IMG/VR virus record: IMGVR_UViG_3300031951_000024
Location: 90,297-154,296 of that record
Length of the DNA stretch: 64,000 nucleotides
Reading direction: 5' to 3' (one strand)
Source: a virus
Positions 1 through 64,000 of this stretch are shown here, piece by piece. Under the pieces are notes generated by a model that was given only the letters and a program-made list of their open reading frames with translations, had not been told where the DNA came from and searched no databases. Within the stretch, counting starts at the first letter, position 1; each line of letters begins with the position of its first letter. A program made the position numbers and the translations under genes.

Positions 1-314
1 TTGGTGGTACAAAATGGGTTGCTAGTATTATTTGTGGTAAAAAAGAACCAGAAAAATCAATAATAACAATTAAACCAGTAACTTGGCCCAATTTAAACGC
101 TACTTTGGACCCCAGTAAAGAGTATACTTTCTATACGGACCTTAAGGGTAATTACTATGACAAACAAGACCCATCAGGAACATTAAAAATATACGCTAAA
201 GGTATTTTTAGAAAGGGTTCACAAGGACCAATACTACAGAATGGTGATTTTTATGATTATGATAAAGAAGGTAATCAAACTGGTATTAGAAAAATTAAAG
301 ATGGTAAAATATAA
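1..314 (+). CDS. 5'-truncated hypothetical protein
   Basis: The reading frame is open from base 3 to the stop at 314, so the gene starts before the window; the Met at 105 is internal and not needed as a start. About 103 C-terminal residues are visible. They are polar and rich in Lys, Gly, Tyr and Asp, with aromatic-Gly alternation (LKGNYYDKQD, NGDFYDYDKEGNQTG) like a beta-rich repeat protein. No family is recognised. The gene runs in the same direction as the small genes that follow, with a 12-base gap. Confidence 0.6.
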   Translation, partial: GGTKWVASIICGKKEPEKSIITIKPVTWPNLNATLDPSKEYTFYTDLKGNYYDKQDPSGTLKIYAKGIFRKGSQGPILQNGDFYDYDKEGNQTGIRKIKDGKI

Positions 315-326
315 AAATAAAAAATT

Positions 327-572
327 ATGGCAATCACAAGTGAAAAAATTGAAGGAACAAAAATTTTAAATGAGGTTGAATCGTCAAATCTGGTAAGAAC
401 AGAATATGACGTTGAGACAAAGAAATTAATTGCAGAATTTAAAAATGGGATGAAGTATGAATATGAAGATGTTCCACACCAAACCTACACATCTTTTAGA
501 TCTGCAAAATCACAAGGAAATTTCTTTAACACAAGTATCTCAAAAGCTTTTAAATATAGAAAATTAAGTTAA
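327..572 (+). CDS. KTSC domain protein
   Basis: This 81-residue protein matches the KTSC pattern by eye: VESSNLVRTEYD near residue 17, an FKNGMKYEYEDVP core near residues 38-50, and a closing AKSQGNFFNTSI segment before an aromatic-basic tail. KTSC domains are short standalone or fused modules found in bacteria and phages, often near nucleic-acid genes; their biochemical role is not settled. The start is an ATG preceded by an A-rich stretch with no Shine-Dalgarno sequence. It sits between a truncated unknown gene and a nucleotidyltransferase gene in the same direction. The family call is fairly sure; the function is unknown. Confidence 0.75.
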   Translation: MAITSEKIEGTKILNEVESSNLVRTEYDVETKKLIAEFKNGMKYEYEDVPHQTYTSFRSAKSQGNFFNTSISKAFKYRKLS

Positions 573-585
573 TTAGAATTTCATA

Positions 586-593
586 TATTTATA
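586..593 (+). promoter_or_regulatory. candidate late promoter box TATTTATA
   Basis: An exact TATTTATA box lies 4 bases before the ATG at 598. It is one of the repeated TATTTAT(T/A) boxes in this window. If initiation is about 6 bases downstream, as for T4 late promoters, the transcript would start at or next to the ATG. Confidence 0.5.
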
Positions 594-597
594 TCAT

Positions 598-1335
598 ATG
601 GATAATTCGGAAATTTTAAAAAGTTTTGAAACCCAAAAAGAATTAAACCCAAAAATTTGGGAAAAGAAAGGTAAGAAATACGAAATGAATCAAGAAGTAA
701 GAGAAAAACTACTTGAGATTTCAAACCTATTTATTGATTTTTTAGGTGTTGATATTCTTGTAACTGACATAATTATGATTGGTTCATTAACAAATTATAA
801 TTGGTCAAAATTTTCCGACATTGATTTACACGTTGTTGTAAATTATTCCCAATTCCCAGAAAATACAAAAGATTTATATGTTGAGTTTTTTGATCTTAAA
901 AAAATAATCTTTAATCAAAAACATAATCTTAAAATGTTTGGATATGACGTTGAATGTTTTGTCCAGGATGAGAATGAAGTCACCTTTAGTTCCGGTGTTT
1001 ATTCAGTACTTTATGATATGTGGGTTAACGAACCTAAAAAAGAAGATATGAAAAACATTGACAAGGAATTAATTAAAGAAAAAGCAAAACAATGGATGAG
1101 AATAATTGATGGTGTTGTTGACAATATCAAAGATGAAACTCCGGATGAAATAAAAACAATTGTTAAAACATATAAAGAAAAACTTAAGAAGTTTAGAAAC
1201 TGCGGATTACAAAAAGGGGGTGAGATGTCGCTTGAAAATCTAGTCTTCAAATTACTCAGAAGAAATGGGTATATAGAAAAACTTTACAACTTACCAACTG
1301 AAATCATAGATAAGAAATTATCTATGAACCAATAA
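598..1335 (+). CDS. nucleotidyltransferase-fold protein
   Basis: This 245-residue protein carries a Pol-beta/MNT-type nucleotidyltransferase signature: a GS motif (MIGSLTNYNW, near residue 61) followed by the metal-binding SDIDLHVVV near residues 73-81. A further acidic position, VECFVQD near residue 120, could be the third carboxylate. The C-terminal third is helical, Lys-rich and of no recognised family. The family transfers nucleoside monophosphates to proteins, RNA or small molecules; the substrate here cannot be told. The ATG is almost touching a promoter-like box at 586-593. Similar genes are common accessory genes in T4-like phages. Confidence 0.7.
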   Translation: MDNSEILKSFETQKELNPKIWEKKGKKYEMNQEVREKLLEISNLFIDFLGVDILVTDIIMIGSLTNYNWSKFSDIDLHVVVNYSQFPENTKDLYVEFFDLKKIIFNQKHNLKMFGYDVECFVQDENEVTFSSGVYSVLYDMWVNEPKKEDMKNIDKELIKEKAKQWMRIIDGVVDNIKDETPDEIKTIVKTYKEKLKKFRNCGLQKGGEMSLENLVFKLLRRNGYIEKLYNLPTEIIDKKLSMNQ

Positions 1336-1370
1336 TTTAGTAAAAAACAAAATAATCTTAATATTTGATA

Positions 1371-1378
1371 TATTTATT
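1371..1378 (+). promoter_or_regulatory. candidate late promoter box TATTTATT
   Basis: An exact TATTTATT box lies 32 bases before the ATG at 1411, in the 75-base gap after the nucleotidyltransferase gene. It may drive the run of genes 1411-5735, which are overlapping or tightly spaced. Confidence 0.5.
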
Positions 1379-1410
1379 AAGAAAAAATAATTTATTCAAA
1401 ACAAAATACT

Positions 1411-2910
1411 ATGGGAGGACTTAGACCTATTGGAAGTGAAAAATTACAAGGAATGGATAAAATCCGTAGAATTATGGAAATTGCCAGATATAATGAAAGT
1501 ATTCCAACTCCAGTAAATGAAAATACAAGAACAGATTATACAGCAGAATTAGCTGATGGAAATGAATATTCAATTGTAAAAGAAAGACAAGGATATATAA
1601 TCAAAAGAACAATTTCAGAATCTGTAAACGATTATATTGAACCTATTCAGAATAGAAAATACTTTTCTTCGTATTCTGAAGCCCTTAAAAAATTAAATTT
1701 AATGGCAAAAGAATTTAATTCCCTTTACGGTAACGATGAAGGTATGTCGCTCTTTACTGAGCAAAAAAAAAAGTTTAAACTAAGGTTACCTGGAGGTAAA
1801 AAAACAGAAGAAACTCCAGCCCCTGAGTTACCACCACCACCTGCCGCAGAACCAATACCGGCACCTGCTCCAGCTCCAGATATGGCCGCAACACCACCAA
1901 TGGGAGATGAAATGGGGGGTGAGCTTCCTCCACCACCAGCAGGAGACGAAATGGGTGGTGAATTACCTGCTCCACCAACAGATGAGATGGAACCACCAAC
2001 AGATGAGATGGAACCACCAACAGATGAGGATATGCCAGAAGATGAAATGGACTTACCGGCCGATGAAGATATGCCAGAAGATGAAGGAGATAAAAAAGGA
2101 CCTTCACTTAAAACAATCCAAAAACTTACAGGTAAACTAGCTCAAAAAATCAGAAGTTACAACACAAAAGATGAAATGGATTCAAATGATGTGAAATACA
2201 TTGTGAATTCCATTTTATCTGCAATTGATGTTGATGTATTAGATGATGACGATCTTGAGGAAATAATTGATCGTCTTGAGGGTAACTACGAAGAAGACGA
2301 GGATGGTGATGAAGATATGGATATGGAAGATGAAGATATGGAAGAACCACAAATGCCATCAGATGAGGAGGAATTACCAACACCACCAGAAGCGCCAGAA
2401 GGTGGTGAAGTTGCCGAATATTTTGGTGGTGAAATGAGTGAAACTATGAATCTTGCACAAGGTATTAATAAATCTGTTGCATCACAATATACGAGTGCGA
2501 TGAAAAACGAATTACCTAAAGGTGATATGACAGAATACGGAATGCACGGAGCTAGAAAACCAAGACACACTTATGGCGATACTGGTGAGTTCAAACATTT
2601 TACACACGGAACATTTGGCGAGTCTGAAGTTGACAAGATTATTTCACAATATTTTAATGTTAATGAGGATGAAATTATCAAAGAAGAAAAACAAAGAATT
2701 ACAAAATTAGAAAAACTTGAAAAACAAAGAGAGTTAAACAAAAAAAATGTGCGTAACTTATCGGAATCTGTAGCTCAAGAAAGAGGGGCTCTTAAATTCC
2801 TTGAAAACCACCCAAATTATAAATTAATTGGTAAAACAAACAAAGGTAATTTAGTATTCAAAAATGGTATTGTTGAAACTAAAATAAACTTAAATGGTAA
2901 GCCTCTGTGA
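1411..2910 (+). CDS. acidic, Pro-rich hypothetical protein, possible virion or core component
   Basis: This 499-residue protein has a globular N-terminal part (about residues 1-120), then a low-complexity segment of Pro, Glu, Asp and Met (about 130-230) with repeats such as PPTDEMEPPTDE. A short helical domain follows (about 230-290), then a second acidic Met/Asp/Glu tract (about 290-340), and a Lys/Glu coiled-coil-like C-terminus with an NGIVETKINLNG end. Bias of this type is seen in prohead core and internal proteins, but no family is recognised. The N-terminal segment contains RIMEIAR, an (I/L)xE pattern like T4 prohead-protease sites. It overlaps the next gene at GTGA. Confidence 0.6.
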   Translation: MGGLRPIGSEKLQGMDKIRRIMEIARYNESIPTPVNENTRTDYTAELADGNEYSIVKERQGYIIKRTISESVNDYIEPIQNRKYFSSYSEALKKLNLMAKEFNSLYGNDEGMSLFTEQKKKFKLRLPGGKKTEETPAPELPPPPAAEPIPAPAPAPDMAATPPMGDEMGGELPPPPAGDEMGGELPAPPTDEMEPPTDEMEPPTDEDMPEDEMDLPADEDMPEDEGDKKGPSLKTIQKLTGKLAQKIRSYNTKDEMDSNDVKYIVNSILSAIDVDVLDDDDLEEIIDRLEGNYEEDEDGDEDMDMEDEDMEEPQMPSDEEELPTPPEAPEGGEVAEYFGGEMSETMNLAQGINKSVASQYTSAMKNELPKGDMTEYGMHGARKPRHTYGDTGEFKHFTHGTFGESEVDKIISQYFNVNEDEIIKEEKQRITKLEKLEKQRELNKKNVRNLSESVAQERGALKFLENHPNYKLIGKTNKGNLVFKNGIVETKINLNGKPL

Positions 2911-3314
2911 GTTATTTAATTTACATAAATGGTTTAGGATCAAATTACAAAGGTGAGAACATTTATGAATTTATTTTTTCTGACACCACAGAAGATATCT
3001 GGGGTGAAAACTGGGAAGCAAGACCTGCAAACGGTTATCCAAGTCCTCCGGATATTGAGCATGTAAAAAAGGTTGGTGTTTTAACAAATGGTGATGTAAC
3101 ACTTGAGCTAGTACAACAATCTGATGTTTTTTCCGTTCAAGACTCAATTGATGATGTTATTGCTCTTGGATGGGAGAAGGAAGATGAAATTGATTTTTCT
3201 TTGGTTAAACGTCTTGTTTTTAGATATGGTGACCAAGAACAAATAGTTAAAGATAAATTATATGAGAGAGATCTTGTATTAGAGTTTGAAAAAAAAATGG
3301 TGTATGAAAACTAA
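2907..3314 (+). CDS. hypothetical protein, GTG start
   Basis: This 135-residue acidic protein starts at a GTG that overlaps the upstream stop (GTGA), indicating translational coupling. The sequence is rich in aromatic and acidic residues (YLIYINGLGSNYKGENIYEF; EDIWGENWEARPANGYPSPP) and ends in a short helix. No family is recognised. Its place between unknowns just upstream of the fibre locus suggests a structural or assembly role, which is inference from position only. Confidence 0.65.
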   Translation: MSYLIYINGLGSNYKGENIYEFIFSDTTEDIWGENWEARPANGYPSPPDIEHVKKVGVLTNGDVTLELVQQSDVFSVQDSIDDVIALGWEKEDEIDFSLVKRLVFRYGDQEQIVKDKLYERDLVLEFEKKMVYEN

Positions 3315-4455
3315 AAAGGATATTAAAATTTTATTTGAAAATGGGCTTACATTTTCAACAATTAAAAATCTAACACCAAACCAAGTTAAGGTTTTGGTTG
3401 AGAAGTTTACAAAGAAAGATGAACCGACTGAAGCGTTCCAAGTCACAAATGTTCCGGCAATGAAAAAAGTAACAGGTACTGTTGAAGATTTAAAGAAAAC
3501 AGGTTTAAAGGTTGATGGTGAGGTTAGCATTGACCCTTCAACAGGTCTTGTAACTGCAATAACAAAAGAAGGTGAGATGAGTGAAGAATCACAAGAACTT
3601 GATGAAAAATTTGCATCAAAGGCGCAACAAAAATTGTTTTTTGTTAAATGTGGTAATGGTAAAACAAAAGAACAAAAAAAATGGTGTAAATTAAGAGATG
3701 AATTTGCAAGTTCTACAACAAAAAAAGACTACAAAAAAATGTCAGAAAAATTACACCCAGAAAAAACTGTTCCAGTTAAAAAAAGAAAAAGTATTAAAGA
3801 AGAGGAATATGAAAAGTTCCTTGAAAATAGAATTGTTAGTTTAATTGAAAGACACACAGATCCAGAAATGACAAAAGGGGAACTTATCCAAACAATTATG
3901 GAAAAAGTTAATAAGTCAGAAAACTTCGTGTTGAGAAACCCAAAAAAGAATACTATGTTTCAACCAAAAGGTAAAATGACAAAACCAATTGGTAATTTAT
4001 ATTCAATTTCTGGTGAAATGAAAGAAGACACAAAAGAAAAGGAAAGAACAAAAACAAGACCTGACACTGACAAAAAAGAGAAAGATAAAGGTAGAGAAAG
4101 AAAGAATCCTTTTGAGCCAAAACATAATCCAAAACCGAAAGCTGGTGATACAAAAGAAAAAGAAAGAACAAAACCAGATACAGATACAGACAAAAAAGAA
4201 AAGGATAAAGGTAGAGAAAGAAAAAATCCTTTTGAACCAAAACACAACCCAAAACCAAAAGCAAAATCTGATGAGTTAAAAGAAATGTATGGGACAGAAA
4301 CAGCTCCGACTCCAGTTAAAAAACCCGGAACTAAAGAAAAGTCACCAGGAAAGGGAACCCCTTTCCAACCAAAACATAATCCAAAACCAAAAGCCGGTAA
4401 ATCAAATATACCATCTTGGTTATCTTGGAATAAACTTGGAGTTAAATTAAAATAA
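3304..4455 (+). CDS. Lys-rich repeat protein with SKAQQ motif
   Basis: The start chosen is the ATG at 3304 (MKTKKDIKILFENG), which overlaps the previous gene by 11 bases; an in-frame ATG at 3286 is also possible. The protein has about 383 residues. The middle contains FASKAQQKLFFVKCGNGK, resembling a short Ser-Lys-Ala-Gln-Gln motif seen in small phage proteins, followed by a basic Cys-containing stretch. The second half holds two nearly identical units of about 40 residues (KEKERTK...KKEKDKGRERKNPFEPKHNPKPKA) and a partial third copy. It is strongly basic and could bind DNA or the acidic neighbour. The function is unknown. Confidence 0.6.
   Translation: MKTKKDIKILFENGLTFSTIKNLTPNQVKVLVEKFTKKDEPTEAFQVTNVPAMKKVTGTVEDLKKTGLKVDGEVSIDPSTGLVTAITKEGEMSEESQELDEKFASKAQQKLFFVKCGNGKTKEQKKWCKLRDEFASSTTKKDYKKMSEKLHPEKTVPVKKRKSIKEEEYEKFLENRIVSLIERHTDPEMTKGELIQTIMEKVNKSENFVLRNPKKNTMFQPKGKMTKPIGNLYSISGEMKEDTKEKERTKTRPDTDKKEKDKGRERKNPFEPKHNPKPKAGDTKEKERTKPDTDTDKKEKDKGRERKNPFEPKHNPKPKAKSDELKEMYGTETAPTPVKKPGTKEKSPGKGTPFQPKHNPKPKAGKSNIPSWLSWNKLGVKLK
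4027..4263 (+). repeat. two direct tandem repeats of about 120 bp
   Basis: Two adjacent coding units, about 4027-4146 (120 bp) and 4147-4263 (117 bp), are nearly identical and encode the same Lys/Glu/Arg-rich segment ending NPFEPKHNPKPKA. A degenerate third end-fragment (PFQPKHNPKPKAG) is encoded at about 4360-4401. All keep the reading frame, so copy number could vary without breaking the gene. Confidence 0.85.
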
Positions 4456-4460
4456 ATAAA

Positions 4461-5735
4461 ATGGCAAAGTTAAACGACAGACAAATTAAAAATCTAATAA
4501 GAAGAAATTTAAATGAAGCTCCAATTGATTACGAAGGACCAGAAAGAATGGACCCAAGTATTGAAAGAAAAATATTAGGTAAAGAAACACCATATTCTTC
4601 TCATCCCGGTATGCCAAGAATGGATAGAGATTTTATTGAACTTGTTGCCTCAAGAAGATTTAAGGATACTGTTACAAAATTAAAAACAATACTCCAAAGA
4701 ACAACTGGTAAAACAACTCAGTTAACAACTGGAAATCCACTAATGAATTTATTAATGCTTGTTTCACAAGCAATTAGTCAAACATCAAGAATGGAGTCTA
4801 GACACAAAGCGGACCTTGAGAAAATGGCTGTTGATTTAGTTAAAAAACAATTAGGGGTTCCTGAAGGTCAGTTACAATTTGATGCAAAACTTGTTGGTAT
4901 GGGTCAAAGTGAGTCGGCTCAAAAAATGAGAAGAGAATCTGAAAAACCATCAAGAGAAGAAATGACACAAGCTTTTAAAAATGCTCAAGAGAATCAAAAT
5001 GATGTTGAGGCGTTTTTGGATGCTATGGATAATTTTGATATGGAAAAAAATAAGAGACGAATGATTAATGCTCTTATTGGTGGTGCAGCAAAAAAAGGTC
5101 AATATATGTATCATTTAGTTTCTGAAAAACTAGATGAAATAGATCCAGATTTAATTGAGTACTATAGTTTATCAACAGCAATTATTGACCACTTATACTG
5201 GTTGTATCCGGAAGAAACAATAGAGGCTATGTCTGGAGAAGGAGGTAGTGAAGCCGGTACTTCTGAAATTGACGCATCAACAAATCCACCAACAGTAATT
5301 GCAAGAGGAATTAATTTCCCAACACTTGTTCACGAACTTGTTAAAGGTGTTTATGAAGTTCTTGGGACTCAAGGATTACCTGACGACCCAAGACAAGCTG
5401 AAATGGTTATGGCATCCGAAGATACAGTTCCAGCTGAAGCCTGGGATTTAAGATTAGGGCCAGTATTTTGGGAGTTACTTCAAAGAGCATACCCAATTGA
5501 TCTTTTAAGTGATGAGGACCAAAGACACATTCAATTATATCTTTTTAGTAAAATTAGTACTATGTCAGCACAAGAATTTTTCCAACTATTCAAAGATGTT
5601 TTAGCGGAAAAACAAGCTGGTATGGATAAGATACAAAGAATGGTTAATGAACTTGTCGCAGAATTAGAACAAAACGATGATGAGGAAGATGAGGACGAAG
5701 ATGAAGATGATATTCTTTCACAATTAGGATTATAA
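4461..5735 (+). CDS. hypothetical protein with acidic tail, possible packaged virion protein
   Basis: This 424-residue, mostly helical protein lies 5 bases after the previous gene. It opens with a basic amphipathic segment ending in NLNEAP (about residues 16-21), which fits the (I/L)xE|A rule of T4 prohead-protease sites and suggests an N-terminal capsid-targeting peptide. The middle contains helical segments (IDHLYWLYPEETIEAM; FPTLVHELVKGVYEVLG). The last 20 residues are almost all Asp and Glu, ending ILSQLGL. No enzyme motif is visible. A strong terminator follows, so it closes the first transcription unit. Confidence 0.65.
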   Translation: MAKLNDRQIKNLIRRNLNEAPIDYEGPERMDPSIERKILGKETPYSSHPGMPRMDRDFIELVASRRFKDTVTKLKTILQRTTGKTTQLTTGNPLMNLLMLVSQAISQTSRMESRHKADLEKMAVDLVKKQLGVPEGQLQFDAKLVGMGQSESAQKMRRESEKPSREEMTQAFKNAQENQNDVEAFLDAMDNFDMEKNKRRMINALIGGAAKKGQYMYHLVSEKLDEIDPDLIEYYSLSTAIIDHLYWLYPEETIEAMSGEGGSEAGTSEIDASTNPPTVIARGINFPTLVHELVKGVYEVLGTQGLPDDPRQAEMVMASEDTVPAEAWDLRLGPVFWELLQRAYPIDLLSDEDQRHIQLYLFSKISTMSAQEFFQLFKDVLAEKQAGMDKIQRMVNELVAELEQNDDEEDEDEDEDDILSQLGL

Positions 5736-5755
5736 AATAATGTCTATTTAATTTA

Positions 5756-5795
5756 AAAACCCCCTTTTATAAAAAAATTGGGGGTTTTGTTTTTT
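5756..5795 (+). terminator. rho-independent terminator
   Basis: The arms AAAACCCCC (5756-5764) and GGGGGTTTT (5780-5788) pair perfectly, with a run of T after the stem. It separates the 1.4-5.7 kb genes from the fibre locus. Confidence 0.9.
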
Positions 5796-5822
5796 GGGGA
5801 ATCAAAAACATAACTTAAAGTA

Positions 5823-5830
5823 TATTTATC
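5823..5830 (+). promoter_or_regulatory. candidate late promoter box TATTTATC
   Basis: This is a 7-of-8 match to the TATTTAT(T/A) box, 11 bases before the ATG at 5842 and directly after the terminator. Its placement supports the ATG at 5842 rather than an upstream in-frame TTG. Confidence 0.45.
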
Positions 5831-5841
5831 AAATAAAAACT

Positions 5842-7914
5842 ATGCCCAACTTAAATAAAAGAATAGTTGACTTACCATTAATTTTAGCAAATGATATTTC
5901 ATCACTTGATGTTCTACCAATAGTTAATGTTGAAGCAGATGTAACAAACAAAGTAACTATTGGTGAGTTAGCCAATTACTTTGATTCAAGCGATACTTTT
6001 TTAACCGGGGTAACATATAATACTTTAGAGGATAATCTAACATTATCTTTAAACAACGGAACAAGTTTATCTGCCGATATTCCAAGATATAATAGATGGT
6101 TTATTCCATCGGGACAAACATATATAATTGAAAATAATTTCCAAAGTTTTATATATGGTGATTTAATCGTTGAGGGTACATTGGACTTAGAACCTGAAGG
6201 CCAACTAATTGTATTAAATGGTAATATAATTTTAAGTGGCGGGTCCATTATAGGTTCCGGAACAACATATTTAATTGATTTACCAGAGAATGATATTTAT
6301 GTAACTTCAGGAACTTTTAATCCCGGAACAAAATTAATTACTTTTTCTGGAAATACTGGATTTGTTCCATTTAATGTTGATTTAAGTTCGTTATCAACAG
6401 ATAATTTTTATTTAACTGCCGGAACATATAATTCATTAAGTGAAAGTATTGATTTTGTTGGTAATGATTTGGTGACTAACTTTTCTGTTGACGTTAGTCA
6501 ATTACTTGACGATACAAACACCTACACAACTGGTGCAACACTTAATGGTACAATTGTTGAGTTTAATAGGAATGATTTGACAAATGCATATTCTGTTGAT
6601 TTAGCACCACTTAAATTTACCGGAAACACAATATCTGAATGTATTGCGGATATATACGTATCAAATTTACACGCCTGTTCACCATTAAATATTAATCCAG
6701 GCGACGAAGGTAATGTTAATTTTGGCTCAACAAACCAAGTATCAATAGAATTACCATCTGGAAAAGTAGTCACACAAGATTTGCAAATTGTAAATGGGGC
6801 TAATAGTGGATATGTTTTAACATCAGATGTGAGTGGTAACGCTAGTTGGCAAGCCCCGTTTAATACTAATTTATATAATTCTGATGGCACATTAACTGGT
6901 AGTAGAACTGTTACTATGAATGGAAATAATTTAAGTTTCCAATCAAATGGTTCTGGTGCAAACATAATTAATTTTTATGGTGAAGGTAATACTTCAGCGT
7001 CAAGAACTTATTTTGAAATTGCTCAAAGAAAAAATGGGGCGTTTTCAACATCAGTATTTTTCTCAACGTTTTCACCAGACTATACCGCAAGTTTATGGGG
7101 TTCTTATTTTGCTGGTAGTTCAATGCTATCTTCATATCACGAAAATGCCGGTGGCGGTAATGGTAATTTATATTTTGACCTTTCTCACTATTCTGGAACC
7201 TTAAGTGGTAAACACTTTGCTTGGCATGCGGCACCAGTATTAACAGCTAGAGGTCTCAATACCGAAATGATGCGCCTTGAGGTTATTAGTGATGGTAATG
7301 GTTATTTAGGTCTTGGGACTAAAGGAGTTCCTCAACAAAGACTACACGTAAGTGGAAATACAAGAGTTGATGGTAATTTATATGTTAATGGGAACTCAAT
7401 ATTTTCTGGTCAAACAACAGACGTTGTTAAAATTTATGGCTCCGGAACGACAACACCAATATTTACAATTCAAGGATCAAGTGGTGAGTTATTTAGTGTT
7501 ACAGATAGTTTAATTGGTTCATTATTTAGTGTTAACGATATTTCTGGTCTACCAGTACTTGAAGCCTTTAGTGATAATACGATATTAATGGGTAGTTACC
7601 AAGCACCATCACTAAATACTACAAGTAAAAAGACCGCAAACGCCGGAACTACAACAATATACTCAATTCCTACAAGCGCATACACCGGAGCTTTCTTTGA
7701 TTACACAGTTAATGATGGTACCAATTTGAGAGCCGGAAACATTATGTCAATATGGAGTGGAACTTCAGTTAATTTTACAGAAACAACAACAACCGATTTT
7801 GGAAACACAAGTGGTATAACATTTAATATGGTTGTGAGTAGTGGTAATGCGATATTAGAGACATCAGCCGTAACATCAAGCTGGGTTGTTAAAACAATAA
7901 TAAGAAGTATATAA
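5842..7914 (+). CDS. tail fibre / receptor-binding structural protein
   Basis: The start chosen is the ATG at 5842 (MPNLNKRIVDLP), because the box at 5823-5830 lies between it and an upstream in-frame TTG. The protein has about 690 residues, rich in Gly, Ser, Thr and Asn with little charge, as in trimeric beta-structured fibres. Visible modules include repeated YLTAGTYNSLSESIDFVGND-type units (about residues 50-250), an SGYVLTSDVSGNASWQAPF segment typical of phage fibre and adhesin proteins, and an LHVSGNTRVDGNLYVNGNS stalk motif. It ends in a beta-rich C-terminal domain. It is first in the adhesin locus. The fibre assignment rests on composition and motifs. Confidence 0.75.
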   Translation: MPNLNKRIVDLPLILANDISSLDVLPIVNVEADVTNKVTIGELANYFDSSDTFLTGVTYNTLEDNLTLSLNNGTSLSADIPRYNRWFIPSGQTYIIENNFQSFIYGDLIVEGTLDLEPEGQLIVLNGNIILSGGSIIGSGTTYLIDLPENDIYVTSGTFNPGTKLITFSGNTGFVPFNVDLSSLSTDNFYLTAGTYNSLSESIDFVGNDLVTNFSVDVSQLLDDTNTYTTGATLNGTIVEFNRNDLTNAYSVDLAPLKFTGNTISECIADIYVSNLHACSPLNINPGDEGNVNFGSTNQVSIELPSGKVVTQDLQIVNGANSGYVLTSDVSGNASWQAPFNTNLYNSDGTLTGSRTVTMNGNNLSFQSNGSGANIINFYGEGNTSASRTYFEIAQRKNGAFSTSVFFSTFSPDYTASLWGSYFAGSSMLSSYHENAGGGNGNLYFDLSHYSGTLSGKHFAWHAAPVLTARGLNTEMMRLEVISDGNGYLGLGTKGVPQQRLHVSGNTRVDGNLYVNGNSIFSGQTTDVVKIYGSGTTTPIFTIQGSSGELFSVTDSLIGSLFSVNDISGLPVLEAFSDNTILMGSYQAPSLNTTSKKTANAGTTTIYSIPTSAYTGAFFDYTVNDGTNLRAGNIMSIWSGTSVNFTETTTTDFGNTSGITFNMVVSSGNAILETSAVTSSWVVKTIIRSI

Positions 7915-7915
7915 T

Positions 7916-8632
7916 ATGAGTTTTAATTTTTCACCAAAAATTGTTACGGATGGGTTAGTATTATATTTAGATGCTGCCAATACTAAATCATTTATTAGTG
8001 GTAGTACAACATGGAATGACATATCAAAAAATAAAAACGATGGTACCTTAATTAATGGACCAACTTTTAATCCCAATAATATGGGTAGTATAGTGTTTGA
8101 TGGGTTAAACGATTATGTAAATTGTGGTAAGAATAGTTCCATTCTTTTTTTAAATAATAGTCCGTATACACTTTCTGTTTTTACTAAAATTGTGAATTTT
8201 AAATCAACATACCCTTCTTGGATAAGAAGAGAAGACTTTATTAGTGGTGTTAGAAATGGTTATAATTTATTATACACAATAGAAGGTCAACCATCAGATC
8301 AGGTTTATATTTACACAGAGAGATTCTCAACCGCTGGTTCAAGTGGTACAGGGGCAAATGTAAGTCGTAGTTCTATACAAGGTTCTTGGGTATATATTTC
8401 ATCAACTTATGATGGGTCAACACTTAAAATGTATTTAAATGGTGAATTATTAAGTCAAACCACATCATTAGGTAATATAATCAATATAACATCTAATTTT
8501 TTAATAGGGTTCCCTGGGTTTATAAATTATAATAACTGTAACATTGCAACTGTTAATATCTATAATAGGGACCTTAGTTTAAGTGAATTAAAACAAAATT
8601 ATAACACTTTAAAAACAAGATTCGGATTATGA
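7916..8632 (+). CDS. LamG-like lectin-fold protein 1
   Basis: This 238-residue protein is a single concanavalin A-like (LamG) jelly-roll domain. It opens with GLVLYLDAANTKSFISGSTTWNDISKNKNDGTL, of which the key parts are LYLDAAN and W-D-S-N-G-L. It then has SIVFDGLNDYVNCG, a central YTLSVFTKI strand, WVYISSTYDG and the closing NGELLS...NYNTLKTRFGL signature. LamG domains bind glycans or proteins. It starts 1 base after the fibre gene and overlaps the next paralogue by ATGA, so it is translated as part of a tandem array, presumably as a fibre-associated or decoration lectin. Confidence 0.85.
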   Translation: MSFNFSPKIVTDGLVLYLDAANTKSFISGSTTWNDISKNKNDGTLINGPTFNPNNMGSIVFDGLNDYVNCGKNSSILFLNNSPYTLSVFTKIVNFKSTYPSWIRREDFISGVRNGYNLLYTIEGQPSDQVYIYTERFSTAGSSGTGANVSRSSIQGSWVYISSTYDGSTLKMYLNGELLSQTTSLGNIINITSNFLIGFPGFINYNNCNIATVNIYNRDLSLSELKQNYNTLKTRFGL

Positions 8633-9330
8633 GTTATAATTTTTCACCAAAAATAGTAACAAATGGTTTAGTTCTGTGTTTGGATGCTGCTAACATTAAT
8701 TCATATGTTTCAGGTTCAACTGTATGGTCTGATTTAAGTGGTAGAAACAATGACTGTACATTAGTTAATGGTCCAACATTTGATTCAAAAAATAAAGGGA
8801 GTATTTTATTTGATGGTTTAAATGATGAAGGTACATTCCCTATATTGTCAGATTTACAATTTTTAAATAGAAGTCCTTATACTTTAAGTTTATTTGCAAA
8901 AATAATCACAGCAAATAGTACTTTTCACGGATTACTTAATCGTGAATATGGAGCGCCAAGAAATGGGTACAATTTGTGGTTTTATAGGGATAGCCCAAAT
9001 GTAATTGCAATTGCTTCTGAACGTTGGGCTGGTACAGGTCAAAAAGTTGTATTTACACTTTTAAATAATTCACAATGTATAGATGTTTGGAACCACTACT
9101 GTGTTACTTATGATGGTAATGATTTAAAATTTTACATTAATGGTGTATTTGTAAGTAGTGTTTTTGCCGACGGAAATATTACAAATACAACCGGAACACT
9201 ACAAATAGCTAGAAGACAAACAACAAATGGTAATTGTGAAATAGCAAACGTTAAAATATACAATAGAGGTTTATTAGCTAATGAGGTTTTACAAAACTAT
9301 AACACATTAAAAACAAGATTTGGACAATGA
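8629..9330 (+). CDS. LamG-like lectin-fold protein 2
   Basis: This is a 233-residue paralogue of the preceding gene, with the same order of motifs: LCLDAANINSYVSG, W-DLSGRNND, SILFDGLND, YTLSLFAKI, the CVTYDGNDLKFYINGVFV strands and a final NYNTLKTRFGQ. The central carbohydrate-facing loops differ strongly from copy 1 while both ends are nearly the same, as expected of diversifying paralogues. ATGA overlaps on both sides indicate coupled translation. No signal peptide or enzyme motif is seen. Confidence 0.85.
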   Translation: MSYNFSPKIVTNGLVLCLDAANINSYVSGSTVWSDLSGRNNDCTLVNGPTFDSKNKGSILFDGLNDEGTFPILSDLQFLNRSPYTLSLFAKIITANSTFHGLLNREYGAPRNGYNLWFYRDSPNVIAIASERWAGTGQKVVFTLLNNSQCIDVWNHYCVTYDGNDLKFYINGVFVSSVFADGNITNTTGTLQIARRQTTNGNCEIANVKIYNRGLLANEVLQNYNTLKTRFGQ

Positions 9331-10076
9331 GTGGAAATGTAGCACCTAATGTGGTAACAAATGGTTTAGTAGTATGTTTGGATGGTGCTAATCTTTATTC
9401 ATATCCGAGTAGCGGTACGTTATGGTCTGATTTAACAGGTAATAGAAATAATTTTACTTTAATAAATGGACCGACCTATGATACTTCTAATGGTGGTAGT
9501 ATTTTATTTGATGGTGTAAATGATTACGCAAATATTACATATAATCCAACTTTAAGTGTTGCTAGTGGTCATACTTTAGAATCTTGGTTTTACTCAACTG
9601 GTCGTGGAACAAACGCAATATTTGATGGTTCGGGTCACTTAATGAGAGCCGGTCAAGTTGAAGATAGTCAATTCCAACTAAATTATATTTATGATTATGG
9701 TGCAATAGGGTATCTATGGTTTAGATCAAACAATGGTAATCCTTATCCATCACCAGGTTCATTTAATTTTATAGGTTCACCAAATTACGTAGCACCAGCA
9801 AATAAATGGAATTTGGCAACAGTAACTAGAGATTTATCCACAGTTAAAATATACGTTAATGGCACTTTGGTTACAACAGTAACAGGTGCAACAATATCAT
9901 CTAACCCTTCTTGGATTACTTATTTAGGTGGTTCATTAACACTAGGTAGAGGTACTGGTAATAATCTTATAAATTATAAAGGAAAAATAGCAATAACTAG
10001 AATATATAATAGAGCGTTATCTGAATCAGAAGTATTACAGAATTTTAACGCACATAAAGGTAGATTTAATTTATAA
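9327..10076 (+). CDS. LamG-like lectin-fold protein 3
   Basis: This is a 249-residue LamG paralogue: LVVCLDGANLYSYPSSGTLW, DLTGNRNNFTL, SILFDGVNDYANI, a HTLESWFYSTGRG strand, NLATVTRDLSTVKIYVNGTLV and a final QNFNAHKGRFNL. The C-terminal signature has drifted (NAHKG for NTLKT), so it is an older or faster-evolving copy. It is the last member of the first run of three; a small unrelated gene follows after 5 bases. Confidence 0.85.
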   Translation: MSGNVAPNVVTNGLVVCLDGANLYSYPSSGTLWSDLTGNRNNFTLINGPTYDTSNGGSILFDGVNDYANITYNPTLSVASGHTLESWFYSTGRGTNAIFDGSGHLMRAGQVEDSQFQLNYIYDYGAIGYLWFRSNNGNPYPSPGSFNFIGSPNYVAPANKWNLATVTRDLSTVKIYVNGTLVTTVTGATISSNPSWITYLGGSLTLGRGTGNNLINYKGKIAITRIYNRALSESEVLQNFNAHKGRFNL

Positions 10077-10081
10077 AAATT

Positions 10082-10372
10082 ATGGGAGCAGTTTATAACA
10101 ACAGACAATTTATGATATTCAATGTATCGGAGTTAAATCAAATTGATTTTTCTCAGGTACTAGAAACATCTGAAGAAACAGTCAGGAACTCAGTAGATGA
10201 AACAAAAACATTTGTTAAGTGGGATGGTGATATTCCATCATCTGTTGATTCTTTAACAACAAAAGAAGGTCCTTATACCTATGAAGAAATTTTAACGATT
10301 TTGGAGACTCCTGAATGGGTTAATCCATATTCAGTTTCATTTAATCAAACTATACTTAATGGTAATGGATAA
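10082..10372 (+). CDS. small hypothetical protein within the LamG array
   Basis: This 96-residue acidic protein (AVYNNRQFMIFNVSELNQIDFSQ opens it after Met-Gly) has no LamG motif and no recognised family. The sequence VLETSEETVRNSVDETKTFVKWDGDIPSSVDSLTTKEG includes a likely beta-hairpin near KTFVKWDG. Its stop TAA overlaps the ATG of the next LamG gene by one base. It may be a fibre chaperone or connector, by position only. Confidence 0.6.
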   Translation: MGAVYNNRQFMIFNVSELNQIDFSQVLETSEETVRNSVDETKTFVKWDGDIPSSVDSLTTKEGPYTYEEILTILETPEWVNPYSVSFNQTILNGNG

Positions 10373-11091
10373 TGAGTACAACAGAGGGTGGTATAAATAT
10401 TATTTTAGAAAATTTAATTTATTATTTGGATACCTCAAATCCTAAATCTTATATTTCGGGCAGTACTTCTTGGTCAGATATTAGTGTACAACAAAAAAAT
10501 AGTGGAACATTAATTAATGGTGTAACATTTTCTGAAACAAATAAGGGTTGTTTATTACTAGACGGATCTAATGATTACATAGGATTACCACAAATAACAA
10601 CAAACCAAACATTTGGTAACTATTCTTTTAGTATTTGGTTTAGTCCAACAATTAATATAACGCCAGCAAATACAAATTATTATATGGTTATGGAAGCCCA
10701 AAACACATTACTTAATGGTGTTGATAATTATTTACATTTACTAGGTAATGCTTCAGGTAGGATTAGTTTTCAAACATTTAACCCATTTGGTATTATATAT
10801 TCCACAACTAATAATTGGACTATCAATAATTGGTATAATATAACTTGTACTTATGATATTTTAACAAGTACAATGTCACTTTATGTAAATGGGGTTTTAG
10901 AAGGTACATCAACTAGTTTGAATTGTTATTTTAACACAAATACCCATTTTAATTTGGGTACATATTCTACTCCTGGGAAGACTTGGTTTTTACCTGCAAG
11001 AATAAATAATTTTATGGTTTACACAAAAACCTTATCATCATCAGAAGTTTTACAAAATTATAATACATTAAAACGTAGGTTTGGGTTATGA
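10372..11091 (+). CDS. LamG-like lectin-fold protein 4
   Basis: This 239-residue LamG paralogue has LIYYLDTSNPKSYISGSTSW, ISVQQKNSGTLINGVTF, CLLLDGSNDYIGLP, YSFSIWFSPT, the NITCTYDILTSTMSLYVNGVLEG strands and a final NYNTLKRRFGL. The middle loops again differ from those of the other copies. It overlaps the next LamG gene by ATGA. Confidence 0.85.
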   Translation: MSTTEGGINIILENLIYYLDTSNPKSYISGSTSWSDISVQQKNSGTLINGVTFSETNKGCLLLDGSNDYIGLPQITTNQTFGNYSFSIWFSPTINITPANTNYYMVMEAQNTLLNGVDNYLHLLGNASGRISFQTFNPFGIIYSTTNNWTINNWYNITCTYDILTSTMSLYVNGVLEGTSTSLNCYFNTNTHFNLGTYSTPGKTWFLPARINNFMVYTKTLSSSEVLQNYNTLKRRFGL

Positions 11092-11819
11092 GTACGGTAG
11101 GTAATTGGCGAGGGCCTAATATTGTTGAAGATGGTTTATTAATTTATATAGACCCAAGTTCACCGAATTCTTATTATAGTTTACAGGGTGGGTCAACATT
11201 AAAAGATATTTCTGGAAACATAAATAATGGTTCTTTGGTTAATACACCAATATTTAGTACATCTGTCGGTGGTATGTTTACTTTTAATGGGTCTAACCAA
11301 TATATTAATTGTGGAAACACACCACAATTACAAATAACTTTAGGGACAATCAGTGCTTGGATTAAAGCAACAAGTGGTAATAGTAGTTTTAGAGGTGTTA
11401 TTACAAAACAAAACGCTTGGGGTTTATTTTTAATTGATAATGTATTATGTGCATTTGATTGGGGTAATTACTTAGCAACTTGTCCTAGTTGTAATATAAA
11501 TGCGGGAATAAGAAGTACTGGAATCAATTTAGGTACAAACACTTGGACTCACGTTGCTATGACATTTGGTGAGACCATTGGGGTTGTTTTACCCGGACCA
11601 CCAAATAATAATGTTGTTATCTATGTGAATGGTATACCAGTATTAACTACAACAACATTACATTCGGACCATAGCGCACCAATTCAGTTTGCTGGAGCCA
11701 ACTTTGCTGGACAATATATGGTTGGTAGTATTGCGCAGGGTATTGTTTATAATAGGGTTCTTACATCGTCTGAAATATTACAAAACTATAACTCAACAAA
11801 GTCAAGATTTGGGTTTTGA
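11088..11819 (+). CDS. LamG-like lectin-fold protein 5
   Basis: This 243-residue LamG paralogue has IVEDGLLIYIDPSSPNSYYS, LKDISGNINNGSLVNTPIF, MFTFNGSNQYINCG, LGTISAWIKATSGNSSF, WTHVAMTFGET, NNVVIYVNGIPVLT and a final NYNSTKSRFGF. The N-terminal GGSTLKDISGN and the HVAMTFG strand are the most canonical LamG sequence in the array. It is followed by the 3' remnant of a further copy. Confidence 0.85.
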   Translation: MSTVGNWRGPNIVEDGLLIYIDPSSPNSYYSLQGGSTLKDISGNINNGSLVNTPIFSTSVGGMFTFNGSNQYINCGNTPQLQITLGTISAWIKATSGNSSFRGVITKQNAWGLFLIDNVLCAFDWGNYLATCPSCNINAGIRSTGINLGTNTWTHVAMTFGETIGVVLPGPPNNNVVIYVNGIPVLTTTTLHSDHSAPIQFAGANFAGQYMVGSIAQGIVYNRVLTSSEILQNYNSTKSRFGF

Positions 11820-11831
11820 TTGTATTTATAA

Positions 11832-11873
11832 ATTTTACAAAATTATAATACATTAAGATCCAGATTTAATTAA
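11832..11873 (+). pseudogene. 3' remnant of a deleted LamG gene
   Basis: Bases 11832-11873 translate, in one frame, to ILQNYNTLRSRFN followed by a TAA stop. That is the C-terminal signature shared by the LamG paralogues (LQNYNTLKTRFG). A stop codon lies directly upstream in frame, so only about 13 codons of coding sequence survive. It is best read as the scar of a deletion or unequal exchange within the array. Confidence 0.8.
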
Positions 11874-11879
11874 CACATA

Positions 11880-11887
11880 TATTTATT
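11880..11887 (+). promoter_or_regulatory. candidate late promoter box TATTTATT
   Basis: An exact box lies 30 bases before the ATG at 11918, just after the LamG remnant. The following leader has a purine-rich GGAAAGGGAAAAG stretch at about 11899-11912, one of the few Shine-Dalgarno-like leaders in the window. Confidence 0.45.
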
Positions 11888-11917
11888 GTTATAAATCTTG
11901 GAAAGGGAAAAGATTAA

Positions 11918-13297
11918 ATGGCAAATGAATTTATAATTAAAAATGGGTTCGTATCAAAGGGAAACGGACTAGTTGATGGTACATTAACCACAACAAGTAT
12001 ATCAGCAACAACTTATTATAATCTACCACCTTCAGGTGTTTCAGGAAGTGGATTTACAGGGCAAATTGCTTTATTTGATACATCTTCATCACTAAGTGGA
12101 AGTAGTCAATTGACTTATAATAATGGTATATTACAAGTAATAGCTACTGGGACAACGCTTACCGACACAACTTTTAGAATTAGAAATAGTGTAGATAGTG
12201 GTAATTTATTTTCAGTCACAAATTCAACAGTGAGCACCACTTGGGATGACAATTATACTTTACAATATGGTGACTCTAATTTTGGTCTAACTATGAGAAA
12301 AAATGGCCAATATGGTACAAACCTATCAGTCAATCAGTTTGGTAACCCAGCAATTATTTTAAGTGAAAATGGTTTAAGTTCCAGCAGTGGTAAATTAACT
12401 TTAGGTAGTCTAACTCACGGAAATTACCCCATATCTCTTGCAGGTAATGGGTACGGTTCCGAACTTGATCATATTTTATTTTCACAAAACCAAAACCAAA
12501 CAAGAAAGGCCTCAATTTTATTTAGGACAGACTATAGTGCTGGTGTTAGTTATGATACTGGTAGAATACAAACAGAAACAGAAATCATTTCGTCTATTTC
12601 TAGAAGTAAATTTAATTTTTGGTTGACAGACGGAAATCCAGGTGCTAGTATTTTAAAAAAGGCGTCATTGACGTGTACTAGTAATTTTTTATTAGGTGAT
12701 TTACAACAAGACATTACGGATTCAAATTGTATTTACATACCTAATGGTACCTCACCTACTAGTGGTATTACAAATGGGTTCAAATTTTATTCAGCCGATA
12801 GGGGTGGTGTTGATGGTAAAGCATCTGCTCATTTTAGATCTGAAGATGGTACTGTAAATGTTATAGGTGATTTAAGTGGGTTTGGAACCTCTACCCCAAC
12901 AGAAAGATTAGAGGTTAGTGGTAAAACAAAAACGACCTCATTACAAGTAACATCGGGAGCAACAAGTGGATATGTATTAACCTCTGATGCTAGTGGTAAT
13001 GGAACTTGGCAACCAGCAACAATAACCACATTATCTAGTACTACAGCAACAATACATTTTACCGGTAACACAGTATTCGGTACTTACTCTTCACCGATAT
13101 CTTCTAATTTAACAGATACTTTAACAAATGCTAAATTAGGGGTTACCCAAAAAATATACCATAATAGTGGTACAGCGCCCACAGTTCCAGTTGGGTGGGT
13201 ATTATTGGGTAGTACAACTTATCAAACAAGTACTGTTAATATAATTTATGCTGAATGGTCTGAAGGGACAAGAGTGGAGTATTGGATAGTAAGGTAA
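11918..13297 (+). CDS. tail fibre-like structural protein
   Basis: This 459-residue protein has the N-terminal form typical of phage fibre and appendage proteins (ANEFIIKNGFVSKGNGLVDG, then SISATTYYNLPPSG). It continues with a GFTGQIALFDTSSSLSGSSQ linker and the SGYVLTSDASGNGTWQPAT segment shared with the 5842-7914 protein. The C-terminal domain is compact (KIYHNSGTAPTVPVGWVLLGSTTYQ...EGTRVEYWIVR) and may be the tip. Low charge and high Ser/Thr/Asn/Gly suggest a trimeric beta-fibre. The box at 11880-11887 and the purine-rich leader suggest independent expression. Confidence 0.75.
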   Translation: MANEFIIKNGFVSKGNGLVDGTLTTTSISATTYYNLPPSGVSGSGFTGQIALFDTSSSLSGSSQLTYNNGILQVIATGTTLTDTTFRIRNSVDSGNLFSVTNSTVSTTWDDNYTLQYGDSNFGLTMRKNGQYGTNLSVNQFGNPAIILSENGLSSSSGKLTLGSLTHGNYPISLAGNGYGSELDHILFSQNQNQTRKASILFRTDYSAGVSYDTGRIQTETEIISSISRSKFNFWLTDGNPGASILKKASLTCTSNFLLGDLQQDITDSNCIYIPNGTSPTSGITNGFKFYSADRGGVDGKASAHFRSEDGTVNVIGDLSGFGTSTPTERLEVSGKTKTTSLQVTSGATSGYVLTSDASGNGTWQPATITTLSSTTATIHFTGNTVFGTYSSPISSNLTDTLTNAKLGVTQKIYHNSGTAPTVPVGWVLLGSTTYQTSTVNIIYAEWSEGTRVEYWIVR

Positions 13298-13301
13298 GAC
13301 T

Positions 13302-14027
13302 ATGAATAAATATAAAGCGATATTATCTAGTATACCAGCTAAACCAATTTTGTGTTATGATTTTACAAATCAAAATTCATATCCAACAACCGGTTCTGTA
13401 GTTACCGATTTATTTGATGTTTCAGATGGAACGTTAAGTAATACACCAACCTATTCGGCATTTACGTCAGGGTCAATATATTTTGATGGTGTTAATGAAT
13501 ACTTAATAACTAATACTGCATTAGATAGTTTTTTTAATGGAACATCACCAACAAAATCAGAAGTTACATCTATATTTTTATGGATTTATCCAATGGATAA
13601 TGGTGTTATTCTTAGTGAACAAGGTACATCACCAACACCAAATACAGCTTGGTTTGACTCTCAAATTGAAATGGTTAGTGGTACTTTAAAATTTGGAATG
13701 TGGGATGGTAGTGCTATTAGTTCTATAACTTCATCAATAGCAACCCCTTTAAATAATTGGTATTATATAGGTATGGTCTATAATGGCACAACATTAACTG
13801 CATATGTTAATGGTTCATCGGCAGGCACCCTAACATTCAATAGAGCAGCCCCATATAATAATGGTACAAATTTATATTACGCCATTGCCAGTAATTGTCC
13901 TACGAGTATGGGTGATGGTTCTTATTCTAAAATGTATTTGAGTCGTTTTGAGGTGTTTAATTATGCTTTAACACAACCACAAATAAATTATAATTATAAT
14001 ATGACAAAAAGTAGATTTGGCTTATAA
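13302..14027 (+). CDS. LamG-like lectin-fold protein 6
   Basis: This 241-residue LamG paralogue is separated from the main array by the fibre gene: LCYDFTNQNSYPTTGSVV, DLFDVSDGTLSNTPTY, SIYFDGVNEYLITN, SIFLWIYPMDNG, WYYIGMVYNGTTLTAYVNG and a final NYNMTKSRFGL. It keeps the shared ends but has lost the LDAAN form of the first strand. It starts 4 bases after the fibre gene, so the two are probably co-translated. Confidence 0.8.
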   Translation: MNKYKAILSSIPAKPILCYDFTNQNSYPTTGSVVTDLFDVSDGTLSNTPTYSAFTSGSIYFDGVNEYLITNTALDSFFNGTSPTKSEVTSIFLWIYPMDNGVILSEQGTSPTPNTAWFDSQIEMVSGTLKFGMWDGSAISSITSSIATPLNNWYYIGMVYNGTTLTAYVNGSSAGTLTFNRAAPYNNGTNLYYAIASNCPTSMGDGSYSKMYLSRFEVFNYALTQPQINYNYNMTKSRFGL

Positions 14028-14074
14028 ACTTACAAAAAAGTAAACGTTTTTAGAACTTATTTGATAAACAAAAA

Positions 14075-14082
14075 TATTTATA
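14075..14082 (+). promoter_or_regulatory. candidate late promoter box TATTTATA
   Basis: An exact box lies 14 bases before the ATG at 14097, in the 69-base gap after LamG gene 6. Confidence 0.5.
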
Positions 14083-14096
14083 AATAAAAACACGAA

Positions 14097-17000
14097 ATGG
14101 GTAAATTAATTTTAAAAAATAATGGTCTAGAAACACAATTTGTAAATGGTGTTGATTTTACAACCTTAACACCACAAACTGATGTGTATTATGTCGGTGT
14201 TGACTCACTTACTGGGACATTTGACAAATTAAATCCAAATGGAACCATTATAGATCTTGAAGCCGGAGGTGGTGGAGGTGGTATAACTGGGGCTACAGAA
14301 GTAACATATTCTGACCTTGTCAATAGAATAAGTACTAATACCTTAACGGCCAGTACTTTTTATTTAATCACGGACTTCCAAACTTGTTATGACCAACCAG
14401 ATTTTGATTATGATGGTAACCCAATTACTAGTGGTAACTATAAACAAGGTCCGGTTGAACCTATTTTAGTTTTGGCAACAAGTGAAAATACAATAAGTGA
14501 AATAGCTTACCAACCAACATATCCTAAAGATAGAATACTATATGATTGGACTTATAGTACAACTGAAGTTACTACTAATCCTGCTTTTGGTAGAATTTCC
14601 GAAAGAATTGATGAGTTTAACAATAGGACTGATTACGATCACAGAAACATTTTATTTAAAAGATATAGGTTGTTTACTATTAGACAACAACAACCATTAA
14701 ATGGGTCTATTGAATTACAAAGCGATGGTACTGTGCTTGGTACTAATACTTATTTTACTAGTTTATCTGTTGGTGATGTAATTTATATGGATGGTAATAG
14801 TAGATTCCACGAAATTATAAGTATTACCGATAACACAACAATGGCTGTATCCGGTGATACTATAAATTCATTTGGTTGTTGTAGTAATTTTTATATGGGA
14901 ATTGAAGAAAATAATGGTTCTGGTTATTTTAGTTACAAACAAACAAACGTTAAAACATATGACTATTTAGAATATACAACATTCGGAGATGCAATATCAA
15001 ACGATTATGTTAAGAACACATATATTGGTAATTACGCTAATAATTATCAAAATGTAGGACCAGGAACTTTCTTATTGGCAAATAATGTGTTCTTAGAAGG
15101 GCAATATGAAAGTAATAAATTTGGTGATTACTGCTATAATAATACTTTTGGTACTGACAATCAAAATAATACTTGGGGTGATTATTGTTATGAAAATGTG
15201 TCAACCAATGATATAGATGAATGTACTTTTGGTTATTATTTTAATAATAATTTAATAAACTCTAATATGGAGAGCTCTAAAGTTGGGAACCAATTTGCCA
15301 ATAACAAAATATTAGGTGAAAATAGTACCAATTTTAGGAATAATATAATTGGGGATAATTTCAGTAATAATACTATTTATTCTGATTTTTACGAAAACGA
15401 TATTTTATATAGATTTCAAGATAATATAATAGGTGATTTTGGAAACTTAGATAATTTTGAGTTTTATAGAAATTATATAAGTAATGACTTTTTAAATAAT
15501 ACTATTAGACAAACGTTTCAAAACAATAGAGTTGGTACTAATTACCAAAATAATCAAATAAATGGTGAATTTATTGGAAACACAATTTTAAACGGGTTTA
15601 ATAATAACCAAACCGGATATAATTTTAGAGTAAACAATATCGGTAATGGGTTTAATAACAATATTGTAAACGATAACTTTTTTAATAACTCTACAGATTA
15701 TTATTTCTATAATAATAAAATTAGTAATGATTTTATTTATAATGATATACAAACTTATTTCCAAAGTAATGTACCAGAAAATCAAACTCTATTTGGGTGG
15801 TATGATTTATCTACGGTCTCAACAAGAACATATGATGTCTTTAATAATATTGTAGGTAACGGCAATTTAGGTAATAGATTATTAGGTAAAGAATTTGTTA
15901 TGAGAATTATTTCTACATCACAATACTTTATAATTAAATTTACACAATGGACACAAAATAATAATGGAGGTGGGTTCCAATACGAAAGAACTGAAATTGA
16001 TTCTGCCGGTAACACAATTGGGTCTACAATATTATTTACAAAAAGAAATTACACTAATGATATTGATGTTATTGTACCAGGTGTTGCTGGAGTTGGAATA
16101 ACTAGAGGTAACAATGGTGGTATTTATAATAGTTTTTCTGAAGGTGGTTGGAATAGTTCTGTAAGCCCTAGTGATACTGAATGGAATTCTATTTATACCG
16201 AGCCTAATAGTGGTGAAAGATTTGGGTATAATAAAATTGGTAACCTTTTCCAAAACAACATAATCGGTAGTGATTTTGGTTATGGTGGGGGTAACGAACA
16301 GGGTAACGTTATTAATGATAAATTCCAAGACAACCTAATTGGTCAATTTATGTATAACAACGTTATTGGTAATGAATTCCGTGATAATGTTATTGGGGAT
16401 AATTTTGAAAATAACACAATTAAAAATTATTTTTATTACAACTCAATTGGTAATAATTTTGAGTCAAATATAATCGGCGATTACTTCGGTAATTTTAATT
16501 CAGATTCCACACCACCAGTAACAAACACAATTTTCAACGACTTTAAATTTAACAAAATTGGAAATTACTTTGGTAATGACACAAATTATCCTGGTGCAAC
16601 AAATCCAGGTGGAAATGGTGGAAATGTTATAAATACCGGTTTCCAATACAATGTTGTCGGTGATGATATCATATATAATCTAATAGATTCCGATTTTACA
16701 AATAATAAAATAGGAAATTCATTTTGGTTTAATTCATTTAATACATTATCAATACTAAATAATTTTGGTGATTACTTTGTTGGAAACGCGGGTATTGGTG
16801 GATTCCCAAATCCAATTAATGGTGTGTTTACTTCAAATAACGTTGGTAATTTTATGGCATTTAACATTATTGATAATGATTTTGAGGACAACCAAATAGG
16901 ACACTATTTTGGTAATGGTGGCTCCGGAACTGAAAACACAATATATAGTGAATTTAGATCAAATAAAATAGGTAACTATTTTGGTTTTGACGGACCAACA

Positions 17001-18113
17001 AGTGGTGGAAATACAATATACTCACCATTCTACAATAATTTAATTGGGGATAGTTTCTATGATAACTTTATTGGGGAACCTAGTATAAGTAGTTCTTTCT
17101 ATAGAAATGATATTGGTAATGATTTTAGAGAGAATATTGTATACTACGAATTCCAAAATAACGAAATTGGAAATCAATTTAATAATAACATTTGTGGTAA
17201 TGAATTCTTAAAAAATACCATAGGTAATGGATTCAATAACAACAAAGTAAGTTATTTTGATACCAATAAACTTGGCAATGGTGTTAATGGTAATATTTTT
17301 AATTACGATGTCACCAATAACTTTATTGGTAATTATTTTGGGAATAATAGATTGTCCTCAATGGATAGTAATTCTATTTTGAGTGATTTTAGTAATAATA
17401 GATTTGGTGATGGATATGGTTTCTATGACTTTTCAGATATTACAACTAGAACGTATGATAATTTTAGAGATGCTTTAAATGGTAATGTTGGTAATAATAT
17501 AATTGGTAGAGAACTTATTATGTATGATACAGTTAGTAATGAATATCATAAAGTTGTATTTACCAAATGGACTCAAGGAGGAAATGGCGGTGGATTTAAA
17601 TATACTAGAGAATTGGTCTTCCCAACATCTGGACCTACAATCACATTTGAAAGACCAGATTATAGTCCATCAACAATTGATGTTATAGTTCCTGGAGTAC
17701 TTGAAATTAAAAGAGACGACAATGGTGGTGGTATATATAATGTTGCTGTTGAGGGATCATTTAATAGTTCAGTTTCACCAACAAACACAACTTGGAACTC
17801 TATGTTCACGTCCCCAACACCCGGAAACAACTTTAGTAATAATGTAATTGGGTATGGGTTTTATAACAATGAAATTATAGGTAATAATTTTTATTATAAT
17901 AACATTAGTAACGCCTTCCAAAGTGCGACAAATATAGGGTCAAACTTCCAAAAAAATATTATAAACTGTATTGTTAGCGGTTATGATTTTACATCAGCAA
18001 CTTTTGTGTATGACAACTACAATTGTAATGTATTTGAAAACTCAAGTAATTCTATTAGATTAAGCTATTATGATGGTAGTGACGTATTAAACATAACAAA
18101 TATTAACTCTTAA
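14097..18113 (+). CDS. giant beta-helix-like repeat protein with duplicated insert domains
   Basis: At 1338 residues this is the longest gene in the window. After an N-terminal attachment-type region and a Gly-rich hinge (EAGGGGGGITGATEV, near residue 58) come dozens of short units of the form NxIGNxFxxNxI. Their Asn, Gly and aromatic positions recur every 10 to 20 residues, as in right-handed beta-helix or pentapeptide-like solenoids. Two related non-repeat domains interrupt the solenoid at about residues 565-705 and 1110-1250; each contains TRTYD, WTQ-N-GGGF, DVIVPGV and an FNSSVSP/WNSSVSP motif. No signal peptide or catalytic motif is seen. It is most likely a tail-spike or long fibre shaft. 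Confidence 0.75.
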   Translation: MGKLILKNNGLETQFVNGVDFTTLTPQTDVYYVGVDSLTGTFDKLNPNGTIIDLEAGGGGGGITGATEVTYSDLVNRISTNTLTASTFYLITDFQTCYDQPDFDYDGNPITSGNYKQGPVEPILVLATSENTISEIAYQPTYPKDRILYDWTYSTTEVTTNPAFGRISERIDEFNNRTDYDHRNILFKRYRLFTIRQQQPLNGSIELQSDGTVLGTNTYFTSLSVGDVIYMDGNSRFHEIISITDNTTMAVSGDTINSFGCCSNFYMGIEENNGSGYFSYKQTNVKTYDYLEYTTFGDAISNDYVKNTYIGNYANNYQNVGPGTFLLANNVFLEGQYESNKFGDYCYNNTFGTDNQNNTWGDYCYENVSTNDIDECTFGYYFNNNLINSNMESSKVGNQFANNKILGENSTNFRNNIIGDNFSNNTIYSDFYENDILYRFQDNIIGDFGNLDNFEFYRNYISNDFLNNTIRQTFQNNRVGTNYQNNQINGEFIGNTILNGFNNNQTGYNFRVNNIGNGFNNNIVNDNFFNNSTDYYFYNNKISNDFIYNDIQTYFQSNVPENQTLFGWYDLSTVSTRTYDVFNNIVGNGNLGNRLLGKEFVMRIISTSQYFIIKFTQWTQNNNGGGFQYERTEIDSAGNTIGSTILFTKRNYTNDIDVIVPGVAGVGITRGNNGGIYNSFSEGGWNSSVSPSDTEWNSIYTEPNSGERFGYNKIGNLFQNNIIGSDFGYGGGNEQGNVINDKFQDNLIGQFMYNNVIGNEFRDNVIGDNFENNTIKNYFYYNSIGNNFESNIIGDYFGNFNSDSTPPVTNTIFNDFKFNKIGNYFGNDTNYPGATNPGGNGGNVINTGFQYNVVGDDIIYNLIDSDFTNNKIGNSFWFNSFNTLSILNNFGDYFVGNAGIGGFPNPINGVFTSNNVGNFMAFNIIDNDFEDNQIGHYFGNGGSGTENTIYSEFRSNKIGNYFGFDGPTSGGNTIYSPFYNNLIGDSFYDNFIGEPSISSSFYRNDIGNDFRENIVYYEFQNNEIGNQFNNNICGNEFLKNTIGNGFNNNKVSYFDTNKLGNGVNGNIFNYDVTNNFIGNYFGNNRLSSMDSNSILSDFSNNRFGDGYGFYDFSDITTRTYDNFRDALNGNVGNNIIGRELIMYDTVSNEYHKVVFTKWTQGGNGGGFKYTRELVFPTSGPTITFERPDYSPSTIDVIVPGVLEIKRDDNGGGIYNVAVEGSFNSSVSPTNTTWNSMFTSPTPGNNFSNNVIGYGFYNNEIIGNNFYYNNISNAFQSATNIGSNFQKNIINCIVSGYDFTSATFVYDNYNCNVFENSSNSIRLSYYDGSDVLNITNINS

Positions 18114-18123
18114 AAAAAAGAAT

Positions 18124-18540
18124 ATGGCAAGTAGTGAATTTTATATATTAGAAAGTTGTAAAAATCCAGGACAACGAATAATCGCACAATATGATAACAG
18201 GCGTGTTGAGGTGTTTCAAAATGAAAAACAATTAGGTGATATTGTAGCACTAGAGTCAAAGGATAACTTTTTGGCTAATGCTGAAAAAGGTGAAATAAAA
18301 CCAGTCACAATATTTGTTTATAACTCATCAAATGATACGATTGCCGGTTGTTTTACTGTGGTTGATCAAACTCAAACTGAGGGGTATGACTATTATATTA
18401 ACCCCGGACTAGGTGGAGAATTTAAAAATTGTGGTGATTGTCAATACCAATTAGGTGTTGAGAATATCTCAAGTGTTGATACAATAAAAAAAGCTGAAGG
18501 ATCAAAAATAATTTTAGCACAAATAATAGACAAAATATAA
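18124..18540 (+). CDS. small fibre-locus protein
   Basis: This 138-residue protein opens ASSEFYILESCKNPGQRIIAQ and has mixed beta-type sequence with Cys pairs (NCGDCQYQLG near residue 103). The VFQNEKQLGDIVALESKDNF and FVYNSSNDTIAGCFTVVDQ segments suggest a small beta domain. No family is recognised. It lies 10 bases after the repeat protein and 6 bases before the next fibre, so it is likely a fibre-associated or assembly protein. Confidence 0.6.
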   Translation: MASSEFYILESCKNPGQRIIAQYDNRRVEVFQNEKQLGDIVALESKDNFLANAEKGEIKPVTIFVYNSSNDTIAGCFTVVDQTQTEGYDYYINPGLGGEFKNCGDCQYQLGVENISSVDTIKKAEGSKIILAQIIDKI

Positions 18541-18546
18541 CATAAA

Positions 18547-20451
18547 ATGAGCGTAAAATATATAATAGATAATTTAGACAATACACTAACAGAACAGATA
18601 ATTAATGGTGCTGTAAGTGCTACAACATTTTCTGCTGTTACATATTATGGTGATGGTAGTAATTTAACAGGTGTTGTATCTTCATTTACTGGGAACACAT
18701 CAGGAAGTCCAATTAACGAACTACACGTTTGTAATGTTGTTGGTTGTTCACCAATAACTTTTTTTGATAGCATACAATCAAATGGGTCTATAGCTGATGA
18801 TTTTTTATCAATGGCTTTTGGTTATAACGTTGTAGCTAGTGGGAGTTATTCTCACGCCGAAGGTTATCAAACAACGTCAAAAGGTCTCACTTCCCATGCT
18901 GAAGGTATTGATACAACATCTAACGGTGAGTATTCTCACGCAGAAGGGTATCAAACAAGAACATATGGTGGTTCTTCACACACTGAAGGGGCTTATGGTG
19001 TTACAGGTTTACCTGCTTGGACGACTAATGGTACGTTTAATGGCCTAATTCAATTACCTAGCGGTTTCGGTGATTTATCTAGCAATTTCCCATCCGGAAC
19101 TATAGTTGTTTTATATGGTCAGTTCTACACTGTAAGTGCCTCAACATTCACCACTTTAACAAACATACAATTAACTGATACAACATTAAATGCAGGCGGA
19201 GGGCTACCACTTTCAATTTATGACCCAACCTCATTAGCAACAACGTACCCATATCAAGGGGTAAACCAAAATACATCCCAATCCCTAGGTTTTGGGGCTC
19301 ACGTTGAAGGTGGTTACTTTTTTAATAATGTTGCGTTAGGTGTTGGATCACACGCAGAAGGTGATGACAACTTAAGTTTAGGTTACGTTTCTCACGTTGA
19401 GGGTGTTGGTAATATAACAATTGGTTACTCGTCACACGCTGAAGGCTATAACAATAGAGTTGGGTTACCTGGTTGGGAAACAGACGGTACAAGTAGTAGT
19501 GTTGTTGGTTTACCAGCTTCTTTTGGGGATTTAACGGCTTATTTCCCTAGTGGAACTACAGTTATTTTAGATGGGTCAATACACACCGTAACTACAGCAA
19601 CGTTTACAACAAAAACAAATGTCACATTAGCAACACCGGGGTTATTTGTTAGTGCCGGAGTTCCACTTTCTATTTATAACCCTGGAGCCTTTATGTGGGG
19701 AAAAAGTCTACCATACCAAACTTTATTTCAGGGGGGCACCTATTCACACGCTGAAGGTAACACAACATTAAGTTTAAGTATTGGGTCACACGCTGAAGGT
19801 AATGGGACAATTGCATACGAAGGGTATCAACACGTTTCTGGTACGTGGAATGACACAACAAACCCAAATCAATTATTTATTATAGGTAAAGGCACATCAA
19901 ATTCCGCAAGGTCAAACGCATTTAGAGTTGACACAAGTGGTAATGTTTATGGCGCTGGTGCCAGTTATAATACTGGTGCCGATTACGCTGAATATTTTGA
20001 ATCCGTAACAGGTGAAGCACTTCCTTTTGGCACCGTTGTAGAATTAGACGGGGATAAAATAAAAGTTTGTCAAGACGCTAATAACGCAATTGGTGTCATA
20101 TCATCAACACCTACACTTGTTGGTAACAATGAAGATGGTACAGCAGATGAATGGGTTGGTAAATATGAAAAAGATATCTGGGGTAAAATAGTAATGGAGG
20201 ATTATTCTTATGACGTTGTTGATAATGTTGTGAGTGGAGTTACAACTCATAAAACAATTACGGGGAAAAGACCAAAGATAACACCAAATTTTGACCCAAC
20301 TATTACTTACACACCTAGAGCCAAAAGACCTGAATGGAATGTTGTTGGTTTACTTGGTCAAATAAGAGTTCTAAAAAACCAACAAATCCCTAGTAGATGG
20401 ATTAAAATGAAAGATATTAATGATGAAATATCATTATACTTTGTTAGGTGA
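18547..20451 (+). CDS. SHAEG-repeat trimeric fibre with Peptidase_G2 self-cleavage domain
   Basis: This 634-residue protein has a short N-terminal part containing YYGDGSNLTGV, then ten SHAEG-type head repeats (SHAEG, SHTEG, AHVEG, SHVEG) like those of YadA-type trimeric adhesins. Two related inserts of about 90 residues (GLPAWTTNG... and GLPGWETDG...) break the repeats. The C-terminus (from about residue 470) matches the Peptidase_G2 intramolecular chaperone domain of phage appendages: GADYAEYFE, a VVELDGDKI strand, IGVISSTPTLVGN, and a W-KYEKDIWG segment. In that family the domain assists trimer folding and is then cut off. It ends the fibre locus before a terminator. Confidence 0.85.
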   Translation: MSVKYIIDNLDNTLTEQIINGAVSATTFSAVTYYGDGSNLTGVVSSFTGNTSGSPINELHVCNVVGCSPITFFDSIQSNGSIADDFLSMAFGYNVVASGSYSHAEGYQTTSKGLTSHAEGIDTTSNGEYSHAEGYQTRTYGGSSHTEGAYGVTGLPAWTTNGTFNGLIQLPSGFGDLSSNFPSGTIVVLYGQFYTVSASTFTTLTNIQLTDTTLNAGGGLPLSIYDPTSLATTYPYQGVNQNTSQSLGFGAHVEGGYFFNNVALGVGSHAEGDDNLSLGYVSHVEGVGNITIGYSSHAEGYNNRVGLPGWETDGTSSSVVGLPASFGDLTAYFPSGTTVILDGSIHTVTTATFTTKTNVTLATPGLFVSAGVPLSIYNPGAFMWGKSLPYQTLFQGGTYSHAEGNTTLSLSIGSHAEGNGTIAYEGYQHVSGTWNDTTNPNQLFIIGKGTSNSARSNAFRVDTSGNVYGAGASYNTGADYAEYFESVTGEALPFGTVVELDGDKIKVCQDANNAIGVISSTPTLVGNNEDGTADEWVGKYEKDIWGKIVMEDYSYDVVDNVVSGVTTHKTITGKRPKITPNFDPTITYTPRAKRPEWNVVGLLGQIRVLKNQQIPSRWIKMKDINDEISLYFVR

Positions 20452-20475
20452 TATTATAAATTTTAAAAATAACAT

Positions 20476-20507
20476 AAACCCCTTTGTTTAAAATAACAAG
20501 GGGGTTT
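20476..20507 (+). terminator. terminator-like hairpin at the end of the fibre locus
   Basis: AAACCCCTTTGTT (from 20476) pairs with AACAAGGGGGTTT (20495-20507) with one G-U pair. The T-run after it is weak, but the position, directly between the fibre locus and a promoter box, supports a terminator. Confidence 0.75.
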
Positions 20508-20509
20508 GA

Positions 20510-20517
20510 TATTTATA
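20510..20517 (+). promoter_or_regulatory. candidate late promoter box TATTTATA
   Basis: An exact box lies 13 bases before the ATG of the terminase at 20531 and only 2 bases after the terminator stem, so one transcription unit ends and the next begins here. Confidence 0.55.
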
Positions 20518-20530
20518 TAAAAATACTTTT

Positions 20531-22306
20531 ATGAGTTTGACAAAGGAACAAATAATGCTTGAGTATGTGAAGTGTATGAGAGACACACCATATGCTTTAA
20601 GAACTTATTTACAAACATATGATAATACAGTCTCAAAGTATGTTCCATTAGAGTTATTTCCAGATCAAGTATCTCTACTAAAAGATTATGAAGATTATGA
20701 GGAAAATATAGCCCTCAAGTATCGCCAGGCTGGTGTATCAACGGTAACCGCCGCTTGGGTATCAAAAAGACTTGTGTTTGCTAAAAAAGAAAAACCAGAA
20801 AAAATTCTAATTATTGCAAACAAACTTGATACGTCAATGGAAATGGCAAACAAGATTAGAGCCTTTGTTGACCAATGGCCAAAGTGGGTTGGTACCGGAT
20901 TTTCAGCCGACAAAAATTCACAAAGACATTATAAGTTAACAAATGGTTGTGAAGTTAAAGCTGTTGCAACATCACGAGATGCACTAAGGGGTTACACACC
21001 AACAATACTTGTTTTTGATGAAGCAGCCTTCATTGAAGCTGACAATGATTTCTGGGCAGCTTGTATGGCGTCACTTTCTACCGGTGGTAAAGTAATTGTT
21101 GTATCAACACCAAATGGATATGACCCAATTTATTATGAAATCTACGATCAATCAACAAAAGGTATAAATAACTTTAAAATCTCTGAAATGTTTTGGTGGA
21201 AAGACCCAAGATATTCCAAAGACTTATATCTTGTCCCAACAGATGATATGGTTGATTATTTATTACACAAAGAAGAAAGAGACCATTCTGGAAATATTTC
21301 ATTTGGGGATTCTGACCCATACGAAAGAGATTATGACCACATAAAAGAATATTTCCTTAAAGGATATAAACCATGCTCATCCTGGTATGAGAAAATGGTT
21401 AAAAAATTAAAATACGATAAAAGAAAAATTAACCAAGAGTTAAATTGTGAATTCTTAGGATCTGGAGATAACGTATTTGACGCAAAACAACTAGAATATC
21501 TAAAATCAAATACAATCTATGATGCACCAAATAAAATGATGGGAAATTCTCTTTGGATGTGGAAAGAACCAGAACAAGGACATAAATACATTATGGGTGT
21601 TGATGTATCAAGAGGTGATAGTGAAGACTTTTCATCAATTCAAATTATTGACTTTGATGAAAGAGAACAAGTTCTTGAATATGTTGGGAAAATACCACCG
21701 GATGCACTTGCTGAAATAGCATACAAATGGGGATTAATGTACAATGCTTTTTGTGTTGTGGATATTACCGGAGGTATGGGAATTACAACAGTTAGAAAAA
21801 TGCAAGAACTTGGTTATAAAAACTTATATATTGATGGGGTTGATACGACAAATATCTGGTCGTATAACGCAAAAGCCTTGGATAAAATCCCCGGGATTAA
21901 TTTTAACAATAAACGGGTTCAGATTATTGCAGCGTTTGAGGAGTATGTAAGACACAAGTTTAAAATTAGAAGTTCTCGTTTGTACAATGAGATGAACACA
22001 TTTATTTATGTAAATGGTAGACCAGATCACCAGAAAGGACAACACGATGATTTAATTATGGGGATATCAATGGCAATTTATGTTGGGGAATCGTCATTCC
22101 AAAAACTTGAAAAGGTTGTTGAAAAAACAAAAATGATGATTGAATCTTGGACTGTGTCAAATAATGATTCAGTTAGTAGACAACTTCATTTTGACCCGGT
22201 ACTTCCAAATATGAATACAATGAATGATAGATATAGAAATAATAGTGGGCCAAGTAGAGAGGAGTATATGAAATACGGCTGGTTATTTGGTGGAATGACA
22301 AGATAA
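20531..22306 (+). CDS. terL: terminase large subunit, T4 gp17-like
   Basis: This 591-residue protein is the packaging motor ATPase and nuclease that feeds DNA into the prohead through the portal. An adenine-binding FPDQ (43-46) precedes a deviant Walker A, KYRQAGVST (63-71), in which the usual lysine after Gly is Val and a lysine sits at the start of the motif. Walker B is ILVFDEAAF with Asp163-Glu164. The RNase H-like nuclease half shows IMGVDVSRGDSED with Asp358 and a later HDDLIMG with Asp506/Asp507. Size and order match T4 gp17. It starts at an ATG 13 bases after a promoter box, with no Shine-Dalgarno. Confidence 0.95.
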   Translation: MSLTKEQIMLEYVKCMRDTPYALRTYLQTYDNTVSKYVPLELFPDQVSLLKDYEDYEENIALKYRQAGVSTVTAAWVSKRLVFAKKEKPEKILIIANKLDTSMEMANKIRAFVDQWPKWVGTGFSADKNSQRHYKLTNGCEVKAVATSRDALRGYTPTILVFDEAAFIEADNDFWAACMASLSTGGKVIVVSTPNGYDPIYYEIYDQSTKGINNFKISEMFWWKDPRYSKDLYLVPTDDMVDYLLHKEERDHSGNISFGDSDPYERDYDHIKEYFLKGYKPCSSWYEKMVKKLKYDKRKINQELNCEFLGSGDNVFDAKQLEYLKSNTIYDAPNKMMGNSLWMWKEPEQGHKYIMGVDVSRGDSEDFSSIQIIDFDEREQVLEYVGKIPPDALAEIAYKWGLMYNAFCVVDITGGMGITTVRKMQELGYKNLYIDGVDTTNIWSYNAKALDKIPGINFNNKRVQIIAAFEEYVRHKFKIRSSRLYNEMNTFIYVNGRPDHQKGQHDDLIMGISMAIYVGESSFQKLEKVVEKTKMMIESWTVSNNDSVSRQLHFDPVLPNMNTMNDRYRNNSGPSREEYMKYGWLFGGMTR

Positions 22307-22310
22307 AAAA

Positions 22311-22565
22311 ATGGGATTAGAAAGTAGAAAAACATCTGGCAGATTAATTGGTGGATCAACACTTACTGTGACTGGTCAACCTATTTATTCGGTTAAAAAA
22401 TTTCCAAATACTTTTCAGTATAAGTATAGACCATTACCAGAAGGTGGTCCCGGAACACCGGTAACAACAACTACAACCACTCAAGAAATAACAACTTGTT
22501 ATATTCTAACACAAGATTACGATTATATAACAACACAAGATAATTATGTCTTGGTTTGGTGTTAA
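22311..22565 (+). CDS. small hypothetical protein between terminase and portal
   Basis: This 84-residue protein has a basic N-terminus (GLESRKTSGRLIGGSTLTVTG), a Pro/Gly hinge, six consecutive Thr near residue 53, and a Tyr/Asp-rich end (TQDYDYITTQDNYVLVWC). No family is recognised. It could be a small head decoration or neck protein from its position, but nothing in the sequence proves that. It starts 4 bases after the terminase stop. Confidence 0.55.
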   Translation: MGLESRKTSGRLIGGSTLTVTGQPIYSVKKFPNTFQYKYRPLPEGGPGTPVTTTTTTQEITTCYILTQDYDYITTQDNYVLVWC

Positions 22566-22603
22566 AATATTTAATATTATAAAAAAATATTTAAATTTTA
22601 AAT

Positions 22604-24397
22604 ATGGAAAATAAAAATAATGAACTAACTGTTTGGCAACGACTGACCCAGGCCTTTGGTCCCAACTCTTTATTGGGTCAAGATGTCCCAACGTATAAGT
22701 TTGATAAGAAAGAACTTTTAAGAACTAAAGATAGAAATGAATACGAAAAAGAGTTACTACAATCTCAACAAACTTTATATTTAGCAAATCAATGGCAAAA
22801 GATTGAAAGTAATTTATATACTCAAGCAATATATTATGAACCAACAAGACTTGCAGCATTTTATGATTATGAATCAATGGAGTTTACTCCGGAGATATCA
22901 ACAGCACTTGACATTTATGCTGAAGAGTCAACAACACCAGATGAAAACGGACATATACTTCAAATATATTCAGAATCAAAAAGAATAAAAGGAATTTTAG
23001 CCGATTTATTTAATAATACATTAGATATCAACACAAACTTACAGATGTGGATTAGAAACACTTGTAAGTATGGTGATAATTTTGTTTACTTAAAATTAGA
23101 TCCAGAAAAAGGAATCATTGGTTGTGTTCAGTTACCGAATATTGAAATTGAAAGGTTAGAAAAGGGTATGTCCCCAAAAAGACCTAACACTGAAGTAAAA
23201 CCAGACGAGAAGGGTGTTAGGTTTAATTGGAAAGAAAAAAATATGGAATTTAACACTTGGGAGGTAGCACACTTTAGACTTCTAGGTGACGATAGAAAAT
23301 TACCATATGGAACTTCTATGCTTGAAAAGGCAAGAAGAATTTGGAAACAATTAGTACTTGCTGAAGATGCGATGTTAATTTATCGTACATCAAGAGCCCC
23401 GGAAAGAAGGGTATTCAAAGTATTCGTTGGAAATATGGACGATAAAGATGTTGAACCATACGTACAACGTGTTGCCAATAAATTTAAAAGGGATCAAATT
23501 GTAGATAATAAAACAGGTAATGTTGATTTACGATTTAATCAAATGGCGGTGGATCAAGATTATTTTATTCCGGTTCGTGATGCAACACAAACAATGCCAA
23601 TTGAGACATTAGCAGGTGCTCAGAACCTTTCTGAAATTGCGGATATTGAGTACATCCAAAAGAAACTTGTAACCGCTATTCGTGTACCAAAAGCTTACCT
23701 TGGTTTTGAAGAACCAGTTGGTGATGGTAAAAATTTATCTCTACTTGATATTCGTTTTGCAAGAACAATTAATAAAATTCAGAAAAATATGCTATCTGAA
23801 TTAAACAAAATTGCAATTATTCATTTATTTCTTTTAGGATTTGAGGACGAACTTACAAACTTTACATTAGGTCTTACAAACCCGTCAAAACAAGCTGATC
23901 TTCTTATGGTTGAGGTTTGGAAAGAAAAAGTATTACTTTATAAAGATTTGGTTACAGATATCCAAGGAACAATCGCACCAACATCGGCGACTTGGGCTAA
24001 GAAACATATATTTGGTTGGTCAGACGAGGATATCAAATTAGATATCCAAAGACAAAGAATGGAGAAAGCGGTTGCGGCAGAACTTGTAAACACACCAACA
24101 ATTATTACACATACCGGATTATTTGATAACATTGACAATTTGTATAAAACTGTAAGTGGGGTAACCGACTCAACAGCCGCAGCACCGGCCGAAGGTGGCG
24201 GAATGGATATGGGTGGTGACTTAGGAGGTCCTCCACCACCACCAGGACCACCTCCGGGAGGACCAGAAGGTGGTCTACCAGAAAGTAAGGCAAAGATGGA
24301 AAATCTATTATTAGAAAATATTGATAATGAAATATTAATTGGTAATAACTCTCTAGGTGAAATAGAAAAAGAACTTATGAAGATTTTAGATAAGTAA
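22604..24397 (+). CDS. portal protein, T4 gp20-like
   Basis: This 597-residue portal vertex protein forms the dodecameric DNA channel and nucleates head assembly. Typical gp20-like sequence is seen: YEPTRLAAFYDYESMEFTPE followed by an STALDIYAEESTTPDENG segment (about residues 84-118), then WEVAHFRLLGDDRKLPYGTS, a MLIYRTSRAPERRVFKV strand, and DQDYFIPVRDATQTMPIETL. VPKAYLGFEEPVGDGKNLS precedes the channel helices. The C-terminal 80 residues are Pro/Gly-rich, then helical. Length and order (after terminase, before protease) fit T4-like phages. TATTTAA-like variants occur in the 38-base gap upstream, but no exact box. Confidence 0.93.
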   Translation: MENKNNELTVWQRLTQAFGPNSLLGQDVPTYKFDKKELLRTKDRNEYEKELLQSQQTLYLANQWQKIESNLYTQAIYYEPTRLAAFYDYESMEFTPEISTALDIYAEESTTPDENGHILQIYSESKRIKGILADLFNNTLDINTNLQMWIRNTCKYGDNFVYLKLDPEKGIIGCVQLPNIEIERLEKGMSPKRPNTEVKPDEKGVRFNWKEKNMEFNTWEVAHFRLLGDDRKLPYGTSMLEKARRIWKQLVLAEDAMLIYRTSRAPERRVFKVFVGNMDDKDVEPYVQRVANKFKRDQIVDNKTGNVDLRFNQMAVDQDYFIPVRDATQTMPIETLAGAQNLSEIADIEYIQKKLVTAIRVPKAYLGFEEPVGDGKNLSLLDIRFARTINKIQKNMLSELNKIAIIHLFLLGFEDELTNFTLGLTNPSKQADLLMVEVWKEKVLLYKDLVTDIQGTIAPTSATWAKKHIFGWSDEDIKLDIQRQRMEKAVAAELVNTPTIITHTGLFDNIDNLYKTVSGVTDSTAAAPAEGGGMDMGGDLGGPPPPPGPPPGGPEGGLPESKAKMENLLLENIDNEILIGNNSLGEIEKELMKILDK

Positions 24398-24399
24398 TA

Positions 24400-24407
24400 T
24401 ATTTATT
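24400..24407 (+). promoter_or_regulatory. candidate late promoter box TATTTATT
   Basis: An exact box lies 14 bases before the ATG at 24422, immediately after the portal stop. Confidence 0.5.
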
Positions 24408-24421
24408 AAAAAACAATTAAA

Positions 24422-25141
24422 ATGAAATTTGGACTTATAAAAAGTAAAATAGAGAAATGTCTAACAGATTCATACCTTAAGGAATCATTTAAAAAAGACA
24501 TTTTTATTTTTAGTGAACTTGTATTAAAAAACAAGACATTAAAAGAAATGTATTATATGTACGACGAACTATCTTCAAGTAAGGGTTATAGTGATGATTT
24601 TGCAAATGAATTCCTTAACGAATCAATAACCACTTTAAAGGAAAGTATTAAAAATTTAAGTTCAAACTCTATTAATGAATTAGATTTATGGTTATCTGAA
24701 ATAGAGACTAAAAACATATATGAAAATATTGACAATCTAGTCTACACAAAAAACTTAAATCTTGAATCAAGAATTAAAAGTAAAAAGTTTATTTTAGAAT
24801 CTTTATCAAAATCAAAAAAAGAAGAATACACTGATATGGTAAAATTACCAGTAAGTAAAATTGTTGATGTTGCTAATAAGACAATTTCAGATTATTTATC
24901 TAGTATTAACGAATCTGAAAGAGAAGAAGTTAAAAAAATCTTGTCAGAAGACAATGATAAATTATTGGTTAAATATGAAGTATTAAAAGAGAGTACTCTT
25001 GATAAATTAAATGATTTAAAATCAACAAACGATGATACTGAAGTAACATCAAGAATTAATCAGACAATTAATAAATTAAATAACGAAACCTACAATAGAG
25101 TAAATTATTACAAATTAAAAGATTTATTTACAAATCTTTAG
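24422..25141 (+). CDS. helical protein in the prohead-core position
   Basis: This 239-residue, highly helical Lys/Glu/Ser-rich protein has no recognised domain. It contains long heptad-like stretches (NESEREEVKKILSEDNDK; KSKKFILESLSKSKKEEYTD) suggesting coiled coil. In T4 the genes between portal and protease encode prohead core proteins gp67 and gp68; this gene is in that place, so a core or scaffold-associated role is a reasonable inference, not shown by similarity. Its stop overlaps the end of the antisense S21 gene by 14 bases. Confidence 0.6.
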   Translation: MKFGLIKSKIEKCLTDSYLKESFKKDIFIFSELVLKNKTLKEMYYMYDELSSSKGYSDDFANEFLNESITTLKESIKNLSSNSINELDLWLSEIETKNIYENIDNLVYTKNLNLESRIKSKKFILESLSKSKKEEYTDMVKLPVSKIVDVANKTISDYLSSINESEREEVKKILSEDNDKLLVKYEVLKESTLDKLNDLKSTNDDTEVTSRINQTINKLNNETYNRVNYYKLKDLFTNL

Positions 25142-25322
25142 GAGTAATTTTTAGTTTCTGAATATAGATTGCTTTTTTAACCTGGCTACGTTTTACAACA
25201 GATTTTTTCTTAAATTCCCGTCTATCATTTAGGTGGGAATTTTGTCTTGTTTTAATCACCTTACTTTTAAGTTCTTTTAACGCCCTTTCTATATCACCTC
25301 TTTTAACTTCTACTTTTAACAT
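25128..25322 (-). CDS. rpsU: ribosomal protein bS21 homologue
   Basis: This 64-residue basic protein is full-length for bS21. MLKVEVKRGDIERALKELK matches the conserved start (V-V-GDIERALK-K), followed by KVIKTRQ, LNDRREFKKKS and a C-terminal SVVKRSQVKKAIYIQKLK. The SVVKR-Q--KA-Y-Q pattern resembles Bacteroidota bS21 more than the proteobacterial KPSVKRR form. bS21 binds the small subunit near the 3' end of 16S rRNA; in Bacteroidota it helps mask the anti-Shine-Dalgarno sequence. It is the only minus-strand gene in the 20-36 kb head region, convergent with the core gene. It probably swaps into host ribosomes during infection. Confidence 0.85.
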   Translation of the reverse strand: MLKVEVKRGDIERALKELKSKVIKTRQNSHLNDRREFKKKSVVKRSQVKKAIYIQKLKITPKDL

Positions 25323-25401
25323 ATTTTGATATTATATTGATATATATCCCAAAAATACATAAACTTCTAAAAAATAAACTAAATAATTATGAAAAAGTTT
25401 T

Positions 25402-25872
25402 ATGAAAAAAGGAAAAACTTCCAAAATAAATGGGTTTAGAACTTGTAAAGTCAGTTATGGTACTGTAGACTCAAAAGAATTCAAATCCCTTTATTTAAAT
25501 TTACAAACCTGGGTAGAACCAAAAAAAGAAAGTCTAAACTGGGAAAGAGTTGTCCTTAATATGACAAGAGATATAAAACATTCTGTGTTTAATAATATTG
25601 ATAAAAATTTATTTGATGAAAAATTTATAGTTGATTTAGACCTAAGAACAAGTGGTATACAATTAAAGAAAAAATCATTTATGAATCTTGAGATAAATCT
25701 ATACAACCTAGAAAATCCTATTGACTTTAAATCACCAATTCTTAAAAAAACACTTAAAAAATTATCCAAAGATATATACTCAGAGGTTTTCACACATAAC
25801 AAATTTTTTAAATTCTATTTAACAAAAAAAGGAAATATTAAACCGGAAAAAATAAAAACTCAGATTGATTAA
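25402..25872 (+). CDS. hypothetical protein upstream of the prohead protease
   Basis: This 156-residue basic protein begins KKGKTSKINGFRTCKVSYG and includes DIKHSVFNNIDKNLFDEKF, then a strand-rich IVDLDLRTSGIQLKKKSFMNLE segment and a Lys-rich end. No family is recognised. An in-frame alternative start does not exist upstream; an ATG at 25389 is in another frame and stops quickly. The divergent promoter space with S21 is 79 bases. Its position between core and protease genes suggests a head-assembly or accessory role. Confidence 0.6.
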   Translation: MKKGKTSKINGFRTCKVSYGTVDSKEFKSLYLNLQTWVEPKKESLNWERVVLNMTRDIKHSVFNNIDKNLFDEKFIVDLDLRTSGIQLKKKSFMNLEINLYNLENPIDFKSPILKKTLKKLSKDIYSEVFTHNKFFKFYLTKKGNIKPEKIKTQID

Positions 25873-25880
25873 TATTTATT
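25873..25880 (+). promoter_or_regulatory. candidate late promoter box TATTTATT
   Basis: An exact box lies 13 bases before the ATG of the prohead protease at 25894, starting within a base of the upstream stop codon. Confidence 0.5.
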
Positions 25881-25893
25881 ATTAAAACTTAAG

Positions 25894-26631
25894 ATGAGTA
25901 ATTATAAAATTTTATCACCAAGTGAAACTGGAAAGGGTATTCTAATTGAGTACGATGCCGGATATATCAACCCTAAAGTAACTCAAAATAGTTATATAAT
26001 GGAAAATAAAAGTTTCCTTGATCACTCAAAACCATTTGAGTTCTACGCTGTATTACAAAAATACAATACGCCAAATAGAAACGGTAGAGTATATCCTGAA
26101 GATATTTTAAAAAGAGAAGCTGAAAATTATAAAAAGATGATTGAAAGAGGAACTTCTCTTTCTGAATTAAATCACCCAGAATCTTCTCTTATTGATCTTG
26201 ACCGGGTATCACACATTATAACCGAAGTATGGTGGGAAGGAAATGTTCTTATGGGTAAATTAAAATTGCTTACAAGTCCAGGATTTCACGAAAGGGGAGT
26301 TTGTTCCACAAAAGGTGATTTGGCAGCAAACTACTTAAGACAAGGTGTTACTTTGGGTATTTCATCTCGTGGAGTTGGTTCACTTAAAAAAGTTGGTGAA
26401 ACAAATGAGGTACAAAAAGATTTTGAATTAATTTGTTTTGACCTTGTATCATCTCCCTCAACTCCTGGTGCATATCTTTTCTTAAATAAAGATGATAGAA
26501 TGAATTATGAGGAGAATCTTGATGAGGAAAAGAAAATGCAATCAACAAGAAGTAGTGAAATGGATGATGCTTCAGCAATTGATAAATCAAAAAAATTAAT
26601 GGATAAATTATCCGCTTTTCTTGATAAATAA
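25894..26631 (+). CDS. prohead core protease, T4 gp21-like
   Basis: This 245-residue serine protease of the herpes-assemblin type matures the prohead by cleaving scaffold, core and capsid proteins after (I/L)xE. Visible family motifs are NRNGRVYPEDIL, the catalytic-His region SELNHPESS (His94), VWWEGNVLMGKLKLL, the catalytic-Ser region LGISSRGVGS (Ser157/Ser158), and FDLVSSPSTPGAYL. The C-terminal 35 residues are charged and probably disordered or self-cleaved. Its place just before scaffold and capsid genes matches T4 order. Confidence 0.93.
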   Translation: MSNYKILSPSETGKGILIEYDAGYINPKVTQNSYIMENKSFLDHSKPFEFYAVLQKYNTPNRNGRVYPEDILKREAENYKKMIERGTSLSELNHPESSLIDLDRVSHIITEVWWEGNVLMGKLKLLTSPGFHERGVCSTKGDLAANYLRQGVTLGISSRGVGSLKKVGETNEVQKDFELICFDLVSSPSTPGAYLFLNKDDRMNYEENLDEEKKMQSTRSSEMDDASAIDKSKKLMDKLSAFLDK

Positions 26632-26666
26632 AAATAGTTGTTCTATAATTAATTAAAATAAAAATT

Positions 26667-26882
26667 ATGGAACAAGGAGAAAAATATTTTGTAGCAAAAA
26701 TTACTTCAGATTTACTTGATAGTGAATCCGGTAGAGTTAAAAAAGTTAAAGAAGAAAAATTAGTTTTGGGATATACACCAACAGATGTAGAGGCAAAGGT
26801 TACCAAGATTTATGAAAACTACACAATGGATTGGAGAATCACTTCAATTACAGAAAGTAAAATTGATGAGGTAATTGAATAA
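26667..26882 (+). CDS. small DUF4494-like protein
   Basis: This 71-residue protein has the layout EKYFVAKIT, then KKVKEEKLVLGYTPTDVEAKV, KIYENYTMDWRITSI and an acidic end. This resembles DUF4494, a small family found mainly in Bacteroidota, where the order is W-F-K-Y, KKVTE-YLVDA-SFTEAEARI, and a final F-V-I segment. The resemblance is by eye and the function of that family is unknown. A terminator follows at once, so it closes the protease transcription unit. Confidence 0.55.
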   Translation: MEQGEKYFVAKITSDLLDSESGRVKKVKEEKLVLGYTPTDVEAKVTKIYENYTMDWRITSITESKIDEVIE

Positions 26883-26907
26883 AATACAATTTATTTAAAA
26901 ATACTTG

Positions 26908-26940
26908 AAGGATGGACAAATGTTCATCCTTTTTTGTTTT
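26908..26940 (+). terminator. rho-independent terminator
   Basis: AAGGATGGAC (26908-26917) pairs with GTTCATCCTT (26922-26931), with one G-U pair and a 4-base loop, followed by a T-rich run. It lies between the DUF4494-like gene and the scaffold promoter box. Confidence 0.9.
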
Positions 26941-26975
26941 ATATCACGCAAAACGAATTTTTTCATTTTTGTTAG

Positions 26976-26983
26976 TATTTATT
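26976..26983 (+). promoter_or_regulatory. candidate late promoter box TATTTATT
   Basis: An exact box lies 19 bases before the ATG at 27003, downstream of a terminator, in a 120-base gap. Confidence 0.55.
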
Positions 26984-27002
26984 GTTAATAGAAAACAAAA
27001 TA

Positions 27003-28487
27003 ATGACAAAAAATAAAAATGTTATTGAAGAGGCGTTACTTCAGATTTCAAATCTGGAGGAGTCTCTTAACAAGAATGCAGAAGGAATACTTTCTTCAAC
27101 AATGAAGGAAGAAATCAGTTCATTAGTAAAAGAATCTCTTAAAGAACAAGATGAGGTTGAAGACGATGAGGTTGATATTGAGGACACGGATGTTGATACA
27201 GATGTGGAAGATATTGATACTGATAATTTAGATGTTGATGATTCCGAAGAAGAAGATGACATGCTTGGCATGGATGACACAGAAGATGATTTTGAAATGG
27301 AATTTGATACTGATACAGAAGATGACACAATTGATTTAACCGGAGCTTCAGACGAAGAAGTTTTAACTGTGTTTAAAGCAATGGGAGATAATGATGGTGT
27401 TATTGTAAAAAAAGATGACAAAATGATACATCTATCAGATACAGAAAATGATACCGAATATCTGATACAATTAGGTGAATCTGAAATGGATGATTTTTCT
27501 GAAGTGAATGATTTTTCTGAAATGGGTTCCGATGAAGAATTGGAAGAACTCTATTCAAGAGAAGTTGATGATTTTGATTTTTACTTTTCTAAAGACGAAG
27601 AGAAAGATGAAGATGAATTTTCTTTTGATGATGAAGAAGAGGAAGATGAATTTTCTTTTGATGATGAAGAAGAGGATGATGAATTTTCTTTTGATGATGA
27701 AGAAGAGGATGAAATTATCTTTGAACTTGAGTTAGACGATACTGAGTTAGAAGACGAAATCGGCGTAGAAGAGTCAATTTACGAATCTAAAAAATCAATT
27801 AAACCTAAAGGTATCGGAATGGGTAACGCATCTAAATTCAAATATGACAAGAAACCTAATATGGGTGGTGGATTTAAAACAGTTAAAAAATCTGCTAACA
27901 AAACTATGGGTACTGGTAAAGCAAAATTTGAATACAAAGAAGGTGCTAACCTTGATGGTAAAATGAAAAAAGTTGAAGGTAAAAAAACTGAAACTAAAGA
28001 AGCGTCAAGAACATTGGCTAATGGCAAGTATTGGGGTAGAGAAGGTTTACCAAAACCAAAAGCGGCACCAAGACATTTAAGAAAAGAAGGTACTGAAGAA
28101 TTAGAAGTTTTGAGAGCAAAAAATGAAGAATACAGAAAAGCTCTTGATCTATTCAGAACTAAATTAAATGAGGTTGCCATATTTAACTCAAATCTTGCTT
28201 ATGCAACTAGATTGTTTACAGAACATTCAACAACAAAACAAGAAAAGATTAATATTCTTAGAAGATTTGACAATGTTGATACTTTAAAAGAATCAAAAAA
28301 TCTTTACAAATCTATCAAGGATGAATTAGGATCTCCAAAATCTACGGAAAATACAATCACAGAATCATTTGAGAGAACAGTCTCTAAAACACCAAGTACT
28401 GGTTCGGCTGCTAACTTAATTGAGTCTAAAACGTATGAAAATCCACAATTTTTGAGAATGAAAGACTTGATGGGAAAAATAAAATAA
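27003..28487 (+). CDS. prohead scaffold protein, T4 gp22-like position
   Basis: The start chosen is the ATG at 27003 (MTKNKNVIEEALLQI); an upstream in-frame TTG overlaps the promoter box. The protein has about 494 residues. The first two thirds are extremely acidic, with long Asp/Glu tracts and three exact 11-residue units (DEFSFDDEEE plus one residue). A basic linker (PKGIGMGNASKFKYDKKPN) follows, then a helical C-terminus typical of scaffold proteins (RAKNEEYRKALDLFRTKLNE; TEHSTTKQEKINILRRFDN). Position between gp21-like protease and capsid gene and the coiled-coil C-terminus support a scaffold; the size of the acidic region is larger than usual. Confidence 0.8.
   Translation: MTKNKNVIEEALLQISNLEESLNKNAEGILSSTMKEEISSLVKESLKEQDEVEDDEVDIEDTDVDTDVEDIDTDNLDVDDSEEEDDMLGMDDTEDDFEMEFDTDTEDDTIDLTGASDEEVLTVFKAMGDNDGVIVKKDDKMIHLSDTENDTEYLIQLGESEMDDFSEVNDFSEMGSDEELEELYSREVDDFDFYFSKDEEKDEDEFSFDDEEEEDEFSFDDEEEDDEFSFDDEEEDEIIFELELDDTELEDEIGVEESIYESKKSIKPKGIGMGNASKFKYDKKPNMGGGFKTVKKSANKTMGTGKAKFEYKEGANLDGKMKKVEGKKTETKEASRTLANGKYWGREGLPKPKAAPRHLRKEGTEELEVLRAKNEEYRKALDLFRTKLNEVAIFNSNLAYATRLFTEHSTTKQEKINILRRFDNVDTLKESKNLYKSIKDELGSPKSTENTITESFERTVSKTPSTGSAANLIESKTYENPQFLRMKDLMGKIK
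27612..27710 (+). repeat. three 33-bp tandem repeats
   Basis: Units at 27612-27644, 27645-27677 and 27678-27710 have an exact 33-base period and near-identical sequence, each encoding an 11-residue DEFSFDDEEE-type unit in the acidic region of the scaffold. Confidence 0.9.
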
Positions 28488-28506
28488 ACTTTTTAAAAGT
28501 ACATAG

Positions 28507-28514
28507 TATTTATT
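28507..28514 (+). promoter_or_regulatory. candidate late promoter box TATTTATT
   Basis: An exact box lies 31 bases before the ATG of the major capsid gene at 28546. The leader between them is A-rich and has no Shine-Dalgarno sequence. Confidence 0.55.
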
Positions 28515-28545
28515 AAATACATAAAATAAATTAAAAAAAAAGAAA

Positions 28546-30402
28546 ATGGGAGCATTATTAGAATCTGGTCTTGTTGGTAACATCGGTCTTAAGCACCTTA
28601 AAGTTATCAAAGAAGATACAATTAACAAATGGGATAAATTAGGATTCCTTGATGGACTTAAAGGTCATCTAAAAGAGAACGTGGCTCAGTTATATGAGAA
28701 CCAAGCATCTCACCTAATTAACGAAGCAACTTCAGAAGGTTCAAACGGAGCTTTTGAAACGGTTGTTTTCCCTATCGTTAGAAGAGTTTTCTCTAAATTG
28801 TTAGCTAACGATATCGTATCAGTACAAGCTATGAACTTACCAATTGGTAAATTGTTCTACTTTGTACCTCGTATCCAAGGATATAACCCAAATGAAGCTG
28901 GTAGTGTTCACTATCCACCAATTGGTTCTCCTGAAGCGGTTAATGGTGGTTATAACGTACCGGGTCAAGGTTACCCAGGAGCTGATACAGCACCTAACGC
29001 TAACGCACCTTTCTCAAAAAATCTTTATGATTTATTCTACGAAGGAGCTGAGCCAGGATTGGATCCTGCTGGTCTATTTGATTATTCTAAAGGTCGTTTT
29101 TCTGCTATCACGGCAGCGGCTACTGTTGTAAAATGGTCAAATGGTGACTTAGTTGATGCTAACAATGACGACGCTGCTTATGTTGGTAACACAAGAAAAG
29201 TTCTTATCAAACTTTGTGGGTGGAGTAACATCCCAGGTGCTGGTAAACTTATCGGACCTGACGGAAATGAAATTGATACAGAATCTTTCCTTTCTGACCT
29301 TAAAATCCTTACTAATACAGGATTAGGATTTGATGCTGCTAACGTATGTCCAGTTCCTACAGTTGGTGCATCACCACTTTTATTTAGAGTTGTAACTCAA
29401 AAATATGGTAAAGGAATTGTTGACTATGGTAGTCAATATCAAACTACATTCCCAGTTGATGGAAATGGTGGTTCTTTTAACAATATCTGTAACGCTAATG
29501 GTTGTATCATTCTTGAAGTAGATCTTTCTTGTCCTGCTTGTGCATCTTGTGGTGACACTTCACTTGATGGGTACACTGGTTCTACTCTTTCTGCTATCAC
29601 ATCTGCAACATCATTTACTGCTGTTTGGAGACGTTACGAAGAACTAGAGTTTGAAGAAAAAATCGGAGAGGTTTCTTTTGACCTTGAGTCTGTTACAGTA
29701 TCAGTTACTGAAAGAAAATTAAGAGCACAATGGTCTCCAGAGCTTGCTCAAGACGTTGCGGCATTCCATAACATTGATGCTGAAGCTGAGCTTACTGCTC
29801 TTCTTTCAGAACAAGTTGCTGCGGAAATTGACCGTGAAATCCTAAGAGACCTTCGTAAAGGTGCTGCATGGAACCTACGTTGGGATTACAATGGATGGAG
29901 AAGATTGTCTTTGACTACTTCTTACACACAGAAAGACTGGAACCAAACGTTGATTACAGCAATCAACCAGTTGTCTGCACAAATCCACAAGTCTACACTT
30001 AGAGGTGGTGCTAACTGGATTGTTGTTTCTTCTGAAGTTTCAGCTATCTTTGACGATTTAGAATACTTCCACGTATCTAACGCGTCTCCTGAGCAAGACC
30101 AATACAATATGGGTATTGAAAGAGTTGGTACTCTTGCTGGACGTTACCAAGTTTATCGTGATCCTTACTTCCCACCAAACACAATCTTGTTGGGTCACAA
30201 AGGAACATCATTGTTAGACACTGGATACATCTACGCACCATACGTACCTCTTCAGTTAACACCTACAATGTACAACCCATTCAACTTCACACCTATCAAA
30301 GGTATTATGACAAGATACGCTAAGAAAATGGTTAACAACCGTTTCTACGCTCGTATCACTGTTGATGGAGTTCGTACATTTGATTTAAGAGAATTGAGAT
30401 AA
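28546..30402 (+). CDS. major capsid protein, T4 gp23-like
   Basis: This 618-residue capsid shell protein has an N-terminal part (1-60) that is a likely scaffold-binding propeptide. ASHLINE|ATSEG fits the (I/L)xE|A maturation rule with the cut after Glu60, close to the T4 gp23 site at 65. After that come AFETVVFPIVRRVFSKLLAND and PIGKLFYFVPRI, characteristic of gp23. The HK97-type core follows with VTERKLRAQWSPELAQDVAAF and an AAEIDREILRDLRKGAAW helix. The final segment NNRFYARITVDGVRTFDLREL is also typical. Codon choice looks more C-ending than in neighbours (ATC, AAC, TAC), as for a highly expressed gene. Confidence 0.95.
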   Translation: MGALLESGLVGNIGLKHLKVIKEDTINKWDKLGFLDGLKGHLKENVAQLYENQASHLINEATSEGSNGAFETVVFPIVRRVFSKLLANDIVSVQAMNLPIGKLFYFVPRIQGYNPNEAGSVHYPPIGSPEAVNGGYNVPGQGYPGADTAPNANAPFSKNLYDLFYEGAEPGLDPAGLFDYSKGRFSAITAAATVVKWSNGDLVDANNDDAAYVGNTRKVLIKLCGWSNIPGAGKLIGPDGNEIDTESFLSDLKILTNTGLGFDAANVCPVPTVGASPLLFRVVTQKYGKGIVDYGSQYQTTFPVDGNGGSFNNICNANGCIILEVDLSCPACASCGDTSLDGYTGSTLSAITSATSFTAVWRRYEELEFEEKIGEVSFDLESVTVSVTERKLRAQWSPELAQDVAAFHNIDAEAELTALLSEQVAAEIDREILRDLRKGAAWNLRWDYNGWRRLSLTTSYTQKDWNQTLITAINQLSAQIHKSTLRGGANWIVVSSEVSAIFDDLEYFHVSNASPEQDQYNMGIERVGTLAGRYQVYRDPYFPPNTILLGHKGTSLLDTGYIYAPYVPLQLTPTMYNPFNFTPIKGIMTRYAKKMVNNRFYARITVDGVRTFDLRELR

Positions 30403-30423
30403 TCAAAACTTAAATAACCCTTG

Positions 30424-30455
30424 AAAAGGTCAGAGAAATCTGACCTTTTTTTATT
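30424..30455 (+). terminator. rho-independent terminator after the capsid gene
   Basis: AAAAGGTCAGA (30424-30434) pairs perfectly with TCTGACCTTTT (30439-30449) around a GAAA tetraloop, followed by TTTTTATTTT. It is the strongest terminator seen in the window. Confidence 0.95.
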
Positions 30456-30532
30456 TTGTTAAATAAAATATCATATATGATAAGTTATTGTTAATAATTA
30501 AATAAATCATTACATTCTTTAACCTTTTTATC

Positions 30533-30540
30533 TATTTATT
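30533..30540 (+). promoter_or_regulatory. candidate late promoter box TATTTATT
   Basis: An exact box lies 6 bases before the ATG at 30547. With initiation about 6-7 bases downstream, the mRNA would be nearly leaderless. Confidence 0.45.
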
Positions 30541-30546
30541 GTTAAT

Positions 30547-31548
30547 ATGAAAAAGTTTTTTTTATTTTTTTTAATAGTTTTTTTCCCACCATTTTTATTT
30601 TCACAAACTTTAATAAAATACGACTATATTGAATCATTCAATTGGTTAGGCGGATGGTCAGTTGGGTATGGAAATAATACCGGTTATTACGCCAACGCGT
30701 TTGTTAGTAGTACATCATCAGCAGCTTTAATCGGTACCGGTAATGGAACGTCAAACATTGAAGAAGGGGTCTATGTTTTACCAAATATCACAGGATTAGA
30801 CCAAGGATTTGAGTATGAATTTAGATTTAGATTAGGGTCTTATAAATTTGGTTCATCGTCATCTTTAAGTGCTGGTGTTGATATTGCCGATTACGTATTA
30901 CTTTATATTAGTACCGATAATACTACTTTGGTTCAAGAGATAAAAATTAATGGTTATGATAATGCGTTATGGAATTACAACACAACATTAATACAAAAAA
31001 CAGCAAGCGGGACACTCACAACATATTCAGCACAAAACGGAACTTATTCTGATATACGTTTAAAATTTACAAACGTAACACAATTTACCGCAAGAGTTTA
31101 TGTTAGAGTTAATTCCGTAGGTGAAGAATGGTGGTTAGATAATTTTGAATTGTGGCAAATGACAACCCCATTACCGGTAAGTTTAATCTCTTTTGAAGGA
31201 GATAGAGATAGTTTATGGTGGGACATATATTCAGAATATAATAATGACTATTACACAATATTACACTCAATGGATGGGTATAATTTTGAACCAAAATATA
31301 ATGTACCATCTGAAGGTAAACATAAATATTCAATTAGAAATACGATTGGTTCTGGATATTTTATTTTAAGACAAACAGATTATGATGGTAAATTTGAAAA
31401 TCTTAGTATTATCTACATTAAAGAACATAAGAATAGAATACTTATAAAAATCACAAATTTAATGGGACAAGCGGTGTTAAATATGAAAGAAGGTGAAATA
31501 TATTTACTTATATATGATGATGGTTTTATAGAAAAAACTATGAAATAA
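30547..31548 (+). CDS. secreted protein with T9SS-cargo-like C-terminal region
   Basis: This 333-residue protein has a clear signal peptide (MKKFFLFFLIVFFPPFLFSQ) and a beta-sandwich-like domain (about 25-200, rich in Ser, Gly and Tyr, with WWLDNFELWQM). The linker PLPVSLISFEGDRD (from residue 208) is the hallmark PLPVELISF sequence of Bacteroidota secreted proteins, followed by the usual YNNDYYTILHSMDGYNFE and YFILRQTDYDGKFE strands. It ends NLMGQ...IYDDGFIEKTMK, like a type A T9SS sorting signal. It is probably exported and possibly surface-anchored in the host. This is a bacterial-type gene in a phage, placed directly after the capsid terminator. Confidence 0.75.
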   Translation: MKKFFLFFLIVFFPPFLFSQTLIKYDYIESFNWLGGWSVGYGNNTGYYANAFVSSTSSAALIGTGNGTSNIEEGVYVLPNITGLDQGFEYEFRFRLGSYKFGSSSSLSAGVDIADYVLLYISTDNTTLVQEIKINGYDNALWNYNTTLIQKTASGTLTTYSAQNGTYSDIRLKFTNVTQFTARVYVRVNSVGEEWWLDNFELWQMTTPLPVSLISFEGDRDSLWWDIYSEYNNDYYTILHSMDGYNFEPKYNVPSEGKHKYSIRNTIGSGYFILRQTDYDGKFENLSIIYIKEHKNRILIKITNLMGQAVLNMKEGEIYLLIYDDGFIEKTMK

Positions 31549-31719
31549 ACTATCATACAAAATTTTACCCCATTTAAGTATTTTTACCTAACCATTCGTA
31601 TGTAGTACTTATACTACTATAGAGCGTACCCCTTAATTTAAAAATACTATACCCCCCACAAAAGGACTTTATACCATTATATGACTAACTATGTGTATAC
31701 AATAAAAAATATACACATT
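31549..31719. other. AT-rich intergenic gap without a gene
   Basis: The 171 bases between two secreted-protein genes hold no convincing coding frame, hairpin or TATTTAT box. It contains several short C-runs (ACCCC, ATACCCCCCAC) unusual for this genome, at about 31569 and 31651. Nothing more can be supported. Confidence 0.4.
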
Positions 31720-33705
31720 ATGAAAAATTTAATAGTAACAATTTTAACAATTTTAACAACAACAATTAGTGTCTTATCTCAGGACAACGTATGGGTAAAA
31801 ATCCCAAATTATGAATCAAAAAGAACTGAGGTTTTAAATTCAATCTCAGACCTTAGTATTACAGAAATAAAAAAGGCGTTTCCATCATCACATAATTCTG
31901 AATTACAACAAGTTTATCAAATAAATTGTAATTGTGATGTTAATGAATTACTAGTAAGAACTTCTAAAAATAATAATTTTGTTAAACCTGAATTAGGTCC
32001 TGAATATAAAACTCTTGACACCCCAAACGACATCTCAGTTTTTATGTACGATTACGCACTTAATTCAATAAACGCTGAACAAGCTTGGGATATCACACAC
32101 GGAGATACTTCAGTAGTTATTGCTATTACAGATGCAAACTATTACCACAATCACGAAGATCTTGGTGGTAAAATTACTTATAGAACAATTGACAACTATA
32201 GTACTGATTATACTCATGGTACCGCGGTAGCTATAACAGCTGCAGGTAACACAAATAATTTCGCCGGTAAAAGTTCAATTGGTTACAATTCAAAGTTACA
32301 ACTAAGAGTTATGGATTATAATGAATTACTTGAAGCAACTTATTCAGGAGCAAGAGTAATAAACGCTAGTTGGGCTTCTAGTTGTTATTTTAACTATTAC
32401 GCACAACAAGTTATAAATGAGGTTCATAACAACGGTTCTGTTATAATAGCAGCCGCTGGTAACGGAAGTACTTGTGGTGGGTCAGTAAACGAAGTTTATC
32501 CTGCATCATACGAACACGTAATTTCAGTTACATCTGTTGGACCGAACAACAATCACGAAAGATTCATCGGCAACCCAAATTCAACACACCAACACAATAA
32601 TAAAGTAGATATTTCGGCTCCTGGATACGACATAGTGTTGTCAACATCACCGGGTCAATATGTTACAGGAAATGGTTCTTCTTTCGCCACACCACTTGTT
32701 TCAGGAACCGTAGCTTTGATGTTATCTGTTAATCCTTGTTTAACTCCCGATCAAATTGAGTATATTCTTAAAGAAACTGCTGATAGCTCAATTTATGAAG
32801 TTAACCAAAACTATATTGGTATGTTAGGTTCAGGTAAATTAGATTCTTATAAAGCTGTTTTAATGGCAAAAAAATTCAATACGATTGAGGGTGAACTAAT
32901 AACTGATGTTAATTGTGTTGATTCAAAAAGACAGGCAAAATTTAACAACATTACAGGTCAAGTTCCTTTATCTTTTGAATGGTCTAATGGTAGTACTAAT
33001 GATAAAATAGAAGTAGATTCTACTGGTTTTTATAGTATAGAAGTTAAAGATGTTAAAGGTTGTAAATTTTACTCAGAAAGAGAAATTGAATCTTACAGTG
33101 AAATAACAACACAATCCGAAATTAATCATGTAACGTGTTATGGTTTTGAAAATGGTGGGATAAGTGTTTCAACACAAGGTGGTGATTCTACTTTAACTTA
33201 TGAATGGTCAAATGGTAACACATTAAGTACTATGACAAATTTAAAACCTGGGTACTATCAGGTAAATGTAACAGACCAATCAGGGTGTGTTGTAATGGAA
33301 GATTTTACAATTAACGAACCCGAACTACTTGTTACAAGTTTAAATTACGTACAACCAACTCAAAATACCTTTGGATCAATTGATTTAGATGTGGTTGGTG
33401 GTACTAAACCGTATAACTATCAATGGAATCATGGTGAAATTAGTGAGGATTTAAATAGTGTGGTATCGGATTTTTATGAGGTATTAGTTACAGATGATAA
33501 TGGATGTATGTCCTCTGAGAATGTAATTTTATCTAATTTAACAGAAGAAATATTAAATATAGGAGAAATAATAAACACTAATGAAAAATTAAATCCAGAA
33601 ATTGTTTTAGATATGAACGGAAAACAAATTAGATTTGATAATGCCCCCGTTGGTTTTTACTTTATGGTTGAGGGTGGGGTAATAAAAAGAATATATAAAA
33701 GTTAA
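31720..33705 (+). CDS. secreted subtilisin-like protease with SprB repeats
   Basis: The start chosen is the ATG at 31720, which begins a signal peptide (MKNLIVTILTILTTTISVLSQ); an earlier in-frame ATG at 31681 would bury it. The protein has about 661 residues. The S8 domain has all catalytic positions: Asp138 (VIAITDANYYHNHEDL), His166 (THGTAVAI), oxyanion Asn248 (IIAAAGNGS) and Ser321 (GNGSSFATPLVSG). Residues about 400-607 form three SprB-like repeats (HVTCYGFENGGISVS, SWNG-type cores, VTDQSGC). The end, DMNGKQIRFDNAPVGFYFMV, resembles a T9SS sorting domain. It looks like an exported, probably active protease. Confidence 0.85.
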   Translation: MKNLIVTILTILTTTISVLSQDNVWVKIPNYESKRTEVLNSISDLSITEIKKAFPSSHNSELQQVYQINCNCDVNELLVRTSKNNNFVKPELGPEYKTLDTPNDISVFMYDYALNSINAEQAWDITHGDTSVVIAITDANYYHNHEDLGGKITYRTIDNYSTDYTHGTAVAITAAGNTNNFAGKSSIGYNSKLQLRVMDYNELLEATYSGARVINASWASSCYFNYYAQQVINEVHNNGSVIIAAAGNGSTCGGSVNEVYPASYEHVISVTSVGPNNNHERFIGNPNSTHQHNNKVDISAPGYDIVLSTSPGQYVTGNGSSFATPLVSGTVALMLSVNPCLTPDQIEYILKETADSSIYEVNQNYIGMLGSGKLDSYKAVLMAKKFNTIEGELITDVNCVDSKRQAKFNNITGQVPLSFEWSNGSTNDKIEVDSTGFYSIEVKDVKGCKFYSEREIESYSEITTQSEINHVTCYGFENGGISVSTQGGDSTLTYEWSNGNTLSTMTNLKPGYYQVNVTDQSGCVVMEDFTINEPELLVTSLNYVQPTQNTFGSIDLDVVGGTKPYNYQWNHGEISEDLNSVVSDFYEVLVTDDNGCMSSENVILSNLTEEILNIGEIINTNEKLNPEIVLDMNGKQIRFDNAPVGFYFMVEGGVIKRIYKS

Positions 33706-33710
33706 AAAAA

Positions 33711-34034
33711 ATGAAAATAGAACTTATTCTTGAAGAGGCTAAAATTAGGGTTATAAATATGGTGGATGACCATTGTTGGGAAGTTATACGGGACCTATTA
33801 GATGAGATAAATAAAAGTTCTAACGATAAAAATATAAAATCCATAAGTGATATTGAAGAAACTTTAGAAATGATTAGGGGGGTTCAGAGGTTTAAACAAA
33901 AAGTAACTGATGAAATAAAAGACAAAACAACTCTGTCTGAAATATTAAATCTTTGTGAAGATGATTTAGTTAAAGAGGATGAAGAAGAAATATTAACGGC
34001 CTTTTTTGGTTATGAAATAAAAATAAAAAAATGA
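33711..34034 (+). CDS. small helical hypothetical protein
   Basis: This 107-residue acidic, helical protein (KIELILEEAKIRVINMVDD; ISDIEETLEMIRGVQRFKQK) has no recognised family. It overlaps the next gene at ATGA, so both products are probably made together. It could be a partner of the SiaC-like protein, but that is inference from coupling only. Confidence 0.6.
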   Translation: MKIELILEEAKIRVINMVDDHCWEVIRDLLDEINKSSNDKNIKSISDIEETLEMIRGVQRFKQKVTDEIKDKTTLSEILNLCEDDLVKEDEEEILTAFFGYEIKIKK

Positions 34035-34408
34035 GAACAACACTATCAGAAAAAACTAATACAACACCAAAAGTTGTTTTTAATCATAACAACAATACTT
34101 TGAGTATTGAGGGTAAATCAATATTGTTTGAACCAGAATTATTTTGGTCATTAATAATAAACCAAATTAAAAAATATGAGATAAAAACAATTATGGTAAA
34201 ATTAAATCACATTAACACCAATTCTATACTCCACTTAATTAAGTTAATCAATCTTAAACAAAATAATGTTATTTGGTTTTATGAGGAATCTGACGAAGAC
34301 CTACTTGAATTAGGTAAAGATTTGGAGATATTGTCAAATAATTTATTTGAATTTGTTGTTTCTGATAATATAGAACTTAGTTTTACCGACTTAAAAGTGG
34401 TAGTATAA
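34031..34408 (+). CDS. possible SiaC/DUF1987-family regulator
   Basis: This 125-residue protein follows the DUF1987 (SiaC) layout: TTPKVVFNHNNNTLSIEGKS near residue 12, an FEPELFWSLI-type helix, LNHINTNSILHLIKLI at the place of the phosphorylated Thr/Ser motif (YFNTSS in the family), then NVIWFYEESDEDLLELGKDLE. SiaC proteins are phosphorylation-switched regulators of diguanylate cyclases or sigma-control circuits. Here the Asn-Thr-Asn-Ser could still hold a phosphorylatable Thr. The similarity is by eye and moderate. No kinase (SiaB) or cyclase (SiaD) gene is in the window. Confidence 0.45.
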   Translation: MRTTLSEKTNTTPKVVFNHNNNTLSIEGKSILFEPELFWSLIINQIKKYEIKTIMVKLNHINTNSILHLIKLINLKQNNVIWFYEESDEDLLELGKDLEILSNNLFEFVVSDNIELSFTDLKVVV

Positions 34409-34450
34409 ACAAATAACATCAAAAAACTTGATTATAACATTTATTTTTGA

Positions 34451-34458
34451 TATTTATA
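34451..34458 (+). promoter_or_regulatory. candidate late promoter box TATTTATA
   Basis: An exact box lies 17 bases before the ATG at 34476, which supports that start over an in-frame ATG at 34428 upstream of the box. Confidence 0.5.
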
Positions 34459-34475
34459 ATAATAAAAACGTAGTT

Positions 34476-35864
34476 ATGAAAAATTTAATATTATTTATTT
34501 TTACTTTATTAATGACTTTTTCAGGATTGTCACAGTATTGTAATACCGCAACAACAAATGAGACAATTACTCCAACAACAACCTTACAATATACGCCAGC
34601 TTATGCCGCTGGTCGTAGAGCGTTTAATTTTTATGCTGAAGCGGGTAATGAATACACCTTTTCTACTGTAGGTCAAACTACGGTAGATACATATCTTCGT
34701 TTATATTCTACAGCAACTGGAGGTTCAGTTTTAGCGTGGAGTGATGATTATTTTAATACACAATCAGAAATAACATGGTATTGTACTACTTCAGGTAATT
34801 ATTCAATACTTTTAACTCGTTGGTCTGCCTCAAGTACATGTAACACCATAAACGCTAGTGCAATAGTTAAGTATCAAAAAGGTAGTACGGCAGGAAGTAC
34901 CATAGTAAGTATAGGTAGTGGTGAAGGTGTTGTTTATAACGCACCCGCCAATCATTACTACAAATATGGGTGGTCTGAAATAATTTATTTACAGTCGGAA
35001 ATTAATACAGAAGGAAACATTACAAAAATACGTTTCCAAGTAGACCCAACCACACCAGGTCCTTATACCGCAACAAACCAAAAAATATATATGGGTCACA
35101 CAACACTATCAGTATTACCCTCACCGGTTAGTGAAAACGCACAAACAAATTATGTATCATCTAACTATACATTGGTTTATGATGGTAGTGTTACTTGGAA
35201 TATTGGGTGGAACGAAATTGCACTACAAACACCATTTCCTTGGAATAACACAAATAACTTACTTATAAAATGGGAAAATAGAAATGGTACATATACTTTT
35301 GACGAACCTTGGTTTTATTACACATCAAAAACTAATACGGTAGGGTATAGTCACCAAGATGCGTCATATCCCACGTCAAATGGTGTACAATCTAGTCTTA
35401 GACCAAATATAAAAATAGCACTTTCAGATCCAAACCCATTACCTGTTGAATTATCAACTTTTAATGGTGTGAATAAAGGTCCAAATAATTATTTATTTTG
35501 GTCAACTGTATCTGAACAAAATACAAGCCACTTTAACCTACAAAAAAGTAGAGATGGTGAAATATGGACTACTATCGCAACACTAAACGCAGCAGGAAAT
35601 TCAACACAAGAAATAACCTACGATGTTGTTGATTTTAAAGTTGACCCAAACATAAACTATTATAGATTACAACAATATGATTTAAATGGTGTTTATGACA
35701 CATTTGGACCAATAACTATAAATAATATAGATTTAGAAAGTAAAAAAACTATAATTAAATATGTTAATTTAAATGGTCAGGAAATTGATCCTGAAAAACT
35801 TAAAATTTCTGATGTTTATGTAGAAATATATGATGATGGGACAATGAGAAAGGTTATTAGATGA
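34476..35864 (+). CDS. secreted PPC-like protein with T9SS-cargo-like C-terminus
   Basis: The start chosen is the ATG at 34476, giving a signal peptide (MKNLILFIFTLLMTFSGLSQ). About 462 residues. Residues 22-140 resemble a PPC-type beta domain (FNFYAEAGNEYTFSTVG, TYLRLYSTATGG, ITWYCTTSGNYSILLT). A second beta domain follows (IVSIGSGEGVVYNAPAN...). PLPVELSTFNGVNKGPNNYL from about residue 321 is the classic Bacteroidota linker, then HFNLQKSRDGEIW, INYYRLQQYDLNGVYD and a sorting-type end NLNGQEIDPEKL...VEIYDDGTMRKVIR. Domains of this kind carry cargo to the surface by T9SS. It overlaps the following membrane protein gene by ATGA. Confidence 0.8.
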   Translation: MKNLILFIFTLLMTFSGLSQYCNTATTNETITPTTTLQYTPAYAAGRRAFNFYAEAGNEYTFSTVGQTTVDTYLRLYSTATGGSVLAWSDDYFNTQSEITWYCTTSGNYSILLTRWSASSTCNTINASAIVKYQKGSTAGSTIVSIGSGEGVVYNAPANHYYKYGWSEIIYLQSEINTEGNITKIRFQVDPTTPGPYTATNQKIYMGHTTLSVLPSPVSENAQTNYVSSNYTLVYDGSVTWNIGWNEIALQTPFPWNNTNNLLIKWENRNGTYTFDEPWFYYTSKTNTVGYSHQDASYPTSNGVQSSLRPNIKIALSDPNPLPVELSTFNGVNKGPNNYLFWSTVSEQNTSHFNLQKSRDGEIWTTIATLNAAGNSTQEITYDVVDFKVDPNINYYRLQQYDLNGVYDTFGPITINNIDLESKKTIIKYVNLNGQEIDPEKLKISDVYVEIYDDGTMRKVIR

Positions 35865-36340
35865 TAAGTAATTTTGAACTATATAAAAGGTTGTTTACCG
35901 CATTAATCGCAGTATTACAACCTTTTATTATTTATTTTACTTGTGGAGACTTAATTTCACTTTCACAATCTTGGAACACACCATTACAACCACTTTTTAT
36001 TTTTACAAACGCACTTGTAAGTTATTTCTTTTTTGATTTACCTCATTGGCGAATACCAGCAGTACTTCTTTTACTTTTAACCGTTTTTTCAGTTGAGGAT
36101 TATGTCACAATTCATAATGTACTTGCTGTCGGTTTTTTTATTGTGTGTGTGTTTCCTTTGTGGTCAATAAAGAGATTTAGACTATACTTACCGGTATATC
36201 TTTTGTCCACAATTTTTTTAACTTTTGATGGATTATACTGGATGGAAACTTGGGCAATTATTGTTCTTTGTTTTTATCACGTACACGTAATGTTATATAC
36301 TAAATCAATCCATACTAGAAATCACCCGGATAGCCTTTGA
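35861..36340 (+). CDS. polytopic membrane protein
   Basis: This 159-residue protein has about five hydrophobic segments (near residues 10-30, 45-60, 65-80, 88-105 and 110-145) separated by short charged loops (KRFRLYLPVYL), and a His-rich C-terminal tail (HTRNHPDSL). No family is recognised. Its ATG overlaps the stop of the secreted PPC-like protein, so the two are likely co-expressed, for instance as an exported protein and its membrane partner. Its end overlaps the convergent gene at 36305-36523 by 36 bases. Confidence 0.7.
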   Translation: MISNFELYKRLFTALIAVLQPFIIYFTCGDLISLSQSWNTPLQPLFIFTNALVSYFFFDLPHWRIPAVLLLLLTVFSVEDYVTIHNVLAVGFFIVCVFPLWSIKRFRLYLPVYLLSTIFLTFDGLYWMETWAIIVLCFYHVHVMLYTKSIHTRNHPDSL

Positions 36341-36523
36341 TATTACTTCCGTTTCACCAATTGTGAAAGCACCACGTTTGTGTGCGGCTTTCAAAGACTC
36401 CACAATAAAATATAGGGAACTATCCTTATCCATTGTTGTTAACATAATATTTAAATGATCTTCTGATAGGATGTCAATAGTCCCAAATAGATTTCCGTAC
36501 AACTCTTTTTTTTCATCTTCCAT
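36305..36523 (-). CDS. small hypothetical protein
   Basis: This 72-residue protein (EDEKKELYGNLFGTIDILSE; SLKAAHKRGAFTIGETEVIS) looks like a compact helical bundle. No family is recognised. It starts at an ATG 15 bases from the divergent gene at 36539 and ends inside the 3' end of the membrane-protein gene. It may be regulatory, but only its size and position suggest that. Confidence 0.6.
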   Translation of the reverse strand: MEDEKKELYGNLFGTIDILSEDHLNIMLTTMDKDSSLYFIVESLKAAHKRGAFTIGETEVISKAIRVISSMD

Positions 36524-36525
36524 AA

Positions 36526-36533
36526 TATTTATA
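36526..36533 (+). promoter_or_regulatory. candidate late promoter box TATTTATA between divergent genes
   Basis: An exact box lies 5 bases before the ATG at 36539, in a 15-base divergent intergenic space. On the opposite strand it reads TATAAATA, the T4 late-promoter form, just before the minus gene at 36523. Confidence 0.45.
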
Positions 36534-36538
36534 ATATA

Positions 36539-37249
36539 ATGGATGTAAGAGAAATAATAAAGAAAATATTAAAAGAAGCAACCGGTAATAACACTGGTTC
36601 AAGAGGGTCTTATATTATACCATTACAACCAGGATTAAGAAACTTTGATAAAACGGCTTTAGGTCCTTTTACAGATGAGGTTTCACATTATGATAGTCCT
36701 TTATTACAATATGATAGTTTTGATGGGAAAATGGATATAAAACCAAAACAAAGAAAGGAAATTGAACGTCAAGCTGAGAAAGCAACAAACTATATTAAAA
36801 AACACCCAAATTCAACATTTAGTGATGAAGACGGAAATAATCTAAACCCAACACCGGGCAAAGGAAAAAAAATAGTCCCGATTAAAGAATCAAATGAATT
36901 AGAAGAAGACCTTGCTGTATGGTTTGGTAAAAAGAAAAAACCAAAAGGTTCTTCACAACCAAAGGGTCCTTGGGTTGATATATGTAGAAAGGTTAATGGT
37001 AAACACCCACCTTGCGGAAGATCTGATGCTAGTGAAGGTTCATACCCTAAATGTAGAGCGGCCGGTGTTGCGGGTAAAATGTCTGATTCGGAAAAAAAAT
37101 CTGCTTGTCAACAAAAAAGAAGAGCGGAAAAAAAAGATACTCAAACCGGTAAAGGACAAAAACCAGTTATGGTTTCATACAAACCAAAGAATGAATCTGT
37201 TGATTATATTGTTAATAGGGTTCTATCTGAAATCAGAAATTCTTTTTAA
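36539..37249 (+). CDS. basic protein with DUF5872-like region and possible capsid-targeting N-terminus
   Basis: This 236-residue protein starts with MDVREIIKKILKEATGNN. The amphipathic helix ending ILKE|ATG fits the T4 prohead-protease rule and may target it to the prohead. The region about 120-215 (AVWFGKKKKPKGSSQPKGPW, VDICRKVNGKHPPCGRSDAS, YPKCRAAGVAGKMSDSEKKS) resembles a DUF5872-like Cys/Lys-rich motif common in T4-like phages. It ends in a short helix, YIVNRVLSEIRNSF. It is strongly basic and may bind DNA. The end overlaps the convergent gene by 27 bases. Confidence 0.65.
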   Translation: MDVREIIKKILKEATGNNTGSRGSYIIPLQPGLRNFDKTALGPFTDEVSHYDSPLLQYDSFDGKMDIKPKQRKEIERQAEKATNYIKKHPNSTFSDEDGNNLNPTPGKGKKIVPIKESNELEEDLAVWFGKKKKPKGSSQPKGPWVDICRKVNGKHPPCGRSDASEGSYPKCRAAGVAGKMSDSEKKSACQQKRRAEKKDTQTGKGQKPVMVSYKPKNESVDYIVNRVLSEIRNSF

Positions 37250-37648
37250 GACATCGTGTAAAGAATTTTTTATCTGAGAATTAATTTTTTCTTCATATTC
37301 TAATCTTCTTTTCTCAGCTTCTAAATCAAACACATACGTAATTCTTTCCCAATCCCTATTGGTTAACTTTACATTATAATGATAAATGTGATTTGTTAAA
37401 TCAACAGTCCCTTCATCTAAAGTGATAAAGATATCCATATCTTTATTTTCAATATACCTCTTGTTTGAGACGGGGGCAATCATAAATTTTGTATTTTTAT
37501 CTTTGATTGCTTTAAGACAAATTAAAAAACAAGTTTTTTCATATGGTGTTTTATTTTCCTCATACGAAGGTATGATGTCTCTTTTTTTTGACCATAAATA
37601 AAATCTTAATTTTATTCTTTTAAAAAATCTTTTAATTCTTTTTTTCAT
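37223..37648 (-). CDS. hypothetical protein
   Basis: This 141-residue protein has a very basic N-terminus (KKRIKRFFKRIKLRFYLWSKKRD), a central mixed domain (FLICLKAIKDKNTKFMIAPV; DMDIFITLDEGTVDLTNHIY) and a charged helical C-terminus. No family is recognised. The pattern of a strand-helix-strand domain with two acidic patches does not identify an enzyme. It starts 48 bases before the homing endonuclease stop. Confidence 0.6.
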   Translation of the reverse strand: MKKRIKRFFKRIKLRFYLWSKKRDIIPSYEENKTPYEKTCFLICLKAIKDKNTKFMIAPVSNKRYIENKDMDIFITLDEGTVDLTNHIYHYNVKLTNRDWERITYVFDLEAEKRRLEYEEKINSQIKNSLHDVLKRISDFR

Positions 37649-37695
37649 TGTTTATTATTTCTACAAAAATATAAAAAAATAATTATACCACCAAA

Positions 37696-38601
37696 CTATT
37701 TCAATAATATTTGATTATATTCACATTTCCAACCTTTATAATGTTGTAACTCACCTTTACCAACCCTATGTAATGCACTGTCATTCAAACCATATTCTAA
37801 ACAAAAATTTCTCAAGGAAGTCAAATTAAATTCAACACCATCTGGCGATATTAATTTATAAACTCTTTTTTCAATTGTTTCGTTTTTACTTCTGTTTAAA
37901 ATTATTAAACCTTTTTGTGTGTTTCTTTTTATTTTCTTTCTGACAGAACTTAAAGTATTTTGACTAATATTATTTTGTCTACCATATTCATATAAATTTG
38001 TAACAACCGTTTCATTTAAATTTTCATCATATATTACAAATTCATCTCTAGTTTCTAATTCTTGTATTTTATTTTTTAAATTAGCAATTTCAGAACCTAA
38101 TTTAGATTCTTGTGATTTACCATTAAATAATAAAGAAATAAAATTTTGCCAAACATCAACACTTGTTTCGTTTCTTCCAATGTTAGCAGCGTAACAAGTT
38201 AAAACAACATTATCCTTTGTATAACCTTTAAACCTATCTAATCTATCAATTGAAGGTTGTTGTGGGTGTTTATTCGTCAGTGTTGGAATTAAAGGTATAT
38301 TAAACCAATAACATAGTCCGTTTTGACTTTTATAAATTTCAAGAATTTCATCAACAGTTAATGTATTTTCACAATTCCTTCTTTTTGTTGAGTGTAATAA
38401 ATTATTGACCCATAATCTCAATTTTCTTTCTTGTGATTTTAATTTTTCTTTTTCAATATTTTTTGAATCTTCTCTATACTTTTTTTTGTTGGTTCTACCT
38501 CGTAATTTGTGGTGATGTTTACATAATAAACTTTTTTGTGAAGTATAAAATTCACTTAATGGTTTTAATTCATTACATTCTTTACAATACTTTGTTTCCA
38601 T
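37696..38601 (-). CDS. HNH homing-type endonuclease
   Basis: This 301-residue protein has an N-terminal zinc-ribbon-like part (KYCKECNELKPLSEFYTSQK, later CKHHHKLRGR). The HNH-type core has YKSQNGLCYWFNIPL, then PSIDRLDRFKGYTKDNVVLTC and YAANIGRN. The C-terminal half has a coiled coil and a DNA-binding region of the intron-endonuclease repeat type (SPDGVEFNLTSLRNFCLEYG, LQHYKGWKC). Such free-standing genes spread by cutting unoccupied alleles. No intron boundary is obvious around it. The ATG follows a promoter box by only 3 bases. Confidence 0.8.
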   Translation of the reverse strand: METKYCKECNELKPLSEFYTSQKSLLCKHHHKLRGRTNKKKYREDSKNIEKEKLKSQERKLRLWVNNLLHSTKRRNCENTLTVDEILEIYKSQNGLCYWFNIPLIPTLTNKHPQQPSIDRLDRFKGYTKDNVVLTCYAANIGRNETSVDVWQNFISLLFNGKSQESKLGSEIANLKNKIQELETRDEFVIYDENLNETVVTNLYEYGRQNNISQNTLSSVRKKIKRNTQKGLIILNRSKNETIEKRVYKLISPDGVEFNLTSLRNFCLEYGLNDSALHRVGKGELQHYKGWKCEYNQILLK

Positions 38602-38604
38602 ATA

Positions 38605-38612
38605 TATAAATA
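38605..38612 (-). promoter_or_regulatory. candidate late promoter box TATTTATA (minus strand)
   Basis: Read on the minus strand the box is TATTTATA, 3 bases before the ATG of the homing endonuclease at 38601. Confidence 0.45.
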
Positions 38613-38646
38613 TATGGAATTTGGGTAAAGTGTCTAAATCTGTAAA

Positions 38647-39096
38647 TTATTTTTTTGTCCACTTACCACCTTTGGAGTTGTACCTCTTAACGGCAGCACC
38701 ATTACAATATGCACTCGGACAAACGTTGTATCTTGCTCTAGCCCAAGATAAAGATTGTTGCCATAATTTTTTATTAGTTGCAACATTCTTTTTTTTTCTT
38801 CCTTCCATCATCATATCATCGTCATCAATATTCATTGACAACTCCATACCATCCTTTTTTGATTCATTCATTAAAAAATCAAAAACCTGATCCATATTGT
38901 TTTTTGCTTCTGCAATATGATCTTGCGCCCAATCGTGGCCATTCTCTAGAATTTCCTCAACCATGCTTTCATCTAAATCCAAAAGCAAATCACATTGTCT
39001 TCTCATTTGTTGTAAATTAGAGAAAAACATATATCTATTAGACCTTCCTTCTTCTTCTTTTAAAACTTTTCTTAATATTTGACTAATCCTATCCAT
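38647..39096 (-). CDS. protein with possible capsid-targeting N-terminus and conserved phage C-terminal motif
   Basis: The start chosen is the ATG at 39096 (MDRISQILRKVLKEEEGRSN); an upstream in-frame ATG at 39186 overlaps the next gene. About 149 residues. The first helix ends VLKE|EEG, an (I/L)xE pattern. A middle helical acidic part (LLDLDESMVEEILENGHDWA) is followed by the C-terminal motif WQQSLSWARARYNVCPSAYC, ending NGAAVKRYNSKGGKWTKK. That corresponds to the W-A-kf-PSAYAN-A-KYK-GGKW motif found at the end of several T4-like phage proteins. Its role is unknown. Confidence 0.65.
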   Translation of the reverse strand: MDRISQILRKVLKEEEGRSNRYMFFSNLQQMRRQCDLLLDLDESMVEEILENGHDWAQDHIAEAKNNMDQVFDFLMNESKKDGMELSMNIDDDDMMMEGRKKKNVATNKKLWQQSLSWARARYNVCPSAYCNGAAVKRYNSKGGKWTKK

Positions 39097-39107
39097 AATA
39101 TTTTTAA

Positions 39108-39701
39108 TTATCCATTTAATCCGTTTCCAGAACCAATTAATACCATATTTAATTGTGTTACCGGTGTTCCATAGCCATCTGTCCACACTGGATGTGGAGG
39201 TGAAACTGCGGTAGATCCTGTGAACTCACAATCTGTAACACAAATAAATGTTTCCGTATTTGCACTTCTAGGTGGAATTTCACAGCTACAATCGGAATAT
39301 GGTACAGAAATTGTGTAAACACTAGAAGTTATAGCTTCAATAAACCCATAAACTTCAAAGCAATCACATTCTACATCATCACATATTGTGTAGAAATTAC
39401 CAATTGGCCATTCAGTAAATTGACTTGGATTTATTAAAATAACTGACTCAGTTGTACAAGCTGAAGCTAAAAAAGAAAACTCGTTATTCTGTAGACACTC
39501 TAAACAATTGTCATACCTACTTACTATAGTACTTATAGTATCATCAGCGGGGTCTGAAGTTTCAGAATTAATAGTATAACAACCAGACGATGTTTCACCT
39601 GTAAAACCAAGATAATAAGTACCTCCTATCATTAACGAAGATTCACCAGAATCAACTATTACTGTACCACCACCACAATTTGTTATTAAATAATTTGCCA
39701 T
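39108..39701 (-). CDS. Cys-rich structural-type hypothetical protein
   Basis: This 197-residue protein is rich in Cys (more than ten), Gly, Ser and Thr, with strand-type sequence: ANYLITNCGGGTVIVDSGES, YYLGFTGETSSGCYTI, NCLECLQNNEFSFLASACTT, YTICDDVECDCFEVYGF. Low charge and Cys richness suggest a small secreted or virion beta domain stabilised by disulfides or a metal. No family is recognised. It lies directly downstream of the tail gene at 39714 (12-base gap), suggesting a tail or baseplate accessory. Confidence 0.6.
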   Translation of the reverse strand: MANYLITNCGGGTVIVDSGESSLMIGGTYYLGFTGETSSGCYTINSETSDPADDTISTIVSRYDNCLECLQNNEFSFLASACTTESVILINPSQFTEWPIGNFYTICDDVECDCFEVYGFIEAITSSVYTISVPYSDCSCEIPPRSANTETFICVTDCEFTGSTAVSPPHPVWTDGYGTPVTQLNMVLIGSGNGLNG

Positions 39702-39713
39702 TTCTATATTTTT

Positions 39714-41171
39714 TTACTTTTTATTCACTATTTGGAACTTGATTGTTCTTTTATAAGTATTTATTTCTCCGTTAGAAATCACTTTTAAATCAACAAAATA
39801 TTCGTTTGGAATCTTATCTCTTGTATCAAAAATGAAATAGTATTCATTTGGAGTTTTATTAAGTTTTGTCCAATCTTGAACCTGAACTTCTGTTTGTCCT
39901 TCTCTAACATAGACCCTATAATATGAATCTACATTTGGTAACCTTTTATTGGTTGTGTATGCTTGTTTAATTATTACGCCAACTTTTCTTATGTCGGTAT
40001 TTAAAATCTTTTCGTCTTGTTTGATACCAAAGAAATCAAACCCATAAACTTTAGGATCTAAAGTTGTGGTCCCTATTTGAAAGGATGATTGGTAAGGATA
40101 AACAACAAATTCATTTACCGTATTTGGAAGTGTGAAATTATTAACTTTTATGTTTGACCAAACATCTGTTAAAATGCAATTTGGTTTTATCCCCAAGAGT
40201 GGTGGTATTGTAACTTCATAAACACCTTTTGTTCTTTTACAAGTTGGTAGATTAACAAGTCCAGTTATTGGGTCACCATTCTGGTCTATAATTGTAACAA
40301 GTGGATTTTGGTCCAGATTTAAAAAGTCACCATCTTCATATGTGTAAAGATAAAGTTTGTTAGTTTTACCAAGTGCAAAGTTATTTCTACTATCATCAAT
40401 TAAATCATTGTAAGATGTCTCAAGTCGTGGTTCATAAAATGTTTGCGTATGTCTTGAGAAAAATCCGGTATAGTAACTTTTTGTATTTCCGGTTAAGTTC
40501 TCAAGTTGTGGTAAAAAAGATATACCCCAACCAACTGGATTTGTAAATGAACCATTAAGAACTGAGTCTATCTCATTAGTCATATCAAATTCAATGTCCT
40601 CGTTCCCAAATTCAAAATGTTGCACGTCAAGAATTGTAAGAGCTGAAAAATTAAAGACTCCTTTATTTAAATTATTATAAATTCCTGGTTGTTCCCAATT
40701 GTATATTGTTTCTCTTTGTACCCAATTTGAGGGTCTATCAGAGTAGTTCCTATCATTTTCAACTGGGTTTACATCATTAAAATCATAACCAACACCTTCG
40801 TCCCAATTTTGTGGTAATGTTTCATTAAAATCCGTATATGGGATTCTCCAAAGGATTAAATCAAATGATGTTGCCCTTTCTTTTTCGTCTGAAGTTTTTG
40901 TGTTTAAATAATCCCTACTAAAAGATCCGGTATTTGTCATTCTTAAAATATGTTTGATATTTGTGGAGCAACCCGTTGAAATTATACCTTGATTGTATTT
41001 TTCCATAAGAGATTCTAAATCAATATCAAAAATGTATCTTGAAAATCCGGTTGGGTCTTTAACATTACCATCACCATAATATAACTCAACGATAGGGTTT
41101 CTACCGGTATTTGTTAGACCACTATAAACAATTGTATTATTTCTACTGAAATATGAATTATGAATTGACAT
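39714..41171 (-). CDS. probable virion structural protein
   Basis: This 485-residue beta-rich protein begins SIHNSYFSRNNTIVYSGLTN with SRYIFDIDLESLMEKY near residue 42, similar in style to DNRLRE/collagen-adhesion-like beta domains. It has many aromatic and Asn residues (WRIPYTDFNETLPQNWDEG; FGNEDIEFDMTNEIDSVL) and a C-terminal half with regular strands (KTNKLYLYTYEDGDFLNL; YYRVYVREGQTEVQVQDW). There is no signal peptide. Its place next to the gp5-like baseplate gene, under its own promoter box, suggests a tail or baseplate protein. Confidence 0.6.
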   Translation of the reverse strand: MSIHNSYFSRNNTIVYSGLTNTGRNPIVELYYGDGNVKDPTGFSRYIFDIDLESLMEKYNQGIISTGCSTNIKHILRMTNTGSFSRDYLNTKTSDEKERATSFDLILWRIPYTDFNETLPQNWDEGVGYDFNDVNPVENDRNYSDRPSNWVQRETIYNWEQPGIYNNLNKGVFNFSALTILDVQHFEFGNEDIEFDMTNEIDSVLNGSFTNPVGWGISFLPQLENLTGNTKSYYTGFFSRHTQTFYEPRLETSYNDLIDDSRNNFALGKTNKLYLYTYEDGDFLNLDQNPLVTIIDQNGDPITGLVNLPTCKRTKGVYEVTIPPLLGIKPNCILTDVWSNIKVNNFTLPNTVNEFVVYPYQSSFQIGTTTLDPKVYGFDFFGIKQDEKILNTDIRKVGVIIKQAYTTNKRLPNVDSYYRVYVREGQTEVQVQDWTKLNKTPNEYYFIFDTRDKIPNEYFVDLKVISNGEINTYKRTIKFQIVNKK

Positions 41172-41183
41172 TTATGTTTTTTA

Positions 41184-41191
41184 TATAAATA
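41184..41191 (-). promoter_or_regulatory. candidate late promoter box TATTTATA (minus strand)
   Basis: Read on the minus strand the box is TATTTATA, 12 bases before the ATG at 41171, right at the end of the baseplate gene. Confidence 0.5.
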
Positions 41192-42718
41192 TCAATTAAT
41201 TCTAATATTTTGATTTAGAATTGTATTTTGTGCGTTATTAAGTAAAGTTGTTATATCAGAAACTTTGACACCATTATTTGGTTCTTGTATTGGTTGGATT
41301 CCAGGAAATGGATGAACGTGATTTGTTAAAAACTCAACAATCTTACTTATTAAATCTAAAAGCTCTTCACCTCTTACCATTGAACTTGTATTTGGTTTAA
41401 TTTTATTTACAAATTCTTCTTGGGTTATACCATATAACGTGTCTTTTAAATCAATTTTATTACTACTTGGTTTTTGACTATTATGTGATAACATATATAA
41501 AAAATCCCCACCCATTACACCATATGTAACTGGTGTTTGGTTGTATTTAATTTTATTGATTGTTTGTGTTGTGTCACTGGCTTGAGGACCAACAGTGTCC
41601 TTATTCCATAATAAACCAAAACCAAAATAGCTATCAGCCGGATTAAATTTTACATTATTATAAATGTTTGTAATAAAACTAAATATTTCAGGATCATCAC
41701 TATTTCTTAGTTGATTTGTCGTTGGGTTAGGACCAAAAACAAATGGGAACTGACCAACTAAATTTGCGGCTCCACCACCAGCAGGGTATGAAAAATTCAA
41801 ATTAGGAAAATTAACCCAACCATTATTAACACCCTTAATGTATTGATTAACAATATCAATGACTTCCTGTTGTGAGTATCCAGTAAATTCAAATCTACTT
41901 CCGGGTATTGGGTCTGTGTTGGTTGTGCTACCACTAGATAAATCAAAAGTTGCTGTTAATGTTTCTGGTGTTTCTTTAACACTATTTAATCTGACGTACC
42001 CATCAATTGTTTGTCCGGTTAAATTTATATTTGTTATTGACCACTCAAGATATAATTTAACGTATCTATCATCAAAGGTGGAAATAGTAACATCCTCAGT
42101 TCCATCATCAACAATTGTTAAATCGTAATTTGATAATTGTACAAACGATCTATTTGTATATGGTTTTGGTATTTGATTTTCATTATTTAAAGTATATTTT
42201 CCGGCACGGATTAAAACATCATTCTTTTTTAAAATAAAATCTGTTGTCCCACGACTAATTAATGCGTTATCCCCAGGTTCTGGATATAGACCTTTATATT
42301 GACTTTTTACTTCACCACTTTGTTTATCTCTAATATCGTCGGCTTGTTTTAAGTAGTCACCACTTGCGAGCATTTGTTCGGAGTTTTTATAGTTCTCCCT
42401 AACATTATTCCAAGGCCTTGTAATTGGTCCTTGAACATAAAATTTATTAGCATCTTTTGTTTCTTCCCTAGTTGAATAAATAATATTTACATACTCATCA
42501 ACTTCAGGAATTTGATTAACATAATAAGGTAGTAAAGGCAACGTGACAAATGGGTCAACCTTTGTCCAGATTAAGTTCTTTTTATTTTCTTCCCAACCTT
42601 CCGGATATGCTTGTAATTCATTTTCTGTCTTATAGGGTAAGACCCTAATACGACCAAGCATAAGTGGATCCTTGTTGTCAAGAACTTTGCCAGGTATTAT
42701 AATTCTTTTATCTACCAT
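41192..42718 (-). CDS. baseplate central-spike protein, T4 gp5-like
   Basis: This 508-residue protein opens with the gp5/VgrG-type OB-fold signature, VDKRIIIPGKVLDNKDPLML then GRIRVLPYKTENELQAYPEG, in which the DPL-GRIRV core is diagnostic. The middle has further OB/beta sequence (DYLKQADDIRDKQSGEVKSQ; DFILKKNDVLIRAGKYTLNN; SFVQLSNYDLTIVDDG). A lysozyme domain is not visible, unlike T4 gp5. The C-terminus contains VRGEELLDLISKIVEFLTNH and VHPFPGIQPIQEPNNG, a pattern shared with many phage spike proteins. It probably forms the hub that carries the spike tip. Confidence 0.75.
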   Translation of the reverse strand: MVDKRIIIPGKVLDNKDPLMLGRIRVLPYKTENELQAYPEGWEENKKNLIWTKVDPFVTLPLLPYYVNQIPEVDEYVNIIYSTREETKDANKFYVQGPITRPWNNVRENYKNSEQMLASGDYLKQADDIRDKQSGEVKSQYKGLYPEPGDNALISRGTTDFILKKNDVLIRAGKYTLNNENQIPKPYTNRSFVQLSNYDLTIVDDGTEDVTISTFDDRYVKLYLEWSITNINLTGQTIDGYVRLNSVKETPETLTATFDLSSGSTTNTDPIPGSRFEFTGYSQQEVIDIVNQYIKGVNNGWVNFPNLNFSYPAGGGAANLVGQFPFVFGPNPTTNQLRNSDDPEIFSFITNIYNNVKFNPADSYFGFGLLWNKDTVGPQASDTTQTINKIKYNQTPVTYGVMGGDFLYMLSHNSQKPSSNKIDLKDTLYGITQEEFVNKIKPNTSSMVRGEELLDLISKIVEFLTNHVHPFPGIQPIQEPNNGVKVSDITTLLNNAQNTILNQNIRIN

Positions 42719-42938
42719 TCCTAGATTTGTATTCCTTTAATATTTTATTATAAGTAACCTCAAGTTTATCTAAATGGTTAGTTAGTTTTATTACGTGATC
42801 TTTTGTGTTATTAAAATCTAACATAATAAAATCCATTACCGTTTCTAATTGTTTATTAGACGATGTTTTATATTCGGATATTATATCCAAAATTTCTTTT
42901 GATGTTATCTTTGGTGATTCATTAAAGTGATTTTCCAT
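42708..42938 (-). CDS. small helical protein between hub genes
   Basis: This 76-residue helical acidic-basic protein (ESPKITSKEILDIISEYKTS; FIMLDFNNTKDHVIKLTNHL) looks like a short coiled coil. It overlaps the gp5-like start by 11 bases and the end of the large upstream gene by 17 bases, so it is translationally coupled to both and is probably a baseplate assembly protein. No family is recognised. Confidence 0.6.
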   Translation of the reverse strand: MENHFNESPKITSKEILDIISEYKTSSNKQLETVMDFIMLDFNNTKDHVIKLTNHLDKLEVTYNKILKEYKSRNGR

Positions 42939-44907
42939 AAATTACTTTTGGTATTGTTTGTCCTATTGGGGTTATTGATAGAAAATCAACAGCTACTTGA
43001 ACTTGTCCATTTTGTGATTGCTCTTTGTCAATACCATCAATTATTCCTTTTACTGCGGCAAGCATTAGGTTTGGACTCCCATCTGGCATAGGCCCAGTAG
43101 GTAACCCAAGTTTTTCAAACTCCTCAATCACATTAAGTGTTGCTCTACTAGCCGAAAACCCATCAACAAATTTTGAAGCCAAAAGAAGTGGTAACGGAAC
43201 CTGATCCCCAAAACTTTTTTTAGTTAAGTTTAAAAGATTTTTTAAATCATCAATTACACTTTTACATTTTCTAAAATCTGTAACAATTTTAGCAATTGCC
43301 AATAAAATTTGGGTCAAAGCTAAAATTACCGCAATTTTTTTATTTTGTTTTTCTTTCAGAATTTGACCTGAAATATCTTTTATTAAATTTTTAATATCTT
43401 TAACAATTATATCAAAAATTATTTTTATAAATATTGCACCAATTTTTGTCGCAACATTTATAAAGAATGTTCTAAATTTTTTATAAAAATCTTCATACGA
43501 ATTAATAGTATCCATAATGTTATTCCCAAGTGAATACAAAACAGCCGCAAATGGTAAAATAACTTTTGGTGATAAAACGGTCATAACAACTGCCTTTGGG
43601 AATTCCCTAATAAAGTCACCATCAATATTAATTTTTAATGGTAACCAATCTGGATTGTCTGTTAGAGCTTTAGTTAAATTTTCAGCATTATTAATACTAT
43701 TACTATTATTTGATCCCGGTATAAAATTTAAACCATCAATAGCGTCTATAATCGCTGATTGATTTATTGGTAATTTTACATTATCACATTCTATAAATTC
43801 TGCAACACCATTTAAAACATTTGATGTTTGCTCATTTATGAAATTGATATCAATCTCATCAAATTCAAAAAAAGAGTCGTCAACATTATCAAGTTCTGAT
43901 ACTTTTGCAGAACCAGAAACATCAATTTCTTCTGTACTATCAAAACAAAGACCTAGAACTCTTTGCATAATTAAAAATAACTTTTGTAACCCACCAATTT
44001 CATTCTCTCCGTCTCCTTTTGCGATTGAAATTGCTCCAGTTAAAATATTCATTAAATTTGCAAAAACATTTTTTAAATCTATGGGATCAATAGTTTTGTA
44101 ATAATCCTTTAAGAAATCTTTTACTTTATTACCGGTCGTTCTATTTGCAAGATTTACCCTGAAAAAACTTCCAGGGTTTCCGTTACCATCTAACTCAACA
44201 TAGGCAATGTCAAATAAATCTTGTGTTGATATACCTTTATATTGTTGTGAATATTGAATTGTGAATGGTTGGTTCAGATTTTGAGTTCTATTATACAACT
44301 CTTTATTCATTGGAAATGGTTTTGACGGGTACTGCAAATTCCTTGATTCGTAAACAACCTTTCCAATCTTAGTCGTTGGGTCAACCTCCAATTGTGTTAG
44401 GTAATCAATAGATGTTAATTTAATATAAATGTCTTGGTTTGCACTATATGTTTGATCTTGTGAACAACCAGCCGCAGTTAAAACCTCATCTTCTAATAAC
44501 TCTAAAATTTTTGGTTTTAAATCTGTTAATGCGGTAATAAATCTGTTAATAACATATTTTTGTACGGACCCACCCGTTTCATATTTTCTTAATTTTTCTG
44601 GGTCAAATATTTTTGATTCATTTAAATTTTTACTAAAAGCGTCTTCGGCTGACAAAAATTTGATATTAAGAATTTGGTCTAATTGAGTTAAATTATTCTT
44701 TAAAGCCTTTTGTGTATTAGCTTTCTTTTTATCATATTTTTTTTTATAACTATTGTATGTTCTAGTTACCTTTTTTTTATTTTTCTCAAAAGTATTACCA
44801 TTCTTTTTTTTAAGTCGCTCAATATCCTTTATTAATTTTCTATAAGTTTTGTTTTTTTGTATTGAGTCCCCAATTGATTCATACCCCTGATCTATATCAA
44901 TTACCAT
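42922..44907 (-). CDS. large tail/baseplate structural protein with hydrophobic segments
   Basis: This 661-residue protein has a Lys-rich coiled-coil N-terminus (KLIKDIERLKKKNGNTFEKN), a globular middle with ATGAG-type sequence absent, and a C-terminal third with long hydrophobic helices (about residues 430-560: AVVMTVLSPKVILPFAAVLY; IGAIFIKIIFDIIVKDIKNL; IAVILALTQILLAIAKIV). These could cross membranes or pack inside a tail tube, as in tape-measure or hub proteins. No family is recognised. It lies just before the gp5-like hub gene in the operon, so a hub or tape-measure-linked role fits but is unproven. Confidence 0.6.
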   Translation of the reverse strand: MVIDIDQGYESIGDSIQKNKTYRKLIKDIERLKKKNGNTFEKNKKKVTRTYNSYKKKYDKKKANTQKALKNNLTQLDQILNIKFLSAEDAFSKNLNESKIFDPEKLRKYETGGSVQKYVINRFITALTDLKPKILELLEDEVLTAAGCSQDQTYSANQDIYIKLTSIDYLTQLEVDPTTKIGKVVYESRNLQYPSKPFPMNKELYNRTQNLNQPFTIQYSQQYKGISTQDLFDIAYVELDGNGNPGSFFRVNLANRTTGNKVKDFLKDYYKTIDPIDLKNVFANLMNILTGAISIAKGDGENEIGGLQKLFLIMQRVLGLCFDSTEEIDVSGSAKVSELDNVDDSFFEFDEIDINFINEQTSNVLNGVAEFIECDNVKLPINQSAIIDAIDGLNFIPGSNNSNSINNAENLTKALTDNPDWLPLKINIDGDFIREFPKAVVMTVLSPKVILPFAAVLYSLGNNIMDTINSYEDFYKKFRTFFINVATKIGAIFIKIIFDIIVKDIKNLIKDISGQILKEKQNKKIAVILALTQILLAIAKIVTDFRKCKSVIDDLKNLLNLTKKSFGDQVPLPLLLASKFVDGFSASRATLNVIEEFEKLGLPTGPMPDGSPNLMLAAVKGIIDGIDKEQSQNGQVQVAVDFLSITPIGQTIPKVIYGKSL

Positions 44908-45275
44908 TATTTTTTCATTTTATAGGTGTTATCAGTGGACGTATCTTTGTCAATTAAATTTTTGAATATATCGCCATCCAAATCTAAATCAGATAAGGTT
45001 ATTTCTTCTTGTCTATCACTTGATTTTTGCCAAATTTGAGCCTGGAGTTTAGAAAGAGATAATTTCTTTTCAACGCAGTCGTTTATTATCTTTTGTTGTT
45101 TCTCAATTATAGGACCAATAAGTGTCATATCCTCCGGTTCCTTCATCATAGTTAACATTTTATTTTGAATTCTGACCGCAGTACTTCTCTGCTCAACAAG
45201 TTCATTATATATCTCTTGCATAAGAGATAACATAGATTCTTTTGTTAAATTAATTTCTTTCTTTTTAGGACGCAT
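44907..45275 (-). CDS. coiled-coil hypothetical protein
   Basis: This 122-residue helical protein (EINLTKESMLSLMQEIYNEL; IEKQQKIINDCVEKKLSLSK; LQAQIWQKSSDRQEEITLSD) is probably one long coiled coil with an acidic tail. The stop overlaps the next gene's start by one base, and a promoter box lies 3 bases before its ATG, so it heads the hub operon. It is probably a small tail-assembly protein; no family is recognised. Confidence 0.6.
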   Translation of the reverse strand: MRPKKKEINLTKESMLSLMQEIYNELVEQRSTAVRIQNKMLTMMKEPEDMTLIGPIIEKQQKIINDCVEKKLSLSKLQAQIWQKSSDRQEEITLSDLDLDGDIFKNLIDKDTSTDNTYKMKK

Positions 45276-45278
45276 AAT

Positions 45279-45286
45279 AATAAATA
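45279..45286 (-). promoter_or_regulatory. candidate late promoter box TATTTATT (minus strand)
   Basis: Read on the minus strand the box is TATTTATT, 3 bases before the ATG at 45275. It fills the 11-base gap after the sigma-factor gene and would start the baseplate operon. Confidence 0.5.
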
Positions 45287-46039
45287 TTAATCTTTTAAAA
45301 TATCTTGTAATATTTCTAAGTAAAGTTTTTTGAACTTCTTCATAGAATTTCTAATTTCTTTAGTTGATAGGTTTGTCATCTCTCTCAATTCAAAGAGAAT
45401 CACATTTTTATTAAATTTATTATTCCCAGATTCAGGAAAGGTTAAACCGTAATTTTCAAATAAATCGTGTATCGCTTGACCTAACTTTGTTTCTTCTGAA
45501 GTTATTTTTTCGTTATTTTCTAAAACATCTTTTAACTTTGATAAAAACTTTTTAATAATTTCATCCGTTGATATTTCTTCATTGTCAATATAATAAATCA
45601 TATCTGGTGTGTGTTCTAGATTTGAGGAAATATCTTCGTATGGTATTTTACGATTTGTTTCCTTTTGATCCTTCATTATTTGACCCATCAGATAATTTTT
45701 ACATATTGTTCCAAAATATGAATAGGCCTTTTTTTCTTTTGATGGTTTAAATTTATCAATTTTTGTCATCAAAAAAGAATGTGTGTCAATATGAATCTCA
45801 TCAAAATTCATATCTTTTCTGTATAATTTGTATCTTCTAATAATTGAAGATATCATTTTATCTAAAGGGTCTCTTAAAAACTGATTGTAAATTTTGTTTT
45901 TCTCATCAAAAGTTTCAGCAGTTAGATAATTTCTAACTGCCTCTTCCTCTCTTTCTGCGAAATACGCTGTTGTTTTTGGTTTTCTCCCTTTCTTTTTCTT
46001 TAATTCTTCTGTTAAATTTACATTTTCATCAACCAGCAT
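45287..46039 (-). CDS. late-transcription sigma factor, T4 gp55-like
   Basis: This 250-residue protein has a sigma-70 region-2-like core: DPLDKMISSIIRRYKLYRKD, FDEIHIDTHSFLMTKIDKF, then KAYSYFGTICKNYLMGQIMK. YSYF-TI-KNYL is the conserved region-2 pattern of gp55-type factors. The C-terminal end, REMTNLSTKEIRNSMKKFKK, has a helix-turn-helix-like look. It opens with a basic KKKKGRKPKTTAYFAERE stretch. gp55-type factors direct host RNA polymerase to short extended -10 boxes without a -35; the TATTTAT boxes in this window are the likely targets. It heads into the tail operon, next to glycosyltransferase genes. Confidence 0.8.
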   Translation of the reverse strand: MLVDENVNLTEELKKKKGRKPKTTAYFAEREEEAVRNYLTAETFDEKNKIYNQFLRDPLDKMISSIIRRYKLYRKDMNFDEIHIDTHSFLMTKIDKFKPSKEKKAYSYFGTICKNYLMGQIMKDQKETNRKIPYEDISSNLEHTPDMIYYIDNEEISTDEIIKKFLSKLKDVLENNEKITSEETKLGQAIHDLFENYGLTFPESGNNKFNKNVILFELREMTNLSTKEIRNSMKKFKKLYLEILQDILKD

Positions 46040-46845
46040 TAAACTTCTTGTGGTTCATACTTTATCTCTCTATCCTTAATAAATAGATATTCTTTCTTAG
46101 CCAAATCAATCCAAAATCTAACTTCGTCCTCAACCATTTTATCCTCACCATTTTTATAGTTCCAGAAAATAGATCCTTCTCTCAAATTCATATGTTTGTA
46201 ACCAATTTTAGGTATTGTTAAGAATTTAACATCATTACTTGTCATTCTTAAAAAGAATTCATAACCAAATGTTAATTTAAATGATTCCTTAACCATGCCA
46301 TATTTTGTATATGAACTTTTTCTCATTACAAGACCAGAGAACTGGAAGTTTTGGTAAGTAAGTAATGTGTCGTGATCTAATCTTCCCATTTCATTTGTGA
46401 AGTTTGCAGCAAACGTTGCTTCATTTGTAAAACCAACAAACACACCTTTATCATCAACATCAACAACAATTGGCATAAACGCATCAATTTCTGGGTAGTA
46501 AGTCATATAACTTTTTACATTTTTAAACCACACGTTTGAATACTCATCGTCAAACTCCAAAACAGACACCCATTCCGATGACGCTTCGTCAACACCAGCA
46601 TTTACTTGTCCAGCAAAACTTGGTTTCCCTTCGTATTCCCTTAAAACAACATTAAGGTCTCCAAAATCAAATGAATTAAGATGTTCTTTAAGTTTATCCT
46701 CACTAGTGTGAACAATGACAACTTCATCTACAAGTCCGTCTTGATTTTTAATAGATGTGATACATTTTCCAAAAAATTCATCAAAGTCAACAGCTCTTGC
46801 TGATTTGATAGGTAGTATTACCGAGATAGTGTTTTTATTTTCCAT
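46039..46845 (-). CDS. family 2-type glycosyltransferase
   Basis: The start chosen is the ATG at 46845 (MENKNTISVILPIKSARAVD), one base after the upstream stop; a longer frame is possible. About 268 residues. GT-A signs are the SVILPIKS start, CITSIKNQDGLVDEVVIVHT, the FAGQVNAGVDEASSEWVSVL helix, and an acidic EFDDEYS at the DxD metal site. The later FQFSGLVMRKSSYTKYGMVK and GYEFFLRMT match acceptor-side parts of family 2 enzymes. The acceptor is unknown. It forms a pair with the GT-B gene at 46847-47908. Confidence 0.75.
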   Translation of the reverse strand: MENKNTISVILPIKSARAVDFDEFFGKCITSIKNQDGLVDEVVIVHTSEDKLKEHLNSFDFGDLNVVLREYEGKPSFAGQVNAGVDEASSEWVSVLEFDDEYSNVWFKNVKSYMTYYPEIDAFMPIVVDVDDKGVFVGFTNEATFAANFTNEMGRLDHDTLLTYQNFQFSGLVMRKSSYTKYGMVKESFKLTFGYEFFLRMTSNDVKFLTIPKIGYKHMNLREGSIFWNYKNGEDKMVEDEVRFWIDLAKKEYLFIKDREIKYEPQEV

Positions 46846-46846
46846 A

Positions 46847-47908
46847 TTATTCAGTTGTTTCAAATTTAGTTAATTGCTCTTCAAATGATTTTCTTCTTGT
46901 ATCAATCATATCTGAGAATACATAAAGGACTTCATTTTTAAATTTTTCATAATCATTATACTGACTTACAGTATTTTCCATTTCAGTATAAAGTTCTGGG
47001 TTAATATTATCCTCAAGCCAATTCTGAATAAAATCAGCAACAACATCAACCAGAATAGTTTTATTTGCAATCCAGATACCATTATTTTCATTTAACCATT
47101 CTGGTTGTAGATGTGGTAATTGACCAATAACTGGGATACCCATTTTCATTGACTCAAGTGGGTACGTCCCAAACGCACTTGTTGGGTCAACCCATACAGA
47201 AAGAAAACTATCTTTTAGATTATTTGCAAATTCTTTTTCCGTCAAACCTCTCATATCCCTAAATGTAATCCATCTATATTGTGGGAACTTAACATAGAAT
47301 TGTTTGATGATGTTTGCAGTATCTCTTTGATCTCTTGAGTGAATGGAGATAATTGTTTTTGGTGGAAGCTCTGGTTTTTCAAACGTATCACTAATAACTG
47401 GTGAAATGATTTCAAACGAGACTCGTCTCATTACTTTTTCAATGTGTTCCTTTTGTGTTTTTGACGTTGTAATACATTTAAAGAAACTCATTTGTTCCCA
47501 GGTTTGTCCAGGTTGTAAAGTCTCAAACATATGGTCATAAGCTTGTGTGAGAACAATTTTACCACAAGGAAGGTTTTTAACCTGATCCATAATGTAACCA
47601 AAAATTTCAGGGACAATTAAAAGGTCGTCCGGTGAAATCTCAAGGTTTCCTTCATCAATAGATTTATGCGGTAATTCTGACATATATTTTTCACCAAGCC
47701 ACTCACCAACACCAATGTATTCTTTGTTTTCGTGAAGAATAATTGGGTTATAACCGTCTTCTTTTAAAACCATTGCCATTTGATAAACGTATCTTAAAGA
47801 TGCTTTAGCGTTACCCTTGGTATCCTGCACAATAAAATACAATCTAGATTGTTTGTCATTCATACTTTGAATGGACTTCTCAAGTTTTTTTATTTGTTCT
47901 GTGTTCAT
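46847..47908 (-). CDS. GT-B-type glycosyltransferase
   Basis: This 353-residue protein has two Rossmann-like halves. The first shows SRLYFIVQDTKGNAKASLRY and PEIFGYIMDQVKNLPCGKIV; the second has TIISIHSRDQRDTANIIKQF, FLSVWVDPTSAFGTYPLESM and KMGIPVIGQLPHLQPEWLNE. The E-S-M-KMG-PVIG pattern is that of GT4-like family enzymes, where the glutamate binds the nucleotide-sugar. The final helix is charged. Donor and acceptor are unknown. It follows a small gene at 47915 by 6 bases. Confidence 0.75.
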   Translation of the reverse strand: MNTEQIKKLEKSIQSMNDKQSRLYFIVQDTKGNAKASLRYVYQMAMVLKEDGYNPIILHENKEYIGVGEWLGEKYMSELPHKSIDEGNLEISPDDLLIVPEIFGYIMDQVKNLPCGKIVLTQAYDHMFETLQPGQTWEQMSFFKCITTSKTQKEHIEKVMRRVSFEIISPVISDTFEKPELPPKTIISIHSRDQRDTANIIKQFYVKFPQYRWITFRDMRGLTEKEFANNLKDSFLSVWVDPTSAFGTYPLESMKMGIPVIGQLPHLQPEWLNENNGIWIANKTILVDVVADFIQNWLEDNINPELYTEMENTVSQYNDYEKFKNEVLYVFSDMIDTRRKSFEEQLTKFETTE

Positions 47909-47914
47909 ACTAAT

Positions 47915-48169
47915 TTATATTTTATTTATTATTTTCTTAAACATAAGTGTGTTAAAAGCTATTTTAAATGGTATTGATAATTCATTACTATTCATACCAA
48001 GATTCTCATCAACTTCGTTAGCCTCAGTAAGTAGGGTGTCAACCATGCCTTTAATAATTTCATATTTCACAATATGAACTTGTGATTCACCAGACTGACC
48101 CTCAATGTTAACACAAGATTCTATTTGGTCTAAATCAATGTAGTACATTTCATTAAATAATTTAAACAT
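47915..48169 (-). CDS. small hypothetical protein
   Basis: This 84-residue protein (FKLFNEMYYIDLDQIESCVN; VKYEIIKGMVDTLLTEANEV) is acidic with a hydrophobic C-terminal helix (IPFKIAFNTLMFKKIINK). No family is recognised. It overlaps the HAD-like gene by 8 bases, so it is co-translated with it. Confidence 0.55.
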   Translation of the reverse strand: MFKLFNEMYYIDLDQIESCVNIEGQSGESQVHIVKYEIIKGMVDTLLTEANEVDENLGMNSNELSIPFKIAFNTLMFKKIINKI

Positions 48170-48824
48170 AACTTTTTAGATTTTTTAAAATTTGATTTAA
48201 TTCAGATAGTGAGTTAATTTCATATTCCGAACTAATTTGTTTATTGTATTCTGTATTATATTTTATAACCAGTTTGTCTTCTGGTTTGTTTAATAATAGG
48301 TAAGGGTCTGCCGTAAGTAAAATGTCCACACTATCCCACATTGCATTTTTTGTAACTTCACTATAAAACAATACCTGTTCAATAAGACATCCAAATTTTG
48401 ATAAGAAAAAAAGTGAGGCCGGTTTTGATTTACCAATTTCATTTGACACAATTAAAATATTAAACTCGTCCCGGTTATCGTAATAAAAATCATTAAGTAG
48501 ATTAAATGAATTCATTTCTTTTGATGGTGCGTGACCGAAAAGTTCCATTGTATATTCTTCGTACATAAATGAAAAAAGTTCTTCTGAATTTTTAAACTTA
48601 AAGTGACTCATAAGTTCAAGAGAGTCTACCTCACTTGTTATTTCATAAACAAAGTCATCTTCTTCAGTTGTCTCAACTTCGTTACTAGACTCACCAGAAA
48701 AAGAAAGTTCAAATGTTCTATTAACAACATCTGACTTTTCAATTAAATACTTTTCATAAAGTTGTGTAAATTTTAAAATGGTATCCCTTAAAACACCATT
48801 AATCTCAATTCCTATTCTCTTCAT
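48162..48824 (-). CDS. HAD-like protein lacking the catalytic aspartates
   Basis: The start chosen is the ATG at 48824 (MKRIGIEINGVLRDTILKFT); a TTG further upstream is less likely. About 220 residues. The layout is of a HAD-superfamily nucleotidase: an N-terminal strand followed by NGVLRDT, where the family has DxDGV-DT, then FNILIVSNEIGKSKPASLFF and SVDILLTADPYLLLNKPEDK at the later motifs. The nucleophile Asp is replaced by Glu-Ile-Asn, so phosphatase activity is doubtful. It may bind a ligand or protein instead. It overlaps the end of the PhoH gene by 20 bases. Confidence 0.55.
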   Translation of the reverse strand: MKRIGIEINGVLRDTILKFTQLYEKYLIEKSDVVNRTFELSFSGESSNEVETTEEDDFVYEITSEVDSLELMSHFKFKNSEELFSFMYEEYTMELFGHAPSKEMNSFNLLNDFYYDNRDEFNILIVSNEIGKSKPASLFFLSKFGCLIEQVLFYSEVTKNAMWDSVDILLTADPYLLLNKPEDKLVIKYNTEYNKQISSEYEINSLSELNQILKNLKSYV

Positions 48825-49542
48825 CGTATTTCTCAAGAATTTTACTAATTAATGGGTTTCTTACATTTTTCGCATTTTTAAAATCGTAAACCCCAATATT
48901 ACTTACATTTTGAAATCTTTGTAGAGCATCGTAAAGTCCAGATTGTCTTTTATCTTTATACCTATCTGTCTGCTCAAGATCACCAGAAATAAAGAATTTA
49001 CTATTAAAACCAATTCTTGTTAATAATAATTTCATTTGATTTGGTGTTGAGTTTTGAGCTTCCTCAAAAATTAAAATTGAATTATCTATATTCATACCCC
49101 TCATATAAGCAAGAGCAAACACCTCAATGATTTCGGTCTCCTTTAATTTTTCTCTAGCTTCCTTACCAATTATTTTATTAAGTAAGTAGTAAGATGGGAA
49201 AATATAAGGGTCTAATTTTTCCTCAAGATTTCCAGGGAGGGCTCCAAGTTTTTCTTCGGCCTCAACTGCCGGACGAACAATGATTATTTTTTCATATGAA
49301 TTCGTTGGGTCCATAAGTAAATCAACAGCGGCCTTCATTGCAATAAAAGATTTACCAACACCGGCAGGTCCTGAACAAATAGTTATTTCACTTTGTTTTA
49401 GGATATTATAATATTCTTCCTGGTTTGGGGATAGAAATTTATTTTTTTGTTTTCTCTTAACTACCGAGTTGATAAACTCTTTTTTAGAAAATGGTTTGAC
49501 CTCCTGTTCTTCAGTGGGTAATGGGGTTTTCTTTCTTGTCAT
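48805..49542 (-). CDS. phoH: PhoH-like ATPase
   Basis: This 245-residue P-loop NTPase has a clear Walker A, ICSGPAGVGKSFIAMKAA (about residues 54-71), and typical PhoH sequence: IIIVRPAVEAEEKLGALPGN, a FALAYMRGMNIDNSILIFEEAQN Walker B region (key part LIFEEAQN), STPNQMKLLLTRIG, and FFISGDLEQTDR. PhoH-like genes are frequent in phages; cellular homologues are linked to RNA metabolism. The N-terminal extension (EEQEVKPFSKKEFINSVVKR) is basic. The ATG follows a 39-base gap. Confidence 0.93.
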   Translation of the reverse strand: MTRKKTPLPTEEQEVKPFSKKEFINSVVKRKQKNKFLSPNQEEYYNILKQSEITICSGPAGVGKSFIAMKAAVDLLMDPTNSYEKIIIVRPAVEAEEKLGALPGNLEEKLDPYIFPSYYLLNKIIGKEAREKLKETEIIEVFALAYMRGMNIDNSILIFEEAQNSTPNQMKLLLTRIGFNSKFFISGDLEQTDRYKDKRQSGLYDALQRFQNVSNIGVYDFKNAKNVRNPLISKILEKYDEENRN

Positions 49543-49581
49543 ATTTATTTTCTTATAATAGTATAATTGTTTTGGAAATAC

Positions 49582-50574
49582 TCAATAGTTTGGTTTTGTG
49601 GTTCCATAATAATCTAACCAATATCCAATCATCTCATCTAACATAGTTTCAAAAGTGTATTCAGGAACCCAATTAAGGTCTTTTCTTAATTTTGTTGAGT
49701 CACCTTTTAAGTTATATAATTCTTCAGGTCTAAAATGTTTTTCATCTATAATAACATAATCTCTAAAATCCAACCCCAATTTAGAAAAGGTGTATTCACA
49801 GAGGTCTTTAACAGAATGTGAAATACCTGTGGAACAAACATAATCATTAGGTTTATCTGCTTGTAACATCATCCACATAGCCTTAACATAATCCTTGGCG
49901 TGACCCCAATCTCTGGTTGCGTCAAGATTACCTAAATGTAATTCATTTTGTAAACCAAGACTAATTCTGACAGCAGCCTTAACCACTTTATTTGTTACAA
50001 AGTTTGTTCCTCGTCTTGGTGATTCGTGATTAAATAAAATCCCATTCCATATTTTCATATCATAAGAATTTCTATAATTTCTACAAATATTATATGAAAA
50101 TACTTTAGCACAACCATATGGTGATACAGGATTCATTGGAGTTGTTTCTCTTTGATACCCGTCCTCATCAATCATATTACCAAACATTTCGGATGATGAT
50201 GCTTGATATATTTTTGAATGCGACGATACCATCCTTACTGCTTCAAGTAAGTTTAAAACACCAAGACCGGTTGCGTTTGCCGTATAGATTGGTTGATCAA
50301 ATGAAATCCTTACGTGTGATTGTGCCGCCAAATTATATATTTCATCTGGCTGGACTTTTTGTAAAACCCTAATTAATGACGCCATATCGGTAAGATCTGC
50401 GTACTCCAAATTAATTCTGTCAAAAATATGATTAATTCTTAATGATTGTGTTTCAGAAACTGAATTTCTTTTCACAATACCCCAAACCTCGTAATCTTTA
50501 TCTAATAAAAATTCGGCCAAGTATGAACCGTCTTGACCGTTAATCCCAGTTATTAATGCAATTTTTTTACCCAT
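49582..50574 (-). CDS. gmd: GDP-mannose 4,6-dehydratase
   Basis: This 330-residue short-chain dehydrogenase has the NADP-binding ITGINGQDGSYLAEFL (residues 8-23), DLTDMASLIRV, NLAAQSHVRISFDQP and the catalytic set S127/E129 (SSSEMFG), Tyr153 and Lys157 (YGCAK). GILFNHESPRRGTNFVTNKV is highly typical of Gmd. It converts GDP-D-mannose to GDP-4-keto-6-deoxy-D-mannose, the common precursor of GDP-fucose and GDP-colitose. It overlaps the next gene by 8 bases. The GDP-mannose must come from the host; no mannose-activating gene is in the window. Confidence 0.95.
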   Translation of the reverse strand: MGKKIALITGINGQDGSYLAEFLLDKDYEVWGIVKRNSVSETQSLRINHIFDRINLEYADLTDMASLIRVLQKVQPDEIYNLAAQSHVRISFDQPIYTANATGLGVLNLLEAVRMVSSHSKIYQASSSEMFGNMIDEDGYQRETTPMNPVSPYGCAKVFSYNICRNYRNSYDMKIWNGILFNHESPRRGTNFVTNKVVKAAVRISLGLQNELHLGNLDATRDWGHAKDYVKAMWMMLQADKPNDYVCSTGISHSVKDLCEYTFSKLGLDFRDYVIIDEKHFRPEELYNLKGDSTKLRKDLNWVPEYTFETMLDEMIGYWLDYYGTTKPNY

Positions 50575-51718
50575 TATTAATTATTTTACAAATCTTTTTT
50601 ATTTCTTCTAGTTTTAAATTCTGGTGGTTCGGTACATAAAATCCAAACTCGTTAATTTTTTCACAATTAGGTAAATCAAGAAAACCATAATTCTCATACC
50701 ACATTGGTTTTTTTGACATATTACCAGCGATTAATGGACGAACCTCAATTTCATTTTTAATAAGTTCTTCAATAATTTTTGTTTTATTTTTACTTACAAT
50801 TGGATAAGCAAAATTGGATATAAAATTATCTTCATCTATTTTAATGTTAATTTCATTATTTTTTATATTTGACATATACTCAGAAAAATTGTCATTTCTT
50901 TTTTTGGTGTAACCATCTAATTTTTGGATGGCTCGTAACCCAATAAAAGCCTGTAAATCTGTTGACCTAAGATTAAACCCGGGTAAATAAAAATTATATA
51001 AAGAATCAAAATTACTTACATTATATTTTTCTCTTAATTCATTTTGTTTCTCAACCGGTAAGTCCCTATCCCATCCGTGACTACGCATCATTAATAATGC
51101 GTGGTAAAAATCCTCATCATTTGTATTTATAAAACCACCCTCAATCGTACTTAAGTGATGCCCAAAATACATTGAAAAAAAAGAAGCAAACCCAAAAGAC
51201 CCTAGATAATTATCTTTATATTTTGACCCCATACTTTCGCACACGTCTTCCAAAAGTATAACATCATATTTTTTACATAAATAAATTATTTTATCCATAT
51301 CTGGGACCAAACCAAGTGGTGAAACTAATATAAAAACAGATGGAGTTTCTTTCTTAAAAATTTCTTCTAAATGATTTATATCACAAGATAAATCATATAA
51401 GTTACAATCACACATAATTGGTTCCATACCCAATAACATTGGAGAACTAACGTCGGTAGCCCAACTTAAACCTGGTATAACAACTTTTTGATTTTTAAGT
51501 TTATTTGTATGTTTTAATACCGCAAGTGTTAGTAAAATTGATGATGATCCAGAATTAACAAAAACAGAATATTTTGTCCCAATTTTTTTCGCCCAAAGGG
51601 TTTCTAACTGGATAGTTAAATCACCTTTTGTTAATCTCGGTATTTCATCCTGTGACAACCAATCAACTAGAGCTTCAATATCACCTTTATCTATTGTGTC
51701 ATTTACTAATTTTATCAT
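50567..51718 (-). CDS. colD: ColD-like GDP-4-keto-6-deoxymannose 3-dehydratase
   Basis: This 383-residue PLP enzyme of the DegT/DnrJ/EryC1 fold has FVNSGSSSILLTLAVLKH, VVIPGLSWATDVSSPMLLGM, LLEDVCESMGSKYKDNYLGS (Asp158 for PLP) and the active-site stretch FFSMYFGHHLSTIEGG. In aminotransferases this position holds the PLP lysine; here His187-His188 occupy it, which is the known signature of ColD, which removes the 3-hydroxyl of GDP-4-keto-6-deoxymannose. The RfbH/E1 iron-sulfur dehydrases have a similar His but are longer and Cys-bound; that is not seen. It lies between gmd and the reductase with 8- and 20-base overlaps, as expected for one pathway. Confidence 0.85.
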   Translation of the reverse strand: MIKLVNDTIDKGDIEALVDWLSQDEIPRLTKGDLTIQLETLWAKKIGTKYSVFVNSGSSSILLTLAVLKHTNKLKNQKVVIPGLSWATDVSSPMLLGMEPIMCDCNLYDLSCDINHLEEIFKKETPSVFILVSPLGLVPDMDKIIYLCKKYDVILLEDVCESMGSKYKDNYLGSFGFASFFSMYFGHHLSTIEGGFINTNDEDFYHALLMMRSHGWDRDLPVEKQNELREKYNVSNFDSLYNFYLPGFNLRSTDLQAFIGLRAIQKLDGYTKKRNDNFSEYMSNIKNNEINIKIDEDNFISNFAYPIVSKNKTKIIEELIKNEIEVRPLIAGNMSKKPMWYENYGFLDLPNCEKINEFGFYVPNHQNLKLEEIKKICKIINNG

Positions 51719-52613
51719 AATAACTTTTATAAACTAATTTTATTCCTTCAGACAATGATAACGGATTAAAATCTGGTAGTAAATATTTTAGTTTATCAAT
51801 ACAAACATCCTTTCTATGTTGACCATTTGGTTTAGATAAATCCCATTTAATTTCTATATTTTCGGCATCACAAGCTTTTAACGCTATTTCGGCCATTTCT
51901 TTGATTGTTAAATTCTCATTACCCGCGACATTAAAACTATCGTAAATATCATTTGATATAACATCATAAATAATTTTAGCAAAATCGTCGGCATACATAA
52001 ATTGTCTTAATGGTGTGCCATCACCAAATAATGTTATTGTATTTTCATTATTTTCTTTTGCGTCAAAAATTTTTTTAACTAATGCTGTGATAAAATGACT
52101 ATTTGATTCGTGATCTTTATCACCTAAACCATATAAATTACAAGGTGTCAGATATTGGTATTTTGTTCCATATTGTTTATTATATGAATCAATTTGGACA
52201 GCCATACTTCTTTTGGCGTACCCATAAGAAAAGTTTGTTATTGTTGGTGGACCAGAGTGCAAATCATTTTCTTTCATTGGGTAGGATTCCATAACATCCG
52301 GAAATATACACGTACTTAGTACCCCAATAAATCTTTTTGTATTTGTTTTTCTTGCGTAATCAATAAGAAGTGTATTCATTAATACATTATCTGTGTAATA
52401 CTCAGCCGGTTTATTAATATTGTCTAATATACCACCAACCTTTGCCGCTAAATGAACAACAACATCTGGTTTTTGTGATAAATACATAGTTCTAACACCA
52501 TTTTCTGTTGTTAAGTCATAATCTTTTGAAGATAGATATACTGCGTTAGGTAAGAATTTACGTAAACTTTTTCCGACCAAGCCAGATCCTCCGGTAACTA
52601 TTATTTTGACCAT
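51699..52613 (-). CDS. GDP-fucose-synthase/ColC-like epimerase-reductase
   Basis: This 304-residue SDR enzyme has VTGGSGLVGKSLRKF (7-20), VVVHLAAKVGGI, the catalytic S100-T101-C102 (LSTCIFP), Tyr130 and Lys134 (YGYAK) and His173 (SNSHFITAL), which match Ser107, Cys109, Tyr136, Lys140 and His179 of E. coli GDP-fucose synthase. Cys102 and His173 are the C3/C5 epimerisation pair. ColC is a close relative that acts on the 3-deoxy substrate. After Gmd it would give GDP-L-fucose; after Gmd and ColD, GDP-L-colitose. The sequence alone cannot fully separate these, but the ColD neighbour favours colitose. Confidence 0.85.
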   Translation of the reverse strand: MVKIIVTGGSGLVGKSLRKFLPNAVYLSSKDYDLTTENGVRTMYLSQKPDVVVHLAAKVGGILDNINKPAEYYTDNVLMNTLLIDYARKTNTKRFIGVLSTCIFPDVMESYPMKENDLHSGPPTITNFSYGYAKRSMAVQIDSYNKQYGTKYQYLTPCNLYGLGDKDHESNSHFITALVKKIFDAKENNENTITLFGDGTPLRQFMYADDFAKIIYDVISNDIYDSFNVAGNENLTIKEMAEIALKACDAENIEIKWDLSKPNGQHRKDVCIDKLKYLLPDFNPLSLSEGIKLVYKSYYDKISK

Positions 52614-52614
52614 A

Positions 52615-53229
52615 TTAATTAATTTTTTTTAAAAATCCGTTAATATTAAATGTTGCATTTTTACCAAAAAAATCACAAATTTCTCTGTCTATCTCATACC
52701 CGGTATTATTTGTCAAAAATTCATCAATAGCTTTAAGAGGACCACCACCATAATCTTTGTATCCTAGTTCATTTAAGACACCATCCTCAACAATAAAGTA
52801 AGAACCTTTAGTAACTAAATGGTTAAACATCAATAAACTTTTCTTAACGTCCTGGTAGGTATGTGAACCGTCATCAATTACCAATATATTTTTAAATCCA
52901 GATGTGTTATTTAAGTCGTAAGACTCATAACCACCTAAAAATCTTTTTATATTTTTATTATTTAAAACTAATTCATTTGTCACCATATCAACAATGTCAA
53001 TTGTATGTACAATACCATATCCATTTAATTGCTGTAAATCAGATAGATACAATGATCCACCACCAGCATTTGTCCCAATTTCTATTATTAAATCTGGTTT
53101 TACTTTTGATATTATCATTTGGTACAACACATAATCAAAAGGACACCTTATCGCTTTTACACCCCTATATGTTACTTTATGATGTCCGTCACATATAGTT
53201 TGGAGATTAAAATTAACCGTATTATCCAT
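52615..53229 (-). CDS. CmcI-type methyltransferase-like protein
   Basis: This 204-residue protein has the SAM-binding core DLIIEIGTNAGGGSLYLSDL (about residues 48-67) and the CmcI-family signature: KNILVIDDGSHTYQDVKKSL, then GSYFIVEDGVLNELGYKDYG. CmcI-like enzymes (cephalosporin-hydroxylase family) are SAM-dependent, often O-methyltransferases acting on sugars or other small molecules. The metal-binding acidic residues (IDDGSH, VEDG) are present. It lies between the sugar-synthesis trio and the next methyltransferase, with 1-base spacing, and could O-methylate a sugar. Confidence 0.75.
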   Translation of the reverse strand: MDNTVNFNLQTICDGHHKVTYRGVKAIRCPFDYVLYQMIISKVKPDLIIEIGTNAGGGSLYLSDLQQLNGYGIVHTIDIVDMVTNELVLNNKNIKRFLGGYESYDLNNTSGFKNILVIDDGSHTYQDVKKSLLMFNHLVTKGSYFIVEDGVLNELGYKDYGGGPLKAIDEFLTNNTGYEIDREICDFFGKNATFNINGFLKKIN

Positions 53230-53860
53230 TTTTATCTAATTTTTTTGCTTTACAGATAATAAAATCTTTAGTATCAATATTTTCTTTTAAGTCGTGAGTT
53301 TGATAATCTTGGTACCAAATCTTCTCAATTTCAAAATAACCATTTAGTAGTTCATTCATCTTATCCTCAACAATATAAAAAGTTCTATGCCACTTCATTG
53401 AAGCTGGTGTTTTAGGTTGATTATAGGGTGTTGAGAAGATTATCGTCCCGCCAGACTTTAAAGCTTTATGAAAATTAAACATTAACCTTTCAATATCAGG
53501 TTCATCAAAATGTTCAACAGTCTCAAAAGAGACAATTAAATCAAATTTATTTTCAAAATCAATATCAAGTAAATTATTTTTATAAAATTTTACTTTTTTT
53601 TCATTTTCATATCTTTTTGTTATTTCGTCAATTGTTATTTGATCAATGTCAACACCATAAACCTCCTTACTTATTTCTGATAACATTAAACTTCCGTATC
53701 CGGAACCACATGCCATATCACCAACAACATAATTTTCTTTGACTTGTGTTTTAGCCATCTCGTATCTTTTATAATGTGACTTTTGGTATATGTTAAAATT
53801 ATTATAATTCATATTATAATAATTAATGTCCATTCTTTCTCCATCATTTTCTAAATTCAT
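53222..53860 (-). CDS. class I SAM-dependent methyltransferase
   Basis: This 212-residue protein has the class I core: YVVGDMACGSGYGSLMLSEI (motif I, about residues 44-63), VYGVDIDQITIDEI (motif II), then FDLIVSFETVEHFDEPD and LKSGGTIIFSTPYNQPKTPA. This is UbiG/type-11-like. The ATG at 53860 overlaps the upstream gene by 17 bases; a second ATG at 53833 (MDINYYNMN) would avoid that. It may methylate a sugar or other part of the glycan; the substrate is not shown. Confidence 0.8.
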   Translation of the reverse strand: MNLENDGERMDINYYNMNYNNFNIYQKSHYKRYEMAKTQVKENYVVGDMACGSGYGSLMLSEISKEVYGVDIDQITIDEITKRYENEKKVKFYKNNLLDIDFENKFDLIVSFETVEHFDEPDIERLMFNFHKALKSGGTIIFSTPYNQPKTPASMKWHRTFYIVEDKMNELLNGYFEIEKIWYQDYQTHDLKENIDTKDFIICKAKKLDKNG

Positions 53861-54536
53861 AATTTTTATTTTTAACTAAGTTTATTTCGTCATTTAAGTT
53901 TTTATTATATAGACTACTTATTTGGTGTTTATGCATTCTATTTGTAATAAGATAATCTGGTAATACACAAGGTAAACCATATCGCGCATAAAGAGAATAG
54001 TAATAATCACAATCCATTAACATTGTTAGGTTCTCGTCAAAAAATAAGATATCATCATTAATAAATGACAACACAGATGGTGAACTTATTGTATTGACAC
54101 CGTATAATATTTCATCATTCCAAGATGGTATCATATATCTTTCATAGTTAATACCATCTTTCGTGTGGCAACAACCATTGACCAACCAATTACAAGAATT
54201 CTCGTTAAAAAAATTATAAATTAAATTTAGAGAATCATTGTTAATAAAAAAATCATCCTGAAACATTATCTTTATAATTTCACCATTAGCTAGCTTTAAC
54301 CCATTATTCAAATTAGCCGGACTATTACCTCTATTTTTTTCGTTTCTAACGTAGATAATATTTAAATCTTTAAACAATAAACACAAGTCCCTAATTTCAG
54401 AATTTATACTATGATCTGAAATTATAATTTCAAAATCATTATATGTTTGTGTACCAATAGATGTTAATAGTTGTTTTAAGAATTTTACACCGTACCCATA
54501 TTGTTCCCAGGTTGGTATTACTATTGAAAACTTCAT
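53844..54536 (-). CDS. family 2 glycosyltransferase
   Basis: This 230-residue GT-A enzyme has the classic start KFSIVIPTWEQYGYGVKFLK, TQTYNDFEIIISDHSINSEI, NEKNRGNSPANLNNGLKLAN and the metal-binding region KIMFQDDFFINND (QDD for DxD). The C-terminal part (INDDILFFDENLTMLMDCDY) corresponds to acceptor-side family 2 sequence. It is short, so a single catalytic domain without a membrane anchor. Donor and acceptor are unknown. Confidence 0.85.
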   Translation of the reverse strand: MKFSIVIPTWEQYGYGVKFLKQLLTSIGTQTYNDFEIIISDHSINSEIRDLCLLFKDLNIIYVRNEKNRGNSPANLNNGLKLANGEIIKIMFQDDFFINNDSLNLIYNFFNENSCNWLVNGCCHTKDGINYERYMIPSWNDEILYGVNTISSPSVLSFINDDILFFDENLTMLMDCDYYYSLYARYGLPCVLPDYLITNRMHKHQISSLYNKNLNDEINLVKNKNYEFRK

Positions 54537-54633
54537 ATACTTTAATATTAAATTTTAAACCTTTTTTATACAATCTTTTAAGTGGTCTTCCTACTTAATA
54601 GGAACAGTGTCGTCAGATAAATTCATATTTAAT

Positions 54634-55386
54634 CTATATTAAAAGTTTTATTTTTCCCTCAAGTCTTGACCAAAAATCAGTATAATTTTTTGCTAACTCA
54701 AAATTAGTTTTAATATATGGTAACATCTCAAAATATGTTGCATCATTTAACATATTTTTCTTAGTTGCCAAATCTTCAATAGATTCTATAATTATAAAAC
54801 CCCTAGTATCAAAATAGTCACCTATGTTTGGACATCCCCAGTAAATTGGTATTGTACCAGTAACTAAACAATCAATAATTTTTTCTGTAAACCAGTTATC
54901 CATTTTTTCATTTTCAATAATAAGTGAAAATCTATAATCTTTAAGCGCTGTAATTTTATTTTCAATTGGGTTATAACCATTACCAAATAAATCTAATTCA
55001 ATAAGATTACTTTGTATAATGTTGTGTCTTAAGTTATGTCCAATTGTTTTACGTTTAACTGATGCTATGATTGAAGTTTCTTTTGTTTTTTCGTGTATTT
55101 TCCGATCTTCATTCTTAATCCAGCAGGAACCAAATGGGAATAAAACGCTATTTGAACACTTATTAAGTATATCCTTATTCCAAGTAAAAATTACATTAAA
55201 TTTATTTTGGTTGTTTATTATTGCTTGTGTTGTATTCATAATTGATGGTGGCTCAATCTGCACTAGAACATTTAAATCAGCGTCTAAAGTATTTGCTATT
55301 GTATCAAAAGATATTGAAACTTTTTTATCAAAAAAAAGCTCGTTATGGAGTGTCCCAAGTGTTATTACTTTTATATTCTTTCCCAT
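54634..55386 (-). CDS. GT10-like (alpha-1,3/4) fucosyltransferase
   Basis: This 250-residue protein has the GT10 signature in its C-terminal half: YRFSLIIENEKMDNWFTEKI, then IDCLVTGTIPIYWGCPNIGD and YFDTRGFIIIESIEDLAT (family pattern F-l-fEN-YvTEKl-dal-G-vPVy-G). GT10 enzymes use GDP-fucose. The N-terminal half carries FNVIFTWNKDILNKCSNSVL and FPFGSCWIKNEDRKIHEKTK. Bacterial GT10 proteins, such as Helicobacter ones, are larger with repeats; this is a minimal form. The overlap by 16 bases with the GT11-like gene suggests the two act in one glycan pathway. The donor may be GDP-fucose or GDP-colitose. Confidence 0.8.
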   Translation of the reverse strand: MGKNIKVITLGTLHNELFFDKKVSISFDTIANTLDADLNVLVQIEPPSIMNTTQAIINNQNKFNVIFTWNKDILNKCSNSVLFPFGSCWIKNEDRKIHEKTKETSIIASVKRKTIGHNLRHNIIQSNLIELDLFGNGYNPIENKITALKDYRFSLIIENEKMDNWFTEKIIDCLVTGTIPIYWGCPNIGDYFDTRGFIIIESIEDLATKKNMLNDATYFEMLPYIKTNFELAKNYTDFWSRLEGKIKLLI

Positions 55387-56138
55387 CTTTCTGGTATTAA
55401 ATCCTCTGTATTATGGTTAGTATTTGTCCCAAACCAAACTTTAGGTGCAAAAACTTTTTTATTTTCATTATTGTTTAACCAAGCTCCCCACCAAGAAAAT
55501 GTTGAGTTTGCAATTATATTATTTTTACATAAAGACATTAAGTATAAATCTATGTAATCTTGATTACCATCAATAAAAACCAGATTTTTATTTTCAAAGG
55601 TTAAATTTTCCTTACACCAATCAAGATCATCTGAAAAAATTAATATATTTTCAGAGTCTATAATGTCAATAGAATTTTGATAATATTTTAAATCACAAGT
55701 AGGATGAATTCCAGGATACTTTAAGTAGTCACCCCTTCTTACGTGTAGTGAGCAACTATTTTCAAAATTAACGTCTTTATATTTTTCCTTTATTATTTTT
55801 TCACTCAACTCATCAATAGAAAATAAATTTAATATCTCATTTCTATTTTTAAAAAAATATTTTTCACTTTGGAAATACCCGGATAATAAGATATTTGGGC
55901 GATAATTAATTTCTTTATAATGAAAATATGGTTCTTGGTAAAGACCATTATAAATTACCTGGTCAAACTCAAGATTTCTAAAAATATTATTTTTGTAGTT
56001 AGAAATCCCTTTGTGGACGGTAACACTTCTTTGTTCGTCAAGTATTAATTTGTCATTGTTATTAATTGCTAACGAATACGCTGCAGCAATCTGAAACATA
56101 TAATTACCAAGACCACCAGCTAAACTAACACTAATCAT
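55371..56138 (-). CDS. GT11-like alpha-1,2-fucosyltransferase
   Basis: This 255-residue protein has the GT11 motif set: SVSLAGGLGNYMFQIAAAYS (GGLGNQMFQ-type start, residues 4-23), the GDP-binding HVRRGDYLKYPGIHPTCDLK (HxRRxDY), NILIFSDDLDWCKENLTFEN and NIIANSTFSWWGAWLNNNEN (N-STFSWWGAWL). These match bacterial alpha-1,2-fucosyltransferases over the full length. The enzyme would transfer fucose, or a related GDP-deoxysugar such as colitose, from the product of the neighbouring genes. It is the clearest fucosyltransferase in the cluster. Confidence 0.92.
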   Translation of the reverse strand: MISVSLAGGLGNYMFQIAAAYSLAINNNDKLILDEQRSVTVHKGISNYKNNIFRNLEFDQVIYNGLYQEPYFHYKEINYRPNILLSGYFQSEKYFFKNRNEILNLFSIDELSEKIIKEKYKDVNFENSCSLHVRRGDYLKYPGIHPTCDLKYYQNSIDIIDSENILIFSDDLDWCKENLTFENKNLVFIDGNQDYIDLYLMSLCKNNIIANSTFSWWGAWLNNNENKKVFAPKVWFGTNTNHNTEDLIPERWERI

Positions 56139-56895
56139 TAATCCAATTCCAAGTTTTTATATGTTCTGTTAATTGTTCTTTATTCATTGACATAATTCTA
56201 TTATACTCATTACCATTGTGGGCGTACATTGGGTTTGATCCAGAGCTATTATGTGTCCGATGATGTGTTAGATGATATAACACACCATCAACCCTATAAA
56301 TACCATATCCCATCTTTTCAATTCTTCCAATTCTTTCCCAGTCCTCGTGTCCCCAGGATATAAAATTCTCATTCTCAAGACCAATTTTTGTGTATGCATC
56401 TTTATTAAAGAATATTGCACCACCAAGTGAGTTTGGGTTAAATAACGTACATTCATTTAAATTTATTGTATCAAAATTGTTTGACTCAACGTTCTGAAAA
56501 TACTTTGGTGGGATGTCATAGAATTTTCCGGAATATGGAAATGCAAAATCAATACCGGTATTAAGTGCAAACCGGGCTGCAATATATTGATCTGGTTTAA
56601 ACAAAACATCAACATCATAATTAACAACAATATTTGTCTTTGACATTTTTGTCATAACATTTAACATTCTAGTTCTGTGAAATAAAGTGTCTTCAGTTTG
56701 TTCAAATAAGTAGAGTACTTTATTAGAAACAGATTTAACAAACTCTTCATTTGATTCTTTATCCGATTCCATCACAATAATGTTGGTATCAAATGTTTTT
56801 TCTAAAAACCCAATTGTAATTTTAAAATTTCTTTTTCTGTCTTCACTATCAAATCTTATTGGGATAATGAAAGTAACATCTTTAAAATCTATCAT
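56131..56895 (-). CDS. galactosyltransferase-type (GT7-like) glycosyltransferase
   Basis: This 254-residue protein has a GT-A form: DVTFIIPIRFDSEDRKRNFK, the metal site VVNYDVDVLFKPDQ (DVD), and near the C-terminus LGGAIFFNKDAYTKIGLENE with NFISWGHEDWERIGRIEKMG. The WGHED--R pattern is that of beta-1,4-galactosyltransferase (GT7) and related GT27 C-terminal regions, followed by a YHLTHHRTHNSSG acceptor loop. It overlaps the GT11 gene by 8 bases. The donor is likely UDP-galactose or UDP-HexNAc, by family only. Confidence 0.75.
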   Translation of the reverse strand: MIDFKDVTFIIPIRFDSEDRKRNFKITIGFLEKTFDTNIIVMESDKESNEEFVKSVSNKVLYLFEQTEDTLFHRTRMLNVMTKMSKTNIVVNYDVDVLFKPDQYIAARFALNTGIDFAFPYSGKFYDIPPKYFQNVESNNFDTINLNECTLFNPNSLGGAIFFNKDAYTKIGLENENFISWGHEDWERIGRIEKMGYGIYRVDGVLYHLTHHRTHNSSGSNPMYAHNGNEYNRIMSMNKEQLTEHIKTWNWIND

Positions 56896-56896
56896 A

Positions 56897-58420
56897 TTAT
56901 CTATTATTGTAAAAGTATTTGATGTTGTTAACTACAACTTCTTGGTTTACTAAAGGTGTTTCTGTTGGTGTAATTCCGTGTTTTTTCTTATACCACTCAG
57001 TACCTTTTATAAAGTTATCATTCCACTCCGGAGTTCTTGCTATTGTACTTTCCTGAATTGAATTTGGAATATCCGTAAGGTACTCCCAACTATTCTCAAT
57101 ATCCGCAAAATACCAGAATGGAGGATGGAACCCATTTTTAATTGCTTGAAAAGTATGCTCAACGTGTTCCCAAGCGTTTTTAAACATTGGATCAAAAAGA
57201 CCAATTTTGTCAAGAACTGATTTGTGATAATAGGAGAACGCCCCAACACAATTTGGGTATAACGCAATTTTAACTCCTTCAGGATACGGGATAATCATTC
57301 TTGGGTTTGGTTCACCATCAACATCTTTTCTATCCTCAAGTGTCTTAAACCCGGTGGACCCTTTCTTGTTTGCCGGACCGTGAAGAGCAAAGTTTAAATG
57401 TTTAATTCCAGATATTAACGAATGGTTAATATATTTCTCAAAAACTTTTTCGTCTTTAATTAAAATATCATCTTCCATTAAAAATATATGTTCACAACCT
57501 TGGTCCAAAAGATATTGCATTGCCGAATTTTTTGCAGCACCAACACATAGATTTGTTTCGTGTTGGATGATGTGTGCTTGTTCTGGATATGAAGAATTAT
57601 CATAAGGTGTCCCATCATTTACAATAACAAAGTTTTTAATCCATTTAGGAACAGTAAATGCAGATTGTTTAATTCTATGTTCAGCATTGTATGTTGTCAT
57701 ACCAATACCAATTTTAGAAAAATCAATAACTAATTTTTCCTCAATGGTTTTATTATTTGTTAATCTTACCGGAAATTTATCTTTATATTTTTCCTCAAAC
57801 TGAATTTTATTTTCTTCCCATTGCTGGTTAGTTTGTCCAATTGACATATGCGTGACTCGTATCTGTGTTGTTACCCCAAGTTTAACACCATTTAAATAAT
57901 TCTCAAAACAGAAAGGGATTTCATAAAAGTGAAAACCATTAAATGATTCATCAAAACCATTTTTAATTTTTCTTTTATCAACAGCAAAATATAAACCATC
58001 TAAAACAACAACTTCTTTTAGTTTATTCCCTTGATCCGGTGAGTATGTATTTGTCCATTTTTTTCCTTCGTGTTTGTGAGACACAATTCCGGTCATTGAT
58101 TCTTTTAATGTCCACCAACGACCATCAATTAAATCCGTTGTTCCGGCAATTCCGATAATACCATATTCTGGATTTCGCTCAAAAAGTTTTGTTAACTTCT
58201 CACCCCAGTTTTTTGTGTCAAATTCCAAATCATCGTGACAAAAAACAACAAAATCATTTTGTGCTTCGTTTAAAATCTCATTGTAAACTTGTGCCAAACT
58301 TTTATCACCACCGTTTACCTTTTCAATGACCTCGGTCCTTTTACCACCACCACAAGTTTTTTTCAAATACTCAATTAACTCTGGGTTATGTTTCCTTGTA
58401 GAATATCCAATTGTAATCAT
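56897..58420 (-). CDS. two-domain glycosyltransferase
   Basis: This 507-residue protein has two GT-A-like domains. The N-terminal one (about 1-225: FVVFCHDDLEFDTKNWGEKL; IIGIAGTTDLIDGRWWTLKE; DGLYFAVDKRKIKNGFDESF) resembles the StrF/family 2-type glycosyltransferase-like group. The C-terminal one (about 235-480) has IGIGMTTYNAEHRIKQSAFT, NFVIVNDGTPYDNSSYPEQA, CVGAAKNSAMQYLLDQGCEH and the metal site IFLMEDDILIKDEK. It may add two sugars in sequence. It lies between the GT7-like gene and the dUTPase; the start overlaps the dUTPase stop by 4 bases. Confidence 0.8.
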   Translation of the reverse strand: MITIGYSTRKHNPELIEYLKKTCGGGKRTEVIEKVNGGDKSLAQVYNEILNEAQNDFVVFCHDDLEFDTKNWGEKLTKLFERNPEYGIIGIAGTTDLIDGRWWTLKESMTGIVSHKHEGKKWTNTYSPDQGNKLKEVVVLDGLYFAVDKRKIKNGFDESFNGFHFYEIPFCFENYLNGVKLGVTTQIRVTHMSIGQTNQQWEENKIQFEEKYKDKFPVRLTNNKTIEEKLVIDFSKIGIGMTTYNAEHRIKQSAFTVPKWIKNFVIVNDGTPYDNSSYPEQAHIIQHETNLCVGAAKNSAMQYLLDQGCEHIFLMEDDILIKDEKVFEKYINHSLISGIKHLNFALHGPANKKGSTGFKTLEDRKDVDGEPNPRMIIPYPEGVKIALYPNCVGAFSYYHKSVLDKIGLFDPMFKNAWEHVEHTFQAIKNGFHPPFWYFADIENSWEYLTDIPNSIQESTIARTPEWNDNFIKGTEWYKKKHGITPTETPLVNQEVVVNNIKYFYNNR

Positions 58421-58980
58421 ATACCAGTACTTCCAAATCCTTTATCAGACCTATCTTTATCTTCTATGTTGTCAATCTTTTTAAATGTAACCCATTTACC
58501 AGAAACAACCGGACAAATTACGGCTTGAGCAATTTTTTGTCCTTTATTAATTGTTACTTCATTTTTTGCTGTATTAAAAATAATAACCTGGATTTCCCCA
58601 GTATATCCTTGATCCACGGTACCGGGTGAGTTTAAAACCATAAGTCCTTGTTTTAAAGCTAAACCACTTTTTGACCTTACTTGTATTTCATATCCATCTG
58701 GAATATCAACGTGTAAACCGGTTGGAACTAAAATCCTTTCAAGTGGACCTACGTATAGTTCTTCTGTTGAATACAAATCAAATCCAGAGTCTGTCGGATA
58801 AACATATTTTGGTTCAACAGCATCTTGATTACTCAAAGAAAAGTTAATACCCATTGTTGGTTGATATCCATCCATTTCTTTTGCTAACTCTCTAACATCA
58901 AAACCAAATTCTTCAGCCATTTTTTCGTAATCTGCGTTTGTGATTGAATCGTCAAACAAATCTTCTATTCCATTTATCAT
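58417..58980 (-). CDS. dut: dUTPase
   Basis: This 187-residue trimeric dUTPase has the five family motifs: TDSGFDLYSTEEL (1), EIQVRSKSGLALKQGL (2), VLNSPGTVDQGYTGEIQVII (3), INKGQKIAQAVICPV (4) and the C-terminal DRSDKGFGSTG (5). It hydrolyses dUTP to dUMP and pyrophosphate, keeping uracil out of phage DNA and feeding thymidylate synthesis. The N-terminal extension of about 50 residues (ADYEKMAEEFGFDVRELAKE) before motif 1 is unusual for a phage dUTPase. It overlaps the exonuclease gene at its start by 4 bases. Confidence 0.95.
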   Translation of the reverse strand: MINGIEDLFDDSITNADYEKMAEEFGFDVRELAKEMDGYQPTMGINFSLSNQDAVEPKYVYPTDSGFDLYSTEELYVGPLERILVPTGLHVDIPDGYEIQVRSKSGLALKQGLMVLNSPGTVDQGYTGEIQVIIFNTAKNEVTINKGQKIAQAVICPVVSGKWVTFKKIDNIEDKDRSDKGFGSTGI

Positions 58981-59678
58981 TTTAAATCCTTTAATTTTTT
59001 TATAGCTTCAACTAATACCTCAACATCCTTTTCACAATATTCAGATATTTCTTTTATTTTTCTTTCTTCCCAATATGATTTGTGAACATTAGCACCTGAA
59101 ACCTCACCATCTTTTGGTGTTGGTATACCAAGACAAGAACACATTAAGTCAAGTGAGCCAACAGATGAATAAGCACCATACTGCCAGATTTCTTTTGTGT
59201 CAATTGCTTTTACTTCCCAGGGTTTTGTATCGTAAGATGGAAGGATTTTTGATGGCATAATTCCATTGATAATCATCCTTTTTGCAAGCATTGGAATGTC
59301 AAAGTTTTTTAAATTATGACCACAAAGATAGAAATCAAGTTTATGACATCTATCAAGAAGGGCTCTTACTTGTGTTAATAATTCTTTTTCGTCTTCACTT
59401 GAAAAGGTTTGTTTTTTTACTTCTCCATTGTCTAACACAAAAGCCATTGATACACAAACAATTTTAGCGAACTCCGGAACAAGTGCAGCTCTTTTAACAA
59501 ATACCTCATCTTTTGAGAGACCTAAGTCTTCCGGAAATCTTTTTTGAAACCAATCAAAGTATTTTTCAAATTGGTCAGATATTTCTGGGTTAAATCTTTG
59601 ACAAGATTCATAGTCTGGACAGCCACCAACAGTCTCAATGTCAAGAAATAAAATTTTAGTAATTGGAATGGTAATCAT
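58977..59678 (-). CDS. 3'-5' exonuclease, PolB exonuclease-like
   Basis: This 233-residue DnaQ-fold exonuclease (DNA_pol_B_exo2-type) has ILFLDIETVGGCPDYESCQR (ExoI with Asp and Glu), FAKIVCVSMAFV, the ExoII region YLCGHNLKNFDIPMLAKRMI, and ExoIII IKEISEYCEKDVEVLVEAIK (Y---D). SSVGSLDLMCSCLGIPTPKD is typical of the family. It would trim 3' ends in replication or repair. No polymerase gene is in the window, so it is a stand-alone enzyme. Confidence 0.9.
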   Translation of the reverse strand: MITIPITKILFLDIETVGGCPDYESCQRFNPEISDQFEKYFDWFQKRFPEDLGLSKDEVFVKRAALVPEFAKIVCVSMAFVLDNGEVKKQTFSSEDEKELLTQVRALLDRCHKLDFYLCGHNLKNFDIPMLAKRMIINGIMPSKILPSYDTKPWEVKAIDTKEIWQYGAYSSVGSLDLMCSCLGIPTPKDGEVSGANVHKSYWEERKIKEISEYCEKDVEVLVEAIKKLKDLK

Positions 59679-59681
59679 AAA

Positions 59682-60896
59682 TTATTTAATTAGGGATTTG
59701 TAAAATTCTTTTCGCAATTTAGTTATATTTTGTAAATTGTATTTGTCTTTAACAGTTTCATATAGTCTTTCACCAAGATCTACAACCATATTAGGATTTT
59801 CAACAAGTTTCTTAATTGATTTAGCCCAATCACTATGATTTCTAGTTTCATCAACAAGAAGAGCGTTACCATCAGTAAACTGACCATTTTTCATCGCGTG
59901 TTTTAAATCAATAGTATACGGACCAACATTTGATGCAATTAATGCCTTTTTATAAAAACCGGCTTCAATTACCTTAAGTTGTGATTTCATTCTGTTAAAT
60001 ACGTGATTTTTAATTGGTGCTAATGATATGTCAAACTTAGAGTAATTCTTTGCGTAACTAGTAACAGGTCTTGTCCAAACTCTAACATAGTTCTCATCCA
60101 TAACACCAGAGTAATCATTTTCTGTAAATGTATCAAGATACTCTTTATATTTTGGTGTAATGATTTTGTAATTGTTTGTAAAAATTTCTTCATACTTAAC
60201 CCACACAGTTTCATCTGGTCTAATTGGTCTTTGGGTTTTTTCACCTGTAGTTTTATTAATTTCAGTTACACTTCCACGGATATCAAAACCACAAACATAA
60301 TATTGTAATTTATCTTGTATAGGTGATAATTTACTTACCATACCATCAAGAAGTTTAAGGTCGTGTAAGTGAGATGAACCACCAAGCCAGCCAACTCTAA
60401 TTTTTTCTGAAGGAAGTGTTGGTTCATTAAATTGTGGGTCCTCTGGGTCAACCCCATTTGGGAATACAATTACATTTTTATTAAACTTTCTAATTTCATT
60501 TGCAAAAATTTCGGTAGTTGTTATTACATAATCACAAACTTTTAAATTATTTACAATTTTTTCGTGTAACTTGTTTTGAACAATTAGTTGGTGGATTGGG
60601 TGCTCTTTTGTTGGTAACCAGTAATCATCAACATCACCAATTACAACAATACCCATAGATTGTAACATTTTAATTAATTTTGGACAACTATCATAGTCTT
60701 GACCAATGTTTCTATGAAAGTGAACTATCTGATAATTTTTCCAAAAGTTTATATCATTTACATTTGGTTGGTAGTTAATATCAACGTGAAATTCATCCGG
60801 ATACATATTTTGTAGTTTAACGTGGGGATCAACTGATCTGAATTTTCCGACTCCCGATGTATCTGAAGGGATGACTAATACTCTAATTTTACTCAT
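59682..60896 (-). CDS. GT-B glycosyltransferase
   Basis: The start chosen is the ATG at 60896 (MSKIRVLVIPSDTSGVGKFR); an ATG four codons upstream is also in frame. About 404 residues. GT4-like parts are IVHFHRNIGQDYDSCPKLIK, VVIGDVDDYWLPTKEHPIHQ, DYVITTTEIFANEIRKFNKN, VIVFPNGVDPEDPQFNEPTL and RVGWLGGSSHLHDLKLLDGM. FDISLAPIKNHVFNRMKSQL with KVIEAGFYKKALIASNVGPY is the EX7E-type donor-binding region (E-A-F-K). The final helix is KDKYNLQNITKLRKEFYKSL. It is separated from the main cluster only by dUTPase and exonuclease genes. The sugar donor is unknown. Confidence 0.8.
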   Translation of the reverse strand: MSKIRVLVIPSDTSGVGKFRSVDPHVKLQNMYPDEFHVDINYQPNVNDINFWKNYQIVHFHRNIGQDYDSCPKLIKMLQSMGIVVIGDVDDYWLPTKEHPIHQLIVQNKLHEKIVNNLKVCDYVITTTEIFANEIRKFNKNVIVFPNGVDPEDPQFNEPTLPSEKIRVGWLGGSSHLHDLKLLDGMVSKLSPIQDKLQYYVCGFDIRGSVTEINKTTGEKTQRPIRPDETVWVKYEEIFTNNYKIITPKYKEYLDTFTENDYSGVMDENYVRVWTRPVTSYAKNYSKFDISLAPIKNHVFNRMKSQLKVIEAGFYKKALIASNVGPYTIDLKHAMKNGQFTDGNALLVDETRNHSDWAKSIKKLVENPNMVVDLGERLYETVKDKYNLQNITKLRKEFYKSLIK

Positions 60897-60959
60897 AATT
60901 TTATACAATTTACCATTAAATTATAACCCTTATTGAGAAACAAGTCAATTCTGTTTTAA

Positions 60960-60994
60960 AATAAAAAACCCCTTTATCAAACGATAAAAGGGTT
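60960..60994 (-). terminator. rho-independent terminator (minus strand)
   Basis: On the minus strand AACCCTTTTATC (60994-60983) pairs with GATAAAGGGGTT (60978-60967) around GTTT, followed by TTTTATTTT. It ends the operon 63624-61017 before the glycosyltransferase gene at 60896. Confidence 0.9.
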
Positions 60995-61016
60995 ACACAT
61001 TAAGTATAAATTAAAT

Positions 61017-61613
61017 TTATTTAGAAATCTTTTTGACGTTTGTTACCTTACCCTCAAATATGTGGTTACCAACTCTAAATTTAAACATATCGTTACTTTT
61101 TCTAGTTGACTCAACAAGTAAACCATTTTCTTTTAAAACGTCCTCAACAGTTTCTCTTACAATATCTCTAATGGTATCCGCAGATAATAATCCTTGTGGT
61201 CTTTCGTGACTTGTTATTTGTTTTTTATTTTCATTAACAGTATCACCCTTTGCGTTAACATTCATAAGTCTTGACGCTTTCTCCACCAAATCGTTTGAAA
61301 GTGTTGCTCCACCCATATTATTTGGTTTGTCAATTGGGTGTTCAATCATTAACCTTTTAATTTCGTCAGGTAATCTTGAACCCATAATTCTGTCTTGTGT
61401 TGGGATTTCGGTGTGTTGTTGTGTCATTTTAACTTCTTCACCCAAAAATTCACTAGGGATATTGTAGTTGCCATTTGCTGGTTGGAACTCTTGTAATGAT
61501 GGTGTATTAATAGTTGGACTTTCTTGTACTGTCCCTCTATTAATGTCATTATGTTTTTCCATTATTTTTTTTGCAATAACTAATTTTTGCAATAATTGAT
61601 CTTCAGAATTCAT
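61017..61613 (-). CDS. hypothetical protein
   Basis: This 198-residue polar protein (EDQLLQKLVIAKKIMEKHND; NIPSEFLGEEVKMTQQHTEI; IMGSRLPDEIKRLMIEHPID) has a likely disordered middle and a C-terminal domain with SADTIRDIVRETVEDVLKEN, followed by FRVGNHIFEGKVTNVKKISK, a short beta segment. The C-terminal motif looks like a compact conserved tail domain. No family is recognised. It is the last gene of a four-to-five-gene operon before a terminator. Confidence 0.6.
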   Translation of the reverse strand: MNSEDQLLQKLVIAKKIMEKHNDINRGTVQESPTINTPSLQEFQPANGNYNIPSEFLGEEVKMTQQHTEIPTQDRIMGSRLPDEIKRLMIEHPIDKPNNMGGATLSNDLVEKASRLMNVNAKGDTVNENKKQITSHERPQGLLSADTIRDIVRETVEDVLKENGLLVESTRKSNDMFKFRVGNHIFEGKVTNVKKISK

Positions 61614-61618
61614 ATTTT

Positions 61619-61999
61619 TTAAAATGTTGCGTTTATAATAACTCTTGTCATACTTTTGTCACCATTTGGATTGTAGTCTGGTCTCATCTCATTGAAGTTT
61701 TCAGTTGTTTCTTTATAAGTTATAATTTTATCAATCCTAAAAAGCCTCCAACTGGGTAGTGGTTTTTCACCTAAATAAGCTCTATGTGAAGCACCCTCAA
61801 TGTCCCAAGCTCTTAAAACTGGATTACCAGCTTTACTATACCCATAACAAACAGGCTCAACAATCCTTAACCCTTTACCTCCCGGTTCGTCACCATCATA
61901 ATATACAATAACTCTTTTTTTATTTTTAATTGAGTTAATGATATTATCAATTGATGCTACCTCAACAATAAGATTTTTATATGTATTGTAAAGTTTCAT
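61619..61999 (-). CDS. WYL-like small protein
   Basis: This 126-residue protein begins KLYNTYKNLIVEVASIDNII (LIVE|VA fits the prohead-protease rule) and then shows a WYL-domain-like strand pattern: KNKKRVIVYYDGDEPGGKGL, RIVEPVCYGYSKAGNPVLRA, WDIEGASHRAY, PSWRLFRIDKIITYKET and a final RPDYNPNGDKSMTRVIINAT. WYL domains bind nucleic acids or nucleotides and often regulate defence genes; small stand-alone versions occur in T4-like phages. Its role here is unknown. It overlaps the next gene by one base. Confidence 0.65.
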   Translation of the reverse strand: MKLYNTYKNLIVEVASIDNIINSIKNKKRVIVYYDGDEPGGKGLRIVEPVCYGYSKAGNPVLRAWDIEGASHRAYLGEKPLPSWRLFRIDKIITYKETTENFNEMRPDYNPNGDKSMTRVIINATF

Positions 62000-62286
62000 T
62001 AAGCACTAGGAGTGGTGTATGGTTTTTCTGGTTGATACTCGTTAACTTTAATTTCGTTAATTCTCTCAAACACGTCTGTTGATGACCCACCATTTGCGGT
62101 ATCAAGAAAAGTACCGGTACCTTTACCAAACTCATCACCATCGGATATTGCATCTTTGTTTGTTGATGAATATTGATTTACTGGTTTGTAGTCATTTTTT
62201 GGTATTAACCTTTTTCTTTGTTCTTCACCTATAACACCAAGATCATTCATTGGTTGACTAAAATCTAATCTTTCTGTTGTTGCCAT
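61999..62286 (-). CDS. small polar hypothetical protein
   Basis: This 95-residue protein is polar and probably largely disordered (ATTERLDFSQPMNDLGVIGE; NQYSSTNKDAISDGDEFGKG; VFERINEIKVNEYQPEKPYT). No family is recognised. It shares one base with each neighbour, so it is translated as part of the operon. It may be an adaptor or a small virion protein. Confidence 0.55.
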   Translation of the reverse strand: MATTERLDFSQPMNDLGVIGEEQRKRLIPKNDYKPVNQYSSTNKDAISDGDEFGKGTGTFLDTANGGSSTDVFERINEIKVNEYQPEKPYTTPSA

Positions 62287-62756
62287 TAGAGTAGTTTTTT
62301 CATTATATCGTTTATCCTTTTTAGGTTTTCTGTAATTTTTATATCATCTACAAAATTACTATGTTCTTTTGATGGTCTATTCATATCGGCAAGCCATCCC
62401 ATATCATCTACTAATTTTTTATCTACCATCGCTGGCATATTATCTTTTCTTATTTGTTTTGTAACTGAGTCATCAGTTCTTAAATGTTCTAAAGTTCTAT
62501 CAACCCAACTTTTCATATAATCACCACCATTTAATATATATGGCGCGTCTTTTCCGTCACCACCATAATTATCAAACCAGTTTTTAATTCTACCAAGTTG
62601 CTGGTATGTGACGTACCCACTATCCCTTAGTTCCTGGTTTCTATTAAACCCTTCTGTGTTTGCGTCCGCATTTTGCGCATGATCAAAACAAGTCCCAAGA
62701 TATTCTGTAAGTTCTTTGGGTAAGGTTATTGGTCTATTATATAAATCCTTATTCAA
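62286..62756 (-). CDS. hypothetical protein with TTG start
   Basis: This 156-residue protein starts at a TTG, since no ATG is near the frame's beginning (TTG-Asn-Lys-Asp-Leu-Tyr). It is helical and acidic-basic (NKDLYNRPITLPKELTEYLG; GYVTYQQLGRIKNWFDNYGG; DYMKSWVDRTLEHLRTDDSV). No enzyme motif is visible. It overlaps the start of the previous gene's coding sequence by one base and lies 1 base from the upstream stop. The function is unknown. Confidence 0.6.
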   Translation of the reverse strand: MNKDLYNRPITLPKELTEYLGTCFDHAQNADANTEGFNRNQELRDSGYVTYQQLGRIKNWFDNYGGDGKDAPYILNGGDYMKSWVDRTLEHLRTDDSVTKQIRKDNMPAMVDKKLVDDMGWLADMNRPSKEHSNFVDDIKITENLKRINDIMKKLL

Positions 62757-62757
62757 A

Positions 62758-63624
62758 CTACTTTAATTTTTTAATTAGTTTAGAAATATCAATATTTTCT
62801 TTTTCTGCAATTTTTTTAATTGATTCTATATTTCTTAAAAGTAATTTATATATTACAGATTCTTCATCAGTATCGTCATCAATATTCTTTTTTGATATTT
62901 CTTTTTCATCTGATTTTTTGTTAAGCAAAAGTTCATCAAGAATATTTTTCATTTTTTCTTTTTTTAACTCAACAATTCTTTGTTGGTGATTCTTGTCAAG
63001 TTCTGGGTCAAAACCAAAACTCATACATCTTTCATATCTCTCAAAAGGATCTTCAATTTCCAAATCTTTAAAGACACTTATACAGCCTTTAAATGTTTTA
63101 ACATCCTCACCTTCAATTTCCTCATAACCATAAGCGTCAGAGAAATCCTCTTCGTCAATAATTTCTTGTTCTTCTTCGGATTCTCCATAATAAATTCTTG
63201 CCTTGAATGGGAATGTAGATCCGGCTTGACGAATAAGGGCTGCTCTCATATCTTGTGTCCAACTAGTATGTTGACCCATATCAAGAATTGGGATATTTGA
63301 GGTGGAAAATGTACCATCATCATCAACAAGCTCCTCAATCTCACCACCTTCTTTTTTTGTTTTGTTATTCTTTGATTTATTTTTTAATTTAAAAAGACTA
63401 TTATAAACATCTTTTGGATTTAATTTTTTACCTGAATCTAAAATTTTTTTTATTAATTTTTTTAGTTCAGATTCACTAGTTTTATCAAAATCAATTTTGT
63501 TGTCTTTACCCTTTGCTTCAGATATTGTTTCAGAAACTGAATAATATAAAGAAATTTTATCTTTCCCATCTTCTAATCGGAAATAATAAGGCTTTCTAAA
63601 GTATGGTTTTTCAAACTCTATCAT
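62758..63624 (-). CDS. hypothetical charged protein
   Basis: This 288-residue protein has an aromatic-basic N-terminus (IEFEKPYFRKPYYFRLEDGK), a Lys/Glu linker, then a more ordered part (NIPILDMGQHTSWTQDMRAA; LIRQAGSTFPFKARIYYGES; KGCISVFKDLEIEDPFERYE) and a coiled-coil C-terminus. No family is recognised. It is the first gene of the operon that ends at the terminator at 60960-60994; a promoter box lies 12 bases before the ATG. Confidence 0.6.
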   Translation of the reverse strand: MIEFEKPYFRKPYYFRLEDGKDKISLYYSVSETISEAKGKDNKIDFDKTSESELKKLIKKILDSGKKLNPKDVYNSLFKLKNKSKNNKTKKEGGEIEELVDDDGTFSTSNIPILDMGQHTSWTQDMRAALIRQAGSTFPFKARIYYGESEEEQEIIDEEDFSDAYGYEEIEGEDVKTFKGCISVFKDLEIEDPFERYERCMSFGFDPELDKNHQQRIVELKKEKMKNILDELLLNKKSDEKEISKKNIDDDTDEESVIYKLLLRNIESIKKIAEKENIDISKLIKKLK

Positions 63625-63636
63625 ATTTAATTTTAT

Positions 63637-63644
63637 TATAAATA
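63637..63644 (-). promoter_or_regulatory. candidate late promoter box TATTTATA (minus strand)
   Basis: Read on the minus strand the box is TATTTATA, 12 bases before the ATG at 63624. Confidence 0.5.
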
Positions 63645-63657
63645 CTTTGATTAGTTG

Positions 63658-63665
63658 TATTTATT
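63658..63665 (+). promoter_or_regulatory. candidate late promoter box TATTTATT
   Basis: An exact box lies 11 bases before the ATG at 63677, back to back with the divergent minus-strand box at 63637-63644, only 13 bases away. Confidence 0.5.
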
Positions 63666-63676
63666 AAGAAATAAGT

Positions 63677-64000
63677 ATGGCATACCAAAATATTAACCAG
63701 TATAGTTATAAAAAATTTAATCTGAACCTAATTTATGACGGTATGGATATGTCATTGGCATCAGATGAGAGGGATTATAATGAGGAGGTTGTGTTTTCAC
63801 CATATATAATTGCACAAACATATGGAAATAAAGTCCCGTTTTATTTTGATTTAGATGACTCGGAGACAAGCCAACAAATAAATTTAAATTACAAACAATT
63901 TAATCCAAATAATGTTATAGTATCTCAAAATTACTATAACCCAGAAGATAAAGACCTTTCTTGTTTTTCAGAATCAAGCAGTTGCGATATTGGATTTACC
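63677..64000 (+). CDS. 3'-truncated hypothetical protein
   Basis: The frame is open from the ATG at 63677 to the end of the window, giving 108 residues. The sequence is aromatic and acidic with strand character (NQYSYKKFNLNLIYDGMDMS; EEVVFSPYIIAQTYGNKVPF; YFDLDDSETSQQINLNYKQF; NNVIVSQNYYNPEDKDLSCF). No family is recognised. The promoter box and the composition suggest a virion structural gene that continues past the window. Confidence 0.65.
   Translation, partial: MAYQNINQYSYKKFNLNLIYDGMDMSLASDERDYNEEVVFSPYIIAQTYGNKVPFYFDLDDSETSQQINLNYKQFNPNNVIVSQNYYNPEDKDLSCFSESSSCDIGFT

Follow-up and report, generated by a model that had tools for sequence, protein, structure and literature searches.

The window, a 64,000-nucleotide stretch of a virus record that is 154,296 bases long, contains three genes on one strand that encode a Gmd, a ColD-like DegT protein, and a GMER-type reductase (Table 1). 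Each of the three proteins scores above the cut-off of its Pfam family. According to the ORF coordinates, the Gmd gene overlaps the ColD-like gene by 8 bases and the latter overlaps the reductase gene by 20 bases; in the transcript the order is reductase, ColD-like, Gmd. The reading frames and family matches bear out the earlier note on this DNA, which had described three overlapping minus-strand genes in this order. The same order recurs in all 24 viral loci that we found through the ColD-like protein, 17 of which carry distinct reductase sequences. Pairwise dN/dS is 0.09-0.14 for each gene of the trio (three comparisons), and purifying selection acts on all three. Given the invariant order and these low ratios, the pattern is not due to chance.

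Table 1 Genes of the trio and its neighbors, with coordinates in the window.
Feature	Coordinates	Strand	Length (aa)	Family match
Gmd (GDP-mannose 4,6-dehydratase)	49582..50574	minus	330	PF16363, 404 bits
ColD-like PMP-dependent GDP-4-keto-6-deoxymannose 3-dehydratase (predicted)	50567..51718	minus	383	PF01041, 183 bits
GMER-type NAD(P)-dependent epimerase/reductase, putative GDP-colitose synthase (ColC-like role)	51699..52613	minus	304	PF01370, 156 bits
RMNT/CmcI-type methyltransferase, adjoins reductase	52615..53229	minus		PF04989, 109 bits
GT10 glycosyltransferase (fucosyltransferase family), candidate colitosyltransferase	54634..55386	minus		PF00852, 37 bits
GT11 glycosyltransferase (fucosyltransferase family), candidate colitosyltransferase	55371..56138	minus		PF01531, 110 bits; PHROG 2644
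GT7/GT2-like glycosyltransferase, possible acceptor-building enzyme	56131..56895	minus		PF02709, 34 bits

The phage Gmd is 46% identical to K-12 Gmd. It lies well over the PF16363 gathering cut-off of 27 and, at 409.3 bits, narrowly below the curated TIGR01472 cut-off of 415. At K-12 positions 133, 135, 157, and 161 it has S, E, Y, and K, which we take to be the catalytic Ser/Thr-Glu-Tyr-Lys residues.

Among the neighboring genes, the methyltransferase lies outside the conserved core of the locus: at E 1e-8 it occurs in just two of the 24 loci, L007 and L023, both identical to the window. The GT10 protein matches the alpha-1,3-fucosyltransferase 2nzw (43 bits), a search of solved structures at E 0.01 gave no relative of the GT11 protein, and the GT7/GT2-like protein weakly matches beta-1,4-galactosyltransferase 7 (E 0.0018). 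Where a viral reductase locus includes a His-type DegT gene, GT10 and/or GT11 genes are present in 85 of 110 cases, compared to 11 of 32 where it does not; within the available stretch, relatives of both are missing at E 1e-8 from 9 of the 24 closest loci.

The DegT protein and its catalytic histidine

The DegT protein contains the motif FFSMYFGHH. Comparing the wild-type E. coli ColD sequence with a chain titled H188N mutant in the PDB shows that the mutation lies at the first of the two adjacent His residues, and the catalytic residue of the phage protein is therefore His187. In our alignment this column is Lys in K-12 ArnB and WecE, so that the His-for-Lys signature of ColD proposed in the earlier note is upheld. 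His is likewise the rule across all loci: of 275 DegT-like ORFs, 250 have His at the catalytic position, 24 have Lys, and one has a gap; Gln, Thr, and Leu variants are confined to the second HH position.

The scores point in the same direction. In sequence the phage protein matches ColD at 195 bits, E1 at 96, and perosamine synthase at 89, and its predicted fold gives structure Z scores of 45.6, 42.3, and 41.9, respectively; over the aligned region it shares 33% identity with E. coli ColD (about 31-33% across the comparisons). In the tree, a branch with 99% support separates the phage protein from seven Lys-type rows, which are Lys-type proteins other than PerA, perosamine synthase being compared by sequence score and structure. 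The family name of PF01041 would suggest a perosamine-type aminotransferase, a reading that we consider extremely improbable: His187 replaces the catalytic Lys, the Lys-type rows lie across a well-supported branch, perosamine synthase scores lower by both measures, and in the available text of PMC8987622 transferase activity was not observed with either ColD or E1.

The tree also refines the assignment. The phage protein falls in a ColD superclade of 75 rows (97% support), outside the 15-row clade of E. coli ColD (99%) and inside its 60-row sister set (97%), where it lies with other phages and some uncultured bacteria. By sequence, then, it is a member of the sister clade rather than being orthologous to E. 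coli ColD. The earlier note's ColD-like call is supported as to chemistry, with scores, fold, and tree all favoring ColD, and is qualified by the sister-clade position.

We also looked at the four E1 cysteines that we take to be cluster ligands. The columns of C251, C253, and C261 hold R, L, and L in the phage protein; the C193 column has the sole Cys of the four, and the same Cys is found in ColD itself. E1/RfbH (CDP-4-keto-6-deoxyglucose 3-dehydratase) resembles the phage protein in its fold and in being a His-type PMP 3-dehydratase, but it requires an Fe-S cluster according to the available text of PMC8987622, whereas the phage protein has no Cys in three of the four columns. Judged by its sequence, predicted fold, catalytic His, and absent Fe-S cysteines, the phage DegT protein is predicted to be a ColD-type 3-dehydratase and not an aminotransferase.

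The wider clade raises the question of whether the same enzyme types might act on a substrate that is not GDP-linked. In five of the bacterial relatives closest to the viral DegT group (L032-L036) the locus shows no Gmd gene, and L034, which comes from Pelagibacteraceae, sits beside genes that look CDP-glucose-related by eye; for these reasons nucleotide preference may vary within the wider DegT clade. Several viral relatives also carry E1-type enzymes. For the phage trio, however, we regard a non-GDP substrate as highly unlikely, as Gmd is present in the locus of 24 of 24 close viral relatives and the genes in the window overlap.

The reductase and residue 164

The reductase has the predicted fold and the residues of an epimerase/reductase. 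Its predicted fold superimposes on 4bl5 with a TM score of 0.94, and its best pairwise match is human GDP-fucose synthase (184 bits), ahead of E. coli Fcl. Equivalents of S107, C109, Y136, K140, and H179 are retained in the alignment of 24 of 24 phage loci, including the window; these correspond to the Ser-Tyr-Lys residues and the Cys109/His179 epimerase pair of the GMER/Fcl superfamily, whose numbering and roles we assume. These residues bear on whether the product might be another 3,6-dideoxy sugar, made by C4 reduction without C5 epimerisation, or whether the 4-keto sugar might be used directly. Some Campylobacter SDRs of the same fold are C4-reductases, to judge from their entry titles, but both epimerase residues are kept at every phage locus, and the nearest folds are epimerase/reductases, the reductase 2pk3 being more distant at 21% identity. 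We think this outcome unlikely.

The relationship to bacterial enzymes is more distant. Against the Fcl model NF047922 (curated cut-off 500), the phage reductase scores 201 bits. The best match to this model scores 445-520 bits in 44 of 48 matching genomes; in ColD-bearing genomes it scores 295-330 bits in 11 of 12 and 436 in the twelfth. At 201 bits, the phage protein fits neither class. By sequence it is neither a bacterial Fcl nor a bacterial ColC, nor an orthologue of the bacterial ColD-neighbor reductases, the reductases beside canonical ColD standing for ColC in our tree. It belongs instead to a viral clade of 38 rows, 37 of which have a His-type 3-dehydratase gene within 5 kb.

One residue is shared with the ColD loci. 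Position 164 (Fcl numbering) is Thr in 30 of 30 Fcl proteins, taken as the best-scoring of the Fcl-model matches. Canonical ColD loci supplied 44 reductases, 39 of them with Cys here, the 44 being what was left after hand removal of 16 loci (GHH-clade, fused, multiple, or distant reductases) and of reductases with lengths outside 280-325. Cys is also found in 22 of 24 phage loci, among them L007, which is identical to the window. As a clean marker of colitose synthases Cys164 fails. A second group of viral reductases, of the L027 type, also has a His-type DegT gene within 5 kb and yet has Thr164 in 33 of 35 cases; six bacterial loci with a His-type DegT neighbor show Thr164, and 9 of 36 viral reductases that lack this neighbor have Cys164. 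An independent-pairs comparison, for which filters on length, flank, and 70% identity cut 261 sequences to 136, yielded seven pairs on supported branches (on average 1.9 concordant, 0.2 opposite, and 4.9 without a difference) and was not significant (median p 0.5). Shared with the reductases of bacterial ColD loci, Cys164, a marker that comes from this analysis and not from the literature, is at most suggestive, given that the second viral group carries the trio but lacks this Cys.

These data frame the main competing explanation, in which the reductase works as an ordinary GDP-L-fucose synthase on the Gmd product, with the 3-dehydratase as a side branch, so that the phage would make GDP-fucose or a mixture of both sugars. 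Human GDP-fucose synthase is the closest solved relative of the reductase, GT10 and GT11 are fucosyltransferase families, and the L027-type group carries the Fcl-like Thr beside a His-type DegT gene. On the other side are the near-constant linkage of the reductase clade to a His-type DegT gene and the Cys at position 164 in the window, as in most ColD-locus reductases and unlike Fcl. On balance we consider GDP-fucose the less probable outcome, with a modest chance of being correct. GDP-L-colitose, the product predicted in the earlier note, fits the three linked genes, with GDP-fucose standing as its rival.

A proposed GDP-L-colitose route and its distribution

We propose that GDP-L-colitose is the probable product, made by the phage from host GDP-mannose during infection. 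Gmd would convert GDP-mannose to GDP-4-keto-6-deoxymannose. In the next step the ColD-like enzyme, its PMP being restored from glutamate, would use His187 as acid/base to strip this intermediate of its 3-hydroxyl through dehydration and hydrolysis; it would need no Fe-S cluster, following the ColD mechanism (available text of PMC8987622). The GMER-type enzyme would epimerise C5 and reduce C4, giving the L-configuration, and GT10/GT11 may use the product as donor, transferring the sugar to a glycan of the infected cell or virion. At E 1e-4, no homologue of CpsB or of a partial CpsG was found among the record's ORFs of at least 60 aa.

The E. coli colitose pathway, which comprises Gmd, ColD/WbdK, and ColC (the last name appears in the reference list of PMC8987622), uses the same three enzyme types, including a His-type, Fe-S-free 3-dehydratase, and its ColD is the best match of the phage DegT protein in sequence and structure. 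It differs in that the phage DegT protein belongs to the sister clade and the phage reductase to a GMER-like viral clade; bacterial ColD loci, moreover, often have the order Gmd-reductase-ColD. We tentatively suggest, with rather less than even confidence, a virus-specific 3,6-dideoxy-L-hexose route that was assembled independently of the bacterial colitose operon from a GMER-like reductase, a sister-clade ColD, and Gmd, that is widespread in large phages, and that feeds GT10/GT11, which would build Lewis-like glycans with colitose on the virion or the infected cell.

The earlier note had thought a dideoxysugar pathway on a phage unusual; the survey speaks against this. Of the 142 distinct viral reductases that we examined, 91 have both a His-type DegT gene and a Gmd gene at their locus, and the trio also occurs in the sequenced Synechococcus phages S-CAM7 (KU686212) and ACG-2014f (NC_026927), where the Gmd, GDP-fucose-synthase-like, and His-type DegT genes are adjacent and, in S-CAM7, lie next to a GT11 gene. 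Unlike in the window, their order is Gmd-reductase-DegT, their reductases resemble E. coli Fcl (303-304 bits) and carry Pro at position 164, and their DegT proteins, which bear the annotation aminotransferase or CDP-sugar 3-dehydrase, fall elsewhere in the same wider clade. Cyanophage S-SCSM1 likewise encodes Gmd and GDP-fucose synthase with fucosyltransferases, but the available text of PMC9602691 describes GDP-fucose and GDP-galactose steps and does not mention a 3-dehydratase. In the open-licence PMC literature, none of the matches listed, mostly titles and abstract openings, reports that a phage encodes the synthesis of colitose or a dideoxyhexose, and the passages on colitose and phage in PMC7725333, PMC9614988, and PMC12409901 contain nothing on phage-made colitose.

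The recurrence of the trio points to some phages producing an unusual surface sugar of their own. If so, a rare bacterial surface sugar is made by phages from a host precursor with enzymes of a phage lineage, and it becomes testable whether they remodel a receptor glycan, decorate virions, or supply a sugar that the host lacks. Labels like 'aminotransferase,' 'CDP-sugar dehydrase,' and 'GDP-fucose synthase' in phage genomes would need correction, and GDP-colitose synthesis would gain new enzymes.

Of 120 genomes from the Flavobacterium limnosediminis family, 3 have a close match to canonical ColD (E 1e-80), one of the three being the search center. With regard to a host, the terminase has its nearest relatives at 26-29% identity, and the major capsid protein is nearest to those of an uncultured phage, Microcystis phage Mel-JY01, and Flavobacterium phage immuto (identity 37-46%, covering 56-66% of the query).

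Three overlapping genes on a tailed phage

The virus record is 154,296 bases long, and its final 64,000 form the window, which has a G+C content of 31%. The major head protein (PHROG 138), together with a large terminase subunit, indicates a tailed phage; both have distant best matches among named records, and from these matches we infer that the phage is T4-like. The earlier note's observation of three linked genes was confirmed: they lie on one strand, with consecutive frames overlapping by 8 and 20 bases, and, upstream of the reductase gene, an RMNT/CmcI-type methyltransferase gene stops one base short of it. Compared pairwise with three loci retrieved by homology (L009, L010, and L030), each of the three genes has a dN/dS of 0.09-0.14, in comparisons where synonymous sites are much changed (0.53-0.70 different).

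Table. Genes of the trio and adjoining glycosyltransferase genes
Feature	Position	Strand	Location
Gmd ORF	49582-50574	minus	
ColD-like DegT ORF	50567-51718	minus	
Reductase ORF	51699-52613	minus	
GT10 gene	54634-55386	minus	upstream of trio
GT11 gene	55371-56138	minus	upstream of trio

The DegT protein and E. coli ColD

Compared by sequence with solved structures, the DegT protein scores 195 bits with E. coli ColD, 96 with E1, and 89 with perosamine synthase. We modeled it with AlphaFold2 (mean pLDDT 92.9), and ColD is the best match by both structural aligners; Z scores are 45.0-45.6 for four ColD entries versus 42.3 for E1, 42.1 for an aminotransferase, and 41.9 for perosamine synthase, and ColD chains fill ranks 1-12 in Foldseek. 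Mutant chains show that H188 of ColD is the first His of its HH pair, so the catalytic residue of the phage protein is His187. Three of the four columns that we take to hold the cluster-binding cysteines of E1 contain Arg, Leu, and Leu. According to a review, ColD lacks a cluster, its His acts as acid/base and the intermediate is hydrolysed, and no transferase activity was observed for ColD or E1 (PMC8987622).

In a tree of 91 DegT rows, the seven Lys-type (aminotransferase) rows separate (99%) and a second group consists of E1-type rows; the window falls with E. coli ColD in a 75-row superclade (97%). Within it, 15 rows make up the E. coli ColD clade (99%), and its 60-row sister set (97%) contains the window in the company of phages and assorted uncultured bacteria. 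Scores, fold, tree, His187, the missing cysteines, and the published description together make ColD-like chemistry most likely. The earlier note's reading of a ColD-like enzyme was thus largely right on chemistry but imprecise on kinship: by sequence, the protein is a relative of E. coli ColD, not an orthologue.

Lys-type DegT aminotransferases occur on phages near the same gene set (L012:2469-3653, L191:1264-2511, L165:457-1554). In other DegT proteins, including L215:6899-8101 and L172:6957-8144, Gln, Thr, or Leu follows the catalytic His; these adjoin the same reductase clade, and the six Gln/Leu proteins in the tree form one long-branched clade. The ColD-like gene L022:8001-9065 has lost about 30 residues in-frame directly before its GHH motif, including the ED-CES segment, and is either a variant or an assembly artefact. 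L031:25-1083, a DegT gene whose 4.6 kb contig was assigned to a Blastocatellia bin, is nested among viral sequences in the tree; the contig may belong to a phage, or the copy may be carried by a host.

The reductase and its linkage to DegT and Gmd genes

Among solved structures, the reductase best matches human GDP-fucose synthase, at 184 bits versus 140 for E. coli Fcl. The reductase model (pLDDT 94.2) has a TM score of 0.94 to the human enzyme. Equivalents of Ser107, Cys109, Tyr136, Lys140, and His179, to which we assign their presumed roles, are kept in 24/24 phage loci, so the enzyme could carry out both C5 epimerisation and C4 reduction. The reductase scores 201 on the curated Fcl model. 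Among 60 genomes from the class of Flavobacterium limnosediminis (threshold E 1e-40), this model matches in 48, with best scores of 445-520 in 44 and 274-300 in four; a further paralogue, scoring 419, is present in one of those genomes. In 12 genomes picked for ColD, the best match is 295-330 in 11 and 436 in one. By score, the window reductase is outside both bacterial groups.

In a 138-row reductase tree, the window lies in a 38-row clade (100%); a His-type (3-dehydratase) DegT gene is within 5 kb in 37 of these rows, a share biased upwards because part of the set was collected via the DegT gene. At residue 164 (E. coli Fcl numbering), the window has Cys, as read from the identical locus L007, and so do 39/44 reductases of canonical ColD loci. 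This position is Thr in 30/30 Fcl and in 33/35 reductases of a second viral group (L027-type) whose His-type DegT gene lies no more than 5 kb away, and an independent-pairs test of this residue against the DegT neighbor was not significant.

A scan with the ColD-like protein yielded 24 viral loci, with 17 distinct reductase sequences since several loci are copies. All 24 have the GHH motif and the order reductase, ColD-like, Gmd, some with an extra gene between; PhoH comes next in 19, and the nearby glycosyltransferases differ. We then counted partners of 142 distinct viral reductases, from two reductase scans (best 80 matches kept) and the 24 loci; with flanks of 5-8 kb, some ending at contig ends, the counts are not natural frequencies. 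Among the matches listed, 91 loci have both a His-type DegT gene and Gmd, 19 DegT only, 22 Gmd only, and 10 neither; 72/142 show the plain order reductase-DegT-Gmd, more than any other order. The claim that the pathway is unusual on a phage is therefore wrong, given these 91 loci and similar genes in cyanophages S-CAM7 and ACG-2014f, where Gmd, GDP-fucose-synthase-like, and His-type DegT genes adjoin, the last annotated as CDP-sugar dehydrase or aminotransferase. S-SCSM1 carries GDP-fucose genes, with no 3-dehydratase in the accessible part of its description (PMC9602691). Among the matches listed in open-licence PMC literature, we found no report of phage-encoded colitose. Of greater interest is the underlying pattern, in which ColD-like and GMER-like enzymes form a viral lineage and travel together.

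In some viral loci the His-type partner is E1-like rather than ColD-like. Seven reductase relatives (L166, L173, L178, L185, L212, L225, L227) share a locus with an E1/RfbH-like 3-dehydratase of 444-463 aa (L178, 328 bits to E1). Six of these 3-dehydratases, all but that of L227, were examined, and each retains Cys at the C193, C251, and C253 columns.

Bacterial relatives and the predicted product

Among the best 80 of 528 matches in bacterial genome contigs, many canonical ColD loci contain Gmd and an Fcl/ColC-like gene. No Gmd is seen in the locus of any of the five bacteria nearest the viral group (L032-L036), so GDP-sugar use across the whole wider clade is argued less strongly, though the argument is not removed. 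One of these, from Pelagibacteraceae (L034:5771-13383), pairs a His-type ColD relative with a Lys-type aminotransferase; its neighbors, judged by eye, are CDP-glucose dehydratase-like and nucleotidyltransferase-like genes, which suggests that nucleotide preference varies. Of 120 genomes in the F. limnosediminis family, 3 carry a close match to canonical ColD, the search centre being one of them. Flavobacterium sp. LMO8 (L096) has a canonical gmd-reductase-ColD cluster; it is the listed host of the immuto phages, and theirs is one of the capsid proteins that best match that of the window phage.

Thr164 in L027-type reductases, the non-significant pairs test, and the CDP-glucose-like neighbors in Pelagibacteraceae count against GDP-L-colitose, which is therefore a predicted product, argued from linkage, fold, and residues. 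CpsB and partial CpsG queries found no homologue in the record, so GDP-mannose would be supplied by the host. The acceptor may be host surface polysaccharide, a virion protein, or DNA; we favor a glycan on the surface or the virion, since the adjoining transferases belong to oligosaccharide-building families. Fucosyltransferase-type enzymes could plausibly use GDP-colitose by analogy with E. coli O55 WbgN, whose natural donor is GDP-colitose and which accepts GDP-fucose as a tolerated substitute (PMC12723683). GT10 and GT11 relatives are both missing at E 1e-8 from the stretch covered in 9 of the 24 viral loci. In the larger set, among the matches listed, one or both are present in 85/110 viral reductase loci with a His-type DegT gene versus 11/32 without, as raw counts that include related loci and varying flank lengths.
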